Assembly: GCA_024402405.1 (NCBI GenBank)
Contig: JAKSTW010000015.1
Location: forward strand, 1-35,871
From: Spirochaetia bacterium
GTDB taxonomy: Bacteria > Spirochaetota > Spirochaetia > CADAEX01
Direction: 5' to 3'
Length of the DNA: 35,871 bases
Position numbers and translations under genes: made by a program. Within the stretch, counting starts at the first letter, position 1, and each line of letters starts with the position of its first letter. The notes below the pieces were generated by a model. The model did not search any database. It had not been told where the DNA came from and saw only the letters and a list, made by a program, of their open reading frames with translations. This document shows, in pieces, positions 1 to 35,871 of the stretch.

Positions 1-26
1 ACTGCCAGCAATAAATACTTTTTCAT
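1..26 (-). CDS. Start of an exported or lipoprotein-like protein (partial)
   Basis: Only the first eight codons lie in the window; the gene runs off the left edge. They read MKKYLLLA, a basic start followed by a hydrophobic run, typical of a signal peptide. A strong Shine-Dalgarno AAGGAG lies just upstream (about positions 33-38, read on the minus strand). It is divergent from the XRE regulator at 167, and its putative promoter overlaps a palindromic operator, so it is probably a target of that regulator. Its function cannot be told from this fragment. Confidence 0.6.
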
Positions 27-80
27 TTTTCTTCTCCTTTTAACTGATTTCAGCAAATTAAAAATCTGCAAGGTTTTTTA

Positions 81-107
81 ATTTTATTAGCTGATAGCTA
101 ATAAAAT
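81..107. promoter_or_regulatory. Palindromic operator 1 (perfect 12-bp arms)
   Basis: The arms are attttattagct (81-92) and agctaataaaat (96-107), perfect reverse complements around a 3-base centre. The site covers the putative -10 box of the leftward gene. Its core TTATTAGCT-N3-AGCTAATAA recurs with one mismatch at 137-157. A dyad of this kind beside an XRE gene is most simply the binding site of that dimeric regulator; this is inferred. Confidence 0.65.
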
Positions 108-131
108 AATCGTCTTTAAACAAATTGTAAA
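103..131 (-). promoter_or_regulatory. Putative promoter of the leftward gene
   Basis: On the minus strand TTTACA (131-126) is followed after 17 bases by TATTTT (108-103). The -10 is buried in operator 1, so binding there should block transcription of the exported-protein gene. Confidence 0.4.
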
Positions 132-136
132 GTACC

Positions 137-157
137 TTATTAGCTATTAGCTTATAA
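137..157. promoter_or_regulatory. Palindromic operator 2 (imperfect)
   Basis: ttattagct (137-145) and agcttataa (149-157) form a dyad with one mismatch, the same core as operator 1. The two centres are 53 bases apart, close to five helical turns, so both sites face the same side of the DNA. Site 2 overlaps the likely -10 box of the regulator gene (TATAAA, 153-158), which suggests autorepression. Confidence 0.6.
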
Positions 158-166
158 ATTGTAAAA
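153..166 (+). promoter_or_regulatory. -10 box of the XRE gene, probably leaderless
   Basis: TATAAA (153-158) ends exactly eight bases before the ATG at 167, and no Shine-Dalgarno sequence is visible. Transcription starting about seven bases after the -10 would give an mRNA beginning at or next to the AUG. No convincing -35 box is seen. Confidence 0.4.
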
Positions 167-493
167 ATGGAACTCAGAAAAATATTCACAGAAAATCTAA
201 AAAGATACAGAAAAGAAAATTATCTTTCACAGATGAAGCTTGCAGAACTGTGCGATACAGCCACAAGCTATATAGGGGAAATTGAGGTCGGGCTTAAATT
301 TCCATCCATTGAAATGCTGGAGAAAATTTCCAATGCACTAAATACACCGGTCTATAAATTCTTCATGGACAATGAGGGACAGTCCCCGAGGGAACTCCAG
401 TACCAGCAGCGCAAGCAGCTGATTGAGCACCTGAATTCAGCTATTGAAGAGATAGTAAAAAAAGAATTGCCATTCGATATTGATCTGAAATAA
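167..493 (+). CDS. XRE-family helix-turn-helix transcriptional regulator
   Basis: A 108-residue protein with an N-terminal HTH_3/XRE domain (about residues 6-62). The recognition region around SQMKLAELCDTATSYIGEIE and the following PSIEMLEKISNALN helix are typical of Cro/C1-like repressors. The C-terminal ~40 residues are a short helical tail with no enzymatic domain. It is divergent from an exported-protein gene, and two related palindromes lie in the intergenic space, one over each promoter. The likely role is a repressor of itself and its neighbour; this is inferred. The ATG has no Shine-Dalgarno sequence but a -10 box eight bases upstream, so translation may be leaderless. What it senses is unknown; it could be a stand-alone repressor or an antitoxin-like regulator. 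Confidence 0.85.
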   Translation: MELRKIFTENLKRYRKENYLSQMKLAELCDTATSYIGEIEVGLKFPSIEMLEKISNALNTPVYKFFMDNEGQSPRELQYQQRKQLIEHLNSAIEEIVKKELPFDIDLK

Positions 494-506
494 TAGCATA
501 AAAAAA

Positions 507-524
507 GCTCCCCTTTCGGGGAGC
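507..524 (-). terminator. Rho-independent terminator of the decarboxylase operon
   Basis: GCTCCCC (507-513), loop TTTC, GGGGAGC (518-524): a 7-bp GC-rich stem. Read on the minus strand it is followed by a run of Ts (506-500). It lies just after the mmdB stop and may also limit read-through from the XRE gene. Confidence 0.85.
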
Positions 525-550
525 CTGCTTATACAAAGTCTTGGACTCTA

Positions 551-1663
551 TTATTTAGCCAGTGAGAGAAGGATACCTGCTGCAACTGCAGATCCGATTA
601 CTCCTGCTACGTTTGGTCCCATAGCATTCATAAGGAGGAAGTTTGTAGGATCCTCTTTCTGACCTACTTTCTGAACTACTCTGGCAGCCATTGGTACAGC
701 TGAAACTCCGGCAGCTCCGATCATAGGGTTGACCTTGCCTTTTGTGATGATCTTAAGAAGCTGTCCGAACAGTACACCACCGGCAGTTCCCATACAGAAT
801 GCAACCAGACCCATGATGATGATCTTGATTGTCTGGAATGTGAGGAAGTGCTCAGCAGACATCTTGGAACCTACAGCGAGGCCCAGGAAAATTGTTACGA
901 TGTTCATAAGCTCGTTTCCGGCAGTCTTTGTAAGTCTTTCTGTACAGCCGCACTCTTTCATGAGGTTACCGAGCATGAGCATACCGAGAAGTGATGCTGC
1001 ATCCGGAACCAGCAGGGTTGCTACGACACATACAATGATAGGGAACAGGATCTTCGCTGTCTTGGAAGCCTCTTTGACTTCTGACATGTGGATCATTCTG
1101 TCCTTCTTTGATGTGAGAGCCTTGATGATAGGTGGCTGGATGAAAGGAACAAGAGCCATATAAGAATAAGCTGCAACCGCAATAGGTCCCAGCAGGTGTG
1201 GAGCCAGTCTTGATGTCAGGAAGATAGCTGTAGGACCATCAGCACCACCGATGATACCGATGGAGGCAGCCTCACAGAATGTGAATCCCATTGCCTTTGC
1301 ACCGATAAGTGTGGCAAAGATACCAAGCTGTGCCGCAGCACCCAGAAGGAATGTCACAGGGTTTGCCAGCAGCGGTCCGAAGTCTGTCATCGCACCGATA
1401 CCAAGGAAGATCAGTGGAGGGAAGATTCCGTGTTCAACACCGAAATAGAAATATCTGATGAGACCGCCGTCATCCATAAGTCCTGTAATAGGAAGGTTTA
1501 CCAGGATACAGCTGAATCCGATTGGAACCAGCAGCAGTGGCTCAAATCCACGTACAATACCCAGATACAGCAGGAGACAACCCATGCCGATCATAACCAG
1601 ATACTGCCATGTAAGATGAGCAAATCCTGTTCCGCCCAAGAAGTTCATTAACAAATCTAACAT
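551..1663 (-). CDS. mmdB: Na+-pumping decarboxylase beta subunit (methylmalonyl-CoA decarboxylase type)
   Basis: A 370-residue, very hydrophobic protein of the OadB/MmdB/GcdB family. This membrane subunit removes CO2 from carboxybiotin and uses the energy to export Na+. Family hallmarks are visible: the [17 protein letters not shown] segment and the polar membrane regions [25 protein letters not shown] and [14 protein letters not shown], where the family's sodium and proton ligands lie. By eye there are about nine to eleven membrane segments. Length is slightly below many OadB proteins (~375-430) but appears complete. A good Shine-Dalgarno (AAGGAGC) precedes the ATG. It is the last gene of the operon, 11 bases after mmdC, and is followed by a terminator. 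Substrate is decided by the alpha subunit, not by this protein. Confidence 0.93.
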
Positions 1664-1674
1664 GAAATTGCTCC

Positions 1675-2103
1675 TTAAGCCAATTTAACGATGGCCTGGC
1701 CCTTCTGTACACTTGCTCCTGCAGCGAGGCTAACTTCAGCTACTGTTCCGTCACATGAAGCAAATACTTCCATGTCCATCTTCATAGCTTCCATAATAGC
1801 TACCAGCTGACCATTCTTGATTGTGTCACCAGCCTTAACCTTAACATCTTTGATTGTTCCAGGCATTGGTGCAACAACTGCCTTTCCTCCGGCAGCTGCG
1901 GCAACTGGTGCAGGTGCCACTGGAGCTGCGGCAACTGGTGCAGCAACCGGTGCCTTTCTAGGAGCAGGCTTCTTAGCAGCTCCGCCGATAAGCTTTACAT
2001 TGTATGTCTTACCATCTTTTGTGATAACAAGGTTTTCGCCGTCGCTCTCAACGTCTACTTTGTATTTGTTACCATCGAACTCAAAATTAATTTCTTTTTT
2101 CAT
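1675..2103 (-). CDS. mmdC: Biotin carboxyl carrier subunit of the decarboxylase
   Basis: A 142-residue biotinyl protein. The C-terminal lipoyl/biotinyl domain (about residues 74-142) contains EAMKMD with the biotinylated lysine at K108. The middle (about 44-72) is an Ala/Pro-rich swinging linker, and the first ~40 residues form a small beta-rich domain ([17 protein letters not shown]). This architecture matches MmdC/GcdC, which carries CO2 from the carboxyltransferase to the membrane pump. The start codon overlaps the stop of the preceding small subunit gene (ATGA at 2103-2100), so the two are translationally coupled; a GGAG lies seven bases upstream. No biotin ligase gene is in the window. 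Confidence 0.94.
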
Positions 2104-2459
2104 CTGTTAACTCCGGAAAGTCTTTTTGAAACTCTTGGCGCAGATGCCCATGAGTCATATTTTAAATTTTCACTTGGTGTCCAGGCGAGTGCTGAAACCG
2201 GCTCCTCATCCTGAGCAACATATGCGGCCACTGCGGCAACGATCCAGTCTGTATTCTCAGCAGCTTTTGCAGCAGGCTCTGCAGCCTTGGCAGCTGGTGC
2301 CGGAGCAGGAGCAGCCTTGGCAGCTGCCTTTGCTCTTTTTGCATTATCCCACTTTCCGAGCAGCACCATGATGATGGCAAGGAAAGCAAGGAAGCAGAAT
2401 ACAGTCGGCAGACCGATAGCGGTAGTGATCAGTGTATAGCTGAATGCTTCTATATCCAT
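2100..2459 (-). CDS. mmdD: Small membrane-anchor subunit of the decarboxylase (OadG/MmdD-like)
   Basis: A 119-residue protein with a single membrane segment near the N-terminus (about residues 12-36, TAIGLPTVFCFLAFLAIIMVL), an Ala/Pro/Lys-rich linker (about 45-68) and a short C-terminal segment ending in [14 protein letters not shown]. OadG/MmdD subunits have this layout: they anchor the complex and help assemble the carboxyltransferase with the beta subunit. The sequence is low-complexity, so the call rests largely on layout and on its place between mmdA and mmdC. The ATG has a GGAG six bases upstream and starts 13 bases after mmdA. Confidence 0.85.
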   Translation of the reverse strand: MDIEAFSYTLITTAIGLPTVFCFLAFLAIIMVLLGKWDNAKRAKAAAKAAPAPAPAAKAAEPAAKAAENTDWIVAAVAAYVAQDEEPVSALAWTPSENLKYDSWASAPRVSKRLSGVNR

Positions 2460-2472
2460 ATACTACTCCAAA

Positions 2473-4023
2473 TCAGAGAGGAATGTTGCCGTGCTTCTTA
2501 GCAGGTCTGTCTTCTCTCTTTGTGATGTGCATCTCAACAGATCTGATGAGTTCGATTCTTGCATATTTTGGATCGATGACATCATCAACATATCCGTATC
2601 CTGCAGCAACGAATGGGTTCATTACCTCAGCCTCAAACTCAGCGATCTTCTCTGCTCTCTTAGCCTTTGGATCCTCAGCAGCCTTGATCTCCTTTCTGAA
2701 GATGATGTTTGCAGCGCCGGCAGCACCCATTACAGCGATCTGTGATGTAGGGAATGCCAGTGTTCTGTCGTAACCAAGCTGCTTAGCAGACATTGCGATG
2801 AATGCTCCGCCGTAGGACTTTCTTACGATAAGTGCTACCTTTGGAACTGTTGCCTCTGCAATAGCGTAGAGGATCTTTGCACCGTGTCTGATGATTCCGC
2901 CGTGTTCCTGCTCAACGCCTGGGAGGAAGCCCGGTACGTCTACCAGTGAAACTATAGGAATGTTGAATGCATCGCAGAATCTGATGAATCTTGCACCCTT
3001 GTCTGATGAGTTGATGTCAAGGGAAGCTGCGAAGAACTTAGGGTTGTTGGCGAAAATACCAACTGTTCTACCGTTGAGTTTTGCGAAACCTACAACAACG
3101 TTCTTTGCGAAATCAGCCTGCACTTCCATAAAGCTGTCTGCATCGAAAATTGAGTAGATGAACTCTTTCATATCATATCCCTGGTTGATGTTGTCAGGAA
3201 GAATGTCCAGAAGTTCCGGAGTCTCTCTGTCAACAGGGTCTGTGCAAGGTGCAACAGGAGCAGGCTCCATGTTGTTTGCAGGGATGTAGCTGAGAAGCTT
3301 TCTGACACCCTCGATACAAGCTTCCTCTGTAGGGAATCTGAAGTGTGCGACACCGCTTGTTCCGCAGTGAGCAGCTGCTCCGCCGAGAGCTTCCTGTGAG
3401 ATCTCCTCACCTGTAACTGATTTGATTACTTCTGGTCCTGTGATGTACATATTGGAAATGCCGTCGACCATGAAGATGAAGTCTGTGATGGCCGGTGAAT
3501 AAACTGCACCGCCGGCACAAGGTCCGAGGATCACAGAAATCTGTGGAATAACACCAGAAGAAATTGTGTTGTTTCTGAAAAGTTTTCCGTAACCGCCGAG
3601 AGCCAGGATACCTTCCTGGATTCTTGCTCCGCCGGAATCATTTACCTGGATGAAAGGTGTTCCGTTCTTCAGTGCAAGAGCCTGAGCGTTTGCAATTCTT
3701 TCCGCATGCATCTCACCCAGAGATCCGCCAAGAACTGTGAAATCCTGTGATGATACGAAAACCTGCTTTCCATCAACCTTTCCGCATCCTGTAACAACTC
3801 CGTCTCCCAAGAATTTGTTCTTGTCAAGTCCGAATTTGTCAGCACGTCCTACCATGTAGGTGCCGTCTTCAATGAATGAACCCTCATCGAAAAGAAGGTT
3901 GATTCTCTCTCTGGCAGTAAGCTTTCCTTTCTCATGCTGTGCAGCTACTCTGGCTTCTCCGCCACCTGCAAGCATCTTGGAACGCATATCCTTAAATTTC
4001 TGTAAGGCTTCTTTGTTACCCAA
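2473..4023 (-). CDS. mmdA: Acyl-CoA carboxyltransferase, methylmalonyl-CoA decarboxylase alpha subunit
   Basis: A 516-residue carboxyltransferase of the propionyl-CoA carboxylase beta/MmdA family. It moves the carboxyl group of methylmalonyl-CoA (or a related acyl-CoA) to the biotin carrier. The N-terminal half has KLTARERINLLFDEGSF, FVSSQDFTVLGGSLGE and NDSGGARIQEG; the C-terminal half has VPGFLPGVEQEHGGIIRHGAK and KSYGGAFIAMSAKQLG. I place the start at the TTG at 4023, six bases after a strong GGAGG; an upstream ATG at 4068 would add 15 residues (MLRVLIQKHFFWRIK) unlike the family and would bury the Shine-Dalgarno. With the TTG start the length matches MmdA. Oxaloacetate decarboxylase is unlikely because its alpha chain is pyruvate-carboxylase-like; glutaconyl-CoA is possible but its alpha chain is longer. 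First gene of the operon. Confidence 0.92.
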   Translation of the reverse strand: MGNKEALQKFKDMRSKMLAGGGEARVAAQHEKGKLTARERINLLFDEGSFIEDGTYMVGRADKFGLDKNKFLGDGVVTGCGKVDGKQVFVSSQDFTVLGGSLGEMHAERIANAQALALKNGTPFIQVNDSGGARIQEGILALGGYGKLFRNNTISSGVIPQISVILGPCAGGAVYSPAITDFIFMVDGISNMYITGPEVIKSVTGEEISQEALGGAAAHCGTSGVAHFRFPTEEACIEGVRKLLSYIPANNMEPAPVAPCTDPVDRETPELLDILPDNINQGYDMKEFIYSIFDADSFMEVQADFAKNVVVGFAKLNGRTVGIFANNPKFFAASLDINSSDKGARFIRFCDAFNIPIVSLVDVPGFLPGVEQEHGGIIRHGAKILYAIAEATVPKVALIVRKSYGGAFIAMSAKQLGYDRTLAFPTSQIAVMGAAGAANIIFRKEIKAAEDPKAKRAEKIAEFEAEVMNPFVAAGYGYVDDVIDPKYARIELIRSVEMHITKREDRPAKKHGNIPL

Positions 4024-4088
4024 CTTAATCCTCCAAAAAAAGTGTTTCTGAATTAGCACCCGCAGCATCGAATCAACACAATACTGCG

Positions 4089-4132
4089 AGTATAGTCAAT
4101 ATAAATTAACATGAAAAAATGTTTTCGGTCAA
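4089..4132 (-). promoter_or_regulatory. Candidate promoter of the decarboxylase operon
   Basis: On the minus strand TTGACC (4132-4127) is followed after 17 bases by TTAATT (4109-4104); a second possible -10, TATACT, lies at 4094-4089. Either would give a leader of roughly 65-80 bases before the TTG start. The 4069-4234 interval holds no gene and no clear terminator for the gene upstream. Confidence 0.4.
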
Positions 4133-4234
4133 GGACTATGACCATTATAGATAAGCCGCCATCCTATGTACTGATGCAGTGATAAAAAGAGTCGCTATAA
4201 TAAGAAAATATTTACTTACAGAATTATCAGAGTC

Positions 4235-5179
4235 TCACTCATCATCGCATGGCAGATGTATAAGATCACCGCAGATACGGCCATACTCTGCCGGCTTCCA
4301 GTGCATGATCCCAGAAGATGGGGTAAATGTCATTTCTCCGAATCTGATCCCCTTCGCCGTGTCATAAAAATCAACACGGACAAAATAAAATCCTGCACTG
4401 AGTTTTCCGGCCAGCTCAAGCATCTTATCGAGATTTTCAGGCCTTGGGATATTTTCCGTACAGCGTTCGTAGGCAGTGCTGTTGATAAAAGGCTGCAATT
4501 TCCATTGTGTATCAAAAAAAGCCATGGATGGTCTGGTTCCTTTCCTCCCTGAGATGACCAGGATATATGTTGGTTTCCCGTCCATGCACCAGATCTTATA
4601 ATCTTTAAGGTCTTCTCCGTCTTCTGAAATATTTTCCTCCACAACGATCTTGGGCACTATATTACTGTAATGCAGCTCAAATCCACCCTTCCAGGCATAA
4701 TCAGTCGTCAGCCAGTCGTGAAATTTTCTTCTTGCATCCTCAGCATCGAAATCTTTCCTGTCGTCTACTATCACATTAAAATGGGAGCCATGATTGGCCT
4801 TCATGACAAATCTCCTTGGAAGGCTGTCCAGATCGATCTCTTCAAAAGTATCATAAACCCCCAGAAGCGGTATAAGATATTCTTTGCCTATGCGTTCTTC
4901 TATAAATTCCCTCACCAGATATTTATCGGCCAGCCGCGTTTTCTCCGGAGTGCTGTCATTGAGTTTCAGCCACTGGATCTTTTCCTCAAATGTCTTAGGA
5001 TGCCTGAGATCAGGATAATATCCCATTCTCAGATAAAACCAGACAGAAAGGGCTCTTTCATACTCAGATGGAGCAAGGTGAGGACCGTAAACACGCATAA
5101 ATTCATCATTCAATTGTCTGCATTCACTTATAAATGCCCTGTGAACGATCTTCTTTGCCATTTTTCTGATAAAGTTCAT
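4235..5179 (-). CDS. TupA-like ATP-grasp protein
   Basis: A 314-residue soluble protein recognised as the TupA-like ATP-grasp family (linked to teichuronopeptide and capsule synthesis in other bacteria). Visible family segments are HPKTFEEKIQWLKLND, the LADKYLVREF region, FVMKANHGSHFNVIV (substrate/ATP region), KIVVEENISEDGEDLKDYKIWCMDGKP and the late FYFVRVDFYD followed by FGEMTFTPSSG, which carries the acidic metal ligands. It probably ligates an amino acid or peptide to a surface polysaccharide; the real substrate is not known. Its ATG overlaps the stop of the NhaC gene (ATGA, 5179-5176), so it is coupled to a transporter although no glycan locus is nearby. It seems intact. Confidence 0.82.
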   Translation of the reverse strand: MNFIRKMAKKIVHRAFISECRQLNDEFMRVYGPHLAPSEYERALSVWFYLRMGYYPDLRHPKTFEEKIQWLKLNDSTPEKTRLADKYLVREFIEERIGKEYLIPLLGVYDTFEEIDLDSLPRRFVMKANHGSHFNVIVDDRKDFDAEDARRKFHDWLTTDYAWKGGFELHYSNIVPKIVVEENISEDGEDLKDYKIWCMDGKPTYILVISGRKGTRPSMAFFDTQWKLQPFINSTAYERCTENIPRPENLDKMLELAGKLSAGFYFVRVDFYDTAKGIRFGEMTFTPSSGIMHWKPAEYGRICGDLIHLPCDDE

Positions 5180-6582
5180 AAATCAACAACCTCCTCACTT
5201 TTTCCAGCATCAGGATCAGATCCTTTCAGAATACCCACCCCTGTCAGGATCAGCAGGATCGAAAAGATGACAGTAAGCCAGCACATGATGGCATGGGGTC
5301 CGAACGCAAGAGCAGAGACACCCAGGGTAGCAGCTGTATAAGCTCCTGTGGTCGACCATCCTATGAGAGGAGATATACCTGTTCCTGTATCCAGCAGAAG
5401 CCGCGACAGGACTCTTCGGTCAACCCTGTATTTGTCAAACAGATCCCGGCATGTGCTTCCAACCAGTGGATAAGATACATAATATGCTCCAGTGATCATA
5501 AAAAAGATGCCGTGGACAAAAAGTACATACAGCTGCATCGTTCTTGGCCCAGAAGCAAATCTCATCGCAATTTTCAAAACTATATCAGTAACGCCGGCGG
5601 CCTGAAGCGTACCGCTGAAAGCCGCAGCTGCTATCAGAAGCCCCAATGTGGAATACATACTGGAAAAACCGCCGCGGCTCAGCATTTTATCAAGCAGTTC
5701 AGAAGAAGTGTCTGCATTGTAACCGCTGTTAAGGATTTCCAGGACTGAAGAAAAGCTCTGTCCCTGAACAAGTACAGCCAGCAGAATACCTGCCGCAGTA
5801 CCGCAGATAAAGACAGGCATGACAGGCTTTTTCATTATCAGCAGCACAATGACTGCCAGCAGTGGCAGCAGAAGCAGTGCAGAGAGGGAAAATGTGTTCT
5901 CAAGAGTCAGAAACATCTCATCAAAAAGAGTTGAGCCAATACTGTTTTCAAGCAGTGCCTTTCCTCTGATGATGTAATATATCATTGAAATAATATATGC
6001 CGGAACAGTGGACAGCATCGACTGCCTTATACCTTGCAGCAGCGGAACCTTTGTCACAGAACATACAATGACTGTGGAATCAGACATAGGTGAAAGCGTA
6101 TCTCCGAAAAAAGCTCCAACCACCACTGCAGAAGCGGTCAGATAGGCAGGAACGCCCAGCCCCTCACTTACAGTCATGGCAGCTATTCCTATGGTAGCCA
6201 TAGTTCCCCAGCTGGTACCTGCCACAACTGACATGACAGTGCACAGCAGGCATACCACGGGCAGGAAGATATCAGGCCGCAGGAAACGGAATCCCAGATA
6301 CATCAGATAGGGAATCGTTCCTGAAGCCATCCAGCAGCCCACCATCATTCCGACACAGAGGAGAATAAGCACTGCCGGAATCATGCCGGCTATTGCTTTT
6401 TCCACACATTGCATCAACTGTCTGTAAGAGATTCCCGCGAATAAAACATCAAGGGTCCCCAACAATAAAGCTGCGGTAGCCAGAACCGTACTGCTCCCGC
6501 ATTTCCATACTGTCAGCCCTGTGCATACATAGAGTATCCCACAGAACAAAATGACCAATGTTTTCAAATCCTGTTTTTTCAT
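5176..6582 (-). CDS. NhaC-family Na+/H+ antiporter or amino/organic acid exchanger
   Basis: A 468-residue polytopic membrane protein with about a dozen hydrophobic segments. Family marks are GTSWGTMATIGIA and GAFFGDTLSPMSDSTV, typical of the NhaC/MleN group, and a matching C-terminal half with PLVGSTCRDLF and SPLIGWSTTGAYTAATLGV. Members exchange Na+ for H+, sometimes with malate or lactate. In a cell that exports Na+ with a decarboxylase pump it could use the sodium gradient; alternatively the adjacent SDR and aminotransferase genes suggest an amine or acid substrate. It lies 32 bases after the SDR gene and overlaps the TupA-like gene. The start has only a weak Shine-Dalgarno (GAAG). Confidence 0.85.
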   Translation of the reverse strand: MKKQDLKTLVILFCGILYVCTGLTVWKCGSSTVLATAALLLGTLDVLFAGISYRQLMQCVEKAIAGMIPAVLILLCVGMMVGCWMASGTIPYLMYLGFRFLRPDIFLPVVCLLCTVMSVVAGTSWGTMATIGIAAMTVSEGLGVPAYLTASAVVVGAFFGDTLSPMSDSTVIVCSVTKVPLLQGIRQSMLSTVPAYIISMIYYIIRGKALLENSIGSTLFDEMFLTLENTFSLSALLLLPLLAVIVLLIMKKPVMPVFICGTAAGILLAVLVQGQSFSSVLEILNSGYNADTSSELLDKMLSRGGFSSMYSTLGLLIAAAAFSGTLQAAGVTDIVLKIAMRFASGPRTMQLYVLFVHGIFFMITGAYYVSYPLVGSTCRDLFDKYRVDRRVLSRLLLDTGTGISPLIGWSTTGAYTAATLGVSALAFGPHAIMCWLTVIFSILLILTGVGILKGSDPDAGKSEEVVDL

Positions 6583-6614
6583 ACTTCAATGACAACTTTC
6601 AATTGAATGAGGAA

Positions 6615-7376
6615 TTATCTGGCCACCAGTCCTCCATCACAGAGATAATGACCGCCTGTGCAGAAAGAGGCTTTATCTGTGGACAGGAAATATACCAGTT
6701 CTGCCACTTCAGCAGGAGCACCGGCACTTCCTCTGGCATAAAGCTGATTCTCTCTTTCCCAGTATTCATCCAGGGTGACACCATCTGATTTTGCAAAATC
6801 TATAAAAAGGTCATCCACCAGTTTGGTCCGGATAGTACCTGCGCATACAGCATTGACTCTGACTTTTTTAGGTCCCAGATCGATGGACAGACTTCTTGTG
6901 ATCTGTCCCAGAGCACCCTTGGTCAGGCCATAGGCAAAACTGTTCGGTTTTCCGACAAACCACTGATCTGAATCGTTAATGACAACGGAGCCGCCGCCAT
7001 TGGCAATGATAAATGGAACCACTGCACGAAGAGTATGGAAACATCCGTAAACATTGGTTTTGACAACGAGATCGAATTCAGCAGGATCAACGTCCAGCAT
7101 GGTATTGCATCTGTGGATACCTGCATTGCAGAACAAAGCAGTGATAGGTCCCACAGCTTTCTCTGCCTCCTCAGCAGCCTGCTGCATCGCCTTCAGATCT
7201 TTCACATCCGCAGCCTTGAACCACAGATCTTTTCCACCCAATTCCTTTACAAGTGCAAGTCCGTTCTGTTCATTGATATCGGTAAATGCAACTTTCCATC
7301 CCTCAGACAGAAATTTACGGACAGCTGCGGCACCGATTCCTATCGCTCCGCCGGTAATAAAAACAGTTTTCTGCAT
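6615..7376 (-). CDS. Short-chain dehydrogenase/reductase (SDR)
   Basis: A 253-residue classical SDR. The Rossmann glycine motif is TGGAIGIG (residues 8-15), NAG is at 84-86, the structural Asn is N108, and the catalytic set is S136, Y149 and K153 (YGLTK). The acidic residue in FTDINEQN after the second strand suggests NAD(H) preference. The C-terminus ends in the common CTGGHYLCDGGLVAR. Substrate cannot be told from sequence; sugar alcohols or 3-hydroxy acids are typical of this group. GAGGATAAAAT precedes the ATG as Shine-Dalgarno. It is first in the SDR-NhaC-TupA run and is separated from the aminotransferase by 175 bases. Confidence 0.9.
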   Translation of the reverse strand: MQKTVFITGGAIGIGAAAVRKFLSEGWKVAFTDINEQNGLALVKELGGKDLWFKAADVKDLKAMQQAAEEAEKAVGPITALFCNAGIHRCNTMLDVDPAEFDLVVKTNVYGCFHTLRAVVPFIIANGGGSVVINDSDQWFVGKPNSFAYGLTKGALGQITRSLSIDLGPKKVRVNAVCAGTIRTKLVDDLFIDFAKSDGVTLDEYWERENQLYARGSAGAPAEVAELVYFLSTDKASFCTGGHYLCDGGLVAR

Positions 7377-7551
7377 ATTTTATCCTCACTTATTCTGAAA
7401 CAGATCATCTATATTCAATATTCAGATATAATACTGACATACAAATCCATTATCATCAAGAGAAAATTCGGTCCATGAGAAAATGTCCGCCAGCGAGCTC
7501 TGTCCCTTTTGTCATAACACCTGGGGATTTCAAAAGGAATCAGACTGCCTC

Positions 7552-8817
7552 TCAGTCAAGAACTCTGTTCATTATAGACATGGCTTCCCTTATCTGCGCA
7601 GATGTGATGATAAGAGGAGGTGCTATGATAAGAACATTTCCATGGGTGTAAGTGCTGAATCCCTCATTCATCAGCCTGCTGATAAGGTCTGTCATATATT
7701 CATCGGACACCGGTTCCCGGGTAGCTCTGTCCCTGACCAGCTCAATTCCCGCGAAGAGACCGATGCATCTGATATCACCGATACAGGAATGCTTCTTATA
7801 AAGTTTTTTCAGCTCACGTGCCAGAACTTTTCCTGTGAAAGCAACCTTTGCAGGAATGTTCAGGCGCTCATACTCACTGATAACTGCCAGTCCCACAGCA
7901 CAGCCCATAGGATATCCGCTGCATGTGAGTCCGCTGACCAGCTGGTGGCTGTCGAAATATGAGGCGATCTCACGGCTTACAATGACACCGCCCAGAGGGA
8001 CGTAACCGCAGGTGATGCCCTTGGAGAATGTTATGATATCAGGCTCCACATCCCAGTTCTGGCAGGCAAACCATTTTCCGGTACGCAGCCATCCGGTCAT
8101 GACCTCATCGCATACCATGAGAATGCCATATTTGGTGCAGAGTTTTCTGACTCCCTGCATATATCCGGCAGGAGGAATGATGATGCCGTTGCTGCCAGTG
8201 ACACTCTCCATGAAAATGGCTGCGATCTGATCAGCACCCTCAAATATTATCTGCTGTTCCAGGCGGGAGAGATACCAGGCTGTGGCCTCCTCCTCTGACT
8301 TGAAGCCCATGTTGTCACGGTAAATATACGGATCAAAGAATTTGACAAATCCGCTGAGTCCCGGTTCTGCAGCAAACCGTCTGGACTCTCCTGACAGATT
8401 GGCTGCTCCGAAAGTAGCTCCGTGGTATGAACGGTAACGGCTCATGACTTTATAACGACCTGTGAAAGCACGGGCAATGCGCAGAGCATGTTCATTGGAC
8501 TCAGCCCCCCCTAAGGTGAAAAGGACTTTGCCCATGTTGGCAGGCGCAAGGCTGATTATCTTATTTGCCAGCTCCTGGCGTCCATCAACATCATAAGCGG
8601 GAGAGATATAGCAGATCCTGTCAGCCTGTTCTTTGATAGCTCTGATTATCTTTCTGTTATGATGTCCGATGTTCACATTAACAAGCTGGGATGTCATGTC
8701 ATAATAACGTTTTCCGTTATCATCCCAGAAAAATACGCCCTCGCTTTTCACAACCTTGATAGGATTGTAACCGCCCTGAACTTTCCATGGATACAAGCTG
8801 CAGCTGTCATTTATCAT
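7552..8817 (-). CDS. Class III PLP-dependent aminotransferase
   Basis: A 421-residue fold-type I aminotransferase. It has MTSQLVNVNIGHHNRKI, LFTLGGAESNEHALRIAR, SYHGATFGAANLSGE, the aspartate motif MVCDEVMTGWLRTGKWFA and the PLP lysine in ITFSKGITCGYVPLGG. These motifs resemble omega-amino acid or diamine:pyruvate transaminases, so the substrate is probably a terminal amine or omega-amino acid, but that is not settled. Its start overlaps the end of nudC by 11 bases, placing the two in one transcript. After the stop there is only a weak hairpin (GACTG-CCTCT-CAGTC, about 7542-7556). Confidence 0.88.
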   Translation of the reverse strand: MINDSCSLYPWKVQGGYNPIKVVKSEGVFFWDDNGKRYYDMTSQLVNVNIGHHNRKIIRAIKEQADRICYISPAYDVDGRQELANKIISLAPANMGKVLFTLGGAESNEHALRIARAFTGRYKVMSRYRSYHGATFGAANLSGESRRFAAEPGLSGFVKFFDPYIYRDNMGFKSEEEATAWYLSRLEQQIIFEGADQIAAIFMESVTGSNGIIIPPAGYMQGVRKLCTKYGILMVCDEVMTGWLRTGKWFACQNWDVEPDIITFSKGITCGYVPLGGVIVSREIASYFDSHQLVSGLTCSGYPMGCAVGLAVISEYERLNIPAKVAFTGKVLARELKKLYKKHSCIGDIRCIGLFAGIELVRDRATREPVSDEYMTDLISRLMNEGFSTYTHGNVLIIAPPLIITSAQIREAMSIMNRVLD

Positions 8818-9652
8818 TGCAATTACCCTTTGTCTTTATAAAATTATTTATAAGTTTCCTGCTGATACTTCCGCAAGGTGGAATATCAGGCATTGAATCG
8901 GCTTTGAACCAGTCAGCCTTTATTATCTCAACACCGTCAGGATGGAGCTCTCCGGATTCCCACTCGGCGGTAAAGCCAAGCATGAAAGAATTAGGGAACG
9001 GCCAGCACTGACTGCCGAAATATTTTATATTTTTTACTTTTATGCCGACCTCTTCCATTATCTCACGGTGGATGGTGTCCTCTGCACTCTCGCCGCTTTC
9101 AACAAATCCAGCCAGGATGCTGTACCGCCCTGCCGGGAAATTGCTGTTGGATGCCAGCAGAAGTCTGTCCCCCTTAGTCACCGCCACGATCACAGCAGGA
9201 GAAAGAAGAGGATAATCTGTACGTCCGCATGAAGTACAGACTTTGGCACGCTCTGTCCCTGATGGCCGCATAGGCGCACCGCAGGAAGGACAGAATTTCC
9301 AGCTTTCAGTCCACCGGCTTATATGCCATGCACGACATATAAGATTGAACATATCCTCACCGACAGCCATGAAAAGATCTCTCGGCAGAGCATAAGGATA
9401 ATTCGCCACACCGCAGCAGTTGTGATAAGGTTCCTCGGTCTCAAACACCTGAGCCGTAAAGACATTCTTTCCGTTCAGCTGGCCTATGTAAACAGGCTCT
9501 GTTGTTTTAAGTCCAAGTTCAGAAGGTCTGAGGAGTTCAGGAAAGCGGATCGAATCTCCGCTGCCAAAATAAAGAACTTTACCTTTTTTAAAAAGGAACC
9601 AGAATCCCCTTTGCTCAGTATTATCACAAAAAACACCTGGTACAAATTCCAT
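8807..9652 (-). CDS. nudC: NAD+ diphosphatase NudC (also NAD-RNA decapping type)
   Basis: A 281-residue NudC. It hydrolyses NAD(H) to NMN(H) and AMP, and family members remove NAD caps from RNA. A zinc ribbon has C121, C124, C139 and C142; the Nudix box GX5EX7REUXEEXGU spans 182-204; the NudC signature SQxWPFPxS is SQCWPFPNS (214-222), with Cys where Pro is usual. I choose the ATG at 9652 because GGAG sits six bases upstream; the longer frame begins at a TTG at 9700 with no ribosome site. A TTGACC at 9713-9708 could be the -35 of its promoter. It overlaps the aminotransferase gene. Confidence 0.93.
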   Translation of the reverse strand: MEFVPGVFCDNTEQRGFWFLFKKGKVLYFGSGDSIRFPELLRPSELGLKTTEPVYIGQLNGKNVFTAQVFETEEPYHNCCGVANYPYALPRDLFMAVGEDMFNLICRAWHISRWTESWKFCPSCGAPMRPSGTERAKVCTSCGRTDYPLLSPAVIVAVTKGDRLLLASNSNFPAGRYSILAGFVESGESAEDTIHREIMEEVGIKVKNIKYFGSQCWPFPNSFMLGFTAEWESGELHPDGVEIIKADWFKADSMPDIPPCGSISRKLINNFIKTKGNCNDK

Positions 9653-9726
9653 AAATTTCTCCACAGGTAGAAATTTAATACTATTTAGCACATAAAGCAA
9701 TATAACAGGTCAAAAATTCATTGATG

Positions 9727-9754
9727 ATGTCAGATGGATAACACAATCTGACAT
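9727..9754. repeat. Perfect 9-bp inverted repeat upstream of pyrKD
   Basis: ATGTCAGAT (9727-9735) and ATCTGACAT (9746-9754) flank a 10-base centre. It lies between divergent nudC and pyrK and has no T-run, so an operator is more likely than a terminator. The 9653-9858 interval otherwise holds only promoter-like sequence. Confidence 0.45.
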
Positions 9755-9822
9755 GACAGCTGCCTGCGTCGTCCTGAGTCGTCAGTCATCTTCAGTATCG
9801 CGGTGTATGTAAACAACTCCTA

Positions 9823-9858
9823 CTTGCAAAACCTCACCTTTCCCTATAAATTTGAATC
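9823..9858 (+). promoter_or_regulatory. Promoter of pyrK-pyrD, probably leaderless
   Basis: CTTGCA (9823-9828) is followed after 16 bases by TATAAA (9845-9850), which ends exactly eight bases before the pyrK ATG. No Shine-Dalgarno is present. Initiation about seven bases after the -10 would give an mRNA with no 5' leader, which also argues against classical leader attenuation of this pyrimidine operon. Confidence 0.5.
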
Positions 9859-10614
9859 ATGAAAAAACAAGAACTTGGAACTGTAATATCAAATATCCAG
9901 GCAGCAAAAAACCTTCATTTCATAAAAATAAGGATCCCGGAGATCGCTCCGCTGCTCAGACCTGGAAATTTCATCAGCATACTTCCCCCTGCACAGTCAG
10001 GAGCTTTTCTCAGAAGACCATTCTCAGTGGCAGATGTCAGCGGTGATACCATAACACTGGTCATCAAAGCAATCGGCAAAGCCACAGCAGCCATCACCGG
10101 ACTTGCAGCCGGGGACAGAGCCGAGATCATGGGACCTCTTGGACATGGTTATCCTGAATTTGACAGGAATAAAAAAATATGGCTCATAGGCGGCGGAACA
10201 GGCATAGCCTCCCTCCTTTTCCTGGAATCCGGCAGAAAAGGGTGCCAGGACAGACTGCTGTGGGGCGGCAGGACAAAGGATGAGATCCCGGAAGCCTGCA
10301 ATATTCCGTGCAGATGCTTCATCTCAACAGATGACGGCACTGCAGGAGAGAAAGGAACATCAATAGATGTGGCAAAAAAATGGCTGAAAACAGAACGGCC
10401 AGATATCATAGTCTCATGCGGACCTCGCGGTCTGCTGAAGGCGGTGAAGCAGCTGTCGGCAGAAACCAGCATCCCAGCCTGGATCTCTACAGAAGAATTC
10501 ATGGCATGCGGAATGGGAGCCTGTGCCGGATGCGCAGTTCCGCTGGAAAAAGGCGGTTATGCCAAGGCCTGTGCTGACGGTCCTGTGTTTAAGGCAGAAG
10601 AGGTGATTCTATGA
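9859..10614 (+). CDS. pyrK: Dihydroorotate dehydrogenase electron-transfer subunit PyrK
   Basis: A 251-residue ferredoxin reductase-like protein. It passes electrons from dihydroorotate oxidation in PyrD to NAD+ through FAD and a [2Fe-2S] cluster. The FAD motif is RRPFS (52-56), the nucleotide-binding glycine motif is GGGTGIA (111-117), and the cluster ligands are C217, C222, C225 and C238 (C-x4-C-x2-C-x12-C). It overlaps pyrD by four bases, so the two subunits are made together. The gene has no Shine-Dalgarno and appears to be read from a leaderless mRNA. Confidence 0.94.
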   Translation: MKKQELGTVISNIQAAKNLHFIKIRIPEIAPLLRPGNFISILPPAQSGAFLRRPFSVADVSGDTITLVIKAIGKATAAITGLAAGDRAEIMGPLGHGYPEFDRNKKIWLIGGGTGIASLLFLESGRKGCQDRLLWGGRTKDEIPEACNIPCRCFISTDDGTAGEKGTSIDVAKKWLKTERPDIIVSCGPRGLLKAVKQLSAETSIPAWISTEEFMACGMGACAGCAVPLEKGGYAKACADGPVFKAEEVIL

Positions 10615-11534
10615 ATACATCCACAAAAATAGGAAATCTGGAACTTAAGAATCCATTCATCGCAGCCAGCGGAACTTACGGTTATGGCGTGGAATACACT
10701 GATCTTTCTCCGGCTGACCGCTGGGGAGCTGTGATCCTCAAGTCTGTGTCACCTAAGCCAAGGCCAGGAAACGTTCCGCCAAGGTGCTGCGAGACAGACT
10801 GCGGTATGATAAATTCCATCGGACTGGCCAACGAGGGACTTGAAGTATATATGAAGGAAAAGATTCCTGCATTCAGGAAGGCATTCCCCGGTGCCACATG
10901 CATAGCAAGTCTGGCAGGTGAGACATTGGAAGAATTTCTCCTTCTGGCTGAAAAACTCTCAGAAATGCCTGAAATAAAAGCTTTTGAGCTGAATATCAGC
11001 TGTCCTAATGTGGCCAAAGGCGGTATGCACTTCGGTGCTGACGGAAATGCATCCTGCCAGCTGGTGAGAGAATGCAAGAAAATCAGCAAAGTCCCGGTCT
11101 GGGTAAAAGTCACACCATCCACAACAGATCCTGTGGGTGTGGCTGCAGCCTGCGCAGAAGCAGGAGCTGATGCAGTGGTCGCCACAAATACCATACCTGC
11201 CATGAAAATAGATGTTCGCAGATGCAGACCTGTACTGGGAAATATTTTCGGAGGGCTCTCCGGACCGGCCATCTTTCCTGCATCACTGAGGATCGCATAT
11301 CTCATACACCGTGCACTGCCAGAACTGCCTCTCATAGGCTGCGGCGGAGTTGACTGCGGCGAAAAAGCAGTTCAGTTCATCCTGGCTGGATGCAGCGCAG
11401 TGGAAATAGGAACTGCCACATTCAGAAATCCGGGAACAGAGCAGCTGTGTCTGGAATATCTGGAAAAATATATGGCAGAAATGAAATTTGGCTCCATAGA
11501 GGATTTCAGGGCATTGGCTCACAGAACAAACTGA
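10611..11534 (+). CDS. pyrD: Dihydroorotate dehydrogenase, class 1B catalytic subunit
   Basis: A 307-residue TIM-barrel flavoenzyme that oxidises dihydroorotate to orotate in pyrimidine synthesis. Visible marks are the N-terminal NPFIAASGTYGYG, the substrate segment MINSIGLANEGL, the active-site ELNISCPNV with the Cys base that defines class 1, VWVKVTPS, and the FMN phosphate segments FGGLSGPAIFP and LIGCGGVDCG. The neighbouring pyrK makes it class 1B (NAD-linked). The last 29 bases overlap the end of exbD on the other strand, so there is no room for an ordinary terminator between them. Confidence 0.95.
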   Translation: MNTSTKIGNLELKNPFIAASGTYGYGVEYTDLSPADRWGAVILKSVSPKPRPGNVPPRCCETDCGMINSIGLANEGLEVYMKEKIPAFRKAFPGATCIASLAGETLEEFLLLAEKLSEMPEIKAFELNISCPNVAKGGMHFGADGNASCQLVRECKKISKVPVWVKVTPSTTDPVGVAAACAEAGADAVVATNTIPAMKIDVRRCRPVLGNIFGGLSGPAIFPASLRIAYLIHRALPELPLIGCGGVDCGEKAVQFILAGCSAVEIGTATFRNPGTEQLCLEYLEKYMAEMKFGSIEDFRALAHRTN

Positions 11535-11898
11535 AATTTCTGACACCTGTCTTCTTCAGCATATCCACAGCTGATATCACACTCTGATATGGCATATCTG
11601 ATGCGGCATAGAGGAAGACAGGCGTTTCAGGGTCTTTCAGCATACACTCCCCCACTTTGTGCATCATCATAAAAGTCGATATGCTGTGTCCGTTGTATAA
11701 GAATCCCTGGTCTGAAATATGCAGTTCCATCGGTTCTGCAGCTGCGGATCCTGTGCCGGCATAGCTGTTTCCATAACCAAATGATGGCATGAAAGTTCCC
11801 ACCACAAGAAAAAAAATCAGCAGAAGGAAAGCCAGATCACTGAATATGCCTGAAGAGAGGAAGTCCATCCTTTTTTTTCGGCAGCGTGCTATTCTCAT
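11506..11898 (-). CDS. exbD: ExbD/TolR-family proton-channel protein
   Basis: A ~130-residue protein with one N-terminal membrane helix (SDLAFLLLIFFLVVGTFM) that carries the family's essential aspartate, followed by a periplasmic domain with the late GVRNFSL strand. With ExbB it converts the proton gradient into force on a partner such as TonB or TolA; none is in this window. I favour the ATG at 11898 because it overlaps the exbB stop in ATGA; an ATG at 11916 would add MSQAEY. The 3' end overlaps pyrD by 29 bases. Confidence 0.87.
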   Translation of the reverse strand: MRIARCRKKRMDFLSSGIFSDLAFLLLIFFLVVGTFMPSFGYGNSYAGTGSAAAEPMELHISDQGFLYNGHSISTFMMMHKVGECMLKDPETPVFLYAASDMPYQSVISAVDMLKKTGVRNFSLFCEPMP

Positions 11899-12512
11899 AT
11901 ATTCTGCCTGTGACATTCAGCCAGAATGATCTTGCAGCTGTTCTCAAGGGACACAATATATTTATCCGCCATCGCTGCATAGATATGATAGAAAACAACT
12001 GCAAACACAGCTATGATAAGACCGAAAGCTGTGGTAATAAGAGCCTCAAAAATACCGGATGCAGCCAGACGTGCACTTATATCATCGGCACGGGCAATAT
12101 CCATGAAAGTCCGGATCATACCGGTGACAGTTCCAAGAAATCCTGTGACAGGGGCAATGGAGCTTACAGCAGAAAGAATACCCAGGTGTCTTTCCACCAT
12201 GATACCGCTCCCGGAAATGGCAGCTTCAGCAATTTCCAGTGAATCAGGATCATCAATAATTGTACGGTAAACAGCGGCACAGAGTTTCTTGCCTGACTGC
12301 CTTTCAAGGATCTTACCGGCCGAAGCTCTGTCCCCTTTTTTCAATTCAGCAGACACCTCAGCAGCCAGATCTGAAGTGCGAAGATCTATGGTCAGGAAGA
12401 AAACAGCCTTTTCAAGAATCACAGCAACTGTGACCAGCGAAAAAACCGCAAGTACCCACATGAGCGGTCCGCCCAGCAGAAACAAATCCATCAGTCTGAT
12501 ATTCTCTTCCAT
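11895..12512 (-). CDS. exbB: ExbB/TolQ/MotA-family proton-channel protein
   Basis: A 205-residue protein with three hydrophobic segments, a cytoplasmic loop of about 90 residues between the first and second, and the family signature SSIAPVTGFLGTVTGMIRTF followed by SGIFEALITTAFGLIIAVFAV. It forms the pentameric channel around the ExbD dimer. I choose the ATG at 12512, which has GAGG five bases upstream; a longer frame from a TTG at 12572 lacks a ribosome site. It is divergent from sir2, and the two promoters appear to share a -35 box. Confidence 0.9.
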   Translation of the reverse strand: MEENIRLMDLFLLGGPLMWVLAVFSLVTVAVILEKAVFFLTIDLRTSDLAAEVSAELKKGDRASAGKILERQSGKKLCAAVYRTIIDDPDSLEIAEAAISGSGIMVERHLGILSAVSSIAPVTGFLGTVTGMIRTFMDIARADDISARLAASGIFEALITTAFGLIIAVFAVVFYHIYAAMADKYIVSLENSCKIILAECHRQNI

Positions 12513-12542
12513 AGCAACCTCATATCCAAATAAGTTTTCATA

Positions 12543-12572
12543 ATAATAACCTGAATATATTTCTGTGGACAA
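12543..12572 (-). promoter_or_regulatory. Promoter of exbB-exbD
   Basis: On the minus strand TTGTCC (12572-12567), then TTATTA at 17 bases (12549-12544) or TATTAT at 18 bases (12548-12543). The -35 hexamer is the complement of the sir2 -35. Confidence 0.45.
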
Positions 12573-12604
12573 TAGGATTTATTGCTGATAAAATAAATCC
12601 AGTC
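12566..12604 (+). promoter_or_regulatory. Promoter of the sirtuin operon, probably leaderless
   Basis: TGGACA (12566-12571), 17 bases, TAAAAT (12589-12594), then ten bases to the ATG at 12605 with no Shine-Dalgarno. The -35 lies on the same bases as the exbB -35 on the other strand. Confidence 0.5.
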
Positions 12605-13339
12605 ATGAAACAGTTTATTGATCTGCTTAAAAATTCAGAATATTGTGTGGTTTTCACAGGTGCCGGAGTGTCAACTCTGGCTGGAATCAAAGATTTCCGC
12701 GGCAAAAATGGCCTTTATAATACAGCCGGAGCCGATGCCGAGAAAATCTTCGACATAGATTATTTCAGGAAAGATCCATCTTTCTATTACAGGGCTGCAA
12801 AAAATTTCATATACAATCTGGAAGACAAAGTGCCGGCCATAGTGCATACAGAACTGGCCAGGCTTGAGAAAATGGGCATTGTGAAGGCTGTCATCACCCA
12901 GAATATTGACCTGCTCCATCAGAAAGCAGGCTCAAAGAAAGTCATAGAGGTCCACGGCTCACCTGAGATACACAGATGCAGAAAATGCGGCAAGATCTTT
13001 CACTTCAATGAGATCGTACCGGTAGTGCAGAAAGATGAAGTTCCCAAATGTGACAGATGCGGCGGAATAATAAAACCTGACATCACATTTTTCGGAGAAT
13101 CCCTTCCTCCGATGGCAGTCGATGAGGCCATATATGAGGCATCAAAAGCCGACCTGATGGTAATTCTGGGTTCCACACTGGTGGTTCAGCCAGCAGCATC
13201 TTTTCCGCTGTATGCGCTCAGAAACGGCGGCAAACTTGTCATCGTCAACAACATGGAGACTCCATTGGATTATCTGGCAGTACAGAGATATGATGACCTG
13301 GAGACTGTCTTTAATTATATATCAGAAAATTTGAAGTGA
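12605..13339 (+). CDS. Sir2-family NAD+-dependent protein deacylase
   Basis: A 244-residue single-domain sirtuin (CobB-like). It transfers acyl groups from lysine to NAD+, giving nicotinamide and O-acyl-ADP-ribose. The NAD site has GAGVS (19-23) and IKDFRG; TQNIDLLHQKAG holds Q99, N100 and D102; the general base is H117 in VHGS; the zinc site is C125, C128, C149 and C152. The loop after GAGVS reads TLAGIKDFRG in place of the usual SGIPDFRG, a modest departure. It lies four bases before a second, divergent SIR2-like gene and the two should be cotranslated. Substrates cannot be inferred. Confidence 0.93.
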   Translation: MKQFIDLLKNSEYCVVFTGAGVSTLAGIKDFRGKNGLYNTAGADAEKIFDIDYFRKDPSFYYRAAKNFIYNLEDKVPAIVHTELARLEKMGIVKAVITQNIDLLHQKAGSKKVIEVHGSPEIHRCRKCGKIFHFNEIVPVVQKDEVPKCDRCGGIIKPDITFFGESLPPMAVDEAIYEASKADLMVILGSTLVVQPAASFPLYALRNGGKLVIVNNMETPLDYLAVQRYDDLETVFNYISENLK

Positions 13340-13343
13340 GATC

Positions 13344-14321
13344 ATGTACAATTACAAAAGAATATTCATTTTAGGATCAGGTTTTTCAAAGGCAATATCA
13401 AAGAAGATGCCGTCTATGAGTGAACTTACAGAACAGCTTCAGTCCCCTGCCGGCAACAGATACAAAGAACTATGGGATACAGTCAGTTATTATAAAAAGC
13501 AATCAAACAACTCAGAATTGCTGTCTGTAGAAAATGTGACATCACTGATCCTCGGAAGACAGATCTTCTACAACAATGATATGCACCTCCATTACAGGAT
13601 ACTTAAGAATCAGATAATTCACTGGCTGTATGAAAAAATCGATACAGCAGCCCATAATGTGGATAATGACAAAATTCAGGGAGTGATCGATTTTATAAAA
13701 GGATGTGCCATAGGTGACAGGAACGGCAGAAAATCACTGGTCATGACTTTCAACTATGACCTTCTTCTGGAGAGACTTTTCAACCAGTATATTGCCAGCC
13801 CTGCCCTTAACATGAACTATGTGGTCAAACTGAGACGGTACTTCGATACTGATTTCGGAGAGAATAATATGTCAAAGGAATTGCAGGGAACTTTCCAATA
13901 TCTGAAACTCCACGGTTCTTTCAACTGGTTCAGATCCCCGGGAAGCCAGAACACAAACTTTGACAATGTTTTTCTGGTGACAGACTCAGACCAGAGCAGA
14001 GACCTCATTCACTACGATGACACTCCTGTATTTATCCCTATGGCATACGTCAAGGGTATTTTCCTCAGCGGAAGTTTTTACAATATACTGTGGAATATCG
14101 CATGGCGGTATCTGGAAACAGCTGATGAGATCATTTTCCTGGGATATGGATTCCCAGCCACAGATCTTGACAATATGGTCTGCTTTCTGCAGTTCAAGGA
14201 TAAAATAAAGCATATCGTAATAAAAGAAAACAATGATAAGATCCAGAGATTGAACAACATTTTCGGCAGCGAGAAAATCATCAATATGGATGCTTACGAC
14301 TACATTGTAAATATGATCTGA
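13344..14321 (+). CDS. SIR2-like (SIR2_2 type) protein, possible NADase
   Basis: A 325-residue protein with a divergent sirtuin fold: GSGFS (11-15) at the nucleotide loop, TFNYD with N137, LHGSFNW with H190, and a late FLGYGFPATDLDN (about 265-277). The N of the TxNYD motif and the H of the LHG motif correspond to catalytic residues of NAD-cleaving SIR2 domains in defence proteins such as ThsA and DSR. It has no zinc cysteines, so it is not a deacylase of the ordinary kind. There is no fused sensor domain, and the inserted middle (about 40-130) is helical. It follows the canonical sirtuin by four bases, an unusual pairing. Function is unknown; NAD cleavage is inferred. Confidence 0.75.
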   Translation: MYNYKRIFILGSGFSKAISKKMPSMSELTEQLQSPAGNRYKELWDTVSYYKKQSNNSELLSVENVTSLILGRQIFYNNDMHLHYRILKNQIIHWLYEKIDTAAHNVDNDKIQGVIDFIKGCAIGDRNGRKSLVMTFNYDLLLERLFNQYIASPALNMNYVVKLRRYFDTDFGENNMSKELQGTFQYLKLHGSFNWFRSPGSQNTNFDNVFLVTDSDQSRDLIHYDDTPVFIPMAYVKGIFLSGSFYNILWNIAWRYLETADEIIFLGYGFPATDLDNMVCFLQFKDKIKHIVIKENNDKIQRLNNIFGSEKIINMDAYDYIVNMI

Positions 14322-14595
14322 GATAGACCTGCCGTGCCAGCAGTGTGAACGGGAACCAGAGAGATCCCAGCACCACAGTGAATATAAAACCTTTTATCAG
14401 GATTCTCATATTGATGGCAAAAGTTATAGACGTTCCCTTTGACAGCAATGACTTATAGACCGGCAGCAATATGTGCTCCTGAGAAAAATTCATCACAGCA
14501 GGATATATGAACCAGAAGATCGCCAGCGGAAGAAAAAACAGCAGCAATATCATGGTTCCCCAGAAATATTTTTTCATCCGCGGTCTCAATTCCAT
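14281..14595 (-). CDS. Small two-helix membrane protein, unknown function
   Basis: A 104-residue protein (98 if the second ATG at 14577 is used) with two strong hydrophobic segments: about residues 11-35 (WGTMILLLFFLPLAIFWFIY) and about 66-90 (IKGFIFTVVLGSLWFPFTLLA). No family recognised. Its start overlaps the end of the Nudix-SGNH gene by ten bases, so it is probably cotranslated with it. Its last 41 bases overlap the SIR2-like gene on the other strand. The hydrophobic pattern and operon position support a real gene rather than an antisense shadow. Confidence 0.6.
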   Translation of the reverse strand: MELRPRMKKYFWGTMILLLFFLPLAIFWFIYPAVMNFSQEHILLPVYKSLLSKGTSITFAINMRILIKGFIFTVVLGSLWFPFTLLARQVYLRSYLQCSRKHPY

Positions 14596-15680
14596 TCAGT
14601 CCTGTTGATGAAATCTGCGAAGCACAGTCCCAAATATCTGTTAGCTGGCCCATCAAAGTGGATACCGTCCGTGCCGTCACAGGAGACAAATCTCCCTGCT
14701 TCTATGAAAGTACATCCGTATTTTTCTGCCACTCTCATGATCTCGGCAGGAAGGCTCCTGGATTTGTTCACCTGGCTCTCGAAAAAGCTGAAGAAAAGAT
14801 CATCCTCGTTGCAGTTGGTGGATATAGGGACAGGAGCAGTGAGGAAAATCCGGATATTTTTATTCTTGGCCCTCAGTATTTCAGCCATAGTACCCATACC
14901 GTCTGCAATAGCGGCAACAGACACCTCAGAAGATGCCATAGTATCATTGTTGCCCAGCATTATCATGACACCATCATACTCTGCCAGGTCTGTGCGCTTT
15001 TCCAGTGCCTGAATTCCATTGGTAGGCTCGTCACCAGGCATATAATTCAGCACTGTGCGGCCACATACCCCATCCTCCGTCACTTCAAAACAGGCAGGAA
15101 TATATTTTTTCATGACACATGGCCACCGGGTCTCCTCATCAAAGCGTCCGCCACCCTGCCAGTCATATCCCCAGGTACTGGAACTGCCGTAACACAGTAT
15201 TTTTTTCTTCTTATCAAACACCTGGATGCCGCCAGAAGTCATGCTGTCTCCGTCAAAAGTGAACTGTCCTGAGAAATATTTTCCATCCAGCAGAGCAGGC
15301 AGCCACAGTCTGTCATCAGCCCACATCCGGTCATAAGGCATCTCAGACACAGGACACCAGAATGGGTCAGCCTCATCTGTCTCTGCAAGCGTCCCCGAAT
15401 ACGATGTGGCTTTGAACACATAGCCTCCCAGTGAATAACCATCAGCAAAAGCAAAATCAAGAGTGCCCACCAGCACCGGATCCTCAGGAGTCAGCCCGAT
15501 CTCTTCCCGGCATTCACGGACAGCAGCCTGAACCGGGGTCTCCCCTTTCTCTATCCGTCCTCCTGGAGCATTGACCTTTCCCTTTCCCAATCCTCTCTTC
15601 TTGACGATCAGAAGAACTTTATCATCCTTAAAAATATATGTTATGACTGCCCGCTCAGCAGGTTTCCAGTTTCCATCCAT
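14586..15680 (-). CDS. Fusion: MTH1-like Nudix hydrolase plus SGNH/GDSL hydrolase
   Basis: A 364-residue two-domain protein. Residues 1-145 are a Nudix domain: the Nudix box is 41-63, and MPYDRMWADDRLWLPALL closely resembles the MTH1/NUDT1 base-recognition segment with the paired aspartates (D122, D123), so oxidised purine nucleoside triphosphates are likely substrates. Residues about 160-364 are an SGNH hydrolase: block I GSSSTWGYD (nucleophile S167, with Ser where the usual GDS has Asp), block II G207, block III GNND (243-246), block V DGIH with D338 and H341. I know no established role for this pair in one chain. The gene has a near-consensus promoter with the -10 box eight bases from the ATG. 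Confidence 0.88.
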   Translation of the reverse strand: MDGNWKPAERAVITYIFKDDKVLLIVKKRGLGKGKVNAPGGRIEKGETPVQAAVRECREEIGLTPEDPVLVGTLDFAFADGYSLGGYVFKATSYSGTLAETDEADPFWCPVSEMPYDRMWADDRLWLPALLDGKYFSGQFTFDGDSMTSGGIQVFDKKKKILCYGSSSTWGYDWQGGGRFDEETRWPCVMKKYIPACFEVTEDGVCGRTVLNYMPGDEPTNGIQALEKRTDLAEYDGVMIMLGNNDTMASSEVSVAAIADGMGTMAEILRAKNKNIRIFLTAPVPISTNCNEDDLFFSFFESQVNKSRSLPAEIMRVAEKYGCTFIEAGRFVSCDGTDGIHFDGPANRYLGLCFADFINRTEWN

Positions 15681-15688
15681 ATTTGCAG

Positions 15689-15717
15689 ATTATAATAGAA
15701 CAAAAAGCCATTTACAA
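15689..15717 (-). promoter_or_regulatory. Strong leaderless promoter of the Nudix-SGNH gene
   Basis: On the minus strand TTGTAA (15717-15712), 17 bases, TATAAT (15694-15689), then eight bases to the ATG (15680). No Shine-Dalgarno fits in the space. This is the clearest leaderless case in the window. Confidence 0.65.
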
Positions 15718-15728
15718 CGGGCTGGAAC

Positions 15729-15760
15729 TTGCAAAAGTATCATTTTTTCATTACCATAAT
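15729..15760 (+). promoter_or_regulatory. Candidate promoter of ychF
   Basis: TTGCAA (15729-15734) with TACCAT at 17 bases (15752-15757) or CATAAT at 20 bases (15755-15760). The gene itself has a good Shine-Dalgarno, CGGAGG, six bases before the ATG. Confidence 0.3.
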
Positions 15761-15774
15761 CCCGGAGGCGAACC

Positions 15775-16896
15775 ATGGGACTTAATTGTGGTATCGTAGG
15801 TCTTCCTAACGTAGGAAAATCAACTATCTTTTCAGCTGTCACATCAGCACCGGCCGAAGCGGCCAATTATCCGTTCTGTACTATTGAGCCAAATGTGGGA
15901 ATAGTGAATATGCCGGACAAACGGCTGGACAACCTTTCAGCACTTTTCAAGCCAAAGAAAACGATCCCTGCCATTGTGGAGTTTGTGGATATAGCAGGTC
16001 TCGTAGGAGGAGCTTCCAAAGGTGAGGGACTTGGCAATAAATTTCTGTCACATATCAGACAGGTAGGAGTCATCGCCCATGTGGTGCGCTGCTTTGAGAA
16101 TGGCGATATCATACATGTAAGGGAAAATTCCAGAGTCGAAGCACCTGTTGACCCTGCTTCTGATATCGAGACAATAAATATTGAGCTGGCTCTTGCAGAT
16201 CTGGAAACAGTTGAGAAAAGAATGGCCAAGACAGAAAAACTTCTGAAGGCTAAAGATCAGGCAAAAGCGGCAAGAGCGGAAATGGATGTTCTGGAAATGC
16301 TCCAGAAATGTCTTTCCGATGGAAAAGCAGCAAGGACACTGGACTTCAATGATGAGCAGCTGGCTATCGTAAGGGATCTGCAGCTCATCACCATGAAAAA
16401 ACAGCTTTATGTGTGCAATGTGGATGAAGAATCTGTAAACAGCGGCAACAAGTATTCCAAGATCGTTGAGGAAATTGCGGCAAAAGAGGGTTCAGCAGCC
16501 ATTATCGTATGCGGTAAGCTTGAGGCAGAAATAGCCATGCTGGAAACACAGGAAGAGCGTGACGAGTTTCTGCAGATGGCAGGTCTGGAAGAATCAGGAC
16601 TGGGCAAACTCATACATGCTGCATATGAACTGCTGGGACTCAGAACTTTCTTTACTGCCGGCGAGGACGAATGCAGGGCATGGACTTACCATAACGGAGA
16701 CAAAGCGCCACAGGCAGCAGGAGTCATCCACACAGACTTTGAGAAAGGATTCATCAAGGCAGAAGTTTACAGCTATGATGATATAATGGAACTGAAGACC
16801 GAGCAGCAGATAAAACTGGCAGGAAAGCTCAGGATAGAAGGAAAGGATTATGTGGTGCAGGACGGAGATGTAATGCACTTCAGATTCAATGTATGA
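15775..16896 (+). CDS. ychF: Obg-like GTPase/ATPase YchF
   Basis: A 373-residue YchF (OLA1) protein, a ribosome-associated P-loop nucleotidase that prefers ATP. G1 is GLPNVGKST near residue 9, the switch region is FCTIEPNVGIV, G3 is VDIAGLVGGASKGEGLGNKFL, G4 is the family's NVDEES, and the C-terminal TGS domain holds TFFTAGEDECRAWTYHNGDKAPQAAG and the final VQDGDVMHFRFNV. The order coiled coil then TGS is normal and the length is close to the usual ~363. Single-gene unit with a strong Shine-Dalgarno and a hairpin after the stop. Confidence 0.97.
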   Translation: MGLNCGIVGLPNVGKSTIFSAVTSAPAEAANYPFCTIEPNVGIVNMPDKRLDNLSALFKPKKTIPAIVEFVDIAGLVGGASKGEGLGNKFLSHIRQVGVIAHVVRCFENGDIIHVRENSRVEAPVDPASDIETINIELALADLETVEKRMAKTEKLLKAKDQAKAARAEMDVLEMLQKCLSDGKAARTLDFNDEQLAIVRDLQLITMKKQLYVCNVDEESVNSGNKYSKIVEEIAAKEGSAAIIVCGKLEAEIAMLETQEERDEFLQMAGLEESGLGKLIHAAYELLGLRTFFTAGEDECRAWTYHNGDKAPQAAGVIHTDFEKGFIKAEVYSYDDIMELKTEQQIKLAGKLRIEGKDYVVQDGDVMHFRFNV

Positions 16897-16908
16897 TCAT
16901 GTTCCGTT

Positions 16909-16925
16909 CCCCTGCTCTGCAGGGG
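16909..16925. terminator. Hairpin between ychF and the convergent M15 peptidase gene
   Basis: CCCCTGC (909-915), TCT, GCAGGGG (919-925 of 16900s). The 7-bp GC-rich stem is 12 bases after the ychF stop. The T-run after it is short and broken (ATATAACTTTT), so termination strength is uncertain. Confidence 0.6.
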
Positions 16926-16934
16926 ATATAACTT

Positions 16935-17588
16935 TTACTGGCAGTATTGGAAATGCTGGTAATCCTTCACTCTGCTCCAGCTGCCGCCCCACTTAAACCC
17001 GGCATCAGTGAACAGTTTATAACACAGATCATTCTCATCGATCTTATAATCGAATTCTTTTGTTCTGTCTGTATATGGTACACCGGCAGCTGGTTCTATA
17101 TACATTTCGCCATTGCGGTTCGTCACACAGGGATTATAAAGAGGATTTATATCAACAGCCAGTCCATATCCATGCAATGAAATTCTGGAAGTTCCTGAGA
17201 TAGGTCTGAAATTGAAGCAGGATGTATTGTTGTCCGTCATGGAAAGCTCATCATCAGCATCATACTCATCCACCAGAACCATCCGTTCAATAGGATATCC
17301 TGCATCATACAATTTTTCAAAAATATCCAGGAGTTTTTCAGCTATCACCTCATTGCAGATCATCTCACCCTCAAGGCTCTCACCCTCCAGATTTTTATGC
17401 AATATATGAAGATACCGCAGATCTTCCAAGGCAACAGGACATCCCTCTTTATATGATCTGCCATCGATCCTGGCAAATATATCATCAGTGATAGGTTCAG
17501 AATAGAAAGAGAGATTCTCAGCCGGCAGCAGCATGGGAATCAGAGTCTGTGCAATAATGAAAAAGTATAAAATAAAATATTTTCTCAT
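16935..17588 (-). CDS. Exported M15-family D-Ala-D-Ala carboxypeptidase-like peptidase
   Basis: A 217-residue protein with an N-terminal signal peptide (MRKYFILYFFIIAQTLIPML) and an M15 zinc peptidase domain. Zinc ligands are in SLHGYGLAVDINPLYNP (His and Asp, the SxHxxGxAxD motif) and the late His of DYQHFQYCQ; the GFKWGGSWSRVKDYQHF segment resembles M15C endopeptidases. It should cut stem peptides of peptidoglycan in the periplasm. The ATG is only three bases past the T-run of the terminator closing the fusA-ATPase unit, with no Shine-Dalgarno and no clear promoter, so how it is expressed is unclear. Confidence 0.87.
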   Translation of the reverse strand: MRKYFILYFFIIAQTLIPMLLPAENLSFYSEPITDDIFARIDGRSYKEGCPVALEDLRYLHILHKNLEGESLEGEMICNEVIAEKLLDIFEKLYDAGYPIERMVLVDEYDADDELSMTDNNTSCFNFRPISGTSRISLHGYGLAVDINPLYNPCVTNRNGEMYIEPAAGVPYTDRTKEFDYKIDENDLCYKLFTDAGFKWGGSWSRVKDYQHFQYCQ

Positions 17589-17590
17589 AG

Positions 17591-17626
17591 CAAAAAAACA
17601 AAGGGCATCCTGTCTTGGATGCCCTT
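17591..17626 (-). terminator. Strong terminator after the ATPase gene
   Basis: AAGGGCATCC (17601-17610), loop TGTCTT, GGATGCCCTT (17617-17626): a perfect 10-bp stem. Read leftward it is followed by TGTTTTTTT (17600-17592). The M15 peptidase ATG follows three bases later. Confidence 0.85.
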
Positions 17627-17650
17627 ATACTCCCTGATATAACTCAGAGA

Positions 17651-18349
17651 TTATTTATCAGCAATAAGGAGTGTCTTAGGATCCAGGAACAGCTTGATCT
17701 CTTTGTTGCTGTTTGTACTGTCCTTAACAACCTTCACCTGAATTCTTTCTTCCTTGAATCTGAGAGAAATGATGAAATCCACATCATCCTTGATCTTAGT
17801 AAGCTCACAAGGGAAGTCATTCTCATCAAAAATCACATCATCAGATTTCAGTGATGCACTGATCCAGATCTCAACACCTGCTTTCTCAGCAAATGCCTTA
17901 AGTCTGTCCAGGTCTGCTTTCTCTGCCTTCTGGAAGTTATATCCGTCAATGATGATCGTGTCAGCCTTGAAATTGCCAGGTCCGATCATTGCCTCCAGGC
18001 TGTTTATGATCTGCTGGTCAACGATTCCATCCTGAACAAAGCTCATTATGACTCTGTTCTTCATAATAAGCTCACGGAGCTCATCAACATTATCAATTTT
18101 CTTGCCGGCTGTGAGTTCTGCAAAAAGATCCTCATACCAGCTGATTATATAGTCTGTTCTTTTGGAGAAAGAAACATGAAGCACCTGCTTGCCTGCAAGA
18201 AGTTTCTCAATGGCAATATGTACCAGACATGCTGTCTTACCTACTCCTTTCTTAGAAGCAATAACAGTCACTTTTCCTTTGTCCATTCCGCCTGTGAGGG
18301 AATCTTCCAGCACACGCAGAGGGCTTTTATCTGTCAATACTGAATTCAT
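17651..18349 (-). CDS. RecA/DnaB/KaiC-like P-loop ATPase, unknown function
   Basis: A 232-residue single-domain ATPase. Walker A is in SKKGVGKTACL (about residues 32-42) and Walker B is TIIIDGYNF (about 138-146). The preceding LTGGMDKGKVTVIA is typical of the DnaB-helicase and KaiC/RadA group. There is no helicase N-domain or zinc finger, so it is neither DnaB nor RadA. The C-terminal part ends in LFLDPKTLLIADK. It follows fusA by 24 bases with a strong AAGGAG Shine-Dalgarno, and a terminator follows. A link with translation is only suggested by position. Confidence 0.75.
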   Translation of the reverse strand: MNSVLTDKSPLRVLEDSLTGGMDKGKVTVIASKKGVGKTACLVHIAIEKLLAGKQVLHVSFSKRTDYIISWYEDLFAELTAGKKIDNVDELRELIMKNRVIMSFVQDGIVDQQIINSLEAMIGPGNFKADTIIIDGYNFQKAEKADLDRLKAFAEKAGVEIWISASLKSDDVIFDENDFPCELTKIKDDVDFIISLRFKEERIQVKVVKDSTNSNKEIKLFLDPKTLLIADK

Positions 18350-18373
18350 TCGTATTCTCCTTCTTTTAAATTT

Positions 18374-20455
18374 TTATTTCTTAGGCTGTTCCTGATACTT
18401 CTTCATAAGCTCATCGGAAACTGACTTAGGAACCTTTCCATACTTCTGGAATTCCATTGTGAACTCAGCCTTACCCTGTGTCAGAGAACGGAGAACTGTG
18501 GAATATCCGAACATCTCACTCAGTGGAACCTCGGCATCAACATGGCACAGTGCACCTTCCTCAACAGAAGATACGATCATACCTCTTCTCTGGTTGATAC
18601 TTGCGAAAATATTTCCCTGGAATTCAGTAGGTCCCTCAACAGCAACTTTCATGATAGGTTCCAGAATTTCCGGAGCGGCCTTCATGTAAGCTTCCTTAAA
18701 AGCTCCGATAGCAGCCAGCTGGAATGCCATATCAGAAGAATCGACAGGGTGTGACTGACCGTCGTTTACAGTAACCTTGATGCCTACTACAGGGAATTTG
18801 ATGAGCATACCCTTGTTCAGAGAAGCCTGGAATCCCTTGTCAACAGCAGGAATAAATTCTGTAGGGATCTTTCCTCCCTTGACCTCGTTCACGAACTCGT
18901 AGTTCTTGCCATCTTCCTCAAGAGGTTCGATCCAACCGCAGACCTTACCGTACTGACCAGAACCACCAGTCTGCTTCTTATGTGTATATTCGAAGGTAGC
19001 CTTCTTTGTGATCGTCTCTCTGTATGCAACCTGAGGAGCACCTGTGATGACCTCAGCCTTATACTCTCTCTTCATTCTCTCAACATATACATCAAGATGA
19101 AGCTCTCCCATACCCTGGATGATCGTCTCGTTTGATTCTTCATCAACATAGCATCTGAATGTAGGGTCTTCCTTGGTGAATCTGTTGATGGCCTTTGCCA
19201 TATTGTCAGCAGCTTTCTTGTCCACAGGTTTGATGGAAAGTGAGATTACTGCATCAGGAACATACATAGATGTCATTGAGTAGTTGAGTCCTGGAGATAC
19301 GAATGTATCACCGGAAGCACAGTCAACACCGAAGAGTGCCACAATGTCTCCGCAGCCTCCCTCGTTGATATCTTCCATGGTGCTGGCATGCATCTTGATA
19401 AGACGTCCTACCTTGAATTTCTTCTTGGCTCTTGTATTGTAAAGCTCATCACCTTTTTTGATAGTTCCCTGATAAATTCTGATATATGTGAGCTGACCGT
19501 ACTGACCATCCTCAAGCTTGAATGCCAGAGCTACAGTAGGCTTGCTGGAATCTGACTGGAGAACGATCTCCTTCTCGTTGTCATCCAGGTCAAGTGCTGT
19601 ATTCTCAATATCCTCAGGAGCAGGGAGATATCTGACAACTGCATCCAGAAGCGGCTGGATACCTTTGTTCTTATATGCAGAACCCATGAATACAGGAACC
19701 ATCTCTCTTGCGAGAACTCCCTTTCTTACTGCATCATGAATCATTTCCTCTGTCTCGCGTCCGTCCAGATAAGCTTCAGCCAGCTCATCAGAGAACATGG
19801 ATGCTGCATCCAGAAGCTCTTCCCTCTTCTCATTTGCCTCATCGACCAGGTCAGCAGGAATATCCTCCTCCACCAGTTCGAGACCGCTGTCACCGCGGAA
19901 ATAGATAGCCTTCATCTTAACCAGGTCAACAACACCCTCAAGCTTCTCTTCCAGTCCGATAGGAATCTGCATGAGAACTGAGTTGAGTCCCAGCTTGTCA
20001 TGAAGCTGTTCCTTGACCCTGTATGGGTTGGCACCTGTTCTGTCACACTTGTTGACAAATGCCAGTCTAGGAACCTTATATCTCTTAAGCTGTCTGTCGA
20101 CTGTGATCGACTGTGACTGAACACCGCCTACAGAACAGAGAACCAGGATGGCACCATCGAGAACACGGAGAGCTCTCTCAACCTCTACAGTGAAGTCAAC
20201 GTGACCCGGAGTATCGATAACATTGATCGGTGTTCCCTTCCAGACTACGTTTGTTGCAGCGGAGGCAATTGTGATTCCTCTCTCGCGTTCAAGTTCCATG
20301 GAGTCCATTGTTGCGCCGACTCCATCTTTTCCTCTTACTTCATGAATCGCATGTATCTTATTACAATAAAAAAGAATTCTTTCTGAAAGAGTTGTTTTTC
20401 CGGAATCAATATGAGCACTGATACCGATGTTTCTTAATTTTTTCTCAAGATCCAT
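18374..20455 (-). CDS. fusA: Elongation factor G
   Basis: A 693-residue EF-G that drives GTP-dependent translocation on the ribosome. GTPase motifs are AHIDSGKTT (about 14-22), [15 protein letters not shown] and NKCD. All later domains are present, including [11 protein letters not shown] (domain IV start) and [28 protein letters not shown] (domain V). The switch region [20 protein letters not shown] resembles the spirochaete/planctomycete/mitochondrial EF-G group more than the proteobacterial FusA; this grouping is from memory. It has its own promoter and a Shine-Dalgarno AAGGAA, and is not in a str operon with rpsL, rpsG and tuf. Confidence 0.96.
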
Positions 20456-20493
20456 TGAAATTTCCTTATCATTAAATGAAAAATATGCAAATA

Positions 20494-20522
20494 ATAATAT
20501 AAATATTAAAGTAATTTTTCAA
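20494..20522 (-). promoter_or_regulatory. Promoter of fusA
   Basis: On the minus strand TTGAAA (20522-20517), 17 bases, TATTAT (20499-20494). The leader is about 35 bases. Confidence 0.5.
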
Positions 20523-20548
20523 TACCCCTGATATAATGATTTTACATC

Positions 20549-20576
20549 TTGAAAATATTTGTCATTAGTTTATAAA
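20549..20576 (+). promoter_or_regulatory. Promoter of thrH
   Basis: TTGAAA (20549-20554), 16 bases, TATAAA (20571-20576). The leader is about 26 bases and contains a TTGGAGAG Shine-Dalgarno before the ATG. Confidence 0.5.
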
Positions 20577-20609
20577 TTATATAAAAAAATCTGACTTGGA
20601 GAGATAAAT

Positions 20610-21218
20610 ATGTTTGTAGTTTGCCTTGACCTGGAGGGAGTGCTTGTCCCTGAAATATGGATAAATGTAGCTGAGAAAACAGGAATAAAGGAGCTCAGGC
20701 TCACCACCAGAGATATTCCTGATTATGACGTGCTGATGAAAGGCAGAATCGAGATACTGAAACAGCACAACCTGACTCTGAAAGATATACAGGATGTGAT
20801 AGCCACCATGAAGCCTCTGGACGGTGCAAAGGAATTCATGACAGAACTCAGAAGCCTGACACAGGCCGTGATCCTGTCCGACACTTTCGACCAGTTTGCC
20901 AAGCCGCTCATGAAACAGCTGAACTGGCCTACGATTTTCTGCAACACACTTACAGTGGATGACAGCAACATGATAACCGGATACAAGCTCAGACAGAAGG
21001 ATGGCAAAAAACATGCGGTAGAGGGATTCCATTCCATGAATCTGAAAGTGTTTGCATCAGGCGACTCATACAATGACCTGTCCATGATAAAAGAGGCAGA
21101 CGGTGGAATGCTTTTCTGTCCTCCGCAGAAAATAATCGATGAGAATCCGCAGATAAAAGTAGCACACGATTATGATGACCTTCTGTGCGGAATAAAGACT
21201 CTGCTGAAAACTATCTGA
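20610..21218 (+). CDS. thrH: ThrH phosphoserine phosphatase / phosphoserine:homoserine phosphotransferase
   Basis: A 202-residue HAD-superfamily protein matching ThrH of Pseudomonas along its length: CLDLEGVLVPEIWI (nucleophile D7), ATTRDIPDYDVLMKGR-like segment, VILSDTFDQF (motif II Ser/Thr), GYKLRQKDGKK (motif III Lys) and SGDSYNDLSMIKEA (motif IV Asp). ThrH removes phosphate from phosphoserine and can pass it to homoserine, linking serine and threonine synthesis. Clear promoter, strong Shine-Dalgarno and a terminator mark it as a single-gene unit. Confidence 0.93.
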   Translation: MFVVCLDLEGVLVPEIWINVAEKTGIKELRLTTRDIPDYDVLMKGRIEILKQHNLTLKDIQDVIATMKPLDGAKEFMTELRSLTQAVILSDTFDQFAKPLMKQLNWPTIFCNTLTVDDSNMITGYKLRQKDGKKHAVEGFHSMNLKVFASGDSYNDLSMIKEADGGMLFCPPQKIIDENPQIKVAHDYDDLLCGIKTLLKTI

Positions 21219-21280
21219 AAAGATGATCTGTGATTTTTGCTCTGCATGTCATTGCCATGATGCCATCAGGGCAAAAAAAA

Positions 21281-21300
21281 AGATTCTCTTATGAGAATCT
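21281..21300. terminator. Bidirectional terminator between thrH and the 39-residue peptide gene
   Basis: AGATTCTC (21281-21288), TTAT, GAGAATCT (21293-21300): a perfect 8-bp stem. A run of A (21273-21280) precedes it and GTTCTTTTTT follows, so U-rich tails are available for both the plus-strand thrH and the minus-strand small gene. Confidence 0.85.
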
Positions 21301-21326
21301 GTTCTTTTTTTATCAGGAATCTGACC

Positions 21327-21446
21327 TCAGAATCCTAATACATGGGCTACAACTGCAATCACCAGCATTCCCGCCATGGCAATCACACTGTAACACTGTA
21401 CATCACACATTGCCTTCTGGGCAGTGCATACTGTATTCAATGACAT
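21327..21446 (-). CDS. Small 39-residue Cys-containing membrane peptide
   Basis: A short gene below usual ORF cut-offs. It reads MSLNTVCTAQKAMCDVQCYS, then a hydrophobic stretch (VIAMAGMLVIAVVAHVLGF) to the stop. The N-terminal half has cysteines at 7, 14 and 18; the second half (about residues 20-39) is one membrane helix ending at the C-terminus. Support is strong: AAGGAGG seven bases before the ATG, a TTGACA-17-TATATT promoter, and a hairpin terminator 27 bases after the stop. No family recognised. The signals suggest an abundant transcript; a tail-anchored or regulatory small membrane protein is a guess. Confidence 0.75.
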   Translation of the reverse strand: MSLNTVCTAQKAMCDVQCYSVIAMAGMLVIAVVAHVLGF

Positions 21447-21504
21447 ACTCGTGCCTCCTTTTTGTTCTTTTACAGGAGTATTTTAAAAAACCTCTTACAT
21501 AATC

Positions 21505-21533
21505 AATATACGTATAACATAAAAATTTGTCAA
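21505..21533 (-). promoter_or_regulatory. Near-consensus sigma-70 promoter of the small membrane peptide gene
   Basis: On the minus strand TTGACA (21533-21528), exactly 17 bases, TATATT (21510-21505). The -35 is perfect and the -10 matches five of six. The expected leader is about 50 bases. Confidence 0.75.
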
Positions 21534-21534
21534 C

Positions 21535-21556
21535 AGATATAAAAGACAAAATATCT
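21535..21556. repeat. Inverted repeat between the HAD gene stop and the small gene promoter
   Basis: AGATAT (21535-21540), AAAAGACAAA, ATATCT (21551-21556). It overlaps the HAD stop codon and abuts the -35 box. It might be a weak terminator of the long tig-to-HAD transcript or an operator of the next promoter. Confidence 0.35.
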
Positions 21557-22167
21557 CAGAAAGACTGGATCCCCTTTTTATCAGGATGAGCTTCGAACCA
21601 GCTGTTCCATTCCGAGATTTCCTCCCCGTCATGGATCACATAGGCTCTGGCAGCCTGATCTGCCAGGAATCGGTCTGACCAGGTGTCACTGTAGAACTCA
21701 TCAATTGGTGTGTCGCCATAATGTTTCCTGTAGTTCTGAAGCTTGTACTCTCCGATGGCAAACATTCCGTCGATCTTACCAGTTCTTTTATCCATAGGCG
21801 TGGCCACCAGCCCCCTGACATTCAGCCGTCTGCATATAGGCTCCATCAGAAAGGCCGGGGTTCCGCTGGCAATCACATCATCAGATCTTTTGCGGGAAGC
21901 ATACCATTTTTTCATATACTTCTCCACCTGATCCCAGTATTCCTCCAGAAGATGCTCCAGATTTCCGTCCCTGTCAATTTTCTTCAGGAAAGAATACTCA
22001 TGCTCACGGGCAACCGTCTTTGTGACAGCCTTCATCCGGAGCAGCATATCCCAGAAATGCCAGTTTATCTTATAAAGAAAGAACCCCTTCTTTGCAAAGA
22101 TAAAATTGAAGAATCTCTGCTCACTGTCTCCGGTGAAAAGCGTCTCATCAAAATCGTATACGTTCAT
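21556..22167 (-). CDS. HAD-IB family phosphatase
   Basis: A 203-residue HAD hydrolase of the SerB-like IB group. Motif I is DFDETL (D5, D7), motif II is ASGTPAFL, the lysine motif is around EYKLQNYR, and the acidic motif IV is YSDTWSDRFLA. The substrate is unknown; phosphoserine, phosphatidylglycerophosphate or similar small phosphates are candidates in this group. It is the last gene of the tig-to-HAD run, six bases after the adenosine-specific kinase gene. It is not a duplicate of thrH; overall similarity is limited to HAD motifs. Confidence 0.85.
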   Translation of the reverse strand: MNVYDFDETLFTGDSEQRFFNFIFAKKGFFLYKINWHFWDMLLRMKAVTKTVAREHEYSFLKKIDRDGNLEHLLEEYWDQVEKYMKKWYASRKRSDDVIASGTPAFLMEPICRRLNVRGLVATPMDKRTGKIDGMFAIGEYKLQNYRKHYGDTPIDEFYSDTWSDRFLADQAARAYVIHDGEEISEWNSWFEAHPDKKGIQSF

Positions 22168-22173
22168 ATAACC

Positions 22174-22662
22174 TTAAAATTTATATCCGAACATCCTCAG
22201 CATGTCTTTCCGGTCTTTTTTATCAGCCTCGCCCTCAATTCCCTTCGGAGAGAAACCGTCTATCACGCCCAGAATACCATTGCCCTGCTCTGTACCAGCC
22301 ACAATCAGCTGAAGCGGATTGGCTGTGGCAGCAAAAATATTCACCACCTCACCGCAGGCCTGAACAGCTTTCAGGATATTGATCGGGAAAGCCTTCTTTA
22401 TAAGCAGGTAGAAAGTATGTCCGGCACCGGCAGCAGCGGCATTGTCAGCAGCAGCCTTAACCAGCTCATCATTGTTTCCGGCAGTACGGATAAGACATGG
22501 ACCGGATGCTTCACTGAAAGCAAGTCCGTATTCAATGCCAGGTACTGCAGAAACTATTATCTCCTGCAGGTCTTCCACTGTCTTTATGAAATGGGACTGT
22601 CCCACTATGATATTCGAATCTTCAGGTATTATAGCCTGAACAGCAGAAATCTTAACGTCCAT
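22174..22662 (-). CDS. Adenosine-specific kinase family protein (DUF355)
   Basis: A 162-residue protein of the archaeal/thermophile-rich family annotated as adenosine-specific kinase. Marked segments are the N-terminal NIIVGQSHFIKTVEDL, YGLAFSEASGPCLIRTAGND-like stretch, GHTFYLLIKKAFPINILKAV, NIFAATANPLQLIV, and GNGILGVIDGFSPKGIE. Biochemical evidence for the family is limited. The start is the ATG at 22662, which has GTGAGG five bases upstream that also contains the pheT stop; a longer frame from 22695 adds MTLSLRTSEAK and overlaps pheT. A patchy family found beside an archaeal-type PheRS suggests both have an archaeal-like history, which is an inference. Confidence 0.85.
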   Translation of the reverse strand: MDVKISAVQAIIPEDSNIIVGQSHFIKTVEDLQEIIVSAVPGIEYGLAFSEASGPCLIRTAGNNDELVKAAADNAAAAGAGHTFYLLIKKAFPINILKAVQACGEVVNIFAATANPLQLIVAGTEQGNGILGVIDGFSPKGIEGEADKKDRKDMLRMFGYKF

Positions 22663-22669
22663 CTTCGCC

Positions 22670-24370
22670 TCACTTGTTCTCAAGGATAAGGTCAAGGTTC
22701 AGCTCACCGGCTGTGCATGGAACCTGAATACCCCAGTTTTCCAGAACAACAGGATTTACCTCACCCATGATACCGATCTCTTTCCCGGCAGCCATGATCT
22801 TGGCACATCTTCCAGAAATAAATCTAGGATCCTCAGTCTCCTCCAGCTCATACTCAACACCGCTGTAATACAGGAGAGCAGAAATCTCGGAGTTCACAGA
22901 GTTGAATCCGGCCTCTTTGTCGGCAGAGAGGAAACCAAGAGAATTTATAGTCTTGACGCCATAATTCTCAGATGGATCGATCAGTGCTATCTTTCCGATC
23001 TCAAAAATATTATGAGGATATACAGCATTGCTGGAGATCGACTCTGAATTCAGCAGGCAAGGAAGAACAGACGGGCGAACAAACTCAAAGTTCTCTGTCA
23101 TCGGATTGGAGATCTGCACCACTTTCTCAGGAGTGATGTTCATTTTCTGGATATAATCAGCAGCTGAGCCCAGATAGCAGTATGCCATTTCCTGGAAACC
23201 AAGACCCACCATGATATTCTTGATTTTTCTTCCCAGCATTGACTCTCTGGAAATGCTTCCTTTTGTAAAATCAGAAGGCATCTCAGGGACGAAATTTTTC
23301 AGTCCCTTTCCGATCATGATATCCTCAATGGCATCCACAGAGTGGAGGAAGTCGTTTCTGTACTCCGCAGGATAAACAGTGATGATATCTCCATCCACCT
23401 TAACTTTGCTGCCAAGCTTCTGGCAGAATGCCGCAGCCTCAGATACAGTGAACTTCTCACCAAGAAGCTTATTCACATATTTTATATCAACAGTGACCGG
23501 CTCCTGGAAATAGTATGGAACTGTCACTTCTCTTCCGAATGGTGTGTCATAAGGATATCTCACCTTCACCGGAAGGATCTCAAAGCCGGAGTCATAGAAA
23601 TCACATGCCACGATAGAAGCTGTGAGCATAAGAGAAGGCATATCAGTACCTGTGATCTCCACGAAAAGATCCTTGTCCCCAACTTTCACCGCTCCGATAT
23701 AATTGCTGTTGATGACAGGAGGCATACTGAGTGTGTTTTTATTGGCATCAACGATATAAGGGAATTTTGCCATTCCGTCCAGCAGATGTCCGAACTCAAC
23801 ACCCTTAGGATGCTTTTTCAGAATCTCACGGAGGCTCATCTCCTCCTCAAAGCCCAGAGGCGCAAACTTTGTGGTGTCAGGATCCGCAGCATAGAAATGA
23901 ATAGGATATTTGATGAGATCACTTCTGAAAACGCCCATGGCAATGGATTTTCTCTTGCGACCATAGTTCCAGCACAGCTTCTCCTGAGTCTGGATTATAT
24001 CTTTCAGTCCATCTTCAGTGATTCCGGTCTTGCTTCTTACGGCAAATGCAACCTCATAAGGTCTGATATCCTTAACAGATGCATCAACATCTACAATTCT
24101 GTCACCGCTGTCCTTCATATCCCCTTTTCTTGAGAAGAAAGGATATTCAGGAACACTGCCACCCAGGTACATTCTCAGGATCCTTCCGAAACCCGCTGTT
24201 GACCAGAGGTCAGGACGGTTTGTATCATTGAGCTCAATTTTCAGAACATCTCCATTCTCCTCATCAAGCTCAGCCTTAGCACACTGGATAAGATCTATGA
24301 AATCCTGTCCTGTGACCTTCTTTCCCATATATTTATAAAGAGCTTCCGCAGAAACTTCAATTTTTGGCAT
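22670..24370 (-). CDS. pheT: Phenylalanyl-tRNA synthetase beta subunit, archaeal/spirochaete type
   Basis: A 566-residue beta chain, far shorter than the ~800-residue bacterial PheT. It lacks the EMAP-like tRNA-binding and anticodon-binding (FDX-ACB) domains of bacterial PheT. Visible parts are the N-terminal MPKIEVSAEALYKYMGKKVT, the B3/B4 editing-like middle, the B5 region (VKVRYPYDTPFGREVTVPYY onwards), and the catalytic-like C-terminal domain with the VQISNPMTENFEFVRPSVLP segment. It is required with PheS for the (alpha-beta)2 enzyme that charges tRNA-Phe. It starts two bases past the pheS stop. Archaeal-type PheRS in bacteria is well known in spirochaetes. Confidence 0.94.
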   Translation of the reverse strand: MPKIEVSAEALYKYMGKKVTGQDFIDLIQCAKAELDEENGDVLKIELNDTNRPDLWSTAGFGRILRMYLGGSVPEYPFFSRKGDMKDSGDRIVDVDASVKDIRPYEVAFAVRSKTGITEDGLKDIIQTQEKLCWNYGRKRKSIAMGVFRSDLIKYPIHFYAADPDTTKFAPLGFEEEMSLREILKKHPKGVEFGHLLDGMAKFPYIVDANKNTLSMPPVINSNYIGAVKVGDKDLFVEITGTDMPSLMLTASIVACDFYDSGFEILPVKVRYPYDTPFGREVTVPYYFQEPVTVDIKYVNKLLGEKFTVSEAAAFCQKLGSKVKVDGDIITVYPAEYRNDFLHSVDAIEDIMIGKGLKNFVPEMPSDFTKGSISRESMLGRKIKNIMVGLGFQEMAYCYLGSAADYIQKMNITPEKVVQISNPMTENFEFVRPSVLPCLLNSESISSNAVYPHNIFEIGKIALIDPSENYGVKTINSLGFLSADKEAGFNSVNSEISALLYYSGVEYELEETEDPRFISGRCAKIMAAGKEIGIMGEVNPVVLENWGIQVPCTAGELNLDLILENK

Positions 24371-24371
24371 A

Positions 24372-25901
24372 TTATTTACCCCTCCTCAGGCGCACATTCT
24401 CAATATCAGGTGAGAAAAGCTCGCGCAAGTCGTTAAGTTCCAATGACATAAGTGCCATTCTGTCTATTCCGATACCCCATGCCAGAACAGGAACATCCAC
24501 ATTCATAGGCTTGGTGACCTCAGGTCTGAAAATTCCTGCGCCGCCCAGCTCGATCCAACCAAGCACAGGATGCTTGACATGGATCTCCACGGAAGGCTCT
24601 GTGAATGGGAAATATCCAGGCACATACATAACTTCTGTAGCACCTGCAAACTCCACTGCAAACATCTTCAGCAGTCCCAGCAGAGTCTTCATATTAACAT
24701 TCTCACCCAGAACTATACCCTCTGTCTGATAGAAATCTGACAGGTGTGTCGCATCTACCTTATCATATCTGAAGCATCTGGCAATTCCGAAATATTTTCC
24801 AGGGATCTTAGCCTTGTGCAGCTGCTTTGCAGAAAGGACAGTACCCTGGCTCCTCAGGATAAGGCGTTTTGTGAAATTTCTGTCGAACTCATATCCCCAG
24901 CCGCGGCTTCCTGTATTCCATCCGTTCTTATGAACCTCAGCCACTCTGTCCAGATATGGCTGTTCGATCTCCTTTGCCATTGTCGGTGTCTTGATATGGT
25001 ACACATCATGTATATCTCTGGCAGCATGGAACTGTGGCATGAAAAGAGCATCGCAGTTCCAGAACTCAGCCTCAACCAGCGGTCCGTCATATTCCTCAAA
25101 CCCCAGGGAAACCAGCTTATCCTTGATTCCGTCAAGGAATACTGTGTAAGGATTGTGACGTCCCATGAGAACTCTTGTAGGAGGTGTCTTCACATTATAG
25201 CTTCTGAAAGTCTTTCCCTTCCAGTCGCCTTTTTTCAGCATATCAGCAGTCAGAACTCCGATTTCCTCACCGGTCACACCCTTTGCCTTCAGCTGGGCTC
25301 TGGCTGCGATTCCGGCCTCAGTGAATCCGTAGACTACATCCTCACGTTCAACCACCTTGAACGGAGAAGCGGCAGCACCCCTCTTCTTGCTGATCCCACC
25401 CATAACTTTCTTCTCTGCGTCCGAAAGGTCTGATTCAGGGATCTGTCCGCCACGATCCAGCAGAGCTCTGGTAATTTTCATAGTCTCTGACAGCTCAGCC
25501 TTCTTTACAGAAGCTTTCTTCTCGCCATCCATAGCCATGATACCCTCTTTAGAAAGAGCACCGAAAGCTGTTCCCACATCCTTATTCTCCAATGAAAGAG
25601 CCTGGGCGATCTCAGGAAGTGTCATGGCACCTTTTTCAGATACAAGCTTCAGGATGCGTTCAGCAGGAGTTCCCTTAGCCTGGTACTCAGCGCCAAAGTC
25701 TGTAAGTTCATATATAGTTCTCAGAGTCCTGCTTTTCTCAACAATAAGATTCTTTCCGGACAGCCAGCTGAAAACCTGATTGCACTGACCTACCTCAAAC
25801 CCAAGAGAAGCATTGACTTTATCAGCAGTAATATCATCCTCTGCAAAATTCAGGAGAAGTTTTATCTCCAGAGGATGCAGATTTTTTATATCAATATCCA
25901 T
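24372..25901 (-). CDS. pheS: Phenylalanyl-tRNA synthetase alpha subunit, archaeal/spirochaete type
   Basis: A 509-residue alpha chain with the long N-terminal winged-helix region (about 1-200) of archaeal and eukaryotic PheS instead of the bacterial coiled coil. The class II catalytic core is in the C-terminal half: motif 1 around LGFEEYDGPLVEAEFWNCDALFMPQFHAARD, motif 2 in CFRYDKVDATHLSDFYQTEG, motif 3 in LAWGIGIDRMALM. It activates phenylalanine. Gene order pheS-pheT with almost no gap is standard; argF lies 20 bases upstream, which is not. Confidence 0.95.
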   Translation of the reverse strand: MDIDIKNLHPLEIKLLLNFAEDDITADKVNASLGFEVGQCNQVFSWLSGKNLIVEKSRTLRTIYELTDFGAEYQAKGTPAERILKLVSEKGAMTLPEIAQALSLENKDVGTAFGALSKEGIMAMDGEKKASVKKAELSETMKITRALLDRGGQIPESDLSDAEKKVMGGISKKRGAAASPFKVVEREDVVYGFTEAGIAARAQLKAKGVTGEEIGVLTADMLKKGDWKGKTFRSYNVKTPPTRVLMGRHNPYTVFLDGIKDKLVSLGFEEYDGPLVEAEFWNCDALFMPQFHAARDIHDVYHIKTPTMAKEIEQPYLDRVAEVHKNGWNTGSRGWGYEFDRNFTKRLILRSQGTVLSAKQLHKAKIPGKYFGIARCFRYDKVDATHLSDFYQTEGIVLGENVNMKTLLGLLKMFAVEFAGATEVMYVPGYFPFTEPSVEIHVKHPVLGWIELGGAGIFRPEVTKPMNVDVPVLAWGIGIDRMALMSLELNDLRELFSPDIENVRLRRGK

Positions 25902-25921
25902 AATTCATCTCCTTTACAGAA

Positions 25922-26866
25922 TTAATTATTCTCGACTCCCAGAAGTGCAAGCATAACGGCCTTGATGGTATGTTTCCTGTTCTCAGCCTCGTCCCAGACC
26001 ACAGATGAAGGTCCGTCAATGATCTCCGGAACCACCTCGTTATTCCGCACAGCAGGGAGACAATGCATAAAAATCGATTTTTTTCCTGTCTTGGCCATAA
26101 GTGAAGGATTCACCTGATAAGGTTTCAGCAGCTTTATCCTTTCAGCAAGCTTGCTCTCCTCACCCATGGAAGCCCATACATCAGTATAGATGACATCAGC
26201 ACCTTTCACTCCGGCATCCACATCAGAAGTGATAAGCACGGAAGAACCGGCCTCTGTCGCAAACCCCTCCGCCATTTTCACAAGTGCAGCCTCAGGATGA
26301 AGTTCATCAGGTGCCACAATAGCCACATCAACACCCATCTTGGCACAGCCGATCATAAGAGAATTGGCCATATTGTTGCGTCCGTCTCCCACAAAAGCCA
26401 GTTTGCGTCCCTTCAGTGAACCGAACTGTTCTTCCATGGTCATCAGATCAGCCAAGACCTGTGTAGGATGGAAATCATCAGAAAGTCCGTTTATAACAGG
26501 AATACCGGAATATTCAGCAAGCAGCTCCACATGCCGTGTCTTGAAACCACGGAATTCAATGCAGTCAAACATCCTGCCCAACACTCTGGCAGTATCCTCA
26601 ACGGTCTCCTTCACACCCAGCTGTATATCAGAACTGGAAAGGAATACAGGATGTCCTCCTTCCTCTCCGAATGCTGTCTCAAAAGAGCATCTGGTCCTGG
26701 TAGATCTTTTCTCAAAAAGAAGCGCGATAGTCATCCCAAGAAATCTCTGTTTTCTGATCTTATTCTGTCTCTCGTTCTTAACCTTGCGGGCTATGTCCAG
26801 AAAATATCTGATCTCCTCAGGTGTAAAATCTTTCAGTGAAATAAGTGATCTTCCATGTAAATCCAT
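25922..26866 (-). CDS. argF: Ornithine carbamoyltransferase
   Basis: A 314-residue transcarbamylase. It makes citrulline from ornithine and carbamoyl phosphate in arginine synthesis, or the reverse in arginine deiminase breakdown. The carbamoyl-phosphate loop is STRTR (55-59), and the family's VINGLSDDFHPTQVLADLMT, VYTDVW-like YTDVWASMGEE, and FMHCLPAVRNNEV (catalytic Cys) are present. The start is the ATG at 26866, with AGAGG six bases upstream; an ATG at 26887 would overlap clpX. No other arg gene is present. It sits between clpX and pheS in an otherwise housekeeping run. Confidence 0.94.
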   Translation of the reverse strand: MDLHGRSLISLKDFTPEEIRYFLDIARKVKNERQNKIRKQRFLGMTIALLFEKRSTRTRCSFETAFGEEGGHPVFLSSSDIQLGVKETVEDTARVLGRMFDCIEFRGFKTRHVELLAEYSGIPVINGLSDDFHPTQVLADLMTMEEQFGSLKGRKLAFVGDGRNNMANSLMIGCAKMGVDVAIVAPDELHPEAALVKMAEGFATEAGSSVLITSDVDAGVKGADVIYTDVWASMGEESKLAERIKLLKPYQVNPSLMAKTGKKSIFMHCLPAVRNNEVVPEIIDGPSSVVWDEAENRKHTIKAVMLALLGVENN

Positions 26867-26879
26867 ACAGTACCTCTCT

Positions 26880-28148
26880 TTATGCAATTTCTATCTGCGG
26901 TTTTTTTATTCGGTTCACAACATCAGGTGTGATAATAACTTTTTTATGTCCGGGAATATCAGGCAGGTCAAACATAACTTCGGTCATGAATGACTCCACT
27001 ATTGAACGTATACCACGGGCTCCGGTCTTTCTTTTCAATGCCAGATCAGCCACAGCGTCCAGAGCCTCCTCTGTAAAAACAAGCTCACCGTCATCCAGTT
27101 TAAGAAGCTCCTGATACTGTCTGACTATGGCATTCTTAGGCTCTGTTATTATCCGTTTGATATCATCTCTTGTCAGATTATCCAATGCCACAGTGATAGG
27201 CAGACGGCCTATGAATTCAGGTATGAGACCGAATTTGATAAGATCATCAGGAATGACTGAATTGAAAAGATCAGTCAGATTCTTCTCCTCAGACTTTCTC
27301 ACATCAGCACCGAATCCCATAGGATGCTGGGAAATACGGCTCTCCACTATCTTGTCCAGTCCGACAAATGCACCGCCGCATATAAAAAGGATATCCTTGG
27401 TATTGATCTTTATGAGTTCCTGGGAGGGATGTTTACGTCCACCCTGCGGCGGAACTGAAGCCTCAGTACCCTCGATGATCTTCAGCAGTGCCTGCTGGAC
27501 ACCCTCACCGGAGACATCTCTGGTTATGGAAACATTCTCGCCCTTTTTGGAGATCTTATCTATCTCATCCACATAGATGATACCATGACTGGCTTTCTCC
27601 AGATCAAAATCTGCAGCCTCGATCAGCTTCAGCAAGATGTTCTCAACATCCTCCCCCACATAGCCGGCCTCTGTCAGTGTTGTGGCATCAGCAATTGCAA
27701 AAGGCACCTGAAGTTTTTTAGCCAGACTTCTGGCCAGAAGTGTTTTTCCTGTTCCTGTAGGTCCGATGATAAGTACATTGGATTTCTCCAGATCCACATC
27801 AGAAGAGATCTTTTCCTTGCTGAAAATTCTTTTATAGTGGTTATATACTGCAACAGAAAGGAGTCTCTTGGCATTATCCTGCCCCACCACATACTCGTCC
27901 AGAAATTCTTTGATCTCCTTAGGAGTAGCCATAGGCACAGATTCATCACAGTGTTCACATCTGCATGCATCACTCTTTCTCTCAGGCTCCTCATCAAGGA
28001 AACCATTCTGCAAGATATGACACTTCACCAGATCTTCAATACAGTTCCGGCAAATATATCCGTCGAAAACCTTGACCAGTGAGGATCTGCCGGTACCCTT
28101 AGGCCTGTGGCATATAAAACAAACCTGTAAATTATTATTTTCTGCCAT
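26880..28148 (-). CDS. clpX: ATP-dependent Clp protease unfoldase ClpX
   Basis: A 422-residue AAA+ unfoldase that feeds proteins to ClpP. The N-terminal zinc domain has C10, C13, C33 and C36. Walker A is GPTGTGKT (129-136), the pore loop is [10 protein letters not shown], Walker B is [12 protein letters not shown], and the RKH-type loop is in [12 protein letters not shown]. The ClpP-contact IGF loop region is in KSEEKN[17 protein letters not shown]. Between the zinc domain and the AAA+ core there is an extra cysteine group CRCEHC (62-67), which is not usual. The gene starts two bases past clpP. Confidence 0.96.
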
Positions 28149-28149
28149 T

Positions 28150-28746
28150 TCAAGCCCTGGTCATAACCCTGTCGATTATTCCATATTCCAAGGCATCTGA
28201 GGCAGACATATAGTTATCACGCTCTATGTCAGAAGCCACCATATCAAAAGCTTTTTCTGTGTCTTCTGCCAGATAGGAAGTAAGCATCTTCTTGAGGCGG
28301 AGAATCTCTCTGGCCTGAATTTTGATATCAGAAGTCTGTCCCTGAGCACCGCCCCATGGCTGATGGATCATAACACGGCCTGATGGAAGGGCAAATCTTT
28401 TACCATGAGCACCGCCAGCCAGAATTACAGCAGCCATGGAAGCAGCCTGCCCCATACAGATAGTCTGCACATCCGGCTTGATATATTTCATGGTGTCATA
28501 GATGGCAAGCCCGGCAGTAACAGAACCGCCGGGAGAATTTATATAGAGGCTGATATCTCTTTCAGGATCCTGAGACTCAAGGAACAGAAGCTGTGCCACT
28601 ACAAGATCGGCTGTGAGATCATTGATCTCACCGTCCAGGAACACGATTCTGTCCTTGAGCAGTCTGGAATAAATATCATATGATCTTTCACCGTTTCCGG
28701 TCTGTTCAATGACGATCGGAACCAGTGCATTCATCTTCTCATTCAT
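28150..28746 (-). CDS. clpP: ATP-dependent Clp protease proteolytic subunit
   Basis: A 198-residue serine peptidase. The catalytic triad is S103 (GQAASMA), H128 (MIHQPWGG) and D177 (SDIERD). The handle region and [18 protein letters not shown] are standard. It forms the double-heptamer chamber for ClpX. Two possible starts, M1 and M5, are close together and neither has a strong Shine-Dalgarno; the choice affects only the propeptide. It lies 17 bases after tig, the common tig-clpP-clpX order. Confidence 0.97.
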
Positions 28747-28763
28747 ATTCAGCTGGGCTTATC

Positions 28764-30122
28764 TCATTTCTTATGAAGATAATCAAGATACTTGATCTCT
28801 GCACCTTTCTTCACAACTGCATTTGCCAGCAGGAAGTCATAAGTCTTCTTTTCCAGGAGACCGATCTTGATATATTCATTCATATTGTTCTCAGAAATAT
28901 AAGCCTTGAACTCATCCAGAGGCATTCCGCTCCTGAGAGCCTGGTCTTCCATCTCCTTGTCAAGTTCCTCAGCAGTGGTATCGATCTTCTCTTCCTTGCT
29001 GATCTTGGAGATGATAAGCTGTGTCTTCACTGCTCTGAGAGCCTCTGGTTCCCACTCTTTTCTCAGGTCATCCTTTGTCTTGCCCTCTGCAATAACAAGT
29101 TCTTCAACTTTCTTCTCATCACCGCCGAATCTGTATACGAAGTTAGTCCACATTGTATCCAGCTGGTTGTCGATCATTGAGCGAGGAGGATCGACCTTTG
29201 TTGTCTCGATGATCTGAGCCATAAGGAGTTTTTTCTTCTCCTCATCCTTCTTCATATCTGTCACACCGTTAAGACGTTTCTTGATATCTGCGATAAGGTC
29301 ATCAACGGTCTTGAACTTTTCATTGATATCCTGTGCAAGCTCATCATTCACCTCAGGCAGTTTCTTTGTCTTGATGCTGGTGACCTTGACCTTGATCCTT
29401 ATCTTCCTTCCGGCAAGATCCTTGAACTCGAAATCAGGAGCATATTCCTTCTCGATGATCCTCTCCTCATCTTTCTTGAAACCGAGAACGTCATCATCAA
29501 GTTTGTAGAAGTTATATCCTGTTCCGACTGTGAAAGTGAAATCCTCTCTCTTTGTCTTCTCTATTTCCTTGTCATTCTCATCGACCTCAACATAGTCAAT
29601 GGAAATAACATTGTCCTTCATAACCTTGCCGCCAGCTTTCTTTTCTGTGACAATGGCATTCTGATCCTGGTATTTCTTGATTTCCCTGTCAACATCTGAA
29701 TCAGCTATGATCACCTCCGGAACCTCGATCTCCAGACCCTTGTATGTTCCAAGCTCTGTCTCAGGGAATGTGTCATACTCAACTGTAAACTCGATATCCT
29801 TATCCAGAGCGATATCCAGAGTCTCCTCATTCTTCAGCTCAGGAGTGAAATATGGAAGAGGACGTTTATCGACATCAAGCAAAGCCTCTTCAAGTCCTTT
29901 CTCAATCACATTAAAACCGGCTTCCTTAACGAGGGAATCGCCATATTTTCTTTCAAGAACAGATACAGGAACCTTTCCCTGTCTGAAACCTTTGATATAA
30001 GCTGTTTTAGAATACTTACCCAGAAGCTCATCATACTCTTTCTTAACAAATTCCTTGCCAACTTTTACAGAAAGCTCTACTCTTGAATTTTCAAGACACT
30101 TAATTTCTTTACTTGCTATCAC
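28764..30122 (-). CDS. tig: Trigger factor
   Basis: A 452-residue ribosome-associated chaperone. The N-terminal ribosome-binding domain has the signature-like KGFRQGKVPVSVLERKYG (about 44-61); a central FKBP-type peptidyl-prolyl isomerase domain (about 155-245) includes DNVISIDYVEVDENDKE and the divergent core; the C-terminal helical chaperone domain makes up the rest. The start is GTG, preceded by GAGGAAG five bases upstream. First gene of the eight-gene run. The region upstream is very AT-rich; no single promoter stands out. Confidence 0.95.
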   Translation of the reverse strand: MIASKEIKCLENSRVELSVKVGKEFVKKEYDELLGKYSKTAYIKGFRQGKVPVSVLERKYGDSLVKEAGFNVIEKGLEEALLDVDKRPLPYFTPELKNEETLDIALDKDIEFTVEYDTFPETELGTYKGLEIEVPEVIIADSDVDREIKKYQDQNAIVTEKKAGGKVMKDNVISIDYVEVDENDKEIEKTKREDFTFTVGTGYNFYKLDDDVLGFKKDEERIIEKEYAPDFEFKDLAGRKIRIKVKVTSIKTKKLPEVNDELAQDINEKFKTVDDLIADIKKRLNGVTDMKKDEEKKKLLMAQIIETTKVDPPRSMIDNQLDTMWTNFVYRFGGDEKKVEELVIAEGKTKDDLRKEWEPEALRAVKTQLIISKISKEEKIDTTAEELDKEMEDQALRSGMPLDEFKAYISENNMNEYIKIGLLEKKTYDFLLANAVVKKGAEIKYLDYLHKK

Positions 30123-30236
30123 TGTCTTCCTCTTTATATTTAGTTTGTTTCTAAACTTTTAGATAGATTATTTTAAATAATACAAAAAAATCAGTTTTTT
30201 GTATATATACCTTTTTATAAGATGAAACATAAAAAA

Positions 30237-30260
30237 AAAGCAACCATTTGAGGCTGCTTT
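30237..30260 (-). terminator. Terminator of the tRNA-Leu/tRNA-Gly transcript
   Basis: Read leftward: AAAGCAGCC, loop TCAAAT, GGTTGCTTT with one G-U pair, followed by a run of Ts (239-231 of 30200s). It lies 10 bases past tRNA-Gly and separates it from tig. Confidence 0.75.
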
Positions 30261-30269
30261 AAAAAAAAG

Positions 30270-30341
30270 AGCGGGAGAAGGGGATTGGACCCTCGACATC
30301 CACCTTGGCAAGGTGGCGCTCTACCACTGAGCTACTCCCGC
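30270..30341 (-). tRNA. tRNA-Gly (anticodon GCC)
   Basis: The acceptor stem is GCGGGAG/CTCCCGC with discriminator T. D arm AGCTCAGTGGTAGAGC, anticodon stem CCACC/GGTGG with loop TTGCCAA, and TpsiC arm around GGGTCCAATCCC. CCA is not encoded. It is 23 bases downstream of tRNA-Leu. Confidence 0.95.
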
Positions 30342-30364
30342 ATGATACTTTAGCCTTCTCTCTA

Positions 30365-30445
30365 TGCGAGAGAAGGGACTTGAACCCTTATGCCTAAGGC
30401 ACCAGATCCTAAGTCTGGCGTGTCTGCCAATTTCACCACTCTCGC
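30365..30445 (-). tRNA. tRNA-Leu (anticodon TAG)
   Basis: An 81-base class II tRNA with acceptor GCGAGAG/CTCTCGC, discriminator A, anticodon stem CCAGA/TCTGG with loop CTTAGGA, a variable arm TGCCTTAGGCA and TpsiC loop GTTCAAGTC. CCA is not encoded. Confidence 0.95.
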
Positions 30446-30446
30446 T

Positions 30447-30475
30447 TTTATAACAATTTCCGAAGAAATAGTCAA
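30447..30475 (-). promoter_or_regulatory. Promoter-like sequence abutting tRNA-Leu
   Basis: On the minus strand TTGACT (30475-30470), 17 bases, TATAAA (30452-30447). The -10 ends one base before the mature tRNA 5' end, so ordinary initiation would fall inside the tRNA; it may be a decoy. Confidence 0.3.
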
Positions 30476-30536
30476 GACAATTCAAAATATTTTTTTTATT
30501 TAATTCAGAAATCTTTAAAACCTCTGAACGATGACA

Positions 30537-30565
30537 ATAGTAAATAAAAACATCAGTTTTGTCAA
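30537..30565 (-). promoter_or_regulatory. Likely promoter of the tRNA-Leu/tRNA-Gly genes
   Basis: On the minus strand TTGACA (30565-30560), 17 bases, TACTAT (30542-30537). It gives a leader of about 85 bases before tRNA-Leu. The AT-rich 30446-30576 gap holds nothing else, and no terminator for the gene at 30577 was seen. Confidence 0.6.
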
Positions 30566-30576
30566 CAGACCAGCCC

Positions 30577-32505
30577 CTAGTCCATAAGCGATGTGCGGAC
30601 TTTCCTGACCATCATTATTTTTCTGACAGCAACCTCTATATTATGTCCTGACAGTATCTCACTGCCCTGCAGGATCATATCGCCGTCACTTTTTCTGAAA
30701 CGCAGCGGCCTCATCATAAAACAGCTGTCATCGCCCACCATCTGTATCTCGAGAAAATATCCGCCGGCATCCATCACCTGCTGGCAGAGCCGAAGCTTTC
30801 CAGTATAATCTATTCCCCGTGCCTCATTCTTCTCATACTTAGCTGTGCCATGATCCAGCTGTTTCTGAAAAAGGATGATCTTGCGGCTCACCCTGTCAGC
30901 CAGCACATCCTTCTGCTCCTGGAGCATATTGAGACTTTCGATCCTATTCAGAAACCTGCCGCTATCATCTTCGGCAGCATTTTTCCAGCCATGCCCTGCA
31001 GTTCCATCAAGCTTCAGCACGTCAGGCAGACTTACCTCTGAAGAATATGGCAATCCGAGATCTTCCGGTTCTCCGGACAGAATATCGATCTTCCGTCCTG
31101 CCGTCTTTTCCATAAAATGTCTGATCTCCGCATAATTTCCGCGCGTGAAGAAATAAATTCCGTCAGCAAGCTTCCTGCCGATCCTGTTTCTGAAATCACT
31201 GTTGCTTTCCAGTATCAGCCCCATTCTCGGAACTGTCTGAACCACATATCCGTCAAAAACAGCCAGGCTACTGTATTCCTCCTCCCAGCTTTTGATCGTA
31301 AAAATGACATTCTGCGGAAGAGCACTGCCTGCAAGAGTCTCCATGAAATTTATTACGGAGTCTGCTGAAAGACCTGCACTGAAAGCCCTGCCCAGACTGC
31401 CTTTTGTCAGCTCATATCTTGAGACCCTGTCAAAATCTATGATATCAGCACATAAAGCCAGCATAAGTGAATCATGAACGCCAAGAGCCCCTCCGGCATA
31501 AACTGAAAAGTTAGGCTGCACGACCAGATACCCATGTGCAGGATCCTCACAATAAGCCCTGCGAAAATAAACATCACCTTTCTGCTTCAGAAAATCCCCA
31601 TGCAGCAGTCTGCTCTTGGTGACCTCCACAAGGTCATTCATGGAAAAGTCTGTCCGGATGGCACAATACCGTATAAGTCTGGCAAGGGAAACCCCATCCC
31701 AGCATCGTCCATATTCAAGATTTCTGATCAGATAAAGAAAAAACCGCTCACCCTGTCTCTCCCCAAAATAACAGCGCCAGATCATGGATGTAAAATCATC
31801 CGGACCAAGTTCTGACAGCGCACGGAAATTTCTGTTATTGATCACTAAACCGTCAGCACTGCATGAAACAAGTGATATCCTCAGGAGAACATCCATGATA
31901 ACAGACACAGAATCTGCATCTGCAGAAAGAATTTTCACCAGCTGCTCCAGATATCTGGTCTTGAAAGTATGGTCATTTTTCAGGCAGTCCGAATTTTTAA
32001 GGACAAAAGAAAGAAATGCTGAAATATAGCCAAGGCTCCACCATGGACAGCGATCCTCATGCTCAGGAGTGATAAGTTCTGATTTTATGACAAGATCATA
32101 GTCAACAACTTTTTCCAGAAGAATTTTACGGTAGATCGGAGAAATCATGATATGGATACTGCCGTCATTGCCCTTTCTGGAACAGATGAGCATCCGCTCC
32201 TCAAGATTCAGCAGATGTGAATAGAACTTATAATATTCATCATCCCGGAAAAGCTGATAAAGCTGCTGCAGAGTGCTGTTCTCCATAAGACTGACTGCAG
32301 AAAGCATGACAGCATCATCCTCATCCAGCAGAGAAAGAATTTTTTCCACCGTCTCAGACTCCAGAAGAAAATTCCCCAGCTGATCCACAAGATTATGTTT
32401 GTTGAACGGAGTCTTTATATCCCCCAGATAATTTCTGACAATATCAAAAAAAACATGGTCAGGGAGAGCCAATATTATTTTTTTCCATTCTTCCAGTTCT
32501 GTCAT
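30577..32505 (-). CDS. Helicase_C_3 (XPB/Ssl2 helicase-associated) domain protein
   Basis: A 642-residue soluble protein. The region from about 325 to 450 matches the helicase-associated conserved C-terminal domain seen next to or fused with XPB-type helicases: YLVVQPNFSVYAGG, IIDFDRVSRYELTKGSLGRAFSAGLS, SALPQNVIFTIKSWEEEY, VFDGYVVQTV. The N-terminal half is helical with FNKHNLVDQLGNFLLESETVEKI-like repeats. No Walker motifs are present, so it is not itself a helicase. It probably acts on DNA or with an XPB-like partner encoded elsewhere; this is inference. Its start overlaps plsC by four bases (ATGA), an unexpected pairing with lipid synthesis. Confidence 0.72.
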   Translation of the reverse strand: MTELEEWKKIILALPDHVFFDIVRNYLGDIKTPFNKHNLVDQLGNFLLESETVEKILSLLDEDDAVMLSAVSLMENSTLQQLYQLFRDDEYYKFYSHLLNLEERMLICSRKGNDGSIHIMISPIYRKILLEKVVDYDLVIKSELITPEHEDRCPWWSLGYISAFLSFVLKNSDCLKNDHTFKTRYLEQLVKILSADADSVSVIMDVLLRISLVSCSADGLVINNRNFRALSELGPDDFTSMIWRCYFGERQGERFFLYLIRNLEYGRCWDGVSLARLIRYCAIRTDFSMNDLVEVTKSRLLHGDFLKQKGDVYFRRAYCEDPAHGYLVVQPNFSVYAGGALGVHDSLMLALCADIIDFDRVSRYELTKGSLGRAFSAGLSADSVINFMETLAGSALPQNVIFTIKSWEEEYSSLAVFDGYVVQTVPRMGLILESNSDFRNRIGRKLADGIYFFTRGNYAEIRHFMEKTAGRKIDILSGEPEDLGLPYSSEVSLPDVLKLDGTAGHGWKNAAEDDSGRFLNRIESLNMLQEQKDVLADRVSRKIILFQKQLDHGTAKYEKNEARGIDYTGKLRLCQQVMDAGGYFLEIQMVGDDSCFMMRPLRFRKSDGDMILQGSEILSGHNIEVAVRKIMMVRKVRTSLMD

Positions 32506-33281
32506 TTATTTTCCTGGAGCCACCCCTTGAACATAGTGTCTATATATCCGACGATCTGACTCTGCTCTTTCTTGCCTGCGCCGTCTATGACCACAGGCTC
32601 TCCGAAAGAGAAATGAATCGTGCGCTCAGGGTAGATATCACCGATCGTGCTGACCGCCTTGCCATTCTCCCAGAAATCAGTCTTTATGGCACATGGAACT
32701 ACAGGCACACCTGCTCTTTTTGCAAGTTTTACAGCAAGAGAGTTAAATGTAGTCGGGTCAAAGTCCTTCATTCTGGTTCCCTGAGGGAAAAGAACCACTG
32801 ATTTTCCAGTCTGAAGTGCAGCAGTACCATCGGCCAGAACCTTCATAAGGTCAACACGGGGCTCCTTTCTGTCCAGAGCTATCGGATCATACAGTCTCAT
32901 GACAGGTCCGAAGATACGTCCCTCCACCAGACTGCGCTTCACCACATAAGTCTGCTCCTTGATACCTTCCAGAATAGCCGGAAACATTATAGTCTCCAGA
33001 GTGCTCATATGGTTGGCCGCAATCACCACACTTCCGGGAACTTTCCGCAGATTATCCAGTCCCTCGATCTGAACTTTGCCTCCTACACTCTCACAGAGAG
33101 TGATCACATTCTCACAGACACTGGCGATATATCCAGTCCCTTTTCCGTCAATGGCCCCTTTTCTGGCCCTGAACACCATCTTTATGAAAATTTTATAGAA
33201 TCTGAATTTCTTTAGAAATGACAGCCTGCCGGCAGGAACTGACAGACGATCGACAGTCGTATAACTGTTACTCTCGAACAA
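32502..33281 (-). CDS. plsC: PlsC-family 1-acylglycerol-3-phosphate acyltransferase
   Basis: A 259-residue acyltransferase with the LPLAT/PlsC domain from about 70 to 220. It adds the second acyl chain in phosphatidic acid synthesis at the inner membrane. Motif I is NHMSTLE (H91, E96), so the usual HX4D is HX4E; motif III is FPQGTR (165-170) where FPEGTR is usual. The VVPCAIKTDFW segment matches motif IV. The frame begins at a TTG at 33281 that has GAGGAG six bases upstream, so a TTG start is well supported. First gene of a two-gene unit. Confidence 0.88.
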   Translation of the reverse strand: MFESNSYTTVDRLSVPAGRLSFLKKFRFYKIFIKMVFRARKGAIDGKGTGYIASVCENVITLCESVGGKVQIEGLDNLRKVPGSVVIAANHMSTLETIMFPAILEGIKEQTYVVKRSLVEGRIFGPVMRLYDPIALDRKEPRVDLMKVLADGTAALQTGKSVVLFPQGTRMKDFDPTTFNSLAVKLAKRAGVPVVPCAIKTDFWENGKAVSTIGDIYPERTIHFSFGEPVVIDGAGKKEQSQIVGYIDTMFKGWLQENK

Positions 33282-33300
33282 AATATGCTCCTCTGGAAAT

Positions 33301-33329
33301 ATTATAAATGAAAATATGAAATTTTTCCA
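33301..33329 (-). promoter_or_regulatory. Promoter of plsC
   Basis: On the minus strand TGGAAA (33329-33324), 17 bases, TATAAT (33306-33301). The leader is short (about 13-15 bases) and contains the AGAGGAG Shine-Dalgarno. Confidence 0.55.
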
Positions 33330-33385
33330 GTAATACTATTGCCATATCTCAAATAATTAGATATAAATTTATTGTTCTGTTCCCA

Positions 33386-33415
33386 TTGACAAAGTTGTGT
33401 TATTTTTTGCATAAT
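33386..33415 (+). promoter_or_regulatory. Promoter of the tRNA-His-Arg-Lys cluster
   Basis: TTGACA (33386-33391), 18 bases, CATAAT (33410-33415). The expected start is only a few bases before tRNA-His. Confidence 0.7.
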
Positions 33416-33426
33416 ACGACTTACAT

Positions 33427-33499
33427 GGTGGGTATAGTTCAGCGGTAGAGCACCGGATTGTGGATCCGGTTGTCGAGGGTTCGAACCCCTCTACCCACC
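33427..33499 (+). tRNA. tRNA-His (anticodon GTG)
   Basis: Acceptor GTGGGTA/TACCCAC with the extra G-1 at 33427 facing the discriminator C, the histidine hallmark. Anticodon stem CCGGA/TCCGG with loop TTGTGGA; TpsiC GGGTTCGAACCCC. CCA is not encoded. Confidence 0.96.
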
Positions 33500-33505
33500 C
33501 TAAAT

Positions 33506-33579
33506 GCACTCGTAGCTCAGCTGGATAGAGCGTCGGACTTCGAATCCGCAGGTCACAGGTTCGAATCCTGCCGGGTGTA
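33506..33579 (+). tRNA. tRNA-Arg (anticodon TCG)
   Basis: Acceptor GCACTCG/CGGGTGT with two G-U pairs and discriminator A. Anticodon loop CTTCGAA, D arm GCTCAGCTGGATAGAGC, TpsiC CAGGTTCGAATCCTG. CCA is not encoded. It is the second gene of the cluster. Confidence 0.94.
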
Positions 33580-33597
33580 ATCCTACGAGACCAATAC

Positions 33598-33670
33598 GGG
33601 CCGCTAGCTCAGCTGGTAGAGCAACAGACTCTTAATCTGTGGGTCAAAGGTTCGATCCCTTTGCGGCTCA
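33598..33670 (+). tRNA. tRNA-Lys (anticodon CTT)
   Basis: Acceptor GGGCCGC/GCGGCTC with one G-U pair, discriminator A. Anticodon stem ACAGA/TCTGT with loop CTCTTAA, TpsiC AAGGTTCGATCCCTT. CCA is not encoded. Last gene of the cluster, beside the Zorya-like genes. Confidence 0.95.
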
Positions 33671-33684
33671 AATCAAATAAAAAA

Positions 33685-33702
33685 GGCATCCTGATGGATG
33701 CC
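33685..33702 (+). terminator. Terminator of the tRNA cluster
   Basis: GGCATCC (33685-33691), TGAT, GGATGCC (33696-33702), then TTTTTT. A-rich on the left side as well, so it may act both ways. Confidence 0.85.
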
Positions 33703-33734
33703 TTTTTTATTTATCCAAGGCTTACTCCATTTTT

Positions 33735-33857
33735 TTAGAAAGAGGCCTCTGAAAGCATATAAATGGTCTGCTGTGTAATACTCCGGTTCTGCTGGACAGC
33801 AACTTCAGCCAGCAGTTTATATGTTTCGGAATGATAAATAGAGGCTATAGTCCGTTT
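33735..33857 (-). pseudogene. Coding-like remnant or frameshifted tail after the DUF4145-like gene
   Basis: A stop-free stretch of 40 codons without a plausible start, in a different frame from and overlapping the end of the DUF4145-like gene. It contains KLLAEVAVQQNRSITQQTIY and ends MLSEASF before TAA. The composition looks like real protein, not random intergenic translation. It could be the end of a gene cut when the neighbouring module arrived, or a tail lost from the DUF4145-like gene by a frameshift. An inverted repeat (CTGCTGG, 13 bases, CCAGCAG) lies inside it. No family recognised; the 33671-33844 gap otherwise contains only the terminator. Confidence 0.35.
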
Positions 33858-34675
33858 TCACTTTTATTCCGTTCAAAAACCTCTTTGGGAACATCTGTAT
33901 TGTTGATATTGTAGGGATCATAACCATTACAGCTAGACATTTTAGCTATCTGTGCTTCAGAAATTTTTTCATTTGGCTTGATGACTCTTTTTATACGTCG
34001 GACTACTTTGGAAACTAAAGAATCTTTATTTCGTTTTTCATTGACTTCTGACTCTGGGTTTTCAGGTCGTTTATGTGATAATAATTTCTCAAAAAAACCG
34101 GAGATATGTTCTACAAATGATTTCTGCCTATATTCGATCTCATGTGCGACATCTGTCTCTAATTTTTTAAATGCCTCCAGGGAACAGCATTTATAGCTGC
34201 CTGAATGAACTGGTGACACCACACCAGAATGTGTATTCTTATAGTGTATATTTTTTGTCACTTCAATCTTGGCAATTTCAGCAACACTTGCCTTTCTATC
34301 TCTATTTTCAGAATAAGCATATTCTGTATTGCCATAATACTTCATAAACCACTCGTACAGATCATGAACATAACCAACAACTTCATCTACATCGCAAGGA
34401 TAAATTTCTACATCATTATCATGTGCACTGATATTTCCAAGTTTTTTGAGTCTATATAGTATATTCTTTATTTCAGAACTGATAATTTGATTATCATATA
34501 AAACTTTTATTTGCTTATCCAAAGAATTAGATTCCAATTCATCGGAAATTGAAGAATTATTTATGATATTATTACAAATATATTCACAAATCTTTCTTAT
34601 GTGGATAGCCCTAGAGACAGGAGCTTCATAAGAATCGTCAACAATTTTCAGATATTCATTAAGTTTATCATGCAT
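33845..34675 (-). CDS. DUF4145-like protein, third gene of the Zorya-like cluster
   Basis: A 276-residue soluble protein. Residues 1-115 resemble DUF4145, an all-helical HEPN-like domain common in defence and restriction proteins: the LKKLGNISAHDND segment (77-88) and the following DVDEVVGYVHDLYEWFMKYY helix are typical. The rest (about 130-276) is unfamiliar: a Lys/Glu-rich helical region, a basic RRIKRVIK patch and a polar tail. No nuclease, helicase or HNH motif is visible, so it is not ZorC, ZorD or ZorE as I know them. It overlaps the ZorB-like gene by eight bases. Base composition by eye is more AT-rich than the window's core genes. Possible effector or adaptor. Confidence 0.6.
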   Translation of the reverse strand: MHDKLNEYLKIVDDSYEAPVSRAIHIRKICEYICNNIINNSSISDELESNSLDKQIKVLYDNQIISSEIKNILYRLKKLGNISAHDNDVEIYPCDVDEVVGYVHDLYEWFMKYYGNTEYAYSENRDRKASVAEIAKIEVTKNIHYKNTHSGVVSPVHSGSYKCCSLEAFKKLETDVAHEIEYRQKSFVEHISGFFEKLLSHKRPENPESEVNEKRNKDSLVSKVVRRIKRVIKPNEKISEAQIAKMSSCNGYDPYNINNTDVPKEVFERNKSENGL

Positions 34676-35375
34676 CGCCTTTCAGTTCCTCTGCGATTTC
34701 CCGGATTTTGGCGTCAGCTTTGGTCTTTATCCTGAATTCAACACGCCTTGACTTTTCCTTGCTGATCACACCATCCGCAGAAATAGGACGGGAATTAGAA
34801 TATCCGATGGCAGCTATATTCCTCTGTGTCCATTCACGGTATTGTCTCGTAGGTATCGTATTCAGACAATAAAGCATGACATTAGTAGTACGCATCTGAG
34901 ACAGTCTCATACCAGTAATATAATCATTATCTCTGCTCATGTTGTCATTTGTCGCAGTATGTCCTTCTATACGGATTTCTTCTATCTCATCTTTAAATTT
35001 CGTCAGATTCAGGATAGAAGTCAGTCTGGGAAAAAAATCTGACAGGATATTCTCAAAATCAGGCTTCAGTTCCGCACTCTCAGGTTTGAACATGACCTTC
35101 TCATTCTTAAAGCGTATTGTCAGATCCTCTGTTATCTCCGCATCCCACTTTTTCAAATCCTTATCAAATTCAATGCAGAGTTCTTCATAAAGCTCTTTCT
35201 GCATCTGCTGATACTCATTTGTCAGCCGTTGCAGCCCCTCCTCCGACTTTTTCAGCTGAAAGGCAAAGACGATCATAACCAATGCCAGCAGAGCACATAA
35301 TGCGGCCATCAGATCACTTATAGAAAGATTGAATCCAGCAGATTCATTATCCTGTATATATTTCTTAGTTCTCAT
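34668..35375 (-). CDS. ZorB-like OmpA/MotB-domain protein
   Basis: A 235-residue protein. One N-terminal membrane helix (about 21-40, DLMAALCALLALVMIVFAF) begins with D21 in the position of the proton-carrying aspartate of MotB and ZorB. A helical stalk follows (about 41-85). Residues about 85-220 form an OmpA-type peptidoglycan-binding domain: RIEGHTATND, GMRLSQMRTTNVMLY and AAIGYSNSRPI, then KSRRVEFRI. With the ZorA-like partner it should form a proton-driven motor at the inner membrane. It overlaps the ZorA-like gene (ATGA) and the DUF4145-like gene. A flagellar MotB is less likely because the partner has a long coiled coil and the third gene is unrelated to motility. Confidence 0.78.
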   Translation of the reverse strand: MRTKKYIQDNESAGFNLSISDLMAALCALLALVMIVFAFQLKKSEEGLQRLTNEYQQMQKELYEELCIEFDKDLKKWDAEITEDLTIRFKNEKVMFKPESAELKPDFENILSDFFPRLTSILNLTKFKDEIEEIRIEGHTATNDNMSRDNDYITGMRLSQMRTTNVMLYCLNTIPTRQYREWTQRNIAAIGYSNSRPISADGVISKEKSRRVEFRIKTKADAKIREIAEELKGDA

Positions 35376-35871
35376 TTTTTATATTCAGAAGCTTTTTCTG
35401 CGATTTTATTAAAGGTATCATCAACATGATTCATATACTCTTTCATTCCTGAATTTATCTTATCAAATGTACCTGCTAAATTTTTGTCCAATTCCCCAAA
35501 ACCTTCCTCAATTTTACCAATATGTTCCAGCAGTGGCTTCAATTCAGCACAAGTTCTGTCAAATTCTTTCACACTTGCTTTTTCCTGTGATTCTAATGAT
35601 TCACAAGTCCTTTCGACACTAGCCATAAGATCATTAACCTTCTCCTGCATTTTCCCTGTAGAATCGATCATCTTATTTGTATCATCGATAATTCCTGGAA
35701 TATATTTATTTATCTGCTTGCTGATACGGAAAACATCATCAGATATCTGTTTATATCCGGCAGCCAATTTCTCAAATTCCTGAAAACGCCCAGACAATTC
35801 ATCATTCAGCTGTTTATTGAATTTATCAAGCGCTGCAGGAGCCAGTTCTGCCATTGCTGAAAGTTGCTCCC
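35372..35871 (-). CDS. ZorA-like protein, C-terminal coiled-coil tail (partial)
   Basis: The frame is open to the right edge (reading EQLSAMAELAPAALDK at the edge), so the N-terminus is outside the window and any internal ATG is not the true start. The visible ~165 residues are almost entirely helical coiled coil, rich in Glu, Lys, Asp and Ser with regular hydrophobic spacing. ZorA proteins have an N-terminal MotA-like membrane part and a long intracellular coiled-coil tail; the tail is what is seen. The stop overlaps the ZorB-like start in ATGA. Other coiled-coil proteins cannot be excluded from the tail alone; the identification depends on the ZorB-like partner. Confidence 0.62.
   Translation of the reverse strand, partial: EQLSAMAELAPAALDKFNKQLNDELSGRFQEFEKLAAGYKQISDDVFRISKQINKYIPGIIDDTNKMIDSTGKMQEKVNDLMASVERTCESLESQEKASVKEFDRTCAELKPLLEHIGKIEEGFGELDKNLAGTFDKINSGMKEYMNHVDDTFNKIAEKASEYKK

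Follow-up and report, generated by a model that had tools for sequence, protein, structure and literature searches.

We identified a gene pair in a genus of uncultured spirochaetes, known from ruminant-gut assemblies, in which a canonical sirtuin gene is followed almost immediately by a gene for a predicted NAD-cleaving protein of the SIR2_2 family. The DNA analysed (the window, 35,871 nucleotides) is one of the 53 contigs that make up a 1.5-Mb draft genome. As far as sampling shows, the pair is peculiar to the genus; its relatives have one of the two genes and lack the other next to it. We lean towards the view that the second gene encodes an NADase effector specific to this lineage, which was gained at a site just behind a housekeeping sirtuin and is passively co-expressed with it. 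On this reading, a defence-type SIR2 gene has come to lie close to a housekeeping sirtuin throughout the genus, and the relatives that have one gene but not the other serve as natural controls. The parts are of known kinds and the arrangement is a genus-level variant. The open-licence literature searched, in the portions available, describes no pair of a canonical sirtuin and a SIR2_2 protein, which is weak evidence of absence; the accessible part of a comparative study of NAD-linked systems likewise contains no such pair (PMC9503650).

The two genes and their predicted products

The first gene (12605–13339, + strand) encodes a protein of 244 amino acids that is, judged by its sequence, a canonical zinc-binding, NAD-dependent protein deacylase of the Sir2/CobB type. 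The product covers the whole PF02146 profile (1–180 of 180, 175.5 bits, above the Pfam cut-off), and its best solved relative is Sir2 of T. maritima (1yc5, 239.8 bits over residues 1–230). It carries GAGVS at residue 19, TQNID at 98–102 (12896–12910, +, with N100 and D102; identical in the seven aligned genus members) and EVHG at 115 (H117), as well as a zinc ribbon that can be read from Cys125, Cys128, Cys149 and Cys152 (12977–13060, +). The sirtuins of six congeners are 81–83% identical to that of the window. The window protein has CxxC as its second zinc pair; each of the six congeners has CxC there (L020–L025).

The second gene (13344–14321, +) follows after the four bases GATC (13340–13343, +), a gap that is a single base in each of the six congeners. 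It encodes a predicted NAD-cleaving effector of 325 amino acids with a single domain, assigned by Pfam, PADLOC and fold matches. SIR2_2 (PF13289) is its sole Pfam match (31.0 bits against a cut-off of 24.5), and PADLOC SIR2 models match it with up to 46.8 bits, twelve of them at E ≤0.001. The expected nucleotide-binding loop is GSGFS (residues 11–15, 13374–13388, +), in which G11, G13, F14 and S15 are invariant in nine of nine aligned homologues. Equally invariant in the nine are TFNYD (residues 135–139, 13746–13760, +), with the predicted catalytic N137, and LHG (residues 189–191, 13908–13916, +), with the predicted catalytic H190. A reading of the sequence for motifs found no CxxC zinc pairs. 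The first-pass annotation had described a zinc-binding deacylase four bases from a zinc-less SIR2_2 protein with TxNYD and LHG motifs (N137 and H190), and the sequence bears this description out. An NCBIfam radical-SAM match of the second protein (18 bits against a cut-off of 262) was dismissed as noise, and a search of PHROGs gave no match. A recent tandem duplication of the sirtuin as the source of the SIR2_2 gene was ruled out, because a direct BLASTP comparison of the two window proteins gives only E 2.7.

Mutants at the residues corresponding to this Asn/His pair are known from several defence proteins. Changes at N112/H152 of ThsA (PMC7272460), N133/H171 of DSR2 (PMC10981675) and N168/H227 of Vibrio cholerae SIR2-HerA (PMC11559045) abolish or reduce NAD cleavage or immunity, according to the available portions of these papers. 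By analogy, the SIR2_2 protein should be a predicted NADase that is held inactive until triggered.

The single SIR2_2 protein retrieves nothing from the PDB by phmmer up to E 1. A profile of nine SIR2_2 sequences finds the SIR2 proteins 8yhx (E 4e-6) and 8w9l (E 5.4e-6), whose NYD and HGSINW motifs align with the motifs of the window protein in this profile search. We also modelled the window protein and its orthologue from congener G002 with AlphaFold2, using nine sequences in each case (pLDDT 61.9 and pTM 0.66; pLDDT 68.2 and pTM 0.72, respectively). The VIA-align comparison places the SIR2 chain of SIR2-HerA first for both, with Z 12.9 (rmsd 5.5 over 262 residues) for the window model and Z 13.1 (rmsd 5.9 over 268 residues) for the G002 model. 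All eight Foldseek matches of the window model at E ≤0.001 are SIR2-HerA or FAM118B, and all seven of the G002 model are SIR2-HerA, Avs5 or FAM118B. FAM118B is absent from the best 50 VIA-align rows for either model, and ThsA is present for the second model only. SIRT5, Avs5, KomC, SPARSA and DSR2 trail the top fold match by about 1–3 Z units, and canonical SIRT5, at Z 11.1 and 10.9 for the two models, lies above or level with several of the defence proteins. The fold alone cannot separate an NADase from a deacylase, because SIRT5 scores so close, the matches of both models have rmsd of 5–6 Å and TM-scores of about 0.5 or less, and the AlphaFold confidence is middling. The models place the protein in the sirtuin fold family, closest to the NADase branch, at a level short of an exact subfamily.

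Distribution and exchange of the SIR2_2 gene

The two genes stand side by side, with intact reading frames and a gap of one or four bases, in all seven genomes of the genus, so the pairing first noticed in the window is no oddity of this strain. The SIR2_2 protein of the window is 53–57% identical to those of the six congeners. In the sister genus, the other genus of the family, the sirtuin is present in 4/4 genomes (60–63% identical). However, the SIR2_2 query matched none of these four, one of which (G007) is 58% complete, and a convergent gene of 692–704 amino acids adjoins the sirtuin instead in each of them. The gene ychF lies 5–6.5 kb beyond the sirtuin and in the same orientation in three of the four fetched sister-genus loci. 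This arrangement hints, short of proof, that the sirtuin was there first and that SIR2_2 is the newcomer.

Beyond the family the gene is patchy. Of 394 genomes drawn from the class, ten match the genus SIR2_2 profile at E ≤1e-8, namely the seven genus members and three of the 387 others. The closest SIR2_2 protein outside the genus, in G409 of another family, is a full-length protein with 39% identity to that of the window; it keeps F136 to D139 and LHG, and has serine for T135. Its gene neighbours, named by eye, are an AraC-like gene on the opposite strand and permease-like genes, with no sirtuin within 9 kb and none detected in 19.5 kb. The only sirtuin match of G409 is on another contig, as is also the case for the other two matches outside the genus. 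The search of the order to which G409 belongs covered one genome.

In a draw of 392 genomes of the phylum, PF13289 matches at 58 places in 47 genomes, four of which places are genus pairs. No sirtuin was found beside 32 of the 54 non-pair places (30 fetched in the phylum draw and two fetched earlier), nor beside L036, by tblastn with the seven genus sirtuins across flanks of about 1.5 kb, shorter at contig ends, a search that very divergent sirtuins may escape. Elsewhere in their genomes, G008 of the sister genus and the congener G001 each encode a further PF13289 protein, which the window SIR2_2 query does not match. A scan of the contigs of 84,980 species returned only the six congeners; it used two short peptide patterns and missed the G409-like relative, and is therefore no proof of absence. 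We also considered a mobile-element origin for SIR2_2 and rejected it. The protein has no match at E 0.01 in 50,697 phage records, its plasmid matches are five records at 25–30% identity, and its viral-contig homologues are two distant ones (L043 and L044), further viral scans having returned only those two or nothing.

Within the genus the surroundings are stable. The order pyrK-pyrD-sirtuin-SIR2_2-Nudix-GDSL is collinear in all six congeners, with pyrD in two pieces in G006. ychF comes after this block in the five congeners whose contigs reach that far, and in G002 it lies about 3 kb farther on. There, a radical-SAM-like gene (473 amino acids, named by eye) and a gene of 332 amino acids stand between Nudix-GDSL and ychF (L021:13338–15721); the region therefore takes up inserts. 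Since the whole neighbourhood is syntenic, and pyrK-pyrD and Nudix-GDSL are equally collinear, conserved adjacency proves little, and we discounted it as support for a functional link between the sirtuin and SIR2_2.

A Pfam scan of the neighbours at 9859–15680 in the window found pyrimidine, ExbB/ExbD-like and Nudix-GDSL genes, and no defence genes. The pair is flanked directly by exbB, a short ORF without a Pfam match and the Nudix-GDSL gene. The exbD-exbB (TolR/TolQ-like) pair lies at 11506–12572 (−), between pyrD and the sirtuin; neither exbB nor exbD was found in the loci fetched from the six congeners. The gene at 14586–15680 (−) encodes two domains, a Nudix hydrolase followed by a GDSL-type esterase, and adjoins SIR2_2 in the six congeners also. 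Farther away, at 8807–9700 (−), is a gene for a NudC-like protein, in which zinc-ribbon cysteines and a Nudix box were read by eye. This is another possible NAD-linked gene, and the loci fetched from the congeners contain no full-length match to it.

Among the six congeners, purifying selection acts on SIR2_2 (dN/dS 0.04–0.09); between the window and its congeners synonymous sites are saturated. Intact homologues in all seven genomes, together with this congener dN/dS, make the pair more than a product of chance. The protein diverges about as fast as a housekeeping neighbour, PyrK, which is 58–63% identical between the window and the congeners; the corresponding dN values are 0.37–0.42 for SIR2_2 and 0.32–0.39 for pyrK. 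We therefore set aside fast evolution of SIR2_2 as the mark of an arms race. The GC content of SIR2_2 is below that of the sirtuin in all seven genus members.

These observations bear on two other views of the gene. One holds that SIR2_2 is a non-defence enzyme, such as a low-turnover NAD glycohydrolase, an ADP-ribosyltransferase or an NAD sensor, which would be kept in all sampled species because of a role in the NAD and acylation economy of the genus. Its presence at one syntenic site in every genus genome, the purifying selection among congeners and the lack of defence genes among the Pfam-scanned neighbours agree with such a role. However, the best profile and fold relatives of the protein are defence SIR2 proteins and only three of the 387 other genomes in the class draw carry a match at E ≤1e-8, and we consider this view unlikely. 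The other holds that the adjacency reflects a shared promoter and nothing else, SIR2_2 being a captured gene with no current NAD-tied role in the cell. The collinear block in the six congeners and the consistently lower GC of SIR2_2 would fit a captured gene, but low dN/dS among the congeners and invariant active-site residues speak against it, and it seems to us very improbable indeed.

The SIR2_2 allele of one congener was replaced by recombination between species, and the sirtuin and the other neighbours were unaffected. Windowed identity between G004 and G005 is 91–97% over the sirtuin, 73–85% over SIR2_2 and back to at least 91% from the point where the Nudix gene begins. The synonymous distance between the two species is 1.45 for SIR2_2, compared with 0.18–0.25 for pyrK, pyrD, the sirtuin and ychF. 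The SIR2_2 sequences reject a clade of G004 and G005 (AU p 3.9e-7), which the sirtuin, pyrK, pyrD and ychF recover at 94–100% bootstrap. The recipient is more likely G005 than G004, because the distances of G004 to G002 and G006 are ordinary. A single exchange, in one pair of species, provides thin support for a phage arms race.

In addition, the exchange bears on a further alternative, a module of two sirtuins in which the canonical sirtuin would control the SIR2_2 protein by lysine deacylation, turning it on or off, or by co-assembly in the manner of FAM118A/B. SIR2_2 was exchanged without the sirtuin. However, the sirtuins of G004 and G005 are 99% identical, so a swapped allele meets nearly the same partner, and interaction between the two proteins is compatible with the exchange. 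Against such a module also stand the G409 homologue, which is alone with its sirtuin on another contig, the sister genus, which keeps the sirtuin and in which SIR2_2 was not found, and the equal conservation of neighbouring gene pairs in the block. On the other side, the spacing of one to four bases has been kept despite saturated synonymous sites between the window and its congeners, and single-domain SIR2 proteins use partners in FAM118A/B, SIR2-HerA and KomB-KomC, as reported in the accessible portions of the respective papers (PMC12700824, PMC11559045, PMC12948488). We think it improbable that the two genes form a module of this kind.

The first-pass annotation had taken the coupling to suggest regulation of one protein by the other or a two-part module. 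This interpretation is not supported, in view of the sister genus, where the sirtuin is present and the SIR2_2 query matched nothing, the SIR2_2 gene of G409 with no sirtuin within 9 kb, the independent exchange of SIR2_2 and the fact that 0/30 other SIR2_2 loci of the phylum lie beside a detectable sirtuin. The solitary gene of G409, the situation in the sister genus and the separate exchange of the SIR2_2 allele favour a loose link between sirtuin and SIR2_2; one of the two may regulate the other.

Expression and proposed role

Upstream of the sirtuin is a candidate sigma-70-like promoter, TGGACA-17-TAAAAT with TG before the second hexamer (12566–12594, +). It is a consensus match only, agreeing at 10 of 12 letters, and when the upstream 70 bases were shuffled, 49 of 1000 trials reached its score. 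The same scan found no further plus-strand promoter sites up to 13590, including the region before the SIR2_2 start. The best promoter match in each of the six congeners agrees at 8/12 letters and was reached by 237–697 of 1000 shuffles; GGAGG precedes the sirtuin in the congeners. Most simply, SIR2_2 is probably read from the sirtuin transcript, with its translation coupled, and the close spacing, kept through long divergence, points to selection for joint expression. The promoter match in 6/6 congeners, no better than in shuffles, counts against the shared-promoter view.

In the mechanism that we favour, SIR2_2 would be an NAD+-cleaving effector of antiphage or abortive type that consists of the SIR2 domain alone, with both NAD cleavage and the defence role predicted from its relatives. 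Because the SIR2 domain is alone, the effector would have to be triggered by a partner or a ligand, or by assembling with itself. The SIR2_2 gene would have come to sit directly behind the housekeeping sirtuin in the genus ancestor, where it would be expressed from the sirtuin promoter, its translation probably coupled to the sirtuin stop codon. The sirtuin would provide steady co-expression, and would not be an obligate partner. On triggering, the effector would lower cellular NAD+ and growth would halt. The setting of the gene counts against a defence effector. It occupies one stable chromosomal site throughout the genus, which makes it less mobile than most defence genes, and the neighbours at 9859–15680 include no defence genes.

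A more elaborate possibility is a deacylase-gated switch for NAD depletion, in which the sirtuin would sense the NAD or acylation state of the cell and restrain SIR2_2, for example by keeping it deacylated and silent or through the sirtuin product O-acyl-ADP-ribose. We regard this as doubtful in the extreme, and just as doubtful the corollary that phage or stress blocking the sirtuin would release the NADase. If true, the gated switch would be a two-sirtuin guard system unlike described SIR2 systems. Under the favoured reading, in which there is no mutual regulation, the locus would be a tidy example of a defence gene on a housekeeping promoter.

Comparison with known SIR2 systems

The first gene resembles CobB and T. 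maritima Sir2 in its full-length match, its zinc cysteines and its catalytic motifs, and nothing notable differs, apart from the CxC form of the second zinc pair in the congeners. The macrodomain-linked sirtuin (SirTM) operons are likewise built round a sirtuin. However, no macrodomain is present among the scanned neighbours, the partner here is a SIR2_2 protein, and the first gene encodes a deacylase of the T. maritima type.

KomC (of KomBC), Avs5, SPARSA, DSR2 and ThsA share the SIR2 fold with the second protein, with Z 9.6–11.9 among the matches listed, but their infection-sensing domains or partners are absent from the SIR2_2 protein and its scanned neighbours. For Thoeris, the SLOG domain is absent, as SIR2_2 is the sole Pfam match of the 325 amino acids, and a genome-wide search with PF13676 (TIR_2) gave no match. 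We ruled out membership of DSR1/DSR2 by length, 325 amino acids against about 1000 with a large C-terminal part (DSR2 chains have up to 992 residues). Pfam detected no APAZ domain or Argonaute, as in SPARSA, in the SIR2_2 protein or the neighbours at 9859–15680. KomA and KomB of Kongming (KomABC) have deaminase and HAM1-type domains, neither of which was found by Pfam among the same neighbours. KomB with dITP is the partner for KomC, a short SIR2 protein, according to the available part of the report (PMC12948488).

The closest likeness is to SIR2-HerA (Nezha), which provides the nearest solved relatives by profile (8yhx, 8w9l and 8j4u), comes first by fold (Z 11.8–13.1) and has the same Asn and His motifs. 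It also has a SIR2 chain with a separate partner protein; the accessible text of one study states that full immunity needs herA (PMC11559045). However, the SIR2 chains of SIR2-HerA are 381–428 amino acids long against 325 here, and identity in the structural alignments is 11–16%. No herA gene lies beside the window pair. The genome's two DUF87 matches, on other contigs, were read by eye as a YjgR/DUF853-like ATPase and FtsK. Having sought a HerA partner across the genome and found none beside the SIR2_2 gene, we rejected membership of this system.

The vertebrate proteins FAM118A and FAM118B share the single-domain SIR2_2 fold and the Asn/His pair with the window protein, and FAM118B (9r0p) is a Foldseek match at E 2.5e-4 and 1.3e-4 for the two models. 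The sequence-profile match of FAM118 to the window SIR2_2 protein is non-significant (E 0.33). In the available portion of one report, human FAM118A and FAM118B alone have very weak activity and together process NAD, which provides a precedent of two sirtuin-fold partners for the coupling first proposed for this locus (PMC12700824). Both FAM118 partners are SIR2_2 proteins, whereas one member of the window pair is a canonical zinc deacylase. If mutual regulation were true, the pair would be a bacterial counterpart of FAM118A/B and would connect protein deacylation with cell suicide through depletion of NAD.

Follow-up and report, generated by a model that had tools for sequence, protein, structure and literature searches.

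We identified, on the minus strand of the window (the whole stretch of 35,871 nucleotides of spirochaete DNA analysed here), a 39-codon gene predicted to encode a small membrane protein (21327..21446, stop codon included). The call draws on the list of open reading frames, on relatives and on the substitution pattern; we observed the gene, its frame and its hydrophobic helix directly, as well as the conservation of its position and of its signals. The product is probably an inner-membrane protein with a single pass (N-in, C-out), restricted to one genus, expressed from a transcription unit of its own and working through its helix, most likely via a membrane partner. Seven genomes of one genus were compared, all rumen-type Spirochaetia MAGs: that of the window (G000; 1.5 Mb, 96% complete) and six relatives, which hold four distinct coding sequences and resemble one another much more than they do the window species.

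Expression signals and locus

The open reading frame begins with an ATG at 21446 and its product, MSLNTVCTAQKAMCDVQCYSVIAMAGMLVIAVVAHVLGF, has 39 aa with cysteines at positions 7, 14 and 18. Its highest hydropathy window covers residues 21-39 (mean 2.49), and among the open reading frames of 25-70 aa in the window that are preceded by a Shine-Dalgarno sequence, it alone has a hydrophobic stretch of membrane grade. The Shine-Dalgarno sequence AAAAGGAGG (21454..21462, minus strand) stands 7 nt from the ATG and is identical in 7/7 genomes. A promoter scan placed a sigma-70-type promoter at 21505..21533 (minus strand), composed of TTGACA (21533-21528), a 17-nt spacer and TATATT (21510-21505), with 11 of 12 positions matching the consensus. 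It is conserved in the relatives as TTGACT-18-TATATT, TTGAC and CGTATATT being invariant in all seven aligned promoters. The short minus-strand gene with TTGACA-17-TATATT and a Shine-Dalgarno sequence reported in the preliminary description is therefore present and conserved in the seven genomes. The same description ranked its expression signals as the best in the window: the promoter does stand at the top of the sigma-70-like matches over the 36 kb, jointly with an equal-scoring site at 33386 on the plus strand (TTGACA-18-CATAAT). Lone consensus matches are unremarkable and common by chance, four promoter-like sites being found in the 2-kb region against 4.2 expected by chance; the significance of the signal set lies in its conservation in the relatives. 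The abundant transcript which the description derived from these signals is a prediction.

Judging from the -10 box, transcription would start at about 21498. The 5' leader (21447..21498, minus strand), supported by alignment and motif search, contains the conserved GAGNTTTTTNAAAA and a segment able to pair with the Shine-Dalgarno sequence (CTCCT/AGGAG). In all seven species the GAGNTTTTTNAAAA motif follows directly past the -10 box and is accompanied by the segment that could mask the Shine-Dalgarno sequence (21463-21498, minus strand, in the window). GAG-N-TTTTT-N-AAAA is invariant in the aligned leaders, and each of the seven genomes has a single site at which a -10 box and the leader motif come together. 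One match to the leader motif in a sister-genus genome, G010, was dismissed as chance, the sequence there being unrelated and followed by no similar small open reading frame. The possible pairing is CUCCU/AGGAG in the window species and UCCUU/AAGGA in the relatives. Because the predicted leader hairpin is no better than that of shuffled sequence (z -0.3 to -1.4), we treat translational control by the leader as a lead rather than a result.

At the other end, the terminator scan found an 8-bp hairpin, AGATTCTC-ATAA-GAGAATCT (21300-21281), followed on the minus strand by TTTTTTTT, so that the RNA predicted from promoter to terminator would measure about 220 nt. A T-rich run also follows this hairpin on the plus strand. 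With T-rich runs on both sides, the element (21281..21300, both strands) is a bidirectional intrinsic terminator common to the small gene and the convergent thrH; the hairpin and T run described earlier do exist, but, being shared with thrH, they are no independent evidence for the small gene. The relatives carry at the same place a different hairpin, CGAACC-GAAA-GGTTCG, with its T run.

The thrH gene (20610..21218, plus strand; phosphoserine phosphatase/homoserine phosphotransferase; NF010109, E 1.2e-92) adjoins the small gene convergently in all seven sampled genomes of the genus, with a stop-to-stop distance of 50-52 bp in the relatives measured. The other flank is occupied in the window by a HAD-family gene (21556-22167, minus strand), and species of the genus differ in which gene lies upstream of the small one. 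Hence the small gene is not part of an operon but an independent transcription unit, and that flank of the locus undergoes gene turnover. At the loci L003, L005 and L007 (from G004, G003 and G001), the upstream position is held by a hydrophobic open reading frame of ~450 codons in some and by unrelated ones in others. Further along the window lies an adenosine-specific kinase family gene (22174-22695), which adjoins a gene for the phenylalanyl-tRNA synthetase beta subunit (22670-24370, minus strand); the latter belongs to the archaeal-type family TIGR00471 (E 5.8e-153), not to the bacterial one.

Coding evidence and distribution

The Shine-Dalgarno sequence, the start, the length of 38-39 codons and the stop are kept in 7/7 genomes, and the frame, start, stop and C-terminal helix persist at about 60% nucleotide identity. 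In the deepest comparison, between the window species and G004, the last 21 codons show 26 differences in 63 nt. Random placement of an equal number of nucleotide changes would leave 6.6-6.9 of these 21 residues identical, against 11 observed (P 0.006-0.010); the observed BLOSUM score was reached in only 5e-5 to 3e-4 of the random trials, and a stop was created in about 39% of them. About half of the differences fall on third codon positions. Pairwise values among the relatives are 0.02-0.12 for dN versus 0.10-0.29 for dS. The bias towards synonymous sites, proposed earlier as a check, is suggestive only: 8 of the 18 changes among the six relatives are synonymous, versus 25% expected (p 0.055). 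Since the frame and the amino-acid similarity are kept beyond what random substitution would leave, the comparison indicates that the open reading frame is a real protein gene and not a small RNA.

The genome of the window holds one copy of the gene and no paralogues. Each of the six other genomes gave a weak peptide match at the corresponding position, on the other strand from thrH, and the orthologue is single-copy in all seven, together with its promoter, leader, Shine-Dalgarno sequence and terminator. A profile of five variants, the window's own and the relatives' sequences among them, recovered these seven members, with no further credible match in the family or among 395 genomes of the class; its E-values for the seven loci are not independent, because the loci came from the search that supplied the profile, and the independent evidence for orthology is position, strand, signals and substitution pattern. 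Class-level matches at E 0.005-0.1 were set aside as noise, most lying inside long open reading frames or containing a stop. A degenerate DNA pattern for A-H-x-L-G-F-stop has exactly one match in every one of the seven genomes and none in the four genomes of the sister genus; in the three of these where thrH was found, other sequence lies beside it. At more distant thrH loci, the opposite-strand small open reading frames beside thrH all lack a membrane helix. Pfam, NCBIfam, PHROGs, PADLOC, PDB sequences, phage records and viral contigs yielded no credible match to the small protein. The marginal family matches (LH1 beta, PHROG 12052 and DUF6529; E 0.015-0.8) were discarded, as they involve short helix stretches or single members only. 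On this sampling, the gene appears restricted to one genus of gut spirochaetes.

Conserved residues and possible function

Conservation is concentrated in the C-terminal half, where, besides the start, all the invariant residues are found (V21, M24, A25, L28, A31, A34, H35, L37, G38 and F39). Residue alignment and hydropathy predict there a conserved transmembrane helix ending in AHxLGF (21330..21389, minus strand), and hydropathy peaks at 2.2-2.5 over the last 19 residues in all variants, as expected from the single C-terminal membrane helix put forward in the preliminary description. The emphasis which that description laid on three cysteines was misplaced: C7, C14 and C18 occur in the window species alone; in the six relatives the only cysteine is near the C-terminus, in AHCLGF. 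The conservation it proposed to look for in relatives thus holds for the helix and fails for the cysteines, and we rejected a cysteine motif as the functional core. Between the window species and the relatives, no similarity is seen over the first 18 residues. The window peptide is 34% identical to those of the relatives, versus 89-90% for thrH across the same species; the small protein therefore evolves far faster than its neighbour, and the constraint on its N-terminal half is weak or species-specific. In the relatives a lysine and an arginine (K14/R18) stand just before the helix, which by the positive-inside rule suggests an N-in, C-out topology. Small membrane proteins have been delimited by an open reading frame of 60-180 nt, a membrane segment of 15-30 residues and conservation in other organisms (PMC10903887); here, the coding length is 117 nt, residues 21-39 are hydrophobic and the gene is conserved in 7/7 genomes. 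For translation and membrane location, the coding constraint speaks only indirectly.

We propose that a conserved promoter of housekeeping type would drive the gene for this protein of 38-39 residues and no other. The protein's fast-evolving N-terminal half, about 17 residues, would probably be cytoplasmic, and its conserved helix would place the C-terminus probably on the periplasmic side. The helix, through V21, M24, A25, L28, A31, A34, H35 and the terminal LGF, would most likely pack onto a larger protein of the membrane or self-associate. Binding of a partner, as for AcrZ or KdpF, is suggested by analogy only, because operon structure ties the small gene to no partner. A more detailed version is rather speculative, namely that the leader masks the Shine-Dalgarno sequence and that the protein, highly expressed and specific to the genus, regulates a core membrane complex of gut spirochaetes as one of its subunits.

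We considered whether the locus might instead produce a small RNA that is regulatory, its open reading frame being incidental or secondary, or an RNA with two functions. Promoter, terminator and the leader with GAGNTTTTTNAAAA would delimit such an RNA, and the leader, with its motif after the -10 box once in each of the seven genomes, is kept even in the divergent window species, where the N-terminal half of the peptide is not. However, the frame, start, stop and C-terminal residues are kept through changes that fall heavily on third positions, the terminator sequence differs between the window species and the rest, the leader folds no better than shuffles, and Rfam, which reported only five tRNAs in the window, has no match to the transcript. 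The preliminary description had named a frame lost from relatives that keep promoter and hairpin as the sign of a small RNA; with the frame conserved in 7/7 genomes, an RNA without a coding role was rejected, and we hold the broader RNA reading to be unlikely.

Still less probable is a membrane peptide resembling type I toxins and repressed by its own leader or by an antisense RNA. Its size and single hydrophobic helix would fit, and a leader segment able to pair with the Shine-Dalgarno sequence exists in all species, yet the gene is single-copy at one fixed chromosomal site in 7/7 genomes, has no paralogues, and shows no consensus-type promoter for an antisense RNA on the strand opposite to it, where a non-consensus one may exist, features that make this reading less likely than a protein that binds a partner. 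There is likewise no toxin match in PADLOC or Pfam, and the small protein lacks the charged C-terminus that several type I toxins have. We give an equally small chance to a protein whose target is the membrane as such and not a single protein partner. YohP, of 27 aa in E. coli, is a precedent (PMC12719787), and most of the conserved positions carry small or aliphatic residues of a generic kind; on the other hand, the conserved H35 and the invariant terminal LGF may point to a specific contact, and the promoter, judged by its consensus, looks housekeeping-like and not of a stress type. A partner-binding membrane protein is the reading we prefer.

Relation to known small membrane proteins

AcrZ is found in association with AcrB (PMC7267776), and a stabilising effect on KdpABC is supposed for KdpF (PMC3618439). 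The small protein is like both in having under 50 aa, one helix and no catalytic residues; it differs from them in having no linked partner gene and no sequence relation to any named family, searches of Pfam, NCBIfam and PDB sequences giving no match above noise. For YohP, which is stress-linked, altered membrane fluidity and membrane potential have been described (PMC12719787). Both proteins are short and barely more than a membrane helix; no sequence relation is shown between them, and the promoter that is not stress-like and the conserved C-terminal AHxLGF set the protein of the window apart.

The gene adds a well-supported orphan small-protein family for a little-studied spirochaete lineage, and the case shows how a genuine small gene can be told apart from a small RNA by the conservation of promoter, leader and frame. 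Many other small membrane proteins are likewise lineage-specific, and the general surprise is modest, very many comparable families having already been catalogued: Fesenko et al. reported many lineage-specific hydrophobic intergenic microproteins in Enterobacteriaceae (PMC11188072). The small protein differs from these in coming from a Spirochaetia genus outside that survey and in its unusually clear promoter, leader, Shine-Dalgarno sequence and terminator; it shares with them a function that is, for most of them, unknown, as well as an intergenic position, hydrophobicity, purifying selection and support from synteny.
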